Source of the DNA: Antedon mediterranea
Lineage: Eukaryota > Echinodermata > Crinoidea > Comatulida > Antedonidae
Length of the DNA: 64,000 bases
Direction of reading: 5' to 3'
Assembly: GCF_964355755.1 (NCBI RefSeq)
Contig: NC_092678.1
Span: 20,618,922 to 20,682,921, forward strand
Under the pieces are notes generated by a model. The model did no database searches. It saw only the letters and a program-made list of their open reading frames with translations, and had not been told where the DNA came from. A program made the translations under genes and the position numbers. Position 1 is the stretch's first letter. The number at the start of each line of letters is the position of its first letter. Of this stretch, positions 1 to 64,000 are shown piece by piece.

Positions 1-206
1 TGGTTCCCACTGGCGACGCGACGTATCGAAACCTACGCAACGTAAGAAAATGCCCTTCCAATAATTGTGTTTTCACCCGCCTTCGTGAAATCAAACCTGC
101 AATTTTGCAGCACTATTGCGTCGTCGGTTCACAATTGTGATTACGCAATACAGCACTTTGCGTCAATACGTCACTGCGTTGCATTCTAGTGGGAACCACG
201 CTTTAA
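1..206. repeat. Foldback (palindromic) MITE, family A, copy 1 (left end at window edge)
   Basis: The window opens inside an inverted-repeat element. The left end reads TGGTTCCCACTGGCGACGC and the right end is its near reverse complement, GCATTCTAGTGGGAACCACG, at about 181-200. Both arms are rich in ACGCAA/TTGCGT words. Related copies lie at 383-660, 59895-60076 and 63405-63585. There is no coding capacity. A DNA-transposon-derived foldback element is inferred. Confidence 0.75.
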
Positions 207-257
207 GACCCGTTTATACGAGGAGGATAACGATCGACGATACTTAGAAAAATGTTT

Positions 258-376
258 AGTGGAGCTTGATGGTTAACGTGCTTGCTTTTTAATCCTAAGG
301 TCCGAGGTTCAATCCGGACCTAGTGCCAGTGTTGCAACTCACGAATATTTCAACTCCACTTCCTAAGCCTCATATT
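258..376 (+). repeat. tRNA-derived SINE, copy 1
   Basis: An internal RNA polymerase III promoter is visible. The A box TGGTTAACGTG at 270-280 fits the TRGYNNANNNG consensus exactly, and the B box GGTTCAATCC is at 306-315. The stretch after the tRNA-like head (CCTAGTGCCAGTGTTG..., then CTCCACTTCCTAAGCCTC) recurs at 53.57-53.70 kb, which makes it a dispersed SINE and not a tRNA gene. No intact cloverleaf was identified. Confidence 0.6.
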
Positions 377-382
377 AAGACT

Positions 383-660
383 TAAGCTTGGTTCTCACTA
401 GCGACGCAATGTAACGCAATCTACGCAACGTAAGAAAATGCCCTTTCAATCATTGATAACATAAAATCGAGCAAGATTAAATATCTGATTTGATTAAATG
501 AAAATTCAATAATAGAATAAAAAAAAAACCTGTATTAATAACTAAAGTGTGCGACAAAACGCATCGCAGCAGCATATTGCGCAAAGTGCTGTATTACGTA
601 ATCACAAGTGGGAAACGGCGAAGCAACCGGTCTGATTTCACGCAGGCGGGGGTAAACATA
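383..660. repeat. Rearranged copy of foldback family A
   Basis: 383-440 matches the left arm of the element at position 1. 549-650 matches the interior of that element in reverse complement (the stretch around CGCAAAGTGCTGTATTACG). The two parts are separated by AT-rich DNA, so this is an internally rearranged or nested copy. The 76-codon reading frame inside it is incidental. Confidence 0.55.
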
Positions 661-1303
661 ATTATTAGAAGAAAAACAAAATTGAGGATTGAGTTAGTTT
701 TTCTAAATTTTTGTGTTTGTTTGAACGTTTATGCCTTAAAAAAACAATGTACAATACGGACAATAACTGCTTTATAGAGGGCGCAAGACAAGAGTTTTAA
801 GATGAAAGGAATGCTTACAATTAATTTCCTGATTTTTGTAAGGAGATATTGTGAATATTATACAGTATTACAATGAACAACCTCTTATTAATTAATGTTT
901 AAAGCTTGAGAGAAATGTACCCATTCATTATATTAGTCATACTTAGAGCTTAGGAAATAACGAATAAATAATATTTGAAATAGGAAACTGGTACTAGGAA
1001 AAACACGTGCGCAGCTATTGAATTTATGATAAGATAAAACTTAAATGCAAAAACCCAATTTTAAAAACACTATTAATGTTAACATTTAAAATCTTTACAG
1101 TACATTTTGTTCTAGAATTTTAATTTTCTCTTTTTATTTACCGTTTACTGATATGGATTTTTTGTTTGAATTACCAAATTTTCCTATTTTTTTTTTTTTT
1201 TTTTGCTTTTTTCATGCATGATATTTTAAAATCAGCCAATAATGATGAAAAAAAAAAATAATTAATGTTTGTTTAAATGATAAATGATATGTACGGTACT
1301 CAC
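661..1303. other. AT-rich stretch with no gene seen
   Basis: AT-rich DNA with homopolymer runs (long T run near 1190-1204). No splice-flanked coding segment was found on either strand. If the exon at 1304-1364 is real, this is the start of its first intron. Confidence 0.5.
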
Positions 1304-1364
1304 CAACGGACGATGTCATGAGCGTCATAAACGTGATCATACACGTGGGATTCACAATCTCCAT
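1304..1364 (-). CDS. First coding exon (signal peptide) of a tandem paralogue, partial gene
   Basis: Read on the minus strand from the ATG at 1364, this exon encodes a short signal-peptide-like leader, MEIVNPTCMITFMTLMTSSV, and stops after the first base of a Gly codon at a consensus donor (GTGAGTAC). It aligns with exon 1 of the mosaic lectin gene (MKMDPTFIITFATLMTSYAI then G, donor GTAAGTAC). Length, hydrophobic pattern and phase-1 boundary are the same. An in-frame stop lies four codons upstream of the ATG, so the start is well bounded. The rest of the gene would continue leftwards beyond the window. It could also be a stranded duplicated exon. Confidence 0.55.
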
Positions 1365-1434
1365 ACTGATGATTCAGGAAAGATTTTATCAAACTACAGT
1401 CGCTATACAACTTAAAACAAAACAAACAATCTTT

Positions 1435-1545
1435 AAGCTCTGTCTACACTATCAAACTAGTGTGATGTGCCCAACTATGGTTGTGATGATCATCGTGTCT
1501 ATAATTATGGGAACATCACACTTTTTGTCACATAAAGTTTGATAA
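1435..1545. repeat. MITE family B, copy 1 (right end decayed)
   Basis: Begins with the family terminal sequence AAGCTCTGTCTACACTATC. The core carries GTGATGTGCCCAA...TATGG, and the element ends at ...CATAAAGTTTGATAACTT, without the full right terminal repeat. It is the first of three copies in a locally duplicated block. Confidence 0.75.
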
Positions 1546-1650
1546 CTTATCTCTACTTTTTACTCATGAAAAAAAAGTAATAACTATTCTATTATCAGCC
1601 AAATTTCTAAAGTCATTATATCTATAACAATTCATAAAACATTTTAAAAC

Positions 1651-1768
1651 AAGCAAGCTTTAGACTCTGTCTACACTATCAAACTAGTTGGACAAAAAAA
1701 GTGTGATGTGCTCAAATACAGTGATGATATGCCCACATATGGGTAGTGATATATACGTCAGAGCTTAA
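1651..1768. repeat. MITE family B, copy 2 (right end truncated)
   Basis: The left terminus (CTCTGTCTACACTATCAAAC) and the core are present. The right end jumps directly from the core to CAGAGCTTAACTC, so most of the right terminal repeat is deleted. It is flanked by the same unique sequence as copies 1 and 3. Confidence 0.7.
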
Positions 1769-1792
1769 CTCATCTCTACTTTTTAATCATGG

Positions 1793-1955
1793 CAAGCTTT
1801 AGACTCTATCTACACTATCAAACTAGTTGGACAAACAAAGTGTGATGTGCCCAAATACGGTGATAATATGTCCAAATATGGTAGTGATATGCACACATAT
1901 GGGTAGTGATATATACGTCACACTTTTTGTCGTTTGATAGTGTAGACAGAGCTTA
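1793..1955. repeat. MITE family B, copy 3 (both ends present)
   Basis: Both termini are visible: CTATCTACACTATCAAAC at left and TTTGATAGTGTAGACAGAG at right. The core holds three degenerate 21-bp units of the type CAAATATGGTAGTGATATG. Confidence 0.8.
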
Positions 1956-2060
1956 ACTCATCTCTACTTTTTAATCATAAAAAAGAGTAATAAACATGTT
2001 ATTATCAGCCAAATCTCTAAAAGTTATTAGACCCATAATAATTCATAAAACATCTTTAAA

Positions 2061-2982
2061 AATTACCAATAAATGGGAAACACGTGATTTGAATGTACAG
2101 AACATGAAAATGTAATAATTAATCAAATGTTTTAAATTGCTGAATACCTACACAATACACATACCTGGATAATTAGCTGACAATGGTGAACAAGAGCAAC
2201 AGATGAAAAATAAATCTACGTGAAGTTGACTTTGTGACGGTCGTATCATTACTGCAATAGGTAATTCGTAATTCTATTTATTTTAAACATCAAACGAAGT
2301 ATCAATGACCTATGACCCTATTCGTATACTTTTATGACGCTTTCTATTCGACAACAACACGGCGTAGGCGTGGATCGAAACCTCCGCAAAGAAAAGTCAT
2401 TTTTCAACCAGAAGAGTTTATTTCTCAATGTGTCTGTCAAACACCAATTATTGCAAAGAAACATAATTACGCAACATTATTGTATCATTAACGTTTTATT
2501 GTTATAATTGATAGCAATTTCATTATTGTAGTGCTTGCTTAATACGTAATAACTTTTCTTGACGACTATAACACGTTATCTATCCACCGATTAATATATT
2601 ATATCTAAAAACCAGGTGATCATTTTTAATCATAACATATATTTTACTTTTAGATTAAATTTGTATTATTAATGCATTTTTCATTGATTTGACTGTTTCA
2701 GATACTAATGTATATTTATTCTAACCATTGGATCATTCTCTTCTTCTGAAGAGCTTCCGTGTATGCATTTATTAACTTAATTCTTATGATTATTTCAGAA
2801 TAATTCACACACTTATATGGCACATTAAGAGCTAATTGTAACTCACAGATGCAAATTTAGTTTGCATTTTTTCGATTGTGCTCATTACCAGTAGCCCTTT
2901 CATAATCGCAGATGTCCTATTATCGGCCTATTGAGTGTAGTAACGTTGTTAGCAAGTATTTGCAAATCTATCTATCTATCTA
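2061..2982. other. AT-rich stretch with no gene seen
   Basis: No splice-supported coding sequence on either strand. 2355-2490 has weak resemblance to the arms of foldback family A (GCGTAGGCGTGGATCGAAAC, then AATTACGCAACATTATTG), too degraded to call. Confidence 0.4.
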
Positions 2983-3130
2983 AGAGCAGGCTCGTCTACA
3001 TCTTTATGTGACAAAAATGTGATGTGTCCTTATATGGACATATCACTACCATATTCGGGCATATCACTGCCATATTTGGGCACATCACACTTTTTTTGTC
3101 AAACTAGTTTGATAGTGTAGACAGGGCTTA
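2983..3130. repeat. MITE family B, copy 4
   Basis: The right terminus TTTGATAGTGTAGACAGGG is intact and the left terminus is degraded (CGTCTACATCTTTATGTG). Two internal TATCACTACCATATT-type units lie between them. Confidence 0.8.
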
Positions 3131-3474
3131 AGCGCCTTAAATTGCAGGCGAACAAAGCGGTGATGGCCGGTTCCTCAGCATAGGGAGGTTGCATCTTTTG
3201 TTATTTTTGTTAATTAGGATTTATTTCATGGCTTAAATCTTTTCTTTATATTTTTCTTCAATGTTTTTTGAAGTCATTACCAGCAAAATGTTTGTTGGTA
3301 CCCATATATTTCTGTTTTTAAAATAGGCTAGAACATTAGTATCTACCTATCTAATAAATCTATGTAATAGCATAATCCATCGATACAAATTTGTTAATGA
3401 ATTTTATATTTTTACACGACTAAATCTAAACATTCACGCTGTTCCGTTTCACTGAATGAATGGAAGTAGGTTAA

Positions 3475-3606
3475 AAAGCTCAAACTTTGTGTGATAAAAA
3501 CATTTGATGTGCCCATATATGGACATGATGATGTCATATCACTACCATATTTGGGCACATGACATTTTTTTTTGTCAAACTCGTTTGATAGTGTAGACAG
3601 AGCTTA
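3475..3606. repeat. MITE family B, copy 5
   Basis: The left end is shortened (AAGCTCAAACTTTGTGTG). The centre has GGACATGATGATGTCATATC, and the right end TTTGATAGTGTAGACAGAG is complete. Confidence 0.8.
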
Positions 3607-3632
3607 TATAATACGTTTACATAATAAAAGAC

Positions 3633-3701
3633 AATTGCTTGTACCTAAATTACTAAAAATATAAGTGCTTGTACCTAAATTACGAAAAATATAAGTGCTA
3701 T
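3633..3701. repeat. Short tandem duplication, about 31 bp
   Basis: The segment AATTACTAAAAATATAAGTG with GCTTGTACCTA before it occurs twice in a row, with one T-to-G-type difference in the second copy. No gene is seen from 3607 to 4068 apart from this. Confidence 0.6.
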
Positions 3702-3825
3702 AAAAATATTTACATTTTAATCAACTTCGGCCTAATTTTATGTTATATCTAACAACATCTATCCATGATTACACAATCAGGTAACAGAACAAGACCATTT
3801 TACAAGGCTGGCCCAGTCGCGTGTT

Positions 3826-3895
3826 CAAATTTGAGTTAGTGTTTACCGACCGACCAACCGACCGACATAATGAGAGCTATAGAACCTGTTATGCA
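3826..3895. repeat. GACC-rich dispersed repeat, copy 1
   Basis: Contains TTGAGTTAGTGTTTACC followed by CCGACCGACCAACCGACC. The reverse complement of 9175-9265 carries the same order of sequence, so this is a dispersed repeat with a GACC/GGTC microsatellite core. Confidence 0.55.
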
Positions 3896-4068
3896 TTGTG
3901 GTCCTGTCTTATATAAATACAAATGTTTTGTAGTTTCAATATCTTTGAATACACAATGCATGCCAATACCTTACTACATACCGTAAATAAAAGTTTTCAT
4001 TCGATTTCATTTTAAAACTACATTAGCAAAGAACAGAACAATAAGAATAATGGCTTATGATTTTAAAT

Positions 4069-7000
4069 TTAGCAGCAGTCTTGTTTCATTTTCAATACTC
4101 CATTGTACTTCAGGCCACTGTCGTCATCTGTTGAAGATAATACAAATTGATGTTAATAATATTACATTAATAATATTATATTGATATAATAAATATATAA
4201 CAATTGTCCTTGTCATTTGATTGCATGGTTGGTATCGACTTAAACTTGATATTTTAAAAACACCTTTTGTAACTATCAAACCTTTGTTTTCACACACACT
4301 CAAAAGCCGATCCGAAGGTCTTCTGGCATCAAACGCCAACCAAACTTGCGTTTCGAACGTCAGTGTGTCGTTTTCACGCGGCTACGCGCATATCGATTGG
4401 TGCATAGCCGCGTGGAGCGTCGTGGAAGCGAAACGTTGACGTTCGATTTGATTTCCCGGATTCGGATCGGAACCGTACCGGAACAGGTGTGAAAGACCCG
4501 TTACACCTACATTACATGACTGTGAGAAGTTAGAGTTGAGAACCAAAAAGAAAAACTTACATATCCAGTTGTCCTCACTAGTCCCAGCCGTCTTGAAGTC
4601 CGGCAAACTTTTTGTCAACGAGTCCCAGTCGTCTTTACTGATAAACTCCCACGTTACACCATGATCTTTACTGCGCATGTAACTGCGCATGTCCATGTGG
4701 ATGCCATAGATATGTCCTGTGAGTTGGTCAGATCCAATGACGTTGTGCAGATTTATTGGAAGAGCTAATGAAGAATATTGATAATAGTGAGGTGTATTTT
4801 AAGAAATATAGCATTTTAACTTTAAAGTTGCACTCATAAAAGCAAATTGGAAAGGCGCTCATGCGCAGTTATTTTTCCAAGATATATATCCGAAACGGAT
4901 CGATGAAGGAACTGTTTTAAGGAGATAATCTACAGCCATGCTATGCTGTTCTATAGAGTAATTTTGTAACCTTGCATCATTGCCTTACCTTTCCATCTCC
5001 CATCTGGTGGATTATCTTGTATATAGCAAGACGGAACAACCTTGTCTGATAGACGTCCAAATGAAGGGTTACAAACAAAAATGACGTCATTATCTGGATC
5101 GTCCAATTTCTTTGTAATGACAAAACCCCGGTTGTAATAATCTGTTAAAATAATGCAAATACTCATCATTGTGTGTGGACATGCTGTGAGGTCACAGGTG
5201 CTTAAAAAAAATAACCCAGACAGAAACCAAACCATGAAGATGATCTGGGGTTGTTGGAATAAGTTTGAAGTCCGTCTTCGACATTTACTATTTCTTGTTT
5301 ATTTGAGTTGTTTTAAGTCGAGTAGTGTTTGTTTTAGATGAATTATTTTAAACTAAATTATTATTTGTAAACTCTTAACATTAAAATAAATTTGACCAAT
5401 CACAAGCACGATTCTAATCCAATCTTGCTTTCTATTGGTTGCATAATGTGCTGACGTAGTATTTTAATTAGTCATAAGAGGCGTATCTTCCCGTAATATA
5501 TTCAGCATAATCCCGAAATTTACCTGAAACTGGACAGTCACTAGGATCACTGACGCACACACTATGCTTCCCGTTTTCACACTTATGAGCACCAGCTACG
5601 CAAGAATTGCACTGGCTAGATCCTGCATCATAATGACAGGTGCTTGTCTGGCCGTTGGTCCATTTGCTGTATCTCATCACAGGTTCTTTTGCAGGGTAGG
5701 GCTCTTGGGTTGGGTTGGGTTCATCTGAAGACAAAATTGTTATTAGTAACGCCTGGATGAGATTCGGCAACCTCACTTAGTCTTGCCGAAAACTTTTTTC
5801 TAAGAGGCAAGTTGTCTATGGCGTATTTAGACAATGGCAGTCATATACAACTAGTATCAGATGTCCTCTCAAAATTGATGAAAGTCTTCGTGCATACATA
5901 CAGTTCCATTTTTCATACTAGGCCTATAACTTAGGAATTTATTGAGGATATTTAGTATATTCAAAATATGCAATACTATAATATAAATCAATCATTCAAA
6001 TGAATAACGCTTGATTCTGTTTTGACATTAGAATTTAAATTATATTGAAGCGACGAGATTTGGACCCTTGAGTTAATTGAATATTAATTAAAGATGTATT
6101 GTCCCCAAAAAACATTTAAAAAATGATTCATTTTGTATTGGCAATTTTGGAGTTTGATATCACTTAAAAAATAATGGTAAACTCAACCAAAAACCAATTG
6201 GCTGGCAACAAAGTGAAACTTGAAGGTTTTTTTTAATAGAACCCTATTTTAGAGTGACAATATATCTTTAAGCAATCAAGAAACTACCTTGAAACATAGA
6301 ATACTCGCAGATAGCTGGCAGGACAGCGGTGCAATCCATTATGTCCCAGTCACCAAGATCAGTACTGACATCCCTTGTATCGTAGACATCTACAAAAGCC
6401 GCAGCTCCGCAGTCTTCAGTTGCACTTGTTCCGGGTCTGTTTGGTAGCCATTTTGTATAAGATGTTAATGAACCATCTGTCCACATGAAAGTATCAGTAC
6501 TCTAGAAAACGAACATTGTTGGTGGAATAGCCATAAGACGTACGGTATATTATATCGCATACAGTTAAATTAATATTTTTAACTATCGCCAGGTTGGTTA
6601 CGTCATCTTATTAAGTTAGTCGGGAGAGTTCATTACGGTAGAGTGCGGCGGTTTTTTTAAGTTATATTTATAATTACCATTCTTCAAAAATATGAAGATG
6701 ATGAACCATACTCACCCCAACGTCTTTCAGCCCAATCCAGTATTTGTAAGGAGAGAGTACTGGAACGAGGACGCGAAGAAATTGCTGTTCAAACGTATCT
6801 TCGATCATGACTAATTGCGCATTGTCTGCTTCACAGGCCGCCATTGCTGCATCCCAAGTTTCTAGCGTGTGGTTGAACACTTGGTAACATGTTTCCTTAT
6901 AAGGTGAATAACCCGACCGACATAAATCTTTAAAGTAAGTAAAACAGTGTCATCTTAATAGGTAGAAAGTAGAATTGTATGTGCCCATCAATGGGGCGAT

Positions 7001-10000
7001 ATTGTTTTTTTTTATTACAGATACTGAAGTAGGCCTATATGGTACATTTACACCTGACGTAAAATACCAATTTACTCTTTCTCTTGAGAGCATGTGTCCA
7101 ACCGTTCTCAATATCACTTGCCTATAGGCTCTTTCAAAAATAAATTCTACACTTACCGCCCCCTCCAACATCTGGTCTGTCCGTATACTCAAATTGAAAA
7201 AGATTTGTAGAACCTAAAACTTTAGCGCTATTAACAGTCGAGAACCACAACAAATCAGCCACGCCAACAAAGCGATGAGTACCAGGAGCACTTTTTCCGT
7301 TTTTGTCGATTCCTAGACGTACACGGAATATTGGTTTTGCAGCAATTTGAATGGTTCCAAGCTGTAAAATTCATAAAAATGTTATTAAATGTTGTCCTTT
7401 ACGCCTGCTTTGATTTCATTTAGAAAACCCATGTCCATTTATATCATAAGTCATTTAAAACTTTAACAGAGTCTGCAATCTACAAGAGTGAAACAATTCA
7501 GACAGACCACACTTGACCAATAGGTATGAATGTATTCTGGGCATTTTACTGAAGGTCATCGGCCATTCGTCGCCCATTTCCTAATCTTTCAAATGTGTGA
7601 GCGCTGTAGTTAAACATCTAGAATACTAGGTTAAAATACTCTCCCAACCTTAACCAAGCAACTTGTGGGCCCTACACATAATTGAATCTGTTACTGCAAC
7701 CATTATTTTAGAATAACTTACATTAAATCGAACAGGGGTTGGTCCAGGCATGCTTGGGTTTACCGCTGGTGGCTGGAACAGCTCGATGTATTCTGATTCA
7801 AGGTTAATATATCGCACATTTTTTGACGTCATTATTGTGAAAGTTACATCTATTGCTTTTCCCGTTGAATCGTCATCGTGCCAAATACTAATCAATAGTA
7901 TTACATCATCACTAAAAATAACAACCGAAATATAGTATTATCGAAAACGGCCTAAACTTCAAATCCAAATTTCAAATGCCGCAATCTAATTTTCAAATGA
8001 TTTTGTACAAGTTGGTTACATTTAAAAATCTACAAACATGAACAATGATTGACAACAATCAAATACGACGAATGGAATTGTTTGCCATTTAAATAATGCA
8101 TAATGGTAAATACCATCGGCGTGCTGAATGTATGCGCAAAATCTATTACAACTGTTAATTAAAGTACTGTGGTATTAATACGAGGTATATAATTATTTCT
8201 GATAGTGTTCGTTAGTGTCAGTCATAACCATTTTAATTTATCTTATTTCGTTCATACAATTCTACAATAATAAGAACATTGCTTGTATCCGATACTAAAC
8301 TTACCCTTTATAAAAGGAATTAGTTTCGTATAATATCTTGAACGACATTTTAGGATTCGGGACTTCATTAATCAGCGTATGAACTGGTACCTCTCCAACC
8401 CAGATGTGAGCTCCGTCGCCAATCTGCATTCCAAGTCCTAACCAGTGCTCTGATCCATTGACCACCGCGTCTGTATCGTCTAGGACAATTTCAACTTCTA
8501 TCGCTAAGATGTTATTAGAAGCATCTGGGTTGCTCACTTCAATAAATCCGTCAAACTGTGTCCGCGACCAGTCTTTAAGAATGCCGAAATCATCATCGTT
8601 AGCAATGTACTGCGTTTGAGGAGCGTAATAGCAGAACTCTGTCGAATACGTACAATATAAGGAGTCACTGACATACGAAATGGACACCTTGTTGATACTC
8701 CACTGCTCGCTTGTCTTGTTAGTCGTAAAGTTGTATGGTAGTGTGACTTCAATTGTAGGATCAGCGGTACCTTTGGGAAACTCAACAATTAGGTTCATAT
8801 GCACCTTTTGACCAACGTTAACATAAACATTACCATCTGCAGATTGCTCAGTGATGTTTAACACGAAATGCGGTAGTTTACTGAAAACTGCGTCGATGGC
8901 CGCTTCTGCTGTAAGAATACTGGATTCGGTGATTTCAGCAGTAATAGTTACACGTAAAACAGCTCCAGGCTTTACATTGGCTGCAAAAGAAAATTGTATT
9001 ACCATTACTGAGACAATCCGTTCAATAAGTGGACAACTGATTTGACCGACTCGGTTATGTTTTTCAGTCGTTTTTTCTTTCTTTCTTTTTTCTATCATTA
9101 TTTTAAACAGATTTTGTTTCCCGCTTAGTCAGTGTTATTGGTACCTCTCCCATTTTTAGTCGCGTGCGTGCAACGCGGCTCTACAGCTCACTACGTTGGT
9201 CGGTTGGTCGGTCGGTCGGTCGATCGATTGTTTGGTCGGTTTACCGGTAAACACTAACTTGAGCACGTATAGCATGTATATGGCCTTGCTAAAGTTATGG
9301 TGTTAATAAATTGGGGTCAAAGGTCAAATGGGTCAAATATAGTTTAAATTTCAGAAAATGAATACACCAAATAACCTAGTGCAATCTTGTCATTTGTTGT
9401 TAACAATAGGGTTAGTGTTGTTTTTGTTAGGTGGCGGTGATGTATTCTCATTGTGAGACTCATTTTTTTGAAACACGAGCCAGCTGTGTTACTGTAAGCA
9501 TGGATAAAAACCATATAGGTCGTAGGCATTTAGTTTCTTGCCATGGTCCCGTAACCTCGGTAGGCCTACATACCAAATAAGGGTAAGTTTGGTAAAGAGA
9601 TCACTTCTAAAGAGTAGTGGACATAATAACACAATATTAATAACTTTGCCATTTCCACGTGATGAAAAAGTTAGCTATTTTATGAGATTTGTGGAGTAAC
9701 CCACTACATATTTTTAACGATTCGGCTGATTTCACTGGACTGGTTTCATGTTTTTTAAACCATGTATCCCTAGTTTAGTTTTTTTATAATATTTTTATAC
9801 CATTGACAGTAGAGTTGATGTTTCCTAAGAATTGAATGTCAGTTGAAAAGTATGTATTATCAGTAAAAGTTAGTTTCACTTCAGAACTGGATACAGCGGT
9901 GATTGTGAAGTCGCTCTGGAAAATAAAAATATATGTTTGGTCTAGTGGCTTTAACCTATTACACTGGAGAAAGATTATTTAGAGGGTTAGGTTTAGTATA

Positions 10001-13000
10001 TTTAGGAAGTAGATCAGCTCTCTTGCAATTCTTTATAATAGAAAATAATAAAGGTAATGCATTATAAATGATTTCTTTTCCTCATAGGAAAAAAAATAAT
10101 GCTTCCTTGTCGTGCTGTTATACTATTTAGATCAGAACATACCAATATTCCAATATGTATTATTCCAATTTATATTCCAATATATATTCCAATAACAAAA
10201 ACCTAACACACACACCCACACACACACAAGGAATCTTACCGTGGCAGTTGAGTCGGTAACTCCGTTTCCTGTCAGAGTCCAATTAAAAGGATCTGTAGAC
10301 AAATCGAACTGAAAAAGAAATTTACTGCATTATTAGTATTATTACATCCAACGGATATTTAGTTATTTTTGAAATTGTACTAAGTAATACAAATTGGTGT
10401 CGGAAACGTATACCCGAGATTCACATAAATTAAAACAAAACATAAAAAACTTGAAAATCCCGTTAGAGGAATTGGCAATGCTCGTGACGTCACGATGAAA
10501 GACCGTGCCTATAGACTAGTCGCCATTGCACCGAAACCACTGTAGCATTCACACCTACTGTTTAACTGTTCGTCAGTAATATAAAAGGCCGATGTTCCGG
10601 TAATTGTTATATAAGTACTCGATAAAGATTTAGAATAATAGCAACACGATGAAATCAAAATTTCAATATTGTTCTTTTCAGGTTATATACCTCCATGTTT
10701 TCAGCTGTAATGGTGACACTGAAGCCGGATCCAGATTTCAAACCGTAAGCTGTATAAACCATAAGGTCCGTTTTCACTTCATCCCCACTTCCATAGTATG
10801 TTTTCGAATCCTCTACGTTTGCGCTAGCATCCATATCGAGAGCTAAACCAGAAACAATACAGTAAAATATTATTAGTAGTAGTATTATTATTTTGTATTG
10901 TAGCAAATATAACTTTTCTTTCGTGTGGTGTCTCTATTAAAACTATGTTACAGTAACGAAACATATATTTCTCTGAAAATGAGTATTTGAGACAAAATAA
11001 ACACACACTATAAAATTTAAAAAAACGTTTATTAATGATTTTAAACTCAGTGGTTTAGAAAAAGTTGAAAATAGAACAAAGTTACACACCAAGAACGGTT
11101 ATAGAAGATGAAATTCATTTTATATTTTTTCTTTTCTATAATATATAAATATATAGAAATATCAGAACTAAATATATCCCGCAGTTGTATTGTTCATGTC
11201 TTTAAACAGTTCACACTAAACAATAAATAACATAAACATTACAGAAGAGGTCGCAAATGTGCCAACAAAAAAAAAGAAAAACATATTATTGATTAATTAG
11301 CTTTTACTTTTGTAAAATATAAGGGCTATATATTTTCGAATAAAATTTAGGGAAGTTGACAATTCAACAAGCACCTGTAATATCCAGAAAATATATAGCT
11401 CCATTAAACTCATATCAAGATTCTATTGAGTTATCCAAAAATGATAATTATTATTCTCCGCCAGGAGTAAAAAAATAGAGAAAAGGGGATCAAGAATGGT
11501 GATCAGACTTCTATTTTTGACGTACGGTCTAAAATTAGAAAAATAATGTTTAACAATTTGGTCCTGCAGAATTTGTATCTTAGTCTGGATTGTTTTTCAA
11601 ATTGTTTACCCCCATTACAACATATCTATCTGTGGCTTAAATGATCCGTCTTGTGGTTCTAGAATCTTCCACTAATATTGAAATAACGACTCGAAAGATT
11701 TTATTGAGACATTTCACCTGAAACAACATATTTTCAAGACCTGTCCGGACAAAAACCTCATCCGGTGTTGTCATACATCAATTTGTTATAATGAGTCGTA
11801 AAGTTACATATAATCACCGTTACATCAGGGAGTTGTAAAATTATTTTACAACTCCCTGATTACATTGCTACGTTAAATAGTGAAATTAATGCTTTATTTT
11901 AGTGATTCATTGAAGACAAAATAACTGCGGTTAAGCTATAACGTTCCAGGCTCACTCACTCCATGGTTCTGGTGGTAGGATGAGTCTTCTCGGATATAAA
12001 CCGTAGGTAAATGTACAAATACATCAATACCACTGATCATTAACTGGGCCCTCTGGGAGACCAGTCTTTGACTGAAGGATAAATAAATGATAACAAACAA
12101 AATAGAAAGTTTTAATTTCATGCAATAATAATAATAGAATAATTACTTTTGAAAAAATATGTCTCGAATCCCGTAGCATTTAGTCTACTATCAAAACTTT
12201 CTTCGGATAATATTCCCGTTATTCTATTAACTCGATATAAAATCCCATTGGTATGATCCGGACTGTACAGATAGTTACCATAAATGTTAATACCAGAGAG
12301 CGTAACTTGACCTATGATCGTTCTTATGCCAGTTCCATCAAGGTTAGCTTCCTCAACCACTTTATCTCTAAAATCATACCAATACATCTTTCCATCTTTA
12401 AAAAGAATGTATGGAATCAATTGTTAAATTTAATTACTTGACTGGAGGATATGCTTATTGTTATGTTTACTTTCATACTGCAGTAGAATAGAAAAGTGTT
12501 GGCTTACCGGGAACTGCTAAAACAAGTCGGCTTGTGCTTATATGTCCAGTTGTTACTATGGCCGTTCTTGTGCTCAAGTCATTTAACTTTGCTCGCTCTA
12601 TTTTTTGTGGTATCCTGTCAATCCAGTACAGGTATCTAAGTATAAGGGTGCGGTTAAACCTTTGTTACAGTTAACATAATACGAGTGTAATTCAAAATAG
12701 GCCTAAGAAGACAGGATACATTTTGAGAAATCGACGTTTCGAGAATGTAATTGCTACTATTTTTTATCTTTAAAAACTAAACATTGATTTATCAACATGC
12801 TTCTCTACAAACATTGCAATAGCACTGCGACTCATTGTGAAAGCATTGGTGTAACAAATCTGTATATAGTATTCACATTAAAGTCAAACCACAATGCCAC
12901 ACAATACATACTAAAACACTTCAACAATAACATCCTAACATCAATAAAGCTTTTGCTAAATCTCCTGCATAGGCCTACAGAAATTACCTCTGATGCATAC

Positions 13001-16000
13001 TAATTGATATTGTCTTTTGATATAAATTATCTTTATTATTATTAATTACACAACCAATGTAGTTAGTGGATTGAACATAATTTAGTTCTTTACCACACAA
13101 AATATTTATTTGAATTATTTTTCTAGTCTTAACCAAAATCATGACTTAATCGTTTATATTTAGCTTTTAATAGTAGCCTATAGCGATAGAGATATACCCG
13201 TTAGTTTTGTCTAGTTCAACTCCACGTGGATTGACCAAGTCTGTGTCAATCAGAATCGTTCTGTTCGTTCTGTCAAGATTTATTACTTCAATATTTCCAT
13301 TCAGAACTGATGTCCAGTAAAGTTTATTTCCAGGTACATCAACGGCTAAACCAACCAAATCTATTCACAAACAAATATCATTCGATTCAATTCAAAGACA
13401 ATAAGTAACGAAAACAATAATTGACAAGTTGAGATAAGGACGAGGGGACTAGGATCGCAAAAAAAGAGATGAAAATCTTGTGGCGAGACTGACTGCAAGA
13501 TAAATATGGAAAAAATAGATAAAAAAACAAACAAATAAAGATAATAACAATAGTTAATAATATAAAAAATTAAGTAAAATTGATGAGCAGACAAATGTCT
13601 TAAAGCTCAGGTTCAGGCATGAATTTTAAATATAATATTTGGTTAATTGTACATAAATCAAATATTTGTAACAGAAATCAAGACGAAAAAACATGACTTT
13701 CCCTTCATATGGTCAAATACAACATTACAAAACCAGCAAGACTTTTTTCAGTAGTTAGGTAGTTAACCTAATGTAATAACATGTCTGGTGATTCTCTAGA
13801 TGGTGAAAAAAGATGGTAGATATACGGTGGAGAATTTTTGCTATAGCATGAAAATAAAAATCTGAAGTTGAATAAAAATATCATTATTTTCAACAAGCTC
13901 GTGTAACACAAATAAAATCCCAAAAATTATGAAACATAGGGGAAACTATAGATCGATAATTATTGGAATGTATTGGCCTTTAATACAGAGAGAAAAAAAA
14001 AACAAATGATGAAAGAATTAGATGCATGGATATGGGGTTTCCAAGTGGCTGATGTCAATGGTAACTCAAAAGGAGTTTAACAGATGGCAGTCTCAAGATT
14101 GCAAATAAGGTTTTAAAATACGGGGTTCCAAATAGAATGCATATTGTAATTATACTCAGCGAGGTTATTTGCTGTTTAGTTGTGCTGCTGCAGTTACGAA
14201 AAAAAGTACATTCATGAATAGTAAAGATTTAAACTAAGCATTTCTTTTAGAAATACATCTTACAGTCTGGATGTAAATACAACAACTCCTCGTGATTTTT
14301 AGTGACAAGTGAATAGCGTTGAATGGTAGCTGGGGATCTTTCAGTCCAGTATATTGTTGAGGTATTGACATCATAAACAATTACCAATGGCATGATTACT
14401 TGAGCTTCCGGCGGAATTGGTATTTTCGTAAAACTTAAACTGGTGTCACGAAAACTTATGTTTGACATGTAGATGCCTGGAGGATTCATGTTGGCCACAA
14501 ACACAATCGAACCTGTGAAAATATAACATTTCAAATTCAAAATTATTTTCCTCTTATAAAATTATAACAATAAAAGTAATGGAAGGAGCTAGCTAGACAA
14601 AAGTAAAATACTTTCCGAGTCCAGCCCCTATAACATAATAATAGTTCAGTATTGTAATACAACACACATTTATAAAATAATAATTATAAAATAAATATAA
14701 ATGATCATTATTATTTTCTTGCTAAGTTTTTTATACGATACTACCAAGCCAAACATCTATTTAAATGATTTTAATTAAATGCAGTTCCACAGTTCGTCAG
14801 TTTAACCATGGACCTAATTTATAGGTCCATGGTTTAACGATTCCTATTGGCTGTTGAAATTGAGAATTTATTTTAAAGCCTAAAACAATACCCGCTGGAG
14901 ATTGGAACTACTAGATTAACGCTTGACTATTGGCTTCTTTGGTGAGCTTTATTTTGGCCTTTGTCTTTCTATACCCTCTTTCTCTTCTAAAATGAAACAT
15001 TGATCTGTCTAAACTATACAGAACAAGCACACAAGTTTTCTGATTTTTTTACTTTCGATGCTGTAATATTACTTTTTATATAACACCTAAATAAATTCCT
15101 GTCATTTGATTGGACGATTTTGGGTCACATGGCGTGAAATACTACGCACTATTAAACGATCGTTTAATAGCACTTTTTTCGTGTACGTACGAAAAAATGA
15201 TTTTTTTTTGGAAAAAATTTGTTTATACTATTGCCTTTGAAAAATACAACAGCGCTACCTATTTTGTACTTTCGTTGCGAAAGTTTTAGTTATGACTGGT
15301 TTCGCGATTGAATTATATTTTTGGGGAGATATATATGTAATAATTTAGGTCAAAAAGGCATTTAAATTAGCTTGAGATGAATTCCAGTTGCCTGTCAAAG
15401 TTTTGTATTGCTTTCAGCCTAACTAGGCCTAATAGGCCTACTAGTAGGCATATTAGTATAGGCTAGGCCTAGGCGTTTTAGCCTTGCTAGGCCTAGAATG
15501 GTTGGTCGTTTGTTGACATAATTATTAAAAACCAAATGTTACTGTATCAATGTGAATCAAATGTAGGCCTTGGCTAGGAATACCTTTTATTTAATTCAAA
15601 TGACATTTATATGTTATATATAAACAAAATGAATGTTTTATATTCGTGTACAAATAATGCAATTTGGTGAATGATGATAACCTTTCATCATTCACCTCAT
15701 GTCATTATTTGTACCATTACACTCATAAAGATTAATTATTTGTATAATGAATTGATATGATATAGGCCTACTGTGAATTTAGAGATATGATATACCATCT
15801 AATTTAAATACCAGATCAATTAAATTTATTCGTATATCATAAGCAAGCTAGCAAGTTTGTTTGTTTGTTTGTTTGTTTTATCTTTATACTGGGTAACCTC
15901 TTCAGTCAAAGACTGATCTCCCAGAGGGCCCAGTTGGTGATCAGTGGCTGTAATGTACTAATACACCGGGGTAACCCCCTACTCGTCTCGAAAGATGTAC

Positions 16001-19000
16001 TAGGTTCTTTAAAGTGCACACGAGCAAGTTGTGTACACTGCACCTACGGTTTATAGTCCTTATCCGAGAAGACTTGTTGCTTTAGTTAACGCTGATAATG
16101 GTTAATGTCCTCACCGAAACATGTCTGTTAATTAAGTTAAAAGTTATCTTATTTTTTATTTCAAACCGTCATTTTGGTAATTTAATTTCTTAAGTACAAA
16201 TAGAAGAAGGACTGCCGTTTTAATGACATATGAGACGGAGAAATTACCGAAAATACATTTATATATACATATATTATTATAAGTATAATTAAGTTACCAA
16301 TTCCCAATTTTATCTACAATAATTAGCAGTGTTAGTGCGTTTTAAGATAAACTAATTACTGTAATTGTGGATTTCTTTTGTGTTCTAAGTCCTTCCATGT
16401 TTTACCACCTCTAGCGTTTTTTTGGTTCCATAGTTACATATTGTTCGAAGTAATGAAAGTAAACTATTGTTATTGCTTCATTACCTCTAGGGATCAAATA
16501 ATTTTTAATGAATTAGTAAAATTAAATGAAATAAAGAATAAAGATAGAAAGATACGAATAGAAAGACGTACATTTACTGTGATAATAACTTTAAAATAAA
16601 ATGTAAGGATAAAAATAATTTAAGTTTTGTCACAATCATGAAACCATTTTCAAGATCAAATAAGTGAATAAAACAAAGTAAAGCTCTGTCTATCAAACTA
16701 GTTTGACAAAAAATGTGATATTTCCAAATGTGGTAGTGATATCCCTAAATATGGTTGTGATACGACATCATCACGACCATATATGGGCACATCACATTTT
16801 TTGTAACATAAAGTTTGATAGTGTAGACAAGTCTTTTTTGGAAATACCAAACGTGAACTTCCTTAGCCTACACCCTTTTGTGGTTTTTATTTTTTATCTT
16901 ACTGTTATTTGGGAAATAATTCAAAATGCTCTTTTTTTGAGAATTGGAATTCAAATTTCAATGTTTTTTCTAGCAGCCACCTACAATGCAGAACATTATG
17001 TGAACTTGTTTAGACAGAACATTTAATTTTTTTTTTATTATTGTTTCACTGTGAAATTGGGAATACATACGAACAAGTTGCAGAGAGAACACTGGATATG
17101 CCTAAATATGAGAACTACATTTTTTTAAACTTAATTTGGAACCTATATTAAAACGCAACCAATTTTTTATTTGTATTTTTATGATATATTCTTTTGTTCA
17201 TTAAAACATAATTTTTAATCCTAATTTTCCTTGGTTCATTTTTTTATTCATATAGTACCTTAAATGGGCACCAATTTAATAATAAACCTTAAACAGAGAT
17301 AAATACGTACTTTATTTTATTTTTTTTTTTATTTCATTTCAACACATACATAATACAACATTAATATATATATTTCATTTCAAAAGACATTTATTTTCCT
17401 CCATAGCAATACAATACAAAATAATAAACAGAAATGGTAAGGTATATTAAAAATGAAAAAGATGATTGTTGGATATACAAAAGAAAGTGAATTAAAGAAA
17501 ATTGGCTATGGAAGAAAGCATAATCCCGAGAAGATGAGGAAATCTTGTGCTGGGTATGCCTATGCAAATAAAATGGATAATAAAATAAGAGTGGAAATTA
17601 AGAGAAACAAACAAGACAAAAAAAATAATAAAATAAATAAATAAATAAATCTAAAAAAAAATAGATCAATCAAATTGTAGAATCAGAAAATAAAACTCAA
17701 AAACCACAGTAGATCAATGTTCAGCAGCATAAATCAAATTGTGACATTCGATCGTTGTCTTTTTAATAGTTTGACATTAGGTGTTATTTTAATTTAATGG
17801 AAAATAAAGAAATTGAAACAGCATTTGTAATTGGGGGTGGTAAACTGTTCATCATTGATGGACCGGAGTATCTAATACTGTTTTGAAAATAATTGGTGTT
17901 GTGGATAGGTATGTGTATATCAGTTCTAGAACGTGTAGGGTAATTGTGAATAGAACAATTCGGAATAAACATATTGTTTAAATGATTTGGAGAAGTGAAA
18001 TGCAGGGCAGGAAGTTTATATCAATGAGTTTGAGGAGATTAAGTCTGGAAAATAAATGGGAAGAATGGGACCGCGGTGGAGCACCAGATATAATCCTGAT
18101 AGCCTTCTTTTGAATAATTTGCAGTTTACTGAGGTTGGATACGTAAGTATTGGCCCAGACAATGTTACAGTAGCTCAAAAGCAACGTAACTATTAAAACG
18201 ATATAATACTCTCTCAAAAATAAGAGAGTAATGAAATTAAAAAAAAAAATAATGTATCGCAAAAGTACACTTTATAATAATCATTTTGTTAATAATATGG
18301 TTGCCTTGTATTTTTGGTAAATGTGAAATAAATGATTATAATTGAGTAATTGTTTTTTTGATTAACTAATTATGTACCACTTTGTAATTTAAAATTAAAA
18401 TGTTTGCATCACTGTATGTTTTTCCAAAACCAAAACATATACTTTCTTTGGTGATAATTAAGTTATTGTTGATTTTCGATACATATATTGTTTTACATTT
18501 TCCCAAATTTTCTTTACCAGATCACATTCAAAGAACATATGTAGCAGTGTTTCCTGCTTTTCCTTGCAAAAACTACACATTGGTGAATCGACCTTTGACA
18601 TCTTAAAGAGCATTGTATTTGTATAAATTATACGATGAATAAATTAAAATTGAACATTTTTTAGCTTGGTGTCATTTGTACAGGCGTCATGTAAATTTGA
18701 CAAAAGGTTTTTCCAATCAAGTTTGTTGTCAAACTTCTTTTCTCATTTGGATTCAATTCCAATTGGCTCTTCAACATTTTTTAATGTAATGTGTTTATAG
18801 ATATAATGACAATTTCTCGTTTTAACAGAAATAAATGTCTGTAATTTGGATTCAACTTCATTAGTTGTGTTTTCACCTTGTTCAATTAATTTCTGTTTCC
18901 AGAGCTTTGGAATTGAATTTACAATCTGGTGATATAATAAGAAGTCTGGTTTAAAATTATATTTTTGGTTAAATTCGTCTAGTTCTAATATTTTCCCTTC

Positions 19001-19534
19001 TTTGTTCACGATATCTTTTACATAGTTTACATTTTTAACCAACCAATTTTTTTCAACTTTAAATTCTCTTTTATCAAAACATGAGTTGTTCCATAAAGAT
19101 TGATTTAAGATGTCCTCTATCGTATACGGTTCTACAAAATTGTATTCACTCCACGCAGAGAGTATATCTTTATAGAACCTTTCAAATTGTTTAAATATTT
19201 TTGAAGATTTAGAAAAGTTGGATTCGAAAACAATATTTCCTCCAACCTCTTTAATCTTACTTTTTAAAAACACTTTCCACTTGGATTGATTTCCATCAAG
19301 ATATCTTTTCACCCAACATGATTTGAGAGATGTACAGTAACTCTTAATATGGGGAATTTTTAACCCTCTTTCGTCAAAATTGTTAAGCATGACTTTTCTT
19401 TTGACTTTATCGGGTTTTTCCGTTCCATATAAATTTAAATAAAATAAGATAAATACGTACTTACCGATTGCATAAGACGTCATAAGCGTCGCAAACGTGA
19501 TTATAAACGTAGGATCCATCTTCATCATACTCAT
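4069..19534 (-). CDS. Predicted secreted mosaic protein: YWTD propeller, beta-sandwich region, C-type lectin, Asp-box C-terminus (17 exons)
   Basis: My spliced model, 5' to 3' on the minus strand: 19534-19465, 14512-14264, 13360-13198, 12635-12508, 12395-12147, 10842-10691, 10308-10240, 9915-9801, 8980-8305, 7911-7722, 7361-7157, 6927-6716, 6501-6288, 5724-5524, 5141-4989, 4764-4561, 4127-4069. Every junction is GT-AG, every phase matches, and the total is 3309 nt (1102 residues plus stop). Domains: signal peptide about 1-22; LDL-receptor class B (YWTD) repeats 24-286; beta-sandwich-like region 287-755; C-type lectin domain 756-897; Cys-rich segment 898-964; C-terminal region with the Asp-box-type motif SKDHGVTW. 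A secreted or matrix lectin that binds ligand through propeller and lectin domains is inferred. I do not recognise a named family with this order. The weakest joins are exon 1 to 2 (across a LINE-filled intron) and exon 5 to 6. An alternative start at 10906 would split off the lectin part as its own gene. Confidence 0.7.
4561..4764 (-). other. Exon 16: Asp-box (BNR-like) module of the mosaic protein
   Basis: Acceptor CATTAG at the upper end and donor GTAAGTTT at the lower end; phase 1 to phase 1. The peptide includes HIYGIHMDMRSYMRSKDHG followed by VTWEFISKDDW. The S-x-D-x-G-x-T-W pattern is the Asp box found in sialidase, sortilin and other BNR-repeat propellers. Only one such motif is present, so a full propeller is not supported. 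Confidence 0.6.
6288..6927 (-). other. Exons 12-13: C-type lectin domain of the mosaic protein
   Basis: The two exons encode the classical order: C..GY.PYKETCYQVFN, WDAAMAACEADNAQLVMIED, YWIGLKD, WTDGS, WLPNRPG, EDC, then GDWDIMDC and AICEY. The four core cysteines are present. The first Ca-site tripeptide position reads L-P-N where mannose- or galactose-binding lectins have EPN or QPD. The WND site reads DWD. Calcium-dependent sugar binding may therefore be altered or lost. Exon 12 follows exon 11 in phase 1 and restores an Asp codon. Confidence 0.85.
9175..9275. repeat. GGTC-rich dispersed repeat, copy 2 (inverted)
   Basis: TCGGTTGGTCGGTCGGTCGG followed by ACCGGTAAACACTAACTTGAG is the reverse complement of the repeat at about 3826-3895. 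It lies in intron 8 of the mosaic lectin gene. Confidence 0.55.
10207..10230. repeat. CA microsatellite
   Basis: An (AC)n run with two interruptions, ending 10 bases before the donor of exon 7 of the mosaic lectin gene. Confidence 0.8.
11824..11860. repeat. Perfect 17-bp inverted repeat (hairpin, 3-base loop)
   Basis: ATCAGGGAGTTGTAAAA, loop TTA, then the exact reverse complement TTTTACAACTCCCTGAT. No tandem partner or gene end is close by, and a terminator role is not expected in an animal intron. Confidence 0.85.
11940..12085 (-). repeat. Dispersed repeat C, copy 1
   Basis: In reverse complement it contains CAGTCAAAGACTGGTCTCCC, then AGAGGGCCCAGTT, and later CCTACGGTTTATATCCGAG. The same order occurs on the plus strand at 15895-16072. 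The copy here is shorter in the middle. The small reading frame here (SQRLVSQRAQLMISG) is a translation of the repeat. Confidence 0.65.
12147..14512 (-). other. Exons 2-5: LDL-receptor class B (YWTD) propeller
   Basis: Four exons encode successive YWTD-type blades: STIYWTERSPATIQRYSL, NKLYWTSVLNGNIEVINLD, YLYWIDRIPQKIERAKLND, and GKMYWYDFRDKVVEEANLDG. The Val/Leu-Asn-Leu-Asp-Gly spacing is usual for LRP, nidogen and EGF-precursor propellers. The total of about 263 residues matches one six-bladed propeller. The chain starts SIVFVANMNPPGIYM, like the first strand of LRP propellers. The EGF module that normally closes the propeller in LRPs is missing here. Confidence 0.85.
14800..14837. repeat. 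Perfect 16-bp inverted repeat (hairpin)
   Basis: GTTTAACCATGGACCT, a 6-7 base AT loop, then AGGTCCATGGTTTAAC, with no mismatch. Confidence 0.85.
15648..15712. repeat. Long imperfect hairpin
   Basis: GTACAAATAATG and GGTGAATGATGA on the left pair with TCATCATTCACC and CATTATTTGTAC on the right, around a short loop, with a small asymmetry between the two stem blocks. Confidence 0.75.
15852..15880. repeat. (TTTG)n microsatellite
   Basis: About six TTTG units directly before dispersed repeat C, as is usual for the A/T-rich tail side of a retroposon. Confidence 0.8.
15880..16075 (+). repeat. Dispersed repeat C, copy 2
   Basis: Carries CAGTCAAAGACTGATCTCCC, AGAGGGCCCAGTTGGTGATC, an ACACCGGGGTAACCCCCTAC block and the end CCTACGGTTTATAGTCC...CCGAGAAGACT. 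It is related to 11940-12085 in the opposite orientation. The type of element was not identified; a SINE or LINE 3' end is possible. Confidence 0.6.
16680..16835. repeat. MITE family B, copy 6
   Basis: AAGCTCTGTCTATCAAACTAG at left (a short deletion inside the terminal repeat) and TTTGATAGTGTAGACAAG at right. The core has two 21-bp units and CATCATCACGACCATATATG. Confidence 0.8.
17780..18262 (-). pseudogene. CR1/L2-type LINE reverse-transcriptase C-terminal fossil
   Basis: Read on the minus strand it shows the typical end of such ORFs: YCNIVWANTYVSNLSKLQII, QKKAIRIISGAPPRSH, HLFSRLNLLKLIDINFL, then (after a frame change) SIHNYPTRSRTDIHIPI and NSIRYSGPSMMNSLPP. This is the terminal 'Y-G-N-x-V-W ... 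NSIRY-x-GP-x-W-N-x-L-P' region. At least one frameshift and no N-terminal part: a 5'-truncated dead copy in intron 1 of the mosaic lectin gene. Confidence 0.75.
18430..19452 (-). pseudogene. L1/Tx1-type LINE ORF2 C-terminal fossil
   Basis: The minus strand encodes KPDKVKRKVMLNNFDERGLK, IPHIKSYCTSLKSCWVKRYL, then WNNSCF and, past a stop in the same frame, RIIYTNTMLFKMSKVD and PMCSFCKEKQETLLHMFFEC. The last part is the L1-clade CCHC-like Cys-x-x-Cys...His...Cys tail. The reading frame is fused at its upper end to the real signal-peptide exon at 19465-19534 only because the intron happens to be open there. 5'-truncated and interrupted by a stop. Confidence 0.75.
19465..19534 (-). other. Exon 1 of the mosaic lectin gene (signal peptide)
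   Basis: MSMMKMDPTFIITFATLMTS then YAI and a split Gly codon at the donor GTAAGTACG. A short basic start, a hydrophobic core and a small-residue end give a standard secretion signal. Three in-frame ATGs (19534, 19528, 19519) all have A at -3. The paralogous exon at 1304-1364 can start only at the position equal to the last or middle one. The frame stays open upstream to an ATG at 19618, which I regard as 5' UTR. Confidence 0.65.
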
Positions 19535-20544
19535 AATCCTGGCAACAGTTTTCCAAAAATAAGGAAGGTACCGGTAACAGTAATCAAATACAATTACCGA
19601 AAATATCATAAACCACATTTTTCTTTACTCAAAAAGATATCCAATATTAATTTATAAATCATCTTAAATACCTATAACATAAAAATATTTGTATGTTAGA
19701 ACAGTAAATAAAACAACATTTATTAAAATGTGTTTAATTGAACACATTTTTATTATACTGTACCTGATTAGTAGGAGGTTATCAGGAACATACGTATAAG
19801 CAACAAAACAGACAATTTAGTGACGAGTTTAAACAAAAAGCCAAGTCGGTTTGCCCGGTGAATTTATTCACGACAATCGTGAGTGTGTGGGCTGCGCATC
19901 TGTATAAATATTTCTTTCTTTTTCTACTGTTCCGTGAGTTTCTCCATTCTCAACCAATCAGAGCTCTTGAAATTCTTTGTCATAATGTATTCAGAACACC
20001 AAGCAATTCGGCCTGCAGACAGTTTTTTTGCAGTATAGAAACGTAGTGTAAATTGTAATGTCACTAACGTTTCTATTTATTTAATTTGTTAGTTGGAAAA
20101 ATAGACCCTAAAAAAATAGCATTGTCTGCACTGTAAGTATAGACCTAAAAATTCCTACAATTTCTGGACGATAACTGGTGATGCTATCGTGCAAACAACA
20201 ACAAACACATTTCCCAAGTAAAAAAAATATTTTACATGCCATAGAAATTTAGCCTGGCAGCTAGTACAAAAGCTTTGGCGGTGGCCACAATGCCAAAATC
20301 TCTCACACACTGGGCATTAGTTTGAGTTTTTTTTCTGAAGATACTGATAAACAAAGAAATTAGCGCCTTCAAACGGTTTATACCCAATTCAATTTTGTAG
20401 AAGTCTGATCGATATTTATACTTTTTACCAATGTTCAATTAGTAACATTATAATTCATGATTGTAAGAAGGCGATTTTTTTTTAATGTGATGGTGAGAAA
20501 TATATTTCCATTTTCTAAAATAATTAAACATCGTGAGCATGTCT

Positions 20545-20692
20545 TGTATCAAGGCAATCTAAAAATAGGATGCTGACCTCCAATGTTTATCTGTGGCTGT
20601 GACACATTCAGTTCCACGACACCGCGTGTATTTGTTGCAGCCAGACATAAGATGTTACGAGTTCCTATCTTGGCAATGTGAGTTCATTTTCC
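20545..20692 (-). repeat. Dispersed repeat D, copy 1
   Basis: In reverse complement it reads AAGATAGGAACTCGTAACATC, TTATGTCTGGCTGCAACAAAT, GTGTCACAGCCACAGATAAAC and AGATTGCCTTGATACAAGAC. The same blocks in the same order occur at 45718-45963 on the plus strand. Partial copy also at 25090-25160. Confidence 0.65.
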
Positions 20693-20694
20693 TT

Positions 20695-22172
20695 TGTTAG
20701 ATTTCCTTGGCTGTATTGTGATAGTATCAGAGTATGTGGTTTAAATGAAGTACAAAAAGTAATTGGAAAATACACGCGTAAAAGATACAATGAGACTTCA
20801 TTAGTAAACAATGCAGTCATAAATGTAGTTGATGTGCGTAATGTATTCGCCAAAGTAAAGCCTAGTAAAAGTACTGGCCCTGATGGAATTGGAAATCGTG
20901 TTATTAAATACTGCAACCAAGAGTTGGCACCGATATATACCAAACTTTTTAATGAGAGTTTAGCAAGTGGTACAGTGCCCAATCAATGGAAAACGGCCTG
21001 TATCTCACCAATTCCTAAGATAAAAAATCCCAAGGAACTTAATGACTATAGGCCAATAGCTATCACATCCAATGTTGGTAAGTGCCTAGAAAAGATTGTA
21101 CTCAGGCAGTTGCTTGATCAGACCAAATTTTTTCTCGATCCTCTCCAATTTGCCTATCAGAGTAATAGAAGTGTTGAAGATGCTGTGCTCTTCCACTTAC
21201 ATAATATTTACCAACATTTAGATGTGCCTAAATCATATGTAAGATGTTTGTATATAGATTTTTCTAGTGCTTTTAATACCGTTGAACCTGGTTCATTAGT
21301 ACGCAAACTTAAAGAAAAGAACATAAGCGACACATTGACTTCATGGATATATATTTTTTTAACAATATGGTTCCAGTATGTTAAACTAAACGGTATTTTA
21401 TCTGATAAAAGAACTGTTACCATTGGCACGCCACAAGGGTCTGTTATCTCCCCAATGTTGTTTTCACTGTTCACCAGCAGTTTCAGAGCCAATTCAAATG
21501 AATGTTGTACAGTATAGTAAAATATGCAGATGACACAGTCATCACTGGATACATTACTGGCAATGATGAAACAAGCTATAGACAACTAGGGTGTTATTTT
21601 TATCACTGGTTCTGCAATAACAACCTGAAACTAAACATAAAGAAAACAAAAGAAATGCAAATTGATTTTAGGAAAATTACAGAACCCTTAGAACCTCTGA
21701 TTATAAATGAAAATGAGATTGAAGTAGTAAATGAGTACAAATATCTGGGTTGCATAATTGACAATAAGCTAAATTGGATAAATAATGTAAATAAAGCCAC
21801 ATGCAAAGCCAACCAAAGGATGTTTATTTTAAGAAAAATGAAGTACATACAAATTGACAAAACTATACTTAAATTGTTTTATAACTCTGTAATTCTCAGT
21901 GTTTGTTTTAATGGTAATACAATGCAAAAAAATCGAATAGGAAATAGAGCAATTAGATTAGTAGGAGAGCACTTACCTGATGTTGAATAAAGAAATTATG
22001 TTAAAAAAAGTAAAAAGTATCATTGATGATGAAACACATCTTCTTCACAAACAATTTGCTCTCATGAATTCTGGCATAGGACTACGTGCACTTAATACCA
22101 AAACAAAACGGCGGTTTAGGTGCTCATTTGTACCTAATGCTATACACTTATATAACTCCAGAGTACAAAGAT
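20695..22172 (+). pseudogene. Rex1-like (CR1 group) non-LTR retrotransposon, broken
   Basis: Reverse transcriptase motifs run in order: KSTGPDGIGNRVI, DYRPIAITSNVGKCLEKI, LDPLQFAYQSNRSVEDAV, then block A YIDFSSAFNT, block B TPQGSVISPMLFSLFTS, block C YADDTVI, and NLKLNIKKTKEM with YKYLGCIID after it. The layout and the 'DPLQFAY.NRS..DA' words match Rex1/Babar-type elements. A stop falls between blocks B and C near 21517, where a short run (AGTATAGTA) looks like a 5-base insertion that shifts the frame. Another break occurs near 21950-21990, and the endonuclease half is absent. Inactive. Confidence 0.85.
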
Positions 22173-22199
22173 AAAATGTAACCGCTTTTTTTTATAGCT

Positions 22200-23330
22200 C
22201 ACGCATGTATTTTTAATGGACAATAAATGTATATTTAACTATATGACTATGACCATTTTACATTACTAGACAATTACCTTCAATTAACTGAACCATAAAC
22301 AGAATAATACATGTTTTTGTTTAACGCTAAAGCTTGAAATTGTTCGTAGGTCTATAAGAAACAAAATCAGTATAAATTAACGCAATACGTTTTAAATAAC
22401 TGACATTTTACTTCAATGTATGGGCGATCTAGTAGGCCTACTGAAAATAGGCCTACTAGAAAATTTGATCACAGAATAATAAAAAAAATTAAGGAAAACA
22501 AGGAGAGACTAAAACTAAAATTAAAATACGTCGTCGGCCTACAAAAGAAAATCAACGTAAAGGTTGTATTCAACATCTGTATTCTGTTACTGTAGATTTT
22601 ATAGTTAGCGTATGTTAAACTTGGCTCTATATTCTTCCCTGTTTTTGTTTCATGATTATTGGCTTTTTTTTTTCTGTTTTCTTACACGATGATTCGTTGG
22701 TACTTCTGTATATTATCATATATGATAATATTGCATACGGTAATAAAAACACTTCACATTTCTCGCAAGAAAGACGAGAAACTTGTTTATTTGTTGCTTT
22801 ATGAAGCTATCCTTCAGGCCTTGTCTTTTTAAAAATGTAGGTGTGCTACATATTGCACTCCTCAATACATTCAGTGGTGCGGTAGGTGTGCCGTTTGTAT
22901 TTTGGTGTGTAGAAGTTTACAAAATGTAAGTGTGTTGTAAATCACACATTACTCAAGGGCAGTTTAGGAGTGTGTTAGGTGTACGCACTCGCTCACCTGA
23001 AAAGAAAATGACTGATTCTTGCAGAAATTTACAGACATTTAAAATATACACCCATGAGAGGAGATGTGGTAGAGGAAAGAGGCAAAACGTAATTTTATTT
23101 ACATTCGGTTACTGGTAAACGACAGCTATATGATTATAACGTGTGGTGTACTACTATGTGATAACAGCGTGCAAATTAATAAACACACCAATGTAAATAC
23201 ACCGTATCATGTGACAATTTAAAGATATCAGATTTGAGATAAAAAGCTATTCAAACATAACTGGCTAGCTCCATTAGTTATTAGTATACTAGGTGGACGT
23301 TGTCGTTGCAAGAACAGAGCGCGAAACGTT
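22200..23330. other. Intergenic, no gene seen; likely caveolin upstream region
   Basis: AT-rich, with AGGCCTACT repeats near 22430-22460 and a TATTATCATATATGATAATA palindrome near 22709-22728. No clear TATA/Inr pair was identified, so no promoter is called. Confidence 0.4.
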
Positions 23331-23335
23331 CAAAC

Positions 23336-24962
23336 ATGGCTGACCAACCTGAGTACACAGACGAAAGCACTTCGTCTTCAAAAGATAAATCAGAAAAGAA
23401 GAAGCAGAAGAAGCAGAAAAAAGAGAAAAAAGAGAAAGAACAAACTGAACTGGTGATTCCTGATGACGTCCACATAGACATGAACGATAGAGATCCTGAG
23501 CACATTAATGAAGATGTTAAGGTAAAGTTTTGTCTACACTATCAAACCAGTTTGATGTGCCCAAATATGGTAGTGATATGCCCAGATATGGTAGTGATAT
23601 GATATCTTCATGTCCATATATAGGCACATATTGCAATTATGTAGACTGCAGCTGTATACTCCGGTGGCCATATTCACCATCCACACTCATCGGCTAAGGG
23701 AAACGCTTTTGTGATTTGGTGAATACGGCCACTGTTCTTTAATGCTTTGTATTTATGTAGGCCTCCCGGTAGGCCTACTATCGTGAAATTTGAAATTCAT
23801 CAACAACATAATCCATAACAGAGGCGGGTGTTTTGCTCTCTTAACTGTGAACATTAATTGTATAGGGTCTTAAGTTGTAATTGAGTAGGCCTTGCCTTAT
23901 TAACAATGCATGTGAACCACTTCTTTTAATAATAACGTTAACGGACGTGCCGGAATGTGGTAAAAAATAATCATCATTGTGAAATGCCAAACATTCAAAC
24001 CTAATCACAACTTCAACCTTAGCTATCACCGTAGATAGGGGTGGGTCCACACTAAACTAATATTTAGCGATACAGATTAGGATTAAATTCATTCATGACA
24101 ACACATTTACAAAAAACTAATACTGATCTTCCACATCAGATGGACACTTAGTCGATACAACATGACAAGATGTATTACTATCGATTAAAATAGTATAGGC
24201 CTACTTGCTTTTATACATGTTTTTTTATTATTTACATTACTAACTGACCCTATTGTGTTAAAGTGAGTGGATAATATAATATAAAACAATATTGGTTCCA
24301 ATGGTCTTATCTGATGAACTTATCAATAGCTAAGATAAAAAGTATACACGTTTGACAAATAAACAACACTTGACACTTTCCAATACTTGTACAATTATAA
24401 AAAGGGGAGTGTCAGAAAGAATACTGACATTGTTCAATATTGTAGGGTTTGTCTTACTTACAAAAGTGTTAATAGAACAACATTAGAACGCTTAAGCTCT
24501 GTCTACACTATCAAACTTTATGTGACAACAAAATATGATGACCTCATATCACCACCATACAAAATTCAAAGTCTTTAATACATCAAAATAACTTTGATAA
24601 AATGAATACATGTTTTCTTGTAGGTTGCTTTCGAAGATATATTCGCCGAGCCAGAAGACCTCCACAGTCAAGACAAGACTTGGCTGAAAAGCTATCAGAC
24701 ATTCCGAGGAACAAAATCCTGGTGTTACAACTGTCTGACATCGATCTGCGCCATACCAGCTGCGTTCTGTTGGGGTCTTGAATTTGCTTGTCTGAGTTTC
24801 TATCACATCTGGTGTGCCGTCCCGTGTCTCCATGACTTCAAGATTTTCTTGAAGTGTACTGGTGAGATCTGGTCTATCTGTATACACACCTTCTTTGATC
24901 CATGCTATTCTTCTGTCGCTTTGACGTTTTCAAGAATTAATGTGGATTTTCATCAAGCCTGA
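23336..24962 (+). CDS. CAV: Caveolin (two exons, 174 residues)
   Basis: Exons 23336-23521 and 24624-24962, phase 0, donor AAG/GTAAAG, acceptor TTCTTGTAG. Caveolin is a hairpin membrane protein that oligomerises into caveolae and binds cholesterol and signalling partners. The signature is clear: NEDVK then VAFEDIFAEPED (the caveolin FEDVFAEP motif), a scaffolding-like segment DKTWLKSYQTFRGTKSWCYN, the hydrophobic hairpin CAIPAAFCWGLEFACLSFYH, then IWCAVPC and SICIHTFFDPCYSSVALTF, and the end SRINVDF. Length is close to vertebrate CAV1 (178). The ATG at 23336 is the first and has A at -3. Unusual: an N-terminal run of Lys/Gln/Glu (residues about 21-36) just before the conserved part, and a truncated MITE five bases inside the intron. 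Confidence 0.93.
23526..23635. repeat. MITE family B, copy 7 (right end missing), in caveolin intron
   Basis: Left terminus TTGTCTACACTATCAAACC starts a few bases after the exon 1 donor. The two 21-bp units and CATGTCCATATATAGGCACAT follow, and the element then stops without its right terminal repeat. Confidence 0.75.
23657..23738. repeat. Inverted repeat, 16-bp arms
   Basis: GGTGGCCATATTCACCA pairs with TGGTGAATACGGCCACT, with a loop of roughly 45 bases; one mismatch. In the caveolin intron. A small foldback element is possible. Confidence 0.55.
24493..24562. repeat. MITE family B, copy 8 (left end only)
   Basis: TAAGCTCTGTCTACACTATC, TTTATGTGACAACAAAATATG and CCTCATATCACCACCATA are recognisable; the right half is gone. 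In the caveolin intron, 60 bases before exon 2. Confidence 0.7.
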
Positions 24963-27900
24963 CAGAAAGAATTGTTCCGGAAAGCAGAGCACACAATCTT
25001 TAAAAACAATGAATTAATCATAATCACACTACCATTACGTAATTTATTATTTATAATTAATTATAATAATTAACCAATTAAACAATATAGGGATATACTC
25101 TTTGATCTCCGGAGCTCACCATCCTGGTGTTATATTTTCTTGATACAAGAAATGCTCATGATATATATAATGAATTGCATGTTTTTAGAAAAATGGAAAT
25201 ATATTTCCCACAATCACATTTTTTCCAATCTCCTGCTTACAATCATGGCATGGCATTATCATTTTAATTTCGGATAATGATTTACTAAATAATAGTTATG
25301 TTCACTGTGACTTTGTATCTACAATATGACTTATGTTACTGATTGAACTGCGGTAAAGTAGAGAAATATCGATCAGAATTCTACAATTGAATTAGGTATA
25401 AAATAATAACCGTTTAATACACAGTACCCTTTCAATTATGTTGTAAGAACTATTAATTACTGTCATCCGTATCTATAATTTCAAAAGCACGTACGTTTTT
25501 TTAAAATGTAAATAAAAAAAGAAACCAATGCACAGTGTATGAGAGATATTTTGGGATTGTGCCCACACCACAGCTTTTGCACAAATTTTGCTAAAATGTC
25601 TATGGCAGGTGAAATAACTTCTTTGCTTGGCAAAATAAAATTTGCTCAAGTATATAATACATTTGTTCGTTTGTTTGTTGTTTGTTTGCACGATAGCATG
25701 TGACAGTTAATGGTTCTGAAATAACAGTGCAGGAAATGCTATTTATGTAATTTCTCTTTCATTAGCGAATATTCACGCGAATCGAACATTCCTGAGTTAT
25801 AGTTGCGCAGTTTTTTCACAAAAGTAGATGAATATATTAATACGCATGCGCATTAGTGAGCACTTCAGATTCGCGAGAAAATGGGAGATCAATGACACAA
25901 CTCTGGTGCGTCAACTCAGTGTTATGCTTTCTATACTCAACACAAGAAATGCTTAAGCGTCATGAATCCAAACCTTCGCACTGTTTTCGCAAAAGCGAGG
26001 ATAATCAGGTGAACAACAAACTTGTTTTTCCATGATAAAAACTAAAATATTTTTAACCACATGAAGCACAACGTAAATAGAAACCCGTAGCGCGTCCCAA
26101 ACGACAGAGGGCGGTAAATACAAACTCAATACACAGAGCTATTATTTAAATACTGCCCTCCTTTTCTCCACACTGTCTATCATATTAATATTATAATATG
26201 TATATTGTGCACTGAAAAACCAAAACAGTGACGCTCAGCTGCATTTGCCAGACTGGATAGCTTGTTTTATTAGAAAAAAATGTTAACAAATCGAAGATAA
26301 ACGTCTCTTGCCCATAAAATATTGCAGTTACCAATATTAGAAAAACATAGAGGGCGGCATACAAATACCTACAAACAAAAAGTATTACGTTACTCGAATC
26401 AAACTCTGTTAATTTGGTGTAAGAACAAAAGATATAGAAAATAATCTTTATTTTAGAGAGAGCTATAAGACACAAACATCGGTGCCCTTTTTTTCAGAAC
26501 ATCTAATAATATTAATTATCAACTCTATGTTCGGACCGTCTCGTCTGTATGATTAAGCAATAACGCCTTCAAAATCGAATTTGTCAAATAGGTAATTTTT
26601 AGATATAAGCCTACTATAGGTATTCAGAATTAATAATTTTTGTTAAAATATCGTTAAAATAGTTTCGTAATTGAATCAAAGTATCTAACAATTTTTAAAT
26701 ACATTTTTGGTACGAAAAGCCTCTAAGTGTCTCCTGCGCCCCTTCTGGCTTGTTGACAAATACAAACAGGATGTAAAATTCACAACATTTATGTGAATTT
26801 TTGTAATCGATGAACAAAACCACATTTAGTGAATAAAAGAAAGAAATTATGCAGAGTATCCGCTAATTTCTAGTTTATTAGTAGTGTGTGTTGTCACCTA
26901 TGACCTTACATGACGTCATCCGAGAGAGCCGATTTTTTTTTTAAACTCGAGGCGCCCTTCAAAACAGAATCAAAACCCGTCGCGAATTTTTATGATGGCC
27001 GCCAAGGAGAAAACTGTAATGTGTATGTAGGCTTTGGAATAACTGATTGGTACGAAACTTGGATGAAATTAAAATTAGCACTGAAATAAATTATGTACCG
27101 CCACGAAAACACGTAGAATATAATATCGGTAGGTTATCGTTTTGTTAAATATGAAAATGAATGGTATTTAAGCGTGTGCATTATCTACTGGAGTGATTTA
27201 GTTTTGACTTTCTCACGAAACATTTCAAATGTTGACCGGCTTACCGCGTAGGCCTAGTACATAGTAGTAGGCCTAGGCTGGTGGTAGTTGTTTGTTTCCT
27301 ACTGCTGTGTACCTATCCAGACCACTGCCAGAGAGGAGTGGGTGTTGGTATACATATGCCTAGCCTAAGATCTAGGGATGAGGGCCGAGTTGATTAGAAG
27401 CGACCTGTATATAGGCCTAGGCTAGTAGTAGTAGTGCATTGTGCATTGAATGGTAAAAAAGTTATTGTTATTATTCCACTGCTGCTGGAGTGGAGAATGG
27501 AGGTGGTACGGTCTTACCGTCATTTTGCATGCATTGTTTGTTTTACCTACTCAGACTACCCCCACTCAGGAGAGGTGTGTCATTTGTCCAATGCAGGTCA
27601 TACCTTATGAATACCATGACGCACCCCTGCATAAAAAAGGTGACTTTACTTTTAGGTGACAATCATTTACGTACCCATTTTCTTTTGACGCATTGATTGT
27701 GTTTGTGACAGTGTTGTTAATGGTGGTAGGTGATAAAGTGACTGACATTGACACACCATTGGTGACGTATCATTTAGGTTTTTTGACACACTCCTGCATC
27801 ATTAATTATTGGTAAATGACCCACCTCTCCCAGGGGTAGTATAGGCCCTAATGCATTTTGTATATTTACTGTGCAACATCACATCATCTAGATAATAATA

Positions 27901-28785
27901 CCCAATGAATACAAGGCTACAGATTAATTATTAAATTTATCTCGCTGAAGTAAAGTATTAGGCCTAGTAGTGGTCCGATTCCCCCACGATCCCTTCTACA
28001 ATAGATATAACTAATGTTATTTATAGCATGTCCTTCAAATTTATATCATTGGACAATTATACACCGACTAACAAACACATTATATAATCAGCTACAGTAT
28101 TAAATCTTTGTTAAACAGTAAACAAATGCCAATCATCCAATCATAAAAAAGCTTTAGTTTGATGGAAACCACAATTATCTTTGTTGTCAAATGTTTATAC
28201 ACTATTATTGATCTCGATGTTTTTTCCTTTTTTCCTCCTATTTCTCGTCACAAATTTGATCTATGCTCGAACTGTCTGTTTTCAATCTTCACTCTTTCCT
28301 AGATTCTGTTACGTTTGGAATGGTCTTCCTTGGCAAGTTTCGGGAATTTGAGACTAGTCTTCGCCAACACTATTTCCATTTCTAATTTCTCCTCTCCTTG
28401 CTTCTCTTCCTTTTGATTTTCCCTGGTCTGCTGTATTTTTTACATAACGTCTTAGATATTAATTTATCTAACCATTTTTTTTCTTAATTTTGCTATTTTA
28501 ATTTTTTTTTTTTACCATTTATATTATATTTATATTATATTTTATTTCTGTAAAGGAAAGTCTTTACACACTGATTGGGTTCGCTTTTGGCAATCCTGAC
28601 TTTTTGTTTCTTTTTGTATTTTTATGTATTCTGTTGTAATTGTAATAAAGACGATATTGAATTTAAAATCGAATCAAAAGCCCAGAATATTTAATGATCC
28701 TCCTTCCATGTAACTTTGCTACTTTAGTTAACCACATGACCAAGGCAGGAAGTTGTTGAACAAACCTGGAAACACTGTTGCAGAA
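24963..28785. other. Intergenic between caveolin and the KMT2E-like gene; no coding gene seen
   Basis: A fragment of dispersed repeat D lies at 25090-25160. 25780-27000 is relatively rich in CG dinucleotides. 27240-27450 has many TAGGCCTA octamers. Short frames here (for example 27450-27659) show no splice support or family motif. Confidence 0.45.
26935..27035 (+). promoter_or_regulatory. Candidate promoter or 5' noncoding exon of the KMT2E-like gene
   Basis: A CG-containing segment (CTCGAGGCGCCC, CCCGTCGCGAATTTTTATG) is followed by ATGATGGCCGCCAAGGAG, which resembles the ATGGCGGC-type YY1/initiator element of many animal housekeeping promoters. It lies about 5 kb upstream of the first coding exon, whose 5' side is a splice acceptor and therefore needs an upstream exon. 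No donor was fixed; this is a hint only. Confidence 0.25.
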
Positions 28786-28787
28786 AG

Positions 28788-28924
28788 TAAAGCTATCTCT
28801 ACACTATCAAACTTTATGTGGAAAAAAGGGTGATGTGCCCATGTACTGTATATGGACATAATGATGTCATCACTACCATATTTGGGCACATCACACTAGT
28901 TTGATAGTGTAGAGACAGAGCTTT
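28788..28924. repeat. MITE family B, copy 9 (well preserved)
   Basis: AAAGCTATCTCTACACTATC at left and GATAGTGTAGAGACAGAGC at right, with both terminal repeats complete, centre GGACATAATGATGTCATC and TA/TT-rich flanks. One of the clearest copies for defining the ends. Confidence 0.85.
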
Positions 28925-28929
28925 ATAAA

Positions 28930-31355
28930 CACAATCGGTGTTATTAGTAAATTTTATTAAAGCAAAAATTATGTTTTGATTATCAAATCTAATTATAGTA
29001 TTATTTGCAGGGTGAATTATTTAATTAGTTATATGATTTATTTTTGACAGATAATCCAATCTGCTTTTTTGCTGTCACTAGAAAAATAAAACACAAGTTT
29101 TTATTTTTGTTAATATTTGTTCGCTTTTCCTCATCCAACCAAGCACAAATTGGCTTATGATTTTTTTAATTGTTTTAACTTAAGTATATATCCAATGTGA
29201 ATTTAGAAGTACCTGGTACAAATTTGACTTAAGTATGAGAACAAACATTGACTGTTTGTCAATTTGTTATGATGCATGGGTTTTCAATTTGTTCAGTTTT
29301 ATAGTATAAAAAAAATAACTTAACTGTAACCCATCTAGTTTATATAAGGAATAAGGAAAATTAAATGAATGTAATCTATAATTATATTTATATTATATTA
29401 TGAAGTAGTCAACATACTGTACTAAAAACTAACAAAAAGACAGTGGTTTTTTGGTTGCGTTTGACACACTCCAGACAGTAAATTTTGCTTAATACTAAGT
29501 ACAATTATTATATTATCAGACCTTTTTCAAGTATGCACAAGGAGTGTGTTAATTACCGCCAGACCAGACAAACATTTGTTACGATTTTGCTGTTATGTAA
29601 TGTCCACCTTATGTTAAAATGGGAACTTTACATATTTATTTCAGATATCCAATATTTCTCTGCTGTTTCATCATTTAAAAAAATCTTTTTTTTTGTGTGT
29701 GTTCTTTAACATGTATTAAATGTAAACAATTAGTTTTTGCTAGTGCTGTAGCAGTTCAGTCTGTAAACTGCTGGTTTAAATTAAAGACTAACCTCCATAG
29801 ACTTAGGGGGTCTCTTATGACTGGCCTGGTCAAGGGTTCTCATTAATAATACTAGTCATCTGATGTACTGTAAGAATGGGAGTTGCAATGATGTAATTGA
29901 AGTAGAATATTATGTATAGGCACTTAATGTGAATGCTCCCAGTAACTGTACAAGCCTGGAGTAGTTACACTACAGTATCATAACCAAAAACATCCACTAA
30001 TGTCCTTCAATTGCAAAATTTTAGTCGATCAAAGCAAAGAAATACATTACAATACAGACTCAGTATGTCCACAACTGTTAGTGTTATAGCATTAGTTTTA
30101 TAGCATTCATTCTTCAGACATAATAAAATAAATAAATAAATTAACAATGTATAGTGTGTACTGTTAATGGTAATAATAAGAGGTAGAATATGTGGTTAAC
30201 AAGTTTGCTTAATATAACCAAGTACTAAGTTCGAATCCAAACACTGCCACAGTTAATAATGTCACCATGATAACGGGTCCAGTTAAAAATGTTACCAAGT
30301 TAGGGGCTTTAAGCCTAATCAATTAATTAGGTGTTCATTTGTTGAAATAAAAATGATTATTTTCTTGAAATCCAACATAAAATCTTGTTAGTTACCAATG
30401 GTAGAGCCAGCATATTTGTTCTCTTTCATCACAATTCTCATATACAGTATACAGTAATAATGATTTTTGGGCTGATGGTTTTCACCGACAATATTATTTA
30501 TAGAAGCTGCAAGCAATTGTTTATACATATACACAGTGTTATTTCATCAGCAATATTTACTGTAGTAGGTAAGTACTGTAAATCATTTTAATTTGGAAAC
30601 CACAACATGTACATGAACACTAATAGGGGCTACACTTGAATTTTACATTAAAAGTACATTGATTTTCTTTTTAAATATTTTTAGTGTAATGGTTTTGGAT
30701 CCATCAAACTTTTGTTTTTAAAATGTCCATTTGTTACTGTAGAGTTGATTAAATAATGATTTAAACATGCTACTGGATGCTGTTCAGTAATTCACTCTAT
30801 AATATATTTTAGAGGTCAGGTTGACTTTACTTCCCACAATGCAACAATTGTATGACTCATCACAGTTGTGTGTTTACTACAGTACAGAGGATGTTTATTT
30901 TCCAGGCTAATAATTTTTAGATTTGACACTGTATAATATAGTGTATACTGTACTATACTATAGAATTTACAATGAAAATATAATTCTAGATGCTTAATTT
31001 TTTAGTGTATAATAACATTTTTGTATTAAAATTTAATATTAAGTATTGCACAGAAATAATAAATGTATGGATACACACACAGACATTTATTAACTGTAAA
31101 TATTAAAGTACTCGAAAATATGCTGTGGTCTAGTATTGAATGAATGCTAAGTTGTACAATACAGCAGGATCTATCTTTAATGAGTAGAATAGGTGAGCAG
31201 TGAAGCGTGACCGCTTGTTCATCTGCATTTCAATGGGCCTATTATAATGCTAACAAAGAATTTGTATTGAACTGTAGCTCAATAATTCCCTTTGTTGGCA
31301 TTTAAACTTCAAAATTTACCTACTGTATGACAGCTAATGGGTATAGTACAGACTA
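28930..31355. other. Probable first intron or upstream DNA of the KMT2E-like gene; no coding segment seen
   Basis: AT-rich, many CTGTAC/GTACAG words, one tRNA-like SINE head at 30190. No splice-flanked open frame. Confidence 0.45.
30190..30335 (+). repeat. tRNA-derived SINE, copy 2
   Basis: A box TGGTTAACAAG at 30192-30202 and B box AGTTCGAATCC at 30229-30239 both fit the Pol III consensus. The body after the head (CACTGCCACAGTTAATAATG, TTAGGGGCTTTAAGCCTAAT) differs from copies 1 and 3, so it may be a related subfamily. Confidence 0.5.
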
Positions 31356-31360
31356 GTAGA

Positions 31361-31629
31361 TACTGTGAATCTACCACCATTCACCACAAAGAAATTACTG
31401 TGAATCTACCACCATTCACCACAAAGAAATTACTGTGAATCTACCACCATTCACCACAAAGAAATTACTGTGAATCTACCACCATTCACCACAAAGAAAT
31501 TACTGTGAATCTACCACCATTCACCACAAAGAAATTACTGTGAATCTACCGCCATTCACCACAAAGAAATTACTGTGAATCTACCACCATTCACCACAAA
31601 GAAATTACTGTGAATCTACCACCATTCAT
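31361..31629. repeat. 35-bp minisatellite, about 7.7 copies
   Basis: The unit TACTGTGAATCTACCACCAT plus TCACCACAAAGAAAT repeats at 31361, 31396, 31431, 31466, 31501, 31536, 31571 and (partial) 31606. All are nearly identical; one copy has CCGCC in place of CCACC. The high identity points to recent expansion. Confidence 0.95.
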
Positions 31630-32235
31630 GGTTTTAACTATTCTGTAGAATTTTCACTGTAAATTGTGTATACAGCAATACATTTGCATTAATTTATACA
31701 AATGGTGAATTTTAATGCATTGAATAATCAAAATAAAAATAATAAATAATGCATTAAATATTCAATATTATTATAACTAAATTAATAATTAATAAATAAT
31801 TATACAGAATCCGTAACTACTGTACAGTAGGCTGTGGTGAAATAGATTTATAATTAATATTCTGCTATTCAAGGCTCACATCAACAATTTACATTGTCTG
31901 ATATTAACATTGAATAGAACATTGGCATAAATTGGTCCGCTATCCATCTACACCTAGACGAAGTGATACAAATACTTTATCATACCGTCCTTACCATGAT
32001 AAGACAATGTTGTTAATAGTCAGTCTGTTTATAGTTTTTACTTTTGGTAATTGGTAGTCTAAATTACTTTATCACTGCAAGCATACCTCCATGGCATAGC
32101 TGTATCATTAATATATTATGGAGGTATTACTACAGTGTATTTATTTTATTCGTGCCTAGCTTACTCGGATAAACCAACAATTGCCCATGTTGAGTCTCTT
32201 ATGTTCTAATTTAGACTATTTTTGTATTTTCACAG

Positions 32236-32407
32236 ACACACCCACCTGCAAAGGTAGCCATGTCCTTTGACCCGGGGGTAAAGTCTAGCAACCTTACCCC
32301 AGCGCCAGTTCAACAATGGTCAATAAATGCGTAATGAGTATTACACTGAACTTACTAGCAACAGCTGCAGACAGCGCCCCCTATGTTACGATGGCTGCAG
32401 GATCAGA
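32236..32407 (+). other. First coding exon of the KMT2E-like gene with 98 bases of 5' UTR
   Basis: Acceptor TTTTCACAG ends at 32235; donor A/GTAAGAA at 32408. The coding part [20 protein letters not shown] then AAGS matches the N-terminus shared by KMT2E proteins (MSI..., ...MAAGSEPE). The acceptor shows that at least one noncoding exon lies further upstream. Confidence 0.85.
32260..32334 (+). promoter_or_regulatory. Upstream ORF in the KMT2E-like 5' UTR, stop overlapping the start codon (TAATG)
   Basis: The 24-codon frame MSFDPGVKSSNLTPAPVQQW...INA opens at 32260, in the same exon as the main start, and its TAA (32332-32334) shares one base with the main ATG at 32334. A second, in-frame ATG with strong context (AACAATGG) is at 32316. 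Such a layout could allow termination-reinitiation control; that is inference. Confidence 0.5.
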
Positions 32408-35400
32408 GTAAGAATTTGTTTACATTTTTTTATATTTTTACAATGCTGCTCTGTAATTCTTTAATGTTTTGAACACAAATACTGTAGATTTCTCATGTTT
32501 TGTTCTAGTGCTGAGGTCATAAATCATACTTTACTTAAGTTGATGTTAGCAGAACAGTACAGTAAATAATTTTCAATATGCCAGCAGACATGTTATATTG
32601 ATTCAAAGGGAGGAAGGGGAGGTGTTTATTATTCCCCTGTTCCTAATTTGGGGTACCATTGGCATTAGTATATACAATTTGGGTCCATCAAATCTGTTAA
32701 ATGTACCGTATATTTCGGTGTATAAGTCGCACTTTTGACACGCAAATTTGACCTCTAAATTAAGGGTGCGTCTTATACACCGAACATAAATGCCTCACCA
32801 CACAGATTGTACATAGGCCTAGGCTATCACCTCGTTTGCTAGGCCTGAGTAGGCTAGTGATGATCAAGCGAGGCTAGCCCACACACGTGCGTGTTGCACA
32901 CACGGTCATGCACTCGATGTTGCGGCGAAACTCATGAATAACAAGTTAGAAAGAACTTGTTGAGGCTGGGCGCGGCCGAGCCTAGGTAAGAAAAAACATA
33001 AATAAAGGATGCCGTTGTAGATATAACAAAATATATTATTACAATAATATTGATTACAATTTAAAAAAACATTGTTTTGATGAAATATAAGGTGCGTCTT
33101 ATACATCGACGATATAAAAAATACCGATATTTTACTCTCAGTTGGGGGTGCGTCTTATACACAGGTGCGACTTATACACCGAAATATACGGTAAGTATTA
33201 TACAGTACCGGACAGAATTATTGCAGATTTTGAACGCATTCAACGCATTGTTAAAGTGTTGACAACGCGTTGAAACTGCGTTGTCCGTTGGCGTTGAAAG
33301 TGTTGAGTTCGTTGAACTGTTTATTCAACCAACACAATGTGTTGCGTTGAGTTTGCGTTGAAATAACGAACAATCGGATTCGTATGGTATTTACAGATTG
33401 CCAGTGTGTATTAGTAGTAGTAGTAATAGTATAAAATACAGTATTACAAATATTTAAGAAAACAAACATAATGTGTATTTTTCCGCGGAAACCTAGCTTA
33501 ATATATTACACTAGGCTAGGCCTACTACTAACGAGTAGGCCCCGTGTGTATATGAGCCGCCAGGGCATCATTTATAAGGAGCGCCTGCGCGACCGCGCTC
33601 CTCCGCGCTCCTCAACAGGCTTCGAGGAGAGCAATTTATCGCGCTCCTTAATTTTCAAAATAGAGCCTAGCTTTTGACAGTGTTGATTTTTCTGTCAAGA
33701 GGCCTAAAAACACGTGGATTTTTAAAAGTTAAAACCAATCTAGGCCTAGGCTAATAATATATAAGCTAAGTTATAAAGCTACAAGCCTAATGGCAGTCCC
33801 TCGTTTTTAAGGATCGCGAGCGCGATCGCAATCAACAACCTTCGAAAAGGAGAGCAATTCATCGCGCTCCATCTCACAGTGCGAGGTACCAACAAAGGGG
33901 ATTCCCCCAAAGATTATATAGCGCCGCTACGCGGCGCAAGATAGGTAACTGTTGCCAAGCTCCTATCTTATAACACTACGCGCCCAGTAAATCCATGGAC
34001 GCCATTCGGGCGGACAGGTTATTATTGTGATTTAAATGTAAATGGTTTAAATTTGGCGGTCCGCCTCGAAGTATCTGTGGTTAACCATCTTTATGATTGA
34101 TTCATGGAAAAGGGAAGAAATTATGTAAACAAAGTAAAATAAAAGTTTCTTTGGGATCTGGACACTTTCCGATTAATTCTGTGTGTTTACATTGATATGT
34201 TTGGTTAGACAACTTCGTTCTTTAACCGAAACATCGTGGATATTGCCTTGACAACGACTTTATTCCGGTTCAAACTTGTCCGCCGGAATGGCGTCCATGG
34301 ATTACAAAGGTCTCACCCAGTTACCTATCTTGCGCCGCGTAGCGGCGCTATACAATCTTTGATTCCCCTGCCTGCGCGCATTCAACAAGGGCGAGTTTAC
34401 TTCATCGCCTCATAGTGCAACCAGTACGGTGTCATAGAAACACCTCCTTTACAGGAAGATCATGTCCCAACCAATAATTTTTCCCTTTATGTTTTTATGG
34501 AACGAGTTAATAAAATATATTTAATTTTAAAAGGAAACATTAATATAGGAAACATTAATATAGGAGGCCTAAATATAATGTTTATTATTTAAAAAAGCTT
34601 AGCTGCTGGTTGCTTTAATTATGTCATTTTGAAGATGGATTATTTCTTCGAAAGTTCTAACCAATTTTGGTCACTCAAATCCTCCTCAAAACACGTGCTG
34701 ATGTGTGACGTCAGCATCTTCTAGAAGCTCTCTCTCAGCCCTCCCCTATTGTGCGTGCGCCCATGTGTGACACATGTAAACATGATCAAATATCTTTCTT
34801 AATTATTTTAGAATGACACTTTGTAACTTATTATCAATATCTTAATGGCTGTTGCATGTTAGAATTGTATAATTTATGAATTGAAGGTAAATACTTTTCA
34901 GGTTTTCTGTCTGATTTCTAGGCCAACAAGCTAGGCTAGAAAAGCTAGGCTAAAGGCATATAGTTGGCCAGGACAGGATTCTCCAGGCTCCTGAAACCCA
35001 ATCTACCCAGGCAGGCCATAAAAAAAAAATTGGCTTGAGTTTTTTGTACTGTAGAATAATACGATCCCCACGGAAAATATTGTGTGTAAAGGTGGGTGTG
35101 GGGGATTTTAGGGGAGAGGTACAGTATACATTTGTTGTTCCCGGGGGGGGTTATCCCCTGCCGGGCAAAAAAAAAAATGTGTACAAAAAATTAATAAGGG
35201 CCAGCCATTTTTAATAAGGGCGACCATCCTTCAACTTCAACATAAATATTTGAGGAGAGCGATTTAAAATTTTTGCAAGGAGAGCGAATTGCTCTCCTCG
35301 GTGATTTGAGGAGAGCGATTTGTTGCTCTCCTGGGTTTTGCATACGTGATGCCCTGAGCCGCGTCTGCCATCTCAGTTAAAAGTAGTGGTCATGTCCTCA

Positions 35401-38400
35401 ATTACTGTGTGCCTATATTAACTGGAGTATTAAATACCAAAGTTAAGGCGGCGGTGAATCTTGGAGGCTAGGTCACATCGTAATTAATTATTTCCAAACT
35501 AAAAACTTCGCAGTACTGTACTACATTTTTCTCGATTATTTATAAAAACAACGTAGCCTACACCCGCCGCCATGGAAGGCAACAATACACCACCAACATA
35601 ACGATCCAGCATGGTCGTCGGACGTCGTCCTTTTCACGCATGCTTTTCGTGACGTGAGGGACGAACTGATCGAAAGGTGAAGAGTTCATTCATTATGAAA
35701 TATTACGCGTAATAATTAAAAGGGAAAAAATCGTTTAGTTTTATTATTATCCATAAATATATCATTATCATGTATTATATTATAAATTAATTATTGTGGT
35801 GCCTAACGTAACCCCATGCAGAGAAAAGCGTTAAATATAATAACCAAGAAATAGGAATGACCAATTTGATGACAATAGGCAATGTTAGGCGTTTTCTTTA
35901 AAATCAAAACCTGTGCCATACCATATTATTCACGCCAAGGTGTAACCCACAAATATTTGAATAACCAAACAATTCAGAATAAAGAACCACTTTATTCTGA
36001 TGCAAGACAATATATTATTACAGGCGCGAGGTTTAGGCGTTTTCTCTTTAACATACTATTGTTTCTTAATATAATTATATTGGCCTCCTCCTGAAACTGT
36101 ATGAATGGGATGGGAGTTGCGAGAATATGCGAGCGAACAGCCAACATTTTAATCAGTTTACAGTGTGATGCTTTTCAAAACGCGCAACGTTTTCAACGCG
36201 TTCAACGCTATGGGATTCAATTGTTTAACGTCGTCAATGAACGGTCAACGGGTTCAACACATTCAACACGCTCTATTGTTAATGTATTCAAAACGCTTGT
36301 TGTACTTAAAAATGTAATGTTGTTCGATTTATAAAGATTTAAATTGGTTCATGGATGGGTGTCGGACACGTCAAATTTTTTAGTTCTTTCAAATTACATT
36401 ACAACAAACAATGGGACAATTATAAAATAAAAACCAAAATAGAGAAACAATATTTTAACTTTATCTCTTGAATCTCGAACAGCTAAAAAATGTAGGCCTA
36501 AATAAAATTAATTACTTCGTCGTCATTAACGATCGTTAAATACGTCATAACACACGTGGTGTTTTTCTCGAGGAAACCAGGGTGGCGGCCTCGTGTGTTG
36601 ATGTCAGTAATTTCCACGTTGTTTGATTTTACGACGTGAGATCGTGTTTTCCCCCGGAAGGCCTACAGTACAGTGTTAACTGTTAGACTTGGCATCGACC
36701 TTATTATTCGATGTTTTCCTTCACTAAACACTGGGAAATATCACTGTGTGTTTTATTTGGTAACTGTCCGTTCAATACTATTACTTAAAAATATATCTAA
36801 GCTTCAAATATATTTTATTTATATTAAAATATCTGGTAGTGACTGCCGATGGGTATTTTGCCTGTTGTTGTTACTGATCGTTCAGGCGTGCAATCGGCCA
36901 GTCTAGTGCTGCAGCAGCTAGCGTTGAAATAACTAATTGTTTACTTGACATGCTGATAATGACTTTCGTTGAATAAACAACTAAACGTTGAAAGCCGTTC
37001 AACGCAACGCAAACACAACGCAACGACAACGTGTTGAATGCGTTGGGATTTTTGCAATAATTCTGTCCTGTACTGTACAGTACTACAGTCAACTAACCAA
37101 ATACTGGACACCTATGGTTGCCATGCTTGGAGGGCAACAGGAAGTGAAATGTCCAAACTTAGCACAACATACAAAACCTTCCTAAGAAGAATGCTAGTGA
37201 ATGGCTTTCAAAGAGTCTGCCCACCAAACCATGTAGACATATCCTCAGATGAAGAAACAGATGAAAACTATATAGACTGGCGTTACGTAATTGATAATGA
37301 CGATCTCTACAAAATTACTGGCTGTCAACCGCTAGAAGAATATGTCTACAAGCAACAATTCAACTGGATCGGACATGTAATTAGAAAAGAAAACGAAGAT
37401 CCTACAAAAATTCTTACTTTTCACACAACACAAAGTAAACGAAGAGGTCGGAAGATACCATCAGTACTTGATAGAGTTGTACAACAAAGTCAACTTACTA
37501 GATGCAACTTCATTAGAGCCTGCTTCAACAGAAATTTATAATTCCCAGCAATGTTTTAACTGTATATATGAACTGTTTTATAAGTTGTTTTGTGACTGTG
37601 TAATTTGGTAGTAGTCACTCTCATACTGTAGGCCTACATTTAAAAGTAACACATCCAAATGCCAACTTCAAGTCAATGGCTACCAGATGTCTCTGTGAGA
37701 CGGTTATTTGAACCAGTACCAGTACCAGTTTTGGCCTGACCTAATATGTCTGGTTTTATGGAAAGTCTGGTATTTGGAATGTGTTTTAACGGTGAAAAAT
37801 GAATTTTGTCCAATGAAGAAATTTAAGATCATTTTTTTTTCTTTTGAATAGTTCTAGGTTTTATGTATAAAAAAAGTTATTTTGTTTAATTTTGTTAGTC
37901 CTGAAGCCGTTGAAGACCCTGTCGCCACTGGAGATGTGAAATGCCAAAGTCAACCGTCAAACCACACTCCAGCCAACCTACACCACTCCCATTACATTGG
38001 TCTGCCATATCAGGTACAGTAATAAACTTGATTTAGGGATCGTGTTAAAATTGTTCTACCGCAGCAACTTCAGTAACTTACAGTAATAAATTTAAGGATC
38101 GTGTCAAAATTATTATTGTCAAGTATTCTACCTCATTCGCATTTTCACTCCTGAGGACGATCAAAGCATATTGATCGAAACGTCGAGAAAGTCAATCAGT
38201 TCTTTGCAGAACTAATATAATAAACGTGGTGTACCGCAAACTTTTACCAATATTCTACTACAGTTACTTCAGTAACGTACAGTTAATAAATTAAGGGATC
38301 GTGTCAAAATTATTATTGTCAATAATTCTACTGGAGTTACTTCAGTAACTTAGAGTTAATAAATTTATGGATCGTGTCAAAATTATTATTGTCAATTATT

Positions 38401-41400
38401 CTACTGGAGTTTGTTACTGCAGTAATTCAGTAACTTACAGTACTAATTATTGAGATCGTGTCAAAATTATTATTGTCAATTATTCTACTGGAGTTACTGC
38501 AGTAATTCAGTAACTTACAGTACTAATTATTAAGATCGTGTCAAAATTATTATTGTCAATTATTCTACTGGAGTTACTGCAGTAATTCAGTAACTTACAG
38601 CACTAATTATTAAGATCGTGTCAAAATTATTATTGTCAATTATTCTACTGGAGTTACTGCAGTAATTCAGTAACTTACAGTACTTATTATTAAGATCGTG
38701 TCAAAATTATTATTGTCAATTATTCTAATGCAGTTACTTCAGTAACTACATTTTTTTTAAATTCTTTTATATGTAATTATTTACCAAGTTTTTCTTAATC
38801 ATATCAAAAATTTATTAAATAATATTTATCGCATAATATACAATCTACGATAATTTAATTAATTGATATAAAAAATGTAGCCTATTAAATAAATAACATC
38901 ATTTGAATAAAAGAACAGAGCACACATCTACACATAATCAAACATCGTATACTCTATCTCTAACAATTTTTTCGATCTTCTATCGACTAAAGCCGAAGTA
39001 TAGTCGTTATCTCGGAACCGTTCTATGGTTACCACCAGGTAGGCTTACTTCATCAAGGCTTCTATGAATGGATGTACTAGTTGGGAGCAGGAACGCTAGT
39101 AGACCAAACCCAGTACCGTTTTGATTACGATCAATCGGGAAATTACCTCACGACATCATATACACTGTTTATGACAGTGACTACCTCATAATCCACTATT
39201 AATTAGGGATCATGTTAAAATTACTCTACTAAGTTACTGCAGTAACTAAAGTTTTGTTTATTCCTTAACCTGTTTATGCAATTGTTTAGCCAATTTTCCT
39301 TATATAATCCCACACACTGTTCATTTCAGCGACTGCCTCAAATCTCTACATCTTTATTAATCAAATTAAAATCATGTGGAATAATCAGAATAATTTTGAC
39401 ATTATCTCTTATCCAGTTTGTAATAATTTATCATATTTCAACTAACCATCAAAATGTGTATTTTATTTTAAGATTTATTGAAAATGATATTAAATTTTTT
39501 TTATTATTAATTATAAACATAACAAACTGATTGATTCCAATTAAATTTGTTGTTATTAGGATCATAATTACGGAGCGCCACCACCACCCACCCCTCCTGC
39601 GTCACCCCCTCCCAAATTGCGGCCTGTTTCACCAACAAATAAACTGAACGGATTTCTAGATGATAATTTAAACATAAGCACGTTGAGTACCTCACCAAAC
39701 TGTGCTGATGACAGCGTTACACGCTGCATATGGTAAGTAAATATTAATGTAAATATCAGTGTAATCAATATTTTTGTACAAATATTAAAATTCAGCGTTT
39801 TATGCAGCAATTATTTTTTTTATGATTGAATAAAGATACCGAAAATATATACTGTAGTTAATTGAAACAATGGTTATAAATGTGCTTTTTTTGTAATGCT
39901 AATAATTTTTCAGTTAGAATTAATTCATTTTTTTTTTTTTGCGATCTAGTTCAGAGTCTCTTGCTCATTCCATCCGTCCGTCAACAAAGCATTATGGTTT
40001 CCATTTCTTTTCTTGGGCCCCTGTCGCTCTTTGGAACAATTTACCAACCACTATCCGTCCCATATTTTAAGGCTTCTTGGAAAAGTCACCTTTTTAACTC
40101 TTTTTTTCTCTCTTAGTTTTCCACTTTCTATTTCTTTTGTTCAGCGCATTGAGGCTATATAAGTCCCATTTATTAATATTATTGCTATTATCGTGCATGA
40201 TGTTAAATACAACCCTCAATTTCCTATTCCTGTTAAATGTTGCAACACTTATGCTTTACCCTATTGTACAATAACATTATTATCGTTAAATATGCGCATA
40301 AAAATATTGTAAAATCGTTATATTGAATATAAGTCCCATTTATTATCATTATTGTTATTATTATCTATATGATGTTAAATACAACCCTCAATTTCCTATT
40401 CCTGTTTGTTGCAACACTTATGCTTTACCCTATTGTACAATAACATTATTATCGTTAAATATGCGCATAAAAATAATAATAGTAATATTGGTGAATAAAC
40501 AAATGTGATATGGTTCCTTTATTACCTTATATAGATATAAACCCACCCACAAATTAGCAGGTACAATCCTTATAAATACGGTAGTGGTAATATGCCCAAA
40601 TATGGTGGTGATATGTCCATATATAGGCACATCACATTTTTTTGTTACATAAAGTTTGATAACAGATCACTTTATAGAATAGTATTAATATGCACTTTTT
40701 ATTTAAATAGTAATTTTGAACATGATGACGGTTATATGATAAGTTGCGATAAATGTTTGACGTGGCAACATGTGGAGTGCATGGGACTCGAACGCAACAA
40801 CATCCCCGACTGCTACTTCTGCGAACGCTGTCAACCACGGCCTGTTGATGTCCAGAAAGCCATCGCACTACAAACGAAAAAACGGGAACAGATATCAAGT
40901 AATTATGCAATTTCATTTCATACGATAACCAAAGAACTTATTAAATAAAATTAAAAAGTTCTTCATCATTCAAAATGTGTAACATAACGAAATGCATTGT
41001 GGGAACCAGTGGAGTAGAGCACCCTCAATGTTTTAGATATGTAAAACCTTTTCTATTGTTATGCCCTATGACCCGACACTTCAATGAAAAAAATAAAAAC
41101 CAGAGGCCTTCTTGGTAATTAAAGTATTCGAAGATGTAATTATTGATTAAGTATAATACTTGAAGCCATGGTCTAGATAATACTAATACCGTAGTTCCTC
41201 GGGTATAATCCCACCTCGGGTATAATCCCACCCCCGACTTTACGATTACCTTCGCACGCAAGCATATCCCCGGGTAAAGTCCCAGTGTATAATTTAATAT
41301 TAGGCCAGAGGTGGGCCTAGGCCTACTGTAGCTAGCTAGGCCGACGTCAATGTTTTTAAAGAAATTCTCACCAAAAAATAGAGTAATTTCTCTGAATTTG

Positions 41401-44400
41401 GCTGACTTAAAACTCATCAAACATTGTTAAGTTGAATACATTACTAATTATACTGCCTACTGCCCATAAAAAAACACTGCCTGTTGCATGTAAAGACATT
41501 ATAATTTTAGAATAATTTCTGAAAACGGAAGGTAATGTTTAACCAAAAAAATATCATGCCAAGGCAGAAAAAAAAAAAAACTTGTTTTATCTGCTATTTT
41601 TGGTTTTTGATGTGTATGTCTGATTTTTATTTGATTTTAGAATATGATACAATAATCTGTTAATAATGCAAATTATTTTTGTTTTATCGTTTTATTTTCA
41701 GATGATTCAAGTAGTTCGGACAGCGAGGAGAGCAATGCTGTCAATCCGACGACGTATACAGCAATCTCTAATTCCCCGACAAGGCTTACGCTAACCACGC
41801 ATCATAAGAATAAGAAATCGAAAAAGAAGAAGCGAAAACGTGAACACTCTGAACGAAGTCACAAGAAAAAGAAGGTATCAGTTACTGTTTTGGTTATTTA
41901 CTAAAGTTTGATCAAACTAGTGTGTGATGTGCCCAAATGTGGTAGTGATATGCCCAAATGTGGTAGTGATATGCCCAAATATGGTAGTGATATGACATCA
42001 TCATGTTCATATATGGGCATCACATATCAAACATAAAGTTATATGGAAATAGCTTTACTAAAGTTTGTAAAAAAATGTGTTCATGGGCTAGTGAATAATT
42101 GTAACAACTATTTATCAGTATTTTTTCAAGTGTTGCATTTTATTATTTTTGTTGAACCAAAATAAAGTTGTTGTGACATTTCCTCGACAACATACTGACT
42201 AATTTGCTGCTTGTTATAAGCTATAAAATGCCAAAAGCATCAGGAATTTATATTAGACTAGTTGCTGGCCCATGCTAGAGCACACAGAACACCATTTCAC
42301 ATGCTTTCTTCAATTTGGAACCATCTTCCAAAATGTGGGTGTTATATTGTGACATTTAACTTTCAGCATTGAATCTTTCAATATGCATTCATTACTTTTG
42401 ATTAAATATGCTAAAATTCAATTGCTTGATTTGTTGAGGTATAAAGCTCCGTCTACACTATCAAACTTTATGTGACAAAAAATGTAATGTGCCCATATAT
42501 GGACATGATGATGTCATATCGCTACCATATTTGGGCATATCACTGCCATATTTGGCTTGATAGTGTAGACAGAGCTTTGTAATGTTTCAATTGAATTTTT
42601 TTTAAATAGTTTGCTGTGGATTTAAAATATATCCCATTTCCTGTTCTCAGAAATTTTCAGAGCCAGTACTTCCTTTGAATTCTCATTAAGGGATCGTCTT
42701 AAAATTTCAGTATTTTGTTTTTGTTTAAAAGCAATCAATGTTGTATTATATAAACCATAGACTATAAATATCCTCAATGGTGAGATTAACCAGAGTAATA
42801 TTATAAAGCTGTTTTACTAAAGCTCTGTCTACACTATCAAACTAGTTTGATGTGCCCAAATATGGTAGTGATATACCCAAATATGACTGGGGTATGACAT
42901 CATCATGTCCATATATGGGCACATCACATTTTTTTTCACATAAAGTTTGATGATAGTGTACACATAGCTTAATGCTATGAGAAGTCTTTAGATATTTGAA
43001 ATGCCACGCCCATATTTGACTCAATATTTTTTTTATTTTTAGAAATTTTGTTTAATAAAAAGAAAACAAATTATAAAAACATTCTCTTTTCTTTTAAAAA
43101 CAAACTCTACACAATTATAATTTTTGTCTTAATGGATTATAATTAATAGAAGGCTATGTTTAATTAAAAATACCCACATACAATTTTGCTGGCTAAATTT
43201 TACTAAACTAAATGCATACAGTATACACATGTTTAGTCATATTGTTAAATAAGCCAGTTAATAGGGAGGTTTCGCAACCTTACGAATACGATGACGAAAA
43301 CTGTTACGTCACACATTTGTAAAACTTTTGTGCTGATCCCCCTTTAATATTCGTAAAGCATTTTCGTGTTTATGAATATTATCAGTCATATTCGTAACTA
43401 CAAAACGAGTATAGTTTTTGATCTATTTTGCATATTTTGCATTTGAATCAGGAATTATTCATGATTATAATATAATTATAGATTTATTGAAAGTAATTTA
43501 CTAAAGTAATTTACTAAAATGCCAGGTAAATTTTGATAATTAGCAGTTGTTAAAGTCCTCCCTCGCTTTGACATAACGCTAGGCCTAGGCAGCCAAGCAA
43601 CACGTACCTGCGCTTCGCTCAATTTTACCGCAGTCATATTTTGGACGACGCCCTCAATATTCGTTGCCATGCGAAACAGATTTTTACTGGCTTACGAAAA
43701 CGAATACGTGTGCGTGACGTATCCGATTTTCGTTATCGTATTCGTAGCGTTGCGAAACCTCCCTAATGGAAACTAATTTGTCACTATTTTATCAAGTATA
43801 AAGATGGCTTTATAGTAGATATTGACTACTGTGCTTTAGTATTAAAAGATTATTGAATAATATTAATATACAACCGTGTATAGAGTCACTATGAATGGCC
43901 AAATAAATCTATACCACCATACAGTCAAATCTTCCAATACCGGACTCTCTGAATCCCGGACACTAAAACCACACTTTCCAAAAGGTCCCAAATTCGTTTT
44001 TACCATTAATAATACATTCTGAAGTCAGGTTTTCTGGAAAACAAGACATGTGAGGCCAGCCCGAAGGTGTCCGGTATTACAAGAGTTGTATTTTTATTTA
44101 CTTATTCATGGTGGTTTTTTTATCTTTTTTTAGAAAAAACATGATAAGAAATCAAGATCCAGATCTTTATCGTCCGAGCTGAACTTTTTCGATGAGGACA
44201 CACAAGCAGCCTGGCATCAGAGGTAAGCTACCATTTTATTTATTTTTTTTTGTAATTAAAATCCATAACATGGTCCCAACATCTGCACATGTGTACAAAG
44301 CAAGTTGTGTTTAACAGCTCCTGTGACCTACACCATTTTCTTACAACATTACATTGCATGTTGATTAGTAATTTATGTTTCTAATTAGGGACCATGTTGA

Positions 44401-47400
44401 AATTGTTCTGTTGCAGGATTTTGACCTAACCAATCAAATTTACTCCTCCCAAATCAGTGACACTTCAGTTTCAAATGAAAGCTTAGGTTAAGCAAATCTG
44501 AACACATTGCTGTTACGATGTAATTATAATATGACATTGCTGGCGATACGAAAGCATAACTCAATGGATCTGAACATACCCATAGATTACACATGTAATT
44601 GAGTTTAAAGTTCGAACATACACTATGATTTTTTTCTAGAGGAAAAATATCATTGTTTAAAATATTTTTCGTTTTTGCAGTGAAAATAATGAAGAGTACG
44701 AAGAGGTATCAAGAAATGAATACACAGCTGAATTGCAACAGTTTGTTGTCACCCATAAGCCGGATATTGGCGCAACCATCCCGAACAACAGGCTACGAGC
44801 AAACATCACTGCCGTCGCTACGGTAAACAACGGCAGGAAGGGGCTTGTTGCCAAGGAACGGATAACGGACAGGCAGACAATACTAGAGTATCATGGCAAA
44901 GTCATGTTTAAGAAGCAACTCCTGGCGCAGAATACGTTCTTTAGAGGGTGAGTTTTCTCATTTGTAATGAGGAGCGAGTACTTTAAGCCTTGTCTACACT
45001 ATCAAACTGTATGCGATAAAAAATTGTGATGTGCCCATATATGGACATGATGGTGTCATATCACTACCATATTTAAGCGTATCACTACCAGATTATAGTA
45101 CACACATACATATATACGACACATATTGGACACATCACACTTTTTTTTCGTCAAACTAGTTTGATGTGTAGACAGAGCTTAAGTCTATTCTCACTCTTGG
45201 TTTGTTTTCATTGGTAAAATAATAATTATTATTTATGAGTAAAGTGTATAAGTGGTACCATAAACAAAAATGTGATATCTACTTTTTGTTAGCCTAGCCT
45301 TAAGCCCTGTCTACACTATCAAACTTTATGCGACAAAAAACGTGTGATGTGCCCATAAATATGATGATGTCATATCACTACCCCATATTTGGGCACATCA
45401 CGTTTGTTTTGTGTCAAACTAGTTTGATATTGTAGACAGAGCTTTATGTTTAGACTCCTATGCATTTGTCCGCAACAAACGTTCTTTTAAATCCACTTCA
45501 GTACTTCAATTAGGATGTCATTTTTCTTTAATTCTTAGGGCATTCTATAGGTATATACTCAACTACTCGCACTTTGCTAATGTTGATATTTGTATCGATT
45601 CGAGAGTTAGCGGAAACAAAGCAAGATACGTGAGGAGGTCGTGTTCCCCCAACTCACAGGTAAAATTGATTCAACATTATTTTTTGTTCCTGGTAAAGTA
45701 GTTATGTAATTAGTACAAAGGCAATCTAACAACAGGACATTGAGCTCGCTTTGTTACGATGGGAACTCGTAACAGTCCTTTGATCTTATGTCTGGCTGCG
45801 ACAAATACCAACAGTTACTGTACAATTTACTGTACAATGTACATTTTTTCCATGGCCCGCGGTGTCTGTTAAGGGTGTGGAATTAATCGTGTCACAGCCA
45901 CAGATAAACCCTTTGATCTCCGGAGCTCAGCATCCTGCTGTTAGGATTGCCTTGGTCCTACATAGTTGTGCTAGTAAATTACCTAGTGTAAAGCTCTGTC
46001 TACACTATCAAACTAGTTTAATGTGCCCAAATTTATGGTAGTAATATACCTAAATACGGTAGTGATATGACATAATGTCTATATATCGGCACATACTGAT
46101 GTCATGTCACTACCATATTTGGACACATCACACTTTTATTGTAAAACTAGTTTTAAAGAGCTTTAAAGCTTTGGAAAACTTTATGTTTATATCCACACAA
46201 CAATTTTTGTTGTGATTACCAAAAACTTTTTTTCTTTTAATTAATGTTTATTGTTCAATTAGTCACTGTTTTTTTAATTATAAAGTTTGGCCTTTTGATC
46301 TATAGCATATCTATATATTTTACGAATGACGTAATAAATGAATATTCAATTGTAATTATTAATTCTTTTTACTTGTCGTAGGTTCTTCATACGACAGAGG
46401 GTGAACTGATCAGACTGTTTCTAGTCTCCAGTCAAGAAATATCTAAAGATTCTGAGGTTACAATAGCGTTTGATTTTAATTATAAAGAATGGTAAGAAAT
46501 ATCATCTAGCACATATTCTTTAAATTGATAGTCTTTTATTTGATATGATTAGGTACACTGTTGCGCAAAATTTTTGTGAGTTGATTATTGTCTGGGTAAA
46601 TTGTTCTCGGAATAAATACATTTCAATGGAATACAAATGAGCTTGTAGGCTGGTGCCCTCAAAAGTTTTTTCGATGAGCTGCATATAAACACCAAGCGTC
46701 ATTTGTTAATGAAGTAGTTACCTTAGGCCATAATTGCCCTTTGACCTAGCCAATATTTGTAGGCAAAATGTTCACTGCTGGAGATAGTCCTTGCGCATTT
46801 TCCAATTCCTATTTTCTGAAGTTATTTTACCGTTTTGCAGTACTTGGAATCTCTTGATTCCTATATATCTATCCTCTTTTTTTTGTCTTCCAGTTCTTTT
46901 ATTGCCATTTGTTTTTTCCATTTATTGTCGTTCTTTTTATGTGTATTTTTCATCTCCGTTTCATTTCTTTTAATAAATTAATTAAAGTGTACATCTAAGA
47001 TATTCTAAAATATTTTGCATTTTTCAGCCCTTTCCCTGTAGAGTGTGCATGTGGTAAAAAGAACTGCCCCATACGGAAATACCAAAAACATCGACATGAT
47101 AGCGATGGCAAACGGAAGAATCAAAAGAATAACCATATAAAGAAGGATGATTCAAACTCGTGCGGTACCCAATCTGCTCCTGTGTCTGGACGTAGGAGGA
47201 CCGTCTCTCCTCTGAGGGTGTCCCTGTCAAACCAACTTCAGGCAAGTGCCCGAAACTTGATATGCTTAAATATGCTAGTAATATGTTTAAATATGCTAGT
47301 GATATGCTTAAATATGCTAGTGATATGCTTAAATATGCTAGTGATATACTTAAATATTGGTAGTGATATGCTTAAATATGGTAGTGATATGCTTAAATAT

Positions 47401-50400
47401 GGTAGTGATATGCTTAAATATGGTAGTGATATGCTTAAATATGGTTGTGTTATGACACCATCATGTCCATATATAGGCACGTCACATTTTTTTGTCACAT
47501 AAAGTTTGATAGTGTAGACAAGCCTTTATACAATGAAGTGGATATCTTATTAAGCAGACACTTTCCTGTGAAAAGAATACGAGCAAGACATGTTTACACT
47601 GTGGCCCATTTACACTTTATTTGGTCCTGATGATGTCCCCTTAATAGGTGTTCCACTGTAACACAAAACTAGGCTTATAATAATAATAATATTGAACATT
47701 TATAAAGCGCTCTTTACCAGAGTCTCACAGCGCAATATGAAAAATATTACTATTGAAATAGGTGAGTTTTCACGTAATAAAATTATCACCTAAAAGAGGT
47801 TGGCTGCATATTGAGATAGTACTTTATTATATTACTGTGTTGCCATGGCAATATATTATGCTGCCATAGCAACGTTATTTAATAGTACAATACTTGTCAA
47901 TTACTGAAACAGTAGTATTGTGAAGCACCAAATTGATTTAGAATTTTATTTCAAAATGCTAATAGGAAAAAAAACAATCAATACTTTGTTATCAATTATT
48001 TGTTGGCTTAATTCAAGTAAAAATGTTTTAGTCTTAACGACTATTTCAGTCAAAGATGCTCTCCAGGTGGAATGCCATCCTGAGATGAGTAGTAGTACTA
48101 ATAAGTACAGTTTTCTTTTTTTTAAAAATTAATTTATAAGTAATTTTACTTTCTATGGACCAGAGAATCTGAATAAAAGATTGAATGGATGACTGAAAAA
48201 GATAGAGTATATACCATACTTATTTTTGTGTCCATATTATATAATAACCTAGATCCTAAATTAATTTTATTTTCAAAACAGCTTAAACATCCAGTTCTAT
48301 TTGTATTGTGAATACTTGGCCTTTGATTTTTCAAAATGAATTTCAGCTGTGTTGCAATATGAGCTTCTCATGTGATCTTTATGTCCGTTCACTTTCATTT
48401 TGTGGACGTGAAACGGAAAGCAATAATCATATATGTATAGTTATTAATGAACTATTGACACATAGCTTAGCTTCAATGCTAAAGGCCAAAACATTCTGAA
48501 TATGTAAGAAAATGAGATAATAATAATAATAAACAGGTAGAGTAGAGTAAAATATAAAAGTTGTAAAAAGCGTTAATTCATTAGCTATTTGTTAGTACAT
48601 TAATAAAGTATAGTTCTATACAAATAAGTTGTATTGCTATTAACCTCTGTCTACTCTATCAAAATGTTTGTGATAAAAAAAAATGTAATGTGTCCATATA
48701 TGGACATGATGATGTCTATCTGATAGGACAGTGATTAATTTACTATTGGTAATCCTTGGCCACATGTGGCTAAATTCATTTAAAAAAATGTAAAAATTAA
48801 TGTTTCTGTGTATTAAATTTTAAATTTCAGAATTCGGTTATTGAAGACATCACTCCAACTAAGATGACGGAAGAGGAGACGCAGGCGGACGTGGATGTCG
48901 AGACGGAGGAGAACCAACCGGAAAGCAGTCGTAAGCTGACGCGGGAGGAACGCAAGATGGAGGCAATCATGAAAGCGTTTGAGAAAATGGAAAGGACCCA
49001 AAAGCGACGGCAGCAGGCGCTGGACAGGCTAGCGGTTGCGAAAGACACCGAGAGCAGTCAAGCGAAGACAAAGACATTGGAAGAAGAAAGTACAGATAGT
49101 AATCTAATTTTACAGGTTAGTTTGATTGCTTTGATGGTTAAAAATCATCACTCCAACCTTCCCATTTTTTTTTCTCCACCCCAGTTTTTAAATGTAGTTT
49201 AAAACCTGGGTAACCAAAGTACAATGGGTGTGTACTTATAGATAGATTGTGTTTCACTTTCTTTTGGGGAGGGAAGGGGTTGCCCCAATCGTTTGAACAT
49301 TTTAATTGGTGTGGTAGTGATAACAATTCAAGGTTTGATACCTTTCTCAGAGGCCACTCTCTCAAACACTATCGAGAACATCAAAATCGAGGCACAACAC
49401 CAACGGAAGAGAAAATTTTTTGATACAAATAGACAAATGGAACGCACTACCGCTATAGACAGTACCACTATAAATAATTTCAAACAATCATATGACATTA
49501 ACATATTCAAGAGCGGAAGCCGTCAAATACGAGTATTATCTCCTGATTCACTTAAAGGTAAGATCACGTAAATGTAAGAACTTTATATATATTTTTGTCT
49601 TTTCTAGGTTGATCAACCTACAGATGACATCGCTAAATCAAATCTACCACAACAAACAGTAGAAACACAATCAATCAATTTAGTAGCCAAACTTCCAGCT
49701 CCCAAAAGGTATCATTTTGATATGTATAGTGTCTTTTTATACCAACTAAAGCCTTGTCTACACTATCAAACTTTATGTGACAAAAAACAATTTGATGTAC
49801 CCATATATTGACATGATGATGTCATGTCACTACCGTATTTGGGCACATCACACTTTTTTGTCAAACTATTTTGATAGTTTAGACAGGGCTTAACAGCAAT
49901 ATACTTAAGCAAAATACATTGATTGTATGCAAACAGACAGGTCTTGTATCCAATTTTATCTTTGAATTATTATTTTATTTCAGACGAAAGAAGAGGTATA
50001 ATAGCACACCAAGGAGGTATGTCAAATGTTTATTTAATTACAGTAGAACCTGTGTTTTACGTACCCTGATTTTACGTTCCCTCGATTTTACGTACGCTTA
50101 AAATAACCGATGACGTCATCATTTTCTTACATTGAGGGCGCAATTTAACAACAACAAAGCACACAAAGTCACAATCATGGCTGTGTCTATTCTGCTGTTG
50201 TTGTTGTCTGTGGGACAAGCTACGCACGTGCATTCCCCCTAAAGCAGCGACTGTTTTTATTGATAGATAACAATTATATTTTACACTTTATTTAAACATC
50301 GTACAGCCTGTATATACTGTACTTGTCTAGTTAGGCCTCACATCTTGCTAGGCCTGCTAGCCTAGCCTGAATATTCTAGGCAAGGCCTAGCTAGTGACCA

Positions 50401-53400
50401 CCTGCATACTGTACAGAAGTAGGCAAATACGGCTACCTACGATCTCTACGTATTTGGGGTCAATTTAAGGTCAACCTTGATTTTACGAATCCCTTGTTTT
50501 ACGTACGCCTTTCGGTCCCGTACCGTACGTAAAATGGAGGTTCTACTGTATTTAAAAATTTTGGTAATTTAATTTAATAATAAAACCATGGATTTACAGT
50601 AACACATACAAACAGTGAATAAAACAAAAACAGTGGAGAAAACAATGTAACCAACAAACAAAAATAGTGGAGAAAACAATATAGCAAACAAACAATGGAG
50701 GAAACAGTTTAACAAACAAACAAAAACTGGAGAAAACAATATAGCAAACAAACAATGGAGGAAACAATTTAACAAACATACAAACAAAAACTGGAGAAAA
50801 CAATATAGCAAACAAACAATGGAGGAAACAATTTAACAAACATACAAACAAAAACTGGAGAAAACAATATAGCAAACACACAGTGGAGGAAACAATTTAA
50901 CAAACATACAAACAAAAACAGTTTAGTAAACAATGTAACAAACAAACAGTGGAGGAAACAATTTAACAAACATACAATCAAAAACAGTGAAGTAACCAAT
51001 GTAACAAACAAGTAAAAAGTTGAGTAAACAATAAAACATTTTTTTATAGGAGAACAAGAAACAACAGTGCTGCATCAATTATCAGTACAGAGATTAAACC
51101 TTTGGAACAGTCGTTTTCAAGTTTCTCGGCCGCACCTGTAGCAAGTACGCCACCACTGTTCCCAAGCATCAGTAGTCCAGCCAGGACGCATGGCGTCACT
51201 ACTGTACATAACAATAACAACGATCGTCTGTTACCGTTAATATCACCGGTTACTTGCAACAGCAAACATTTTAAGTTTCCAAAGACTAAAAAGGTAATCA
51301 ATTAAACTATCCATTTATTTCCATTCTTCACTTTTGAGAAATAAATCCAATAATATAGTGTATTACATTTTTTTTTAAAGACCAATGAAACAAATTTGTT
51401 TTTTGTCTTGCAGTTGTTTTTAAATGAATGGTTAAACGAGAAAGCCCAAGAAGCTTGTGCGGATAATCCTCTTTCAATATCCACGGATCTTGTCGATATG
51501 GTCGACTCGGCCTCACCGAATTCGTATGCGCATTCTCATTTGGCGCGATCCAATAGTCTATCTGCCCTCGCTGCCAAGTCTGGTCCGGAAGCAAGTTTAG
51601 GGTCTGCAAAAAAGGTACGATTTGTTTAGAACATTAAAAATAATTTTATAGTTAGGTAGGTGCCAACAACAGACTTTATATTAAAGGTTTGCATGGCAAA
51701 TGAACGCTAGTAAAGTTAATTTTCTGTAAACTTCTGAAGAATTGGGTTGTAGAAGTAAGGTGTAGCATAACAACATTCAGGGCTGTAGCCACAATTGTGG
51801 TTGGTAAGGTTTCAATCCGACCAATTTTTCAGAGGCCTTTGACAACCCAGTGGCTTAAACAGAAATTGTTACCACTTTTTTTTTTTGGTGGCTACATTAC
51901 TGACCTTGCATATTTATTCAGCAATGTAGTTTAATATTCACCTTTGTTCTAATTGTAGAGATGGCTTCGGCTAGCTATGAACGAGGCTGGGGGAGTGGGA
52001 GGAGGTGACTCGCCTGTGGGCAGTGGAGCACTTAGTCCTAGTGGCATAGTGGCAGGCTCAGCAATATCACCTAAGAATGGTAAGTAGTGTTTAGACAAGT
52101 ACACCAACCTTCCAGGGGGCACTTTGCAGTCTCCGAAATCACTTTGGCCTAGCTTTAAACTATCATAGATTTATACTATGGTATTTTTCTTATTTCTCTT
52201 GGATACAATTACACGATTAAAAAAAATTATTTCGTTTAAAAATGATCACTCCGGGTTGGTGCAGTTTATAGCATCCTAGGGCACACTTTGTACCCTCCAA
52301 AGTCACTTGGGCCTAGCTTTAAACTATCGTAGATTTATACTATGGTATTTTTCTTATTTCTCTTGGATACAATTACACGATTAAAAAAAATTATTTCGTT
52401 TAAAAATGATCACTCCGGGTTGGTGCAGTTTATAGCATCCCAGGGCACACTTTGTACCCTCCAAAGTCACTTGGGCCTAGCTTTAAACTATCGTAGATTT
52501 ATACTATAATTTTAATTTATAAATTTTCTTTAGATACAATCACACCATTGAAAAAACGATGGCTAAGAATATCAGTAAATGATGAGCAGTCTGGTACAGT
52601 TGGCAGTGCCGCAACATCAGCGTCGTCTTCCCCCTTGCACCCATCCTCGGAAACCGATTATGTACCACCCTCTACATCAGCAGTGCTTAACGTCGATATC
52701 AAACCCGACATAAGCGTGGCAGATAATCTGCTTACGACCGTTTCATCTTCTTCATTGACGGAAACAGTTTCAGGAGAACCAAAGGAAGAGCCAAAAGAAA
52801 TTAATAGCCAGTTAGATGTTGTAAATGAAATTGAAGGTACCGTACAGCCAAAGTGTGAATTACAGGAAGTGTGTCAACGACCTCATCAAGTAAGTTCATA
52901 TTTGCGTCACTGAGACATAATTCAATCACAGACAGTTTTTTCGCGGTTATCTAATCCAAATCTAGATGCTTTCGTACCAAAAAGTCTCCGCTCTTTTTCA
53001 ACAGGCCCCCTTAATCCTTAACGAAAACCTTGCACCCATTTCACAAAGCCAAACATTAACTTAGCTTGTATATGCCTCTGAGCTGAAACCAGTTGTAAAT
53101 TTTCACAATTTTGTTGCCTCCCATTAATCTTTTGCTTTTTGTCCGTAATCATAACATTTATCTATTACCTATACATGTTAAAACTACTAATGTGATTGAG
53201 CTTATGTTTATATAACTGATTGTGTGCTGTGTTTTAATGTGCTTGTTTTTGTCTCTAGCTCATTCTATCTACCACTCAAGATGCCTGTGACCCTTTTAGG
53301 CCCCACCCCCTTGCATTGCCAGCTAAAAAGGTTAGCAGATCAAATTAAATTTTCTCTCTCTAACATTAATTACTAACAATTTAATATGATTCATGATCAT

Positions 53401-56400
53401 GCACCAACATATTTGTATTCAAAAAATCTGCTATAAATAACAATAACAATTGATAATCTAGGGTCCATGGCATCATCTTAGCTTATAAATAGTGAAAAAT
53501 CCTTCCTTAAATTTTTTTTTTCTGTATTATTACTGCTGATAATTTTACAATTATAGTTTGTTCAATAGTGGGGCTGTACCTTGGTGGTTAACGTACTTGC
53601 CTTCCAATCCCAAGGTCCAGTATTGTAATCCTGACCTAGTGCCAGGGTTGTAACTCTTTTAACTCCACTCCCTAAGCCTCAAATGAGACTTAGTTTATAA
53701 GCACGATAAATTATGAAATAGTTTATCCATCGTGTAATTGGCGAGTTTGTGTAAAAATTTTTTTTTTTTTTAAACTGTTGTCAGCTATATTTTTTAATTA
53801 AATTCTAATTTTTATTTCAGGATTGTCGGAAGAATTCGTCAATAGATAGTGGATTGTCTGTTACAACTCCGATGGAAATATCTGAAAATCTGAATTATTT
53901 TAACTCTGATAGTGTATATAGTATTGACCAAAATAAAGTTGTTAGCAGCTCTGAGAATAAGGTTGTTAATGTGCCAATTGACGGCAAACCCTCAACAACG
54001 CAGCTTGAGTCTGCCGTGAATAATGAACTCCTTACGGAGAAAAAGCCTTTAACTGAAGCTCTCCACATGCATTCCAAATATGACCAAAACAGGCCAAATG
54101 AACCTATAACACTAGAGACATCAGATCTCTCTGAAGGCAGGACTGTAGCCAAAGTTGAACTTGATAAATCGACGTCTTCTTCACACACAACCATGTGTTC
54201 AATAGCGTCTGGAGATGCTTCACAAACTGATCCTCTTGGTAGATCCGCTTCAGGTTTATCGGACCTCCAGCAGTCTTGGAGTTCTGTATCAGAATTTGCA
54301 CAATCTAGTAATAGCATTAAAAGTCTGAATCTTATGGAAAAGGACCATTTGAACTCTGATAACATTGGAAAAACAATCCATGGATTAGACTTTACAATTG
54401 CTTCGCAAAGAGCACGCCATTTGTCCAGCTCCAGTGCAGTCAGCTGCCCCAATACGATCAGGACGTTAAATTTTGAATCGGCACAAAGGATTGGGACGGA
54501 ATCTGCACGAAGTTCTCTTGATGACCAAATAGGACCACAGAGTTACGCTTCTCCTAAAAAACGTGCTCTCCTTTTAATGCGGGATTCGGAGAACTTGCTG
54601 ACGCAATTTTCAGCTGGATGGCGCGATAGCTTGTCGGATGCAACAGAAAATGAAAATAAAATGCTAACAAATAATTTAGGCGAGAAAGAGAATAGTGGTA
54701 AGCTTTTATCAACAACTGGTGCTTCTCTGGACGCTAGTACTGGACCTAGATTGCCAAGTGGTCAGTCTTCAGGCCTAACTGCAGGCAGTGTGCCGCTTCC
54801 GGTATCTAATCCCGCGGGAAGTGTTATTGTACCGCAAACTGTACCTTCTGAAACTGTTCATGGACCACAACCTGCACTCCATTCTACAGGCAGTGCTCCA
54901 CAACAAAACGCTGGACAAGTAACACCAGCCACCACTGGTTTACAGACTCCTGGTATGCTAGGACTCCAGCAAACCATTAATAGTGGAATGCTAGCACAGA
55001 CATCGCCACAACCTCTAGGGAGTTCTAACACTCCCCCATTGGTGCAGGCTGGTGGACTGACATCAACGGATGGTGTACTGCCAACTGGTGGCCAATCACC
55101 AGTAGCAGTACCTGCTGTGAAGAAAAAGGTTTGTATACACTATGAGTTCTAAGTCTTATAAGTAACTCTGTTAGAAACAGCTGTATAATTCTGTGTCTAT
55201 ACTTTCTATACTGTATTAGAATATTTGCGTACATAGAAGTTCTGTAGTTTGAGGCTATGTTCTATACTGTATTAATTAAAGGTGTCTACCCCTTGTTTAG
55301 CGTATTACAAGATTACACTGACATCTTCCAAAGTAGTCAAATTCTTGCCTGTCCATGCAATGATGGGTAGGGCCAATGCTTTGGTAAAGAAAATAATTTA
55401 TCTCATAATTTTAAATTGAATTCTATTACTACTAAATTCAGTTCGAATGAGATTAACTTACATTTTTGTACCCCTGTTTAATAAGGATTGTAGACTGTAT
55501 ATTTTATTGTGATATCTGAACTTTTTGCTTGTAGTTGATGTGGCACATTAGTTGACATGCTTACATACAACAAGTGACTGGGTTCGGGTCTTGTCATAGT
55601 ACCAAACAAGTTTTTTATTTATTACCAATCGCAACACACTGTTATGTTCGAAACGGAAGCATCATTTGTTTTAATATTACTTTATTGTACTACAGGTGTC
55701 ACTGTGTGAGTATCGAAAACGCAAGATAACGACAAAGCCGATGCAAACATCCTCCGAGCCTTCAACGCCGGTCAAATCTATAACGTCATCTTTAAGCAAA
55801 TCGTCTGATAGTACACCTGTAAAGGCACCAGCGACACTGCCCACCTTACCTCTGTTTGATACACCTCCGCCAGTGGAAAAGGACATGACGGGGAAGGGAC
55901 TACGCTTAAGCACGGAAGCCGAAAAGGCTATTTCTTCGTTCACATCGTTATTGAAAGATACCGGCGAGGTTGAGACCAAGAGGTGGGTAACATTCAACTA
56001 TTACACGATTTTAAGCAGAAATTTATCAGTTAGACAAAATAAATACTCCTATATTTTTTTCTTGTTTACTTAGGCCATCTGCACCTGCAGAGAGTGCTGT
56101 TAGTCAGTATAAGGGGTTGAGCGAGAAAATGTCTCGTATCGGTCCTAACCACAGTTTAAAGCGTGCACGTTCACCTGAGCCTCCGCCTCCACCGCCAAAC
56201 AAGAAGCCTACATTGCAGCTGCACATACCGCCCCCTCCTCCTCCAAAAACGAAGGCAGATCCAAGAGGTAAGAATGATTATTTAATAATGGGTGAGTCGG
56301 ATAGGGCTAAACAAACATATTGCACCACAGTGACAAAATACAGTATTTATTGCGTTTTTCTTTATGTATTCAGTGTAGCTTGTGATAATCATGATAGGCT

Positions 56401-57423
56401 TACGCCTATTTCTCGATATAAAAGACATCTTCAATTAATGCTGTGCAGGGAGACATAACCAAACGAAATAACATAGCGCGGCGAACATATTTTCGGAGGA
56501 CAAGTTATTCTTTTCTTAAACGGACGGTCGTATGGACATTATTTTCACTGTAAAATTTTCTTAAAAGCACTAAATGATTTTTTTTCATATAAAAATTGAT
56601 TTATGTTATTTCGCTGCACAGCATTGAACCGATCGAAGATGTTCTCCGTATCGTGAAAACTGCGTATTGTCAGAGTTTTTGCATCATTTTAATTTGTAAA
56701 CATTTTGTCATCATACAGTTGCCTTTAATAGTGCAGATTCTACACCTCCATTTGGCAGACATAACAGTTATCAAGCTAGTCCAGTGGCGTCTGCTGCGAC
56801 GCGGAACAATCCAGTGATTCAAATGTATCAACAACAGGTTAGTAAATGTATTATCTCACTAGCCCAGGGCTTGAGCTTGTTGATTTTGTACTAGCCCAAG
56901 GCATAAGCTGGTATGTTTAGTACTTGCCCGGTGTAAAACTACTAAAGGAAAAGTCCTGTTTCAAAAGACTGATATGTATACTGCTGGTTGAAATTTAAAA
57001 AGCTTTCTTTTTGTAATAAGCAGAATGATATTTGTATATTGTAATGTTTTTTCTATTTTGTAGGGTCAACAGTTTCACGCAGCATCATCCTCATCACCCA
57101 GAGGCCACCAGACCAGCTTGAATTTTCCTGTAAAGCCATCTCATCCAAGCCCAGTCAACTCGACCCAGCCTAGCACATACCCGGGCTACCACGAGCAAGG
57201 CACTCCCACACCAAAACACCCAGGTCATCCCCCTTCACAGCAGTACTATGGTGATGGTTATCAGTTGTATCCGCAGCAGACGTCAAACGTACCGCCACCA
57301 CCAGCTGCTCCTCAGGGTGTGAACTTTCAACAGCAACAGCGTCCTCAACTCGCAAAGCCACCGTTTCCAAAGCAAGCCTACGGCCATAGTTACTCTCCAC
57401 GACGTGGGTATTACAAATCGTAG
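32334..57423 (+). CDS. KMT2E: KMT2E/SETD5 (MLL5, UpSET)-type PHD- and SET-domain chromatin regulator, 23 coding exons
   Basis: Coding exons: 32334-32407, 37899-38013, 39560-39732, 40711-40898, 41702-41874, 44134-44222, 44681-44947, 45539-45659, 46382-46491, 47028-47241, 48831-49115, 49608-49708, 49984-50016, 51050-51293, 51414-51614, 51959-52079, 52534-52889, 53259-53330, 53821-55128, 55696-55982, 56074-56267, 56719-56837, 57064-57423. All phases agree; 5205 nt, 1734 residues plus stop (human KMT2E 1858, SETD5 1442). Landmarks: N-terminal MSI...[14 protein letters not shown], a proline patch, PHD finger about 117-165, SET about 271-437, Cys-rich post-[15 protein letters not shown] helix, PKTKK then [10 protein letters not shown], two K/R-K-R-W motifs, [10 protein letters not shown], and a proline/glutamine-rich C-terminus. 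In this family the PHD reads histone H3 tails and the SET domain is thought inactive: the usual NHSC is RRSC here. One intron uses a GC donor. Start chosen by the MSI homology; 32316 is an in-frame alternative (+6 residues). Confidence 0.93.
32706..33191. mobile_element. Non-autonomous DNA transposon with TA target sites and hairpin ends
   Basis: Left end CCGTATATTTCGGTGTATAA and right end its reverse complement TTATACACCGAAATATACGG, flanked by TA on both sides (32704-32705, 33192-33193). Each end is itself folded: CGGTGTATAAGTCGCAC is answered 35 bases on by GTGCGTCTTATACACCG, and the right side repeats this. No transposase. It lies in intron 1 of the KMT2E-like gene. Confidence 0.8.
33561..35356. 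mobile_element. hAT-like non-autonomous element nested in the 3.87-kb element
   Basis: Ends CAGGGCATCA and TGATGCCCTG are exact complements. AGCCGC abuts both ends (33555-33560 and 35357-35362) as the visible target duplication. The interior has repeated GGAGAGCGATT/GAGAGCAATT blocks near both ends. CAGGG-type ends fit hAT, although hAT duplications are normally 8 bp and only 6 match here. Confidence 0.7.
33908..34361. mobile_element. Innermost inverted-repeat element (about 454 bp)
   Basis: Ends CAAAGATTATATAGCGCCGC at left and its reverse-complement partner GCGGCGCTATACAATCTTTG at right; the arms match for about 44 bases (…AGATAGGTAACTG), with mismatches. ATTCCCC directly abuts both sides (8 bases, GATTCCCC, if the last G is counted as flank). 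The short GGCGTCCATGGAT block is also inverted inside the arms. No coding capacity. Confidence 0.8.
37085..37541 (+). pseudogene. RTE/L1-like LINE reverse-transcriptase C-terminal fragment
   Basis: In frame to a stop at 37541: [37 protein letters not shown], then [20 protein letters not shown] and [10 protein letters not shown]. The 'YGCxxW ... LRRM ... WIGHVxR ... KRxRGR' order is the normal end of apurinic-endonuclease LINE ORFs. It directly abuts the right end of the 3.87-kb element and is in intron 1 of the KMT2E-like gene. Strongly 5'-truncated. Confidence 0.8.
38030..38750. repeat. 80-bp minisatellite in intron 2 of the KMT2E-like gene
   Basis: The unit contains GATCGTGTCAAAATTATTAT, TGTCAATTATTCTACTGGAG and TTCAGTAACTTACAGTA. 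Copies of GATCGTG start near 38038, 38098, 38297, 38371, 38455, 38535, 38615 and 38695; the last four are spaced exactly 80 bp. The first copies are separated by the retroelement-like fragment. Confidence 0.9.
38150..38240 (+). repeat. Retroelement-like fragment with CTGAGGA...CGAAACGTC motif
   Basis: CTCCTGAGGACGATCAAAGC is followed by TATTGATCGAAACGTCGAG. This word pair recurs in many animal genomes near retroelement ends. The inner part folds as CGATCA/TGATCG. It interrupts the tandem array below. Confidence 0.4.
38751..39559. other. Intron 2 of the KMT2E-like gene, remainder
   Basis: AT-rich. One weak further copy of the minisatellite words (AGGGATCATGTTAAAATTAC) near 39205. No exon seen. 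Confidence 0.45.
39945..40120 (+). pseudogene. CR1/L2-type LINE C-terminal fragment
   Basis: Translates as [37 protein letters not shown], then after one frameshift [14 protein letters not shown]. This matches the end of many LINE ORFs (S-x-R-P-S-T-K-x-Y-G ... W-N-x-L-P ... F-K-x-x-x-K-x-x-L-F). It continues into the duplicated block that follows, which is probably its 3' UTR. Confidence 0.75.
40156..40495. repeat. Tandem duplication, about 172 bp, two copies
   Basis: TATAAGTCCCATTTATTA, GTTAAATACAACCCTCAATT and CTTTACCCTATTGTACAATA occur in both 40156-40327 and 40328-40495 with few differences. It follows the LINE fragment. Confidence 0.85.
40580..40664. repeat. MITE family B, copy 10 (both ends truncated)
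   Basis: Core units CCCAAATATGGTGGTGATATG and CATATATAGGCACATCACAT are kept. The right arm stops at CATAAAGTTTGATAAC, 46 bases before exon 4. Confidence 0.7.
40711..40898 (+). other. PHD-finger exon of the KMT2E-like gene
   Basis: With the last two bases of exon 3 it encodes [40 protein letters not shown] and CQPR. Zinc ligands C-x-C (from TRCIC), CDKC, H-x-x-C and CERC are all in place, as is the DDGYMI strand that contacts H3K4me in KMT2E. Splice phases 2 and 1. Confidence 0.92.
41195..41300 (-). repeat. Unclassified repeat with doubled CTCGGGTATAATCCCAC
   Basis: The 17-mer CTCGGGTATAATCCCAC occurs twice in a row at about 41207-41240, preceded by CCGTAGTTC. It looks like one end of a DNA transposon whose other end was not found within the intron. 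Confidence 0.35.
41900..42035. repeat. MITE family B, copy 11 (in intron 5)
   Basis: Starts only 26 bases after the donor of exon 5. Three direct 21-bp units (CCCAAATGTGGTAGTGATATG type) precede CATCATGTTCATATATGGGC. The outer terminal parts are lost. Confidence 0.75.
42445..42578. repeat. MITE family B, copy 12
   Basis: AAAGCTCCGTCTACACTATC at left and TTGATAGTGTAGACAGAGCTTT at right; centre GGACATGATGATGTCATATC. Confidence 0.85.
42820..42972. repeat. MITE family B, copy 13
   Basis: AAAGCTCTGTCTACACTATC at left; the right arm carries a small duplication (TTTGATGATAGTGTACACAT). Confidence 0.85.
43264..43763. mobile_element. 500-bp inverted-repeat element, PIF/Harbinger-like ends
   Basis: GGGAGGTTTCGCAACCTTAC at left pairs with GTAGCGTTGCGAAACCTCCC at right, continuing as GAATACGATNACGAAAA. 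TAA lies next to both ends, though not perfectly abutting. GGG/CCC ends with TAA flanks recall PIF/Harbinger MITEs. Intron 5 of the KMT2E-like gene. Confidence 0.75.
43922..44088. mobile_element. Short pogo/Tigger-like element
   Basis: Left end CAGTCAAATCTTCCAATACC and right end reverse complement CAACTCTTGTAATACCGGAC share the AATACCGGAC core; TA at both flanks. Arms are imperfect. Confidence 0.55.
44986..45181. repeat. MITE family B, copy 14 (with internal insert)
   Basis: GCCTTGTCTACACTATCAAAC at left and TTTGATGTGTAGACAGAGC at right. A 40-bp TA-rich insert (ACATACATATATACGACACA) interrupts the core. Intron 7. Confidence 0.8.
45302..45445. repeat. MITE family B, copy 15
   Basis: AAGCCCTGTCTACACTATC at left, TTTGATATTGTAGACAGAGC at right, TTAA/TTTA flanks. 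Intron 7. Confidence 0.85.
45718..45963 (+). repeat. Dispersed repeat D, copy 2 (longest)
   Basis: Contains GATGGGAACTCGTAACAGTC, TTATGTCTGGCTGCGACAAA, GTGTCACAGCCACAGATAAAC and CGGAGCTCAGCATCCTGCTG. Related to 20545-20692 (inverted) and 25090-25160 (partial). Class unknown. Intron 8 of the KMT2E-like gene. Confidence 0.65.
45992..46172. repeat. MITE family B, copy 16
   Basis: AAAGCTCTGTCTACACTATC at left; right arm decayed (GTAAAACTAGTTTTAAAGAGC). Intron 8. Confidence 0.75.
47242..47247 (+). other. GC splice donor (GCAAGT) of exon 10
   Basis: Exon 10 ends ...CAACTTCAG and continues GCAAGTGCC. The next exon (48831, acceptor AAATTTCAG) is in phase 0 and continues the conserved order [12 protein letters not shown] / [11 protein letters not shown]. 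There is no GT donor nearby that keeps the frame. A GC donor with otherwise perfect CAG/GCAAGT context is the known minor class. Confidence 0.8.
47255..47527. repeat. MITE family B, copy 17, with expanded 21-bp internal array
   Basis: From 47255 the unit TTAAATATGCTAGTGATATGC (21 bp) is repeated about ten times to 47450. It changes from GCTAGTG to GGTAGTG along the array, then the normal right half CATCATGTCCATATATAGGC and TTTGATAGTGTAGACAAG follows. The left terminal repeat is missing, so the array starts 13 bases after the GC donor. Confidence 0.85.
47528..48830. other. Intron 10 of the KMT2E-like gene, remainder
   Basis: An ATAATAATATTGAACATTTATAAAGCGC stretch near 47680-47710 resembles a retroposon tail, and a truncated MITE lies at 48644. 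No exon seen. Confidence 0.45.
48644..48726. repeat. MITE family B, copy 18 (left half)
   Basis: CCTCTGTCTACTCTATCAAA, then TCCATATATGGACATGATGATG; the right half is lost. Confidence 0.7.
49353..49560 (+). pseudogene. Decayed LINE C-terminal fragment mimicking an exon
   Basis: In one frame [18 protein letters not shown]...[14 protein letters not shown], in another frame of the same [14 protein letters not shown]. Read together these give the usual LINE end (RKxFF...RVVxxWNxLP...[12 protein letters not shown]). A good acceptor-like CTTTCTCAG precedes it and GTAAGATC follows, but no phase fits between exons 11 and 12 without a stop, so I do not include it in the gene. Confidence 0.45.
49751..49894. 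repeat. MITE family B, copy 19
   Basis: AAGCCTTGTCTACACTATC at left, TTTGATAGTTTAGACAGGG at right. Intron 12, 43 bases after the donor. Confidence 0.85.
49984..50016 (+). other. 33-nt microexon of the KMT2E-like gene
   Basis: TTTATTTCAG/ACGAAAGAAGAGGT...AAGGAG/GTATGT. It adds [10 protein letters not shown] in a basic stretch ([19 protein letters not shown]). The length is a multiple of three, so skipping it would keep the frame. Confidence 0.75.
50041..50548. mobile_element. pogo/Tigger-like MITE (508 bp)
   Basis: CAGTAGAACCTGTGTTTTAC at left and its partner GTAAAATGGAGGTTCTACTG at right, with TA on both sides (50039-50040, 50549-50550). TTTTACGTAC is repeated at each end. No transposase. 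Starts 24 bases after the microexon donor. Confidence 0.85.
50600..51030. repeat. 60-64-bp minisatellite in intron 13
   Basis: The unit combines AGAAAACAATATAGCAAAC, AAACAATGGAGGAAAC and AATTTAACAAACATACAAAC. About seven copies; the repeat runs to 20 bases before the acceptor of exon 14. Long frames on the minus strand through it (leucine/cysteine/phenylalanine repeats) are artefacts of the array. Confidence 0.9.
52120..52560. repeat. 164-bp tandem duplication that includes a 3' splice site
   Basis: AGCTTTAAACTATCATAGAT starts at 52151, 52315 and 52479 (spacing 164). The third unit ends in the true acceptor of exon 17 (CTTTAG/ATACAATCACACC). The first two units carry degenerate copies of the same junction (CTCTTGG/ATACAATTACACG at 52203 and 52367), in which the AG is GG. 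Confidence 0.85.
53570..53715 (+). repeat. tRNA-derived SINE, copy 3
   Basis: TGGTTAACGTACTTG (A box region), CAAGGTCCAGTATTGTAATCC (decayed B box), ACCTAGTGCCAGGGTTG and CTCCACTCCCTAAGCCTC align with copy 1 at 258-376. Intron 18 of the KMT2E-like gene. Confidence 0.6.
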
Positions 57424-59110
57424 GAAACGGTTTGTGTATCTTTGTCTCACTGCAGCTGACCAGAATATTCTCGCAACTAAGAATGGCACCTGTATGTACA
57501 GTAATAATACTGTACAATACAGGCTTTCAAAGCTGGATACTGCTAAGGTTGTCACCAGTATGTATACAGTAATAATACTGTACAATACAGGCTTTCAAAG
57601 CTGGATACTGCTAAGGTTGTCACCAGTATGTATACAGTAATAATACTGTACAATACAGGCTTTCAAAGCTGGATACTGCTAAGGTTGTCACCAGTATGTA
57701 TACAGTAATAATACTGTACAATACAGGCTTTCAAAGCTGGATACTGCTAAGGTTGTCACCAGTATTTGTACAGTAATAATAATACTGTACAAAACTAGAC
57801 ACTGCTAAAATTGTCACTGGTACGTGTAAGGTAATAATACTTTACAATACTAGCTTTCAAAACTGGATACTACTAAGATCGCCACCAGTATTTGTACAGT
57901 AATAATACTATACAAAACTGGACACTGCTAAGATTGTCACCAGTATGTGTACAGTAATAATACTGTACAATACTGGCTTTCAAAACTGGATACTGCCAAG
58001 ATTGTCACCAGTATGTGTACAGTAGTAGCACTGTGTAATACTGGCTTTCAAAACTGGATACTGCCAAGATTGTCACCAGTATGTGTACAGTAGTAGCACT
58101 GTGTAATACTGGCTTTCAAAACTGGATACTGCAAAGATCGCCACTAGTATGTGTACAGCAATAATACTGTAAAAAAAACTGGACCTTGCTAAAGATTGTC
58201 ACCAGTATGTGTACAATAATAATACTGTACAATACTGGTGTTTAAATACTTTTAATTTACAGTATGGTGTTAAAAACTGGAAGTTGTTACTGTACAGTAT
58301 TTGAAACTGTTAAGATTGGCACCGGTATTTGAACAGCAATGCTGTACTTCCATCTAATACACAATAAAAACAATGATAAATGATTGGCACCGGTATTTAT
58401 ACAGTAATACAGTACTGTACTACTAACACTATATTTGTTCATAAATTAGTATAAATAATTTGTTTTCCCCTGTTACTGGTGATCAGGTTTTTAGTGTAAT
58501 TTGTATTCATGTTTTTATTTCTGTAGTATTATTTTCATCATGTTTTTGTAATTTTCTTTTGTTGAATCTTAGATAAACTTTTACATTGTAGTTTTATAGA
58601 GATTTATTTGTGCATAGTTTTAAATGATTTTATTTGATAGGTTAAATTGAGTGAACTATTCGTAATTCGTATATATGCAATAAAAAAATGTATATTTAAA
58701 TAACACTAAACCATGGTCACAATTGTGGGAATTTTATTTTATCTTTGAAGAACGAAGCAACTTTACAAACAAACCAGTGTTGTTTCATGTACAGTATCTT
58801 GTACAACGCTAATTTTTCCTTCGCATAAGGCTTTTGCGTAAATGTTAGCGTTTTTCGGCCAGGTTAGAGTTCAATTCAGATTGGTGAAGCGTGCGGTTAA
58901 AAAGCTTTGCGGAGAAATCTACTATTTTAAGTCTTGTTGAATAATGATTGCGTATTCAAATAGGATGATGATGATAAATTTAGTCCGTTTGTGCATAGTT
59001 AGCTAAATTCCATTTTTGTATTGCATAGTTGTAGTGACGTTAGTATAAATAAAAGAATAGCTGTAGCCTTTGTATTCTGATTGCCTGTAAATAAACTTCG
59101 TTTGTATTGT
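57424..59110 (+). other. 3' UTR of the KMT2E-like gene
   Basis: Starts after the TAG at 57421-57423. It holds the 68-bp repeat array and two poly(A) signals, AATAAA at 58679-58684 and at 59090-59095; the second is followed by a GT/T-rich stretch (CGTTTGTATTGTCTTTTTAA). The extent is inferred; transcript evidence would be needed to fix it. Confidence 0.6.
57491..58260. repeat. 68-72-bp minisatellite with a hairpin in each unit, in the 3' UTR
   Basis: About eleven units. Each has TACAGTAATAATACTGTA, a perfect 7-bp stem (TACAGTA/TACTGTA) with an ATAA loop, then CTTTCAAAGCTGGATACTGC and AAGGTTGTCACCAGTATG. The first four units are almost identical with exact 68-bp spacing (57491, 57559, 57627, 57695); later units diverge but mostly keep the paired bases. 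Confidence 0.9.
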
Positions 59111-61763
59111 CTTTTTAATTGTTCCATTGCCTCTTTGATGTAGGGGTTTGTGGGTAATTTAGGGGACTGGGGGATTGGGGTTGGGAAAAGAGGGTGTTGG
59201 GATAAATATTTAAGGGTGGGAAAAAGTGGAGAGAGTATAAAGATAAAAACAAATTTAATGGAAAAAGTTTAGGGAATAATAATAATAGGAAAACTGAAAT
59301 CAATTTTATTAAAATGGGAAATTTATTTTAAGAATATTTAACCATATTTTGGGTGCAGGAAATGTCAGTAAAGAATTAGGCTTCAAATGAGAACAATAAT
59401 TCATGCATTTTATGGTTCAGATTACAAACATAATGATTAGAACCATATTAACAGAGACTTAACAAAATGTTACTTTAATAGAGGTGTTAAAATAAAAGTT
59501 CCTTTAATAGAGGTTGTCCCCTAAATAGAGGTGTTAATTTAATCTGAACATCTAATACTTGAAATTGAATCAATTATACTTTGTTTAATTTCATGATTTT
59601 ATGTATATTTTTATTTAATCGTTCTGTGACTGGATAGATTGTCTTTTCATGCATTTTAATTTCATAAACATAGTATCATTTATATGGGGTTAAATATTAA
59701 ATTCTGTTAGGTCAGAATACAGGAATGAGTTGGGCCGTTAGCCTATTCAATATTTGATACCAAAACCAATTGTAAATGTATTTAAAAATTAAGCTTGATT
59801 AAATACAATAGCACTAGGCATGTATGTTGTGTTTGTTTTGTGGTATAATCTTTAACAATTTTAGTTGTATACTTGTACAAATGATGAATTGTTTAAGCTT
59901 GGTTCCCACTAGAACGTAACGCAAGGACGTAAACGCAACGCAAGCGTTTTAACCAATGACAAGCGAAGTTATAGGCAGTTGGCAAGCACAAGCGAATAAG
60001 CCATCGCTTGTGATTGATCAATTCACTTGCGTTGCGTTACGTCTTTGCGTTGCGTCGCTAGTGGGAACCACGCTTTATGAGTAGAATGATGAAAATATTT
60101 GTTTTATTACATACCTAACATAACCAATTCAAATGAATCCATCTTGAATCGTTGTCATCGTTGGACTCCAGGGTAGTTATGGTCTTCACGCGCTACAGGT
60201 TTTCAAACATGGATCAGTCAACATTGTCAAAAAGCTTTCTTTCTTTCATTTATTTGGCATCTCAATAAATAACATTAAAAATACATCAATCAAGCTGGAT
60301 GTTCAATAGTATACGTTTATTGTTCATTAGTGCAAAATAATGAACAGCACATGATGCGTAATTAACCAATGAAATGGCAAGAATACAATCAAGTGTGTTA
60401 TAAAATTTAAACAAGTGTTTGAGTTGAAAGGGGAAAATATTTACGAGTCAAACAGAACAATATTTCAATACAGATATGTTTCAAGAAGAAAAATTCTGAA
60501 TACTTTCAACAATCTGATCATTCATTAGTACCATTATATCGTTTTCGTTTCGTTTTTGTTTATTTATTTTTTCCACTCACATATATATATATATATAATT
60601 TACACAACATATATTAAATGTGGGTGGATGGAGGTCACAGGCAGGATATATGATTAACCAATCAAATGGAAAGAGAATACACTCAGGTGTGTTGTTATAT
60701 GTATTTCACCGGTTTTTTTTAATAGCCTATGGAAAACAAAAGGTTTTAAAGTTAATTCTGTGAAAAAAACAATTTGTTTGCCAAGTTTTGTTAAATCATT
60801 TTTGAATATCTGTGCATAACTTAAAAATCAAAGGCAAAAAAAATGGACACCTTAGGGATCTAAAAAAGTGTAGGGAGACACATGAAAGTTCTAAATGGAA
60901 TATGACTTCCTCTGTTTTTACTATCCACATTGTCCACTTTGGGCCTTTATACATTAATTACATCATACACCTTTAGAGGGGAAATCCTTAATATGCCTAT
61001 TGTGTTTATATAATTATATATACCACATTCATATTCTTCCCATTACGGGTTTTACCCACATTTAATTGCAGCAGCAATCAGGGTGGTACTTTTTGAAGTA
61101 GGTAATTTGATATTTTTTTATGTAATTTCAACTTTATGAGAATAGGTTGATTTGAAGGCTTACTGTATTGTAGGGAGTAAAAAGTAAGGCATTTTTTGAT
61201 AAAGAATTTGTTTCTCTAATAACATGCGTAACTTAATTAAATTATTATGTATTAATTGAGGCCTACCTGTATAATATACTTTAGCATAGAACATGTAGGC
61301 CTATGCACTTTTCTAGCCATGTTCATTTCATTGTATAAAAACATCTTGAATAACTTTCAGGGTTTGTTTTCAATCACACTGCATGCACTCCTATAGGGCT
61401 GGCTACAGTGGTGTAACATGGGGAGAAAAATACAATTATTAGACACTTATAGTTCCATTATGCTTAATGATAAGAGTTATTCATAGTACAGTACAAATAA
61501 ATTTTCTTAAAATATTAACCAGGCATAGAAAGTCATGCCTTTTATTAAAATATAATTGAAGAAAACATTATATTAACTATTCAAATGCCATGGAATTTCC
61601 ACCAAAAAAGGTTGAAAATTAACTCTAGTAAAAATGTATTATGCTCGACTACTAGAGTATAGGTGGATTCAAGGGGGGAAAGCCATCCTCTATTTCAAAA
61701 TCCTGGATCTGTCACTTTAACAATTTAAAATGCTTATTAGAGTTTACGTTTCTTTTATTTTAG
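59111..61763. other. Intergenic; probable upstream side of the IRAK4-like gene
   Basis: A foldback element at 59895-60076 and an (AT)n run near 60580-60597. 59440-59540 repeats TTAATAGAGGTGTT-type words three times. No coding segment seen. The first coding exon of the IRAK-like gene has an acceptor, so a noncoding exon should lie here. Confidence 0.4.
59895..60076. repeat. Foldback MITE family A, copy 3
   Basis: AAGCTTGGTTCCCACTAGAA at left and CTAGTGGGAACCACGCTTTA at right. The arms run inwards as ACGCAAGGACGTAAACGCAA and TTGCGTTACGTCTTTGCGTT, so the element is one long palindrome of about 180 bp around an AAGCGAAGTTAT...ATCGCTTGTGATT centre. Confidence 0.9.
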
Positions 61764-61772
61764 CTAATCATC

Positions 61773-64000
61773 ATGGCTTCAAAAAGCGCATTGTCGCTGG
61801 ACATGTTGATCAGATGTATGCCATATTCTTCACAGAAAATAATCTGTGACATGATGGATGTAGGTTCTGACAAAAACAACTGGGAGGCTTTAGCAGGATC
61901 AATTAAAGACCCAAAAACAAAAGAAAACAGATATTCACTATTAGATATACAGTAAGTTTCACTAATTCATTTGATGTTTGAGCACACCATTTGCTTGTTG
62001 AGTTGGTTTGTCAAAAAATCAACTACGTAACTTAATATCATTAATGTTTTTGTTAAATATGACATTTTAATGTTACAATAGTTATTGAATTCACAAAAAA
62101 AAACATATTTACCTGAAAACCCCATTGACTAGAATTCAGTTTTTTGTTCAATTTAACCATTATTTTATAAGTGAAACATTTGTTTTGATTTTTTTTGCTA
62201 TTAAAGTGATTAACTTTATTAAAACTACAAAATTGCTTATTCAAAGTCTGATTTTATAATCTTCATTATTCAGTACATCCTTAAGTATGACCATTTCTGT
62301 TTTAAATCTCCAATTTCAAAAACCAATCTGAAAGGCATGAATGGAAAATGTTGCACAACATTTTATGATATTAAAAACATTTATTAAACACTTTTAACTG
62401 TAAGCCTATGAACAAATGATAATTGGGTATTTGTATTTTTCATTAAAAGTAAGTGCCTAGTATTTGCAAGTAAAAGAAAAACAATGTTTTAATGTTGATG
62501 ATCATGATAAATTAATGTTGTGATTTTATCATAACCACTGAATGTGTTAAAACTGCAACCAAAGAAGAGACATATCTTGAATAACTTTCAAGGTTTTTTT
62601 TATTAGACATTTTGGTTTGGAGTTGAAACGGGATAAGAGCATGACAAGGGCAGTGTTGACAAACTGGGGAACTCAAGAAACAACTGTTCAGCAACTGTTT
62701 GAGGTTCTCGTAGAAATTGGCAGAAAAGATGTGATTACAGAAATTATGCCTGGTAAGTAACATAAAGGTTAGAGTACTAAGAGTGAAAATATCTTGTATA
62801 ACAGGTTGTGAATAGCCTTTTTTATATAATGTTTGCTAGAAAATCATAACATTTAGCAAGGTTGAAAGAATTCCAAAATGTCAACACACAGAGTAATATG
62901 GAGGACTGTTAACAAAGAACAGAAAACTAAGAATAGATAATTTCTAATTTTAAAGATATCAAGGGCAGAATTGTATTGTATAGGAAGGGTTTTGATTTTA
63001 GCAATTTGTTACGTGCAATTATGAAAAGGAATGTTGCCTGTTTCGTTTTTACTTGCGAGTGAGTTGACCATACTTTGTACTCTAAGAAACAGGAGTAATC
63101 TACTGCAGTATATATTGTAAAGTTTTCTGGAGATTATTTTCTTAATATTTTTTATATATATATACGGTATAGATTACAACCAGAAAACCCAAAAACAACT
63201 GGTGAAGCAGAATCCACATCATCTGCTAGGTGAGCCTCAAGTTGGCAGGAATAAGATCCACACTACAAGCATTGAAGCAGGCCTGAAAGAGATGACTATT
63301 AGCGGTGACACTCAAAGCCCCTTGAGCATGGTAACAACAGCCACAGTGAAGGCAGAAAAAATACAAACTATGGACACAAAACAAGGTACTGTATAGTAGA
63401 TGTAAAGGTGGTTCCCACTAGCGACGCAACGCAAGGACGTAACGCAACGCAAGTGAATTGACCAATCACAAGCGATGGCTTATTCGCTTGTGATTGCTAA
63501 CTGTCCATAACTTCGCTTGTCATTGGTTAAAACGCTTGCGTTGCGTTTACGTCCTTGCTTTACGTTCTAGTGGGAACCAAGCTTAACTTGTGGCCAAATT
63601 TGAAAAGATCTAGCAACCTAATACGGTCTGTCAACAGGTAGACAACAAATACTGTACTCAGTAATACAAGTAGGATTTACCTCAAAATTTATTATTAGTA
63701 TTATTATAAAGTAGTATAGAAAAAACTTTCAAATCATGTAATCAAACTTATTAGTGAGCCATCTATTATGAATCATATGGTAGATTTACTTAAATACACA
63801 ACCACAAAAAAATATCTTTAATTTTATTCAGAGTTTGTTTGATAAGAAAAGGTTTAATGTTATTGATTGTAAATGTAACTACAAAAAGTCTTAATTAAAT
63901 ATAGTGTACTTTTTCAGTAGCATTCTAAAAGACAAATAATTAAATATTCATTTCTATAATAAATCAAATTTACAGAGCAACTGGAAACACAGAATCTACG
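61773..64000 (+). CDS. IRAK4: IRAK4-like (Pelle/IRAK family) kinase, death-domain exons; 3' end outside window
   Basis: Exons 61773-61951, 62607-62752, 63173-63385 and 63976 onward; phases 2, 1, 1 all agree. The N-terminal death domain is recognisable: LIRCMPYSSQKIICDMM, NNWEALAGSIKDPKTKENRY, LLDIQHFGLELKRDKSMTRA, LTNWGTQETTVQQLFEVLVE and IGRKDVITEIMP. This order (L-x-x-L-P/W-x-x-L...F-D/N-W-G-T-x-x-x-T-V-x-x-L...L-L-P) is that of IRAK4 and IRAK1, which dock on MyD88 in Toll/IL-1 receptor signalling. Residues about 110-180 are a Ser/Thr-rich linker. The kinase domain would lie beyond the right edge. The exon begins at acceptor TTATTTTAG (61763), nine bases before ATG. Choice of IRAK4 over IRAK1 rests on the death domain only. 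Confidence 0.85.
63405..63585. repeat. Foldback MITE family A, copy 4, in IRAK4-like intron 3
   Basis: GGTTCCCACTAGCGACGCAA at left and CTAGTGGGAACCAAGCTTAA at right. It is nearly identical to 59895-60076 but in reverse orientation; it starts 20 bases after the donor of exon 3. Confidence 0.9.

Follow-up and report, generated by a model that had tools for sequence, protein, structure and literature searches.

Multi-copy secreted proteins that combine a variable with a more constant part are represented by the FREPs, Sp185/333 and the VCBPs. YWTD propellers are known from conserved receptors, in which they bind ligands. Their top is built from the DA and BC loops (PMC3066209), and in LRP6 this face is the binding site for Wnt, Dickkopf and sclerostin (PMC7585440, PMC10089208). 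Hypervariable propellers have been described among the fungal HNWD/HET-D/E NLRs, in this case of the WD40 type (PMC12222747). Here, we describe a gene of the crinoid Antedon mediterranea in which a YWTD propeller that varies strongly between gene copies is joined to a C-type lectin-like domain. The gene lies in a window of 64,000 nucleotides (NC_092678.1, 20,618,922-20,682,921; contig C9), and related copies were searched for in the 354 Mb genome (18 contigs), in which the sizes of the large contigs suggest about 11 chromosomes. In line with an echinoderm, a tektin-1 exon of this genome matched the sea-urchin protein (PDB 8snb) clearly better than its vertebrate counterparts (168 versus 134 bits; approximately 72% and 55% identity); the tektin-3 matches included no sea-urchin sequence and did not discriminate, and the assembly contained no mitochondrial COX1. 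Positions given without a contig are those of the window, and all exons are on its minus strand.

Gene model, domain content and copy number

Rejoining the minus-strand segments resulted in 17 exons running from 19534 to 4069, with GT-AG splice joins throughout and consistent phases, which encode 1102 residues followed by a stop codon. This reproduces the single open frame of the original prediction exactly. Its argument that the agreement of 16 of 16 phases is hard to obtain by chance also held, as exons E2-E17 were all present in the same order and with the same phases in the four paralogs that were fully modelled (C9 at 20.57, 16.46 and 18.22 Mb; C11 at 17.23 Mb). All four showed GT-AG joins throughout and no internal stops, and every difference in exon length from the window was a multiple of three. 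Judged by these comparisons, the model of 17 segments is essentially correct.

A whole-genome search with each half of the gene revealed at least 11 loci carrying the propeller and the lectin half in the same order and on the same strand. These loci are distributed over four contigs, with C9 harbouring the window copy and those at 7.8, 16.46, 16.49, 16.53, 16.56, 18.22 and 20.57 Mb, and C11, C3 and C5 harbouring one each. Together with the conservation of donors and acceptors, this arrangement supports the earlier assignment of both halves to a single gene, to which they very probably belong. Copies lacking the propeller exist as well, namely one adjoining the window (copy X), two on C2 and several at C9 12.3-13.0 Mb.

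By sequence, the head of the protein is a six-bladed YWTD propeller. It is encoded by E2 (14264..14512; blades 1-2), E3 (13198..13360; blade 3, YWTS), E4 (12508..12635; blade 4, YWID) and E5 (12147..12395; blades 5-6); E2-E5 were assigned from the rebuilt model and the paralogs, E3 and E4 additionally from PF00058. As predicted, Pfam analysis of the spliced protein detected two Ldl_recept_b repeats (42.7 bits) and, at residues 778-892, a Lectin_C domain (E 8e-17). The absence of the usual EGF partner was likewise borne out, with no EGF and no LDLa match in the 1102 residues.

The propeller is followed by a beta-rich, unassigned region, here referred to as the stem, which starts with E6 (10691..10842; phase-1 acceptor) and continues through E7 (10240..10308), E8 (9801..9915), E9 (8305..8980), E10 (7722..7911) and E11 (7157..7361), all placed by the model and the paralogs. 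E9 forms its main conserved part (225 aa), with a dN/dS of 0.12-0.26 between copies. The original prediction had called this region a beta-sandwich, a fold that could not be established: no Pfam family matched either this middle region or the tail, a PDB sequence search with the stem returned nothing below E 0.2, and the AlphaFold model of exon 9 alone reached a pLDDT of 36 and was set aside for fold searches.

The C-type lectin-like domain is split between E12 (6716..6927; PF00059, PDB relatives) and E13 (6288..6501; PF00059, alignment), and its nearest solved relatives in the PDB belong to the mannose-receptor/PLA2R family. In six of six aligned copies, E13 carries R-P-G in place of EPN/QPD and W-D-I in place of WND (calcium site 2), so that the usual calcium-dependent sugar binding is not expected. 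The designation as a lectin is therefore appropriate for the Lectin_C fold, as judged by sequence, but doubtful in its functional sense, since the sugar/calcium motif is altered in all copies read.

The C-terminal part consists of E14 (5524..5724; linker and Cys-rich segment, no family match), E15 (4989..5141), E16 (4561..4764) and E17 (4069..4127), placed by the model and the paralogs and, for the last two, by alignment. E15 and E16 encode a conserved tail; E16 contains the one Asp box that had been predicted, a single SKDHGVTW, and E17 ends in MKQDCC and the stop codon, with the C-terminal CC conserved in all copies read. For E14-E17, a PDB sequence search gave no match at all. No hydrophobic C-terminal segment was present in the protein sequence that could act as a transmembrane anchor, and no other transmembrane segment was seen, which supports the proposed secretion of the protein.

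The resulting order of signal peptide, propeller, stem, C-type lectin-like domain, Cys-rich segment and tail had seemed unfamiliar from the outset, and no described match was found. A literature search, which covered subscription papers thinly and thus constitutes weak evidence, returned nothing relevant on this domain combination or on hypervariable YWTD propellers. The domain order is apparently new.

Several irregular elements were observed alongside these copies. Exon 7 of one propeller-less copy is repeated about 15 times at C9 12.99 Mb (L021, minus strand, reverse-complement positions 6863-8177; also L022), forming an 89-nt tandem array in which exon and intron represent one minisatellite. 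A copy at C9 8.70 Mb (L061, L081) comprises the propeller and exon 6, with no more exons within 10 kb and retroelement-like ORFs behind exon 6, and is likely truncated. The 86% identity of its propeller to that of copy J had been considered as a recent propeller swap between gene classes, which was rejected because the locus also carries exon 6 and hence belongs to the same class, as a copy that is truncated or interrupted. Within the window, a tandem coding-like repeat (LNMLVIC / LKYGSDM) at 46999-47502 on the plus strand is apparently a minisatellite and seems to be present near 3560 and 16760 too.

Diversification of the propeller face

Differences between copies are far greater in the propeller than elsewhere and are confined almost entirely to the top-face loops. 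Among eight close copies, dN/dS reached 1.29 (0.94-1.85) in the top loops (BC, DA) and 0.33-0.41 in the strands and bottom loops. The loops were placed according to the known YWTD strand order, and their classes were defined with the alignment already in view. Shifting the labels circularly along the sequence never performed as well as the actual assignment.

We further compared the codon models M1a and M2a in our own implementation, which ignores loop classes. For the same eight copies, M2a was favoured with a 2dlnL of 104.5 and placed 8.7% of sites in a class with w of about 7; all 22 sites with a posterior >0.5 fell into top loops. Gene conversion is visible in the family (among copies B, G and H, 98-99.6% of E2 is shared, as against 86-92% of E5) and can inflate paralog codon tests, an effect that is reduced, though not removed, by exon-wise trees, under which 2dlnL was 103. 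Dropping two close copies gave 97. A second set of eight other propellers, including that of the window, yielded 90, with 17 of 17 sites at P>0.9 in top loops. Refitting with looser convergence returned 90.6 and 61.3 for the two sets, and 2dlnL is hence best read as 60-105. In 25 null simulations, it was 3.35 at most. In a control with four copies, the stem, lectin and tail (E9-E17) gave 2.7, compared to 48.9 for the propellers of these copies; adding the window copy and X raised the control to 10.8, which is still far weaker than the propeller.

Of the 21 selected sites, 15 were common to both copy sets. Altogether, 27 hypervariable codons with a posterior >0.9 in one or both sets (15 shared) are located in E2-E5 (12177..14489, minus strand), corresponding to residues 32, 64, 66, 82, 83, 106, 109, 125, 126, 128, 149, 150, 168, 169, 193, 194, 196, 212, 213, 216, 233, 236-238, 251, 252 and 277. 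Strong diversifying selection on the top face of the propeller is well supported at the sequence level by these comparisons across copies.

An ordinary extracellular-matrix or adhesion family, in which the propeller loops drift under relaxed constraint, would be consistent with an overall propeller dN/dS below 1 (0.5-0.95) and with the pooled top-loop confidence interval spanning 1. Such drift, however, predicts w near 1 rather than a class at about 7, and neither the gain of 60-105, as opposed to no more than 3.4 in null simulations, nor the recurrence of the same sites in two separate copy sets is in line with it. We thus regard relaxed constraint as unlikely and diversifying selection as the better explanation. 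The propeller of the window itself is located on the longest branch, with approximately 50% identity to all others, and the window copy may have left the main family function.

Gene boundaries and origin of the architecture

Behind the donor of E5, the open frame continues for 30 nt to a TGA (approximately 12118), which is conserved at an equivalent position in the window copy and in copies A, B, D and E. This in-frame extension could point to one locus with two products, the full-length protein and a propeller-only isoform formed by retention of intron 5. As the extension and its TGA are not kept in more distant propeller loci, and as recent duplication alone can explain the similarity among the five copies, we consider a second product rather improbable.

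The same stop codon could also mark the end of a short secreted propeller gene, followed by an adjoining stem-lectin gene from about 10906, the two being copied as a block; the occurrence of stem-lectin copies without a propeller would fit this arrangement. Yet all 10 propeller loci compared retain GTAA at the E5 donor, whereas the TGA behind it is not kept throughout, and with distant copies retaining the donor but not the stop, the latter was rejected as the true gene end. Moreover, the acceptor of E6 is in phase 1 in all copies, no signal-peptide-like exon was detected between E5 and E6 in the window copy or in A, B, D and E, and no Met opens the frame at 10906. Two separate genes are thus quite unlikely, and transcription from 10906 only, which would have spoken against the original prediction, is disfavoured by these features.

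At the other end of the gene, E1 (19465..19534; MSMMKMDPTFIITFATLMTSYAIG) ends in phase 1 at an in-phase GT donor and encodes a hydrophobic core, and it was the sole good one among the upstream in-phase candidates in the window. These features agree with the predicted signal peptide. No homologue of E1 was found in the four modelled paralogs, however, all of which (4/4) carry a different, conserved signal-peptide exon in phase 1 ahead of E2 (MACWKF[VI]CFFLS..KG), and a relative of this exon is missing from the window. On the evidence of the window copy, E1 is a plausible signal-peptide exon.

Intron 1 contains an L1-like retroelement fragment (17296..19450, approximate limits, minus strand), whose A-rich tail and flanking 16-nt target-site duplication (AAGTACGTATTTATCT) were read directly; a retroelement-type ORF is found at 18743-19624. 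The fragment with its duplication sits immediately past the E1 donor, indicating that E1 predates the insertion and is not itself retroelement sequence. Upstream of the gene, the opposite strand also contains remnants of a non-LTR reverse transcriptase, distributed over two reading frames (20651-21990, plus strand). That the window copy is decaying or non-functional, as its long propeller branch, its own unconfirmed E1 and the retroelement in intron 1 might suggest, is very unlikely in view of 17 of 17 open exons, intact splice sites and a dN/dS of 0.14-0.26 for E9 and the tail against other copies.

In the exon 9 tree, all copies with a propeller form one group (82/91), whose sister is the propeller-less neighbour X (95/93); the remaining copies without a propeller fall outside. 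The propeller thus appears to have been gained once. The E2-E5 module is bounded on both sides by phase-1 introns, which, together with this tree, fits the insertion of a symmetric module at the junction of signal peptide and mature protein. A propeller module of phase 1-1 would have entered a stem-lectin gene that already existed, directly behind the signal-peptide exon.

Phase 1-1 propellers of the same type appear to lead other genes of this genome, as judged by the exons found downstream. They precede CUB and HYR domains at C3 13.79 Mb and EGF at C9 14.9 Mb. At C9 15.93 Mb (L027, L070; 15.916-15.947 Mb), the downstream exons match 7tm_2 and, weakly, GAIN, which suggests an adhesion-GPCR-like gene whose ectodomain carries a propeller. 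For a partner gene at C1 5.9 Mb, a reading by eye as D8C/VWD received no Pfam support and was discarded.

Proposed role and comparison with known systems

On balance, we favour the interpretation that the gene probably encodes a secreted multidomain recognition protein, one of an expanded family, with a diversified propeller head on a constant stem. The hypervariable BC and DA loops would form a face that, by analogy with LRP6, most likely binds protein ligands. The stem, the C-type lectin-like domain and the Asp-box tail would make up the constant part, most likely mediating a shared effector, docking or multimerisation step, the latter via the C-terminal CC. For the family, we infer that it serves the recognition of non-self, self or gametes.

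A wider and more tentative reading is that of a germline-diversified echinoderm recognition system, not described before, in which the YWTD head has been shuffled onto constant frames while its ligand face was driven apart; these frames would be the lectin-like secreted stem, CUB/HYR, EGF and the adhesion-GPCR-like gene. If true, the residues and copies listed here would offer a concrete basis for testing echinoderm recognition.

With the LDL-receptor family (LRP2, LRP4, LRP6, LDLR, nidogen), the protein shares the six-bladed YWTD propeller and a ligand face built from the same loops, and the head of paralog A matches LRP6 E1 (5e-37), nidogen (7e-28) and LDLR (1e-23). Unlike in that family, there is no EGF behind the propeller, no LDLa repeat and no transmembrane segment, and the top loops are hypervariable between copies. 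The mannose receptor, PLA2R and Ly75 provide the nearest solved relatives of the Lectin_C fold, whereas here a single such domain stands behind propeller and stem, with RPG and WDI instead of EPN/QPD and WND. Calcium-dependent sugar-binding C-type lectins share the fold as well, but their EPN/QPD and WND motifs are absent here. In contrast to the several Asp boxes of sialidase and sortilin propellers, only the single SKDHGVTW is present, in a region (E14-E17) without family or PDB match.

The genes show the hallmarks of a diversified recognition family, with multiple copies, diversifying selection acting on the presumed ligand face and an otherwise constant protein. This layout of variable and constant parts is shared with FREPs, Sp185/333 and VCBPs; the domains differ, and the comparison here concerns germline copies of one assembly only. 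The fungal HNWD/HET-D/E genes resemble the family in their many copies, concerted evolution and diversifying selection at propeller sites of the interaction surface (PMC12222747), although they encode intracellular NLRs with an unrelated propeller, while the present proteins are of animal origin and predicted to be extracellular, with a YWTD propeller and a constant lectin-like tail. If our reading is true, the YWTD family with its hypervariable face would be the animal equivalent of the WD40 receptors with which fungi distinguish self from non-self.
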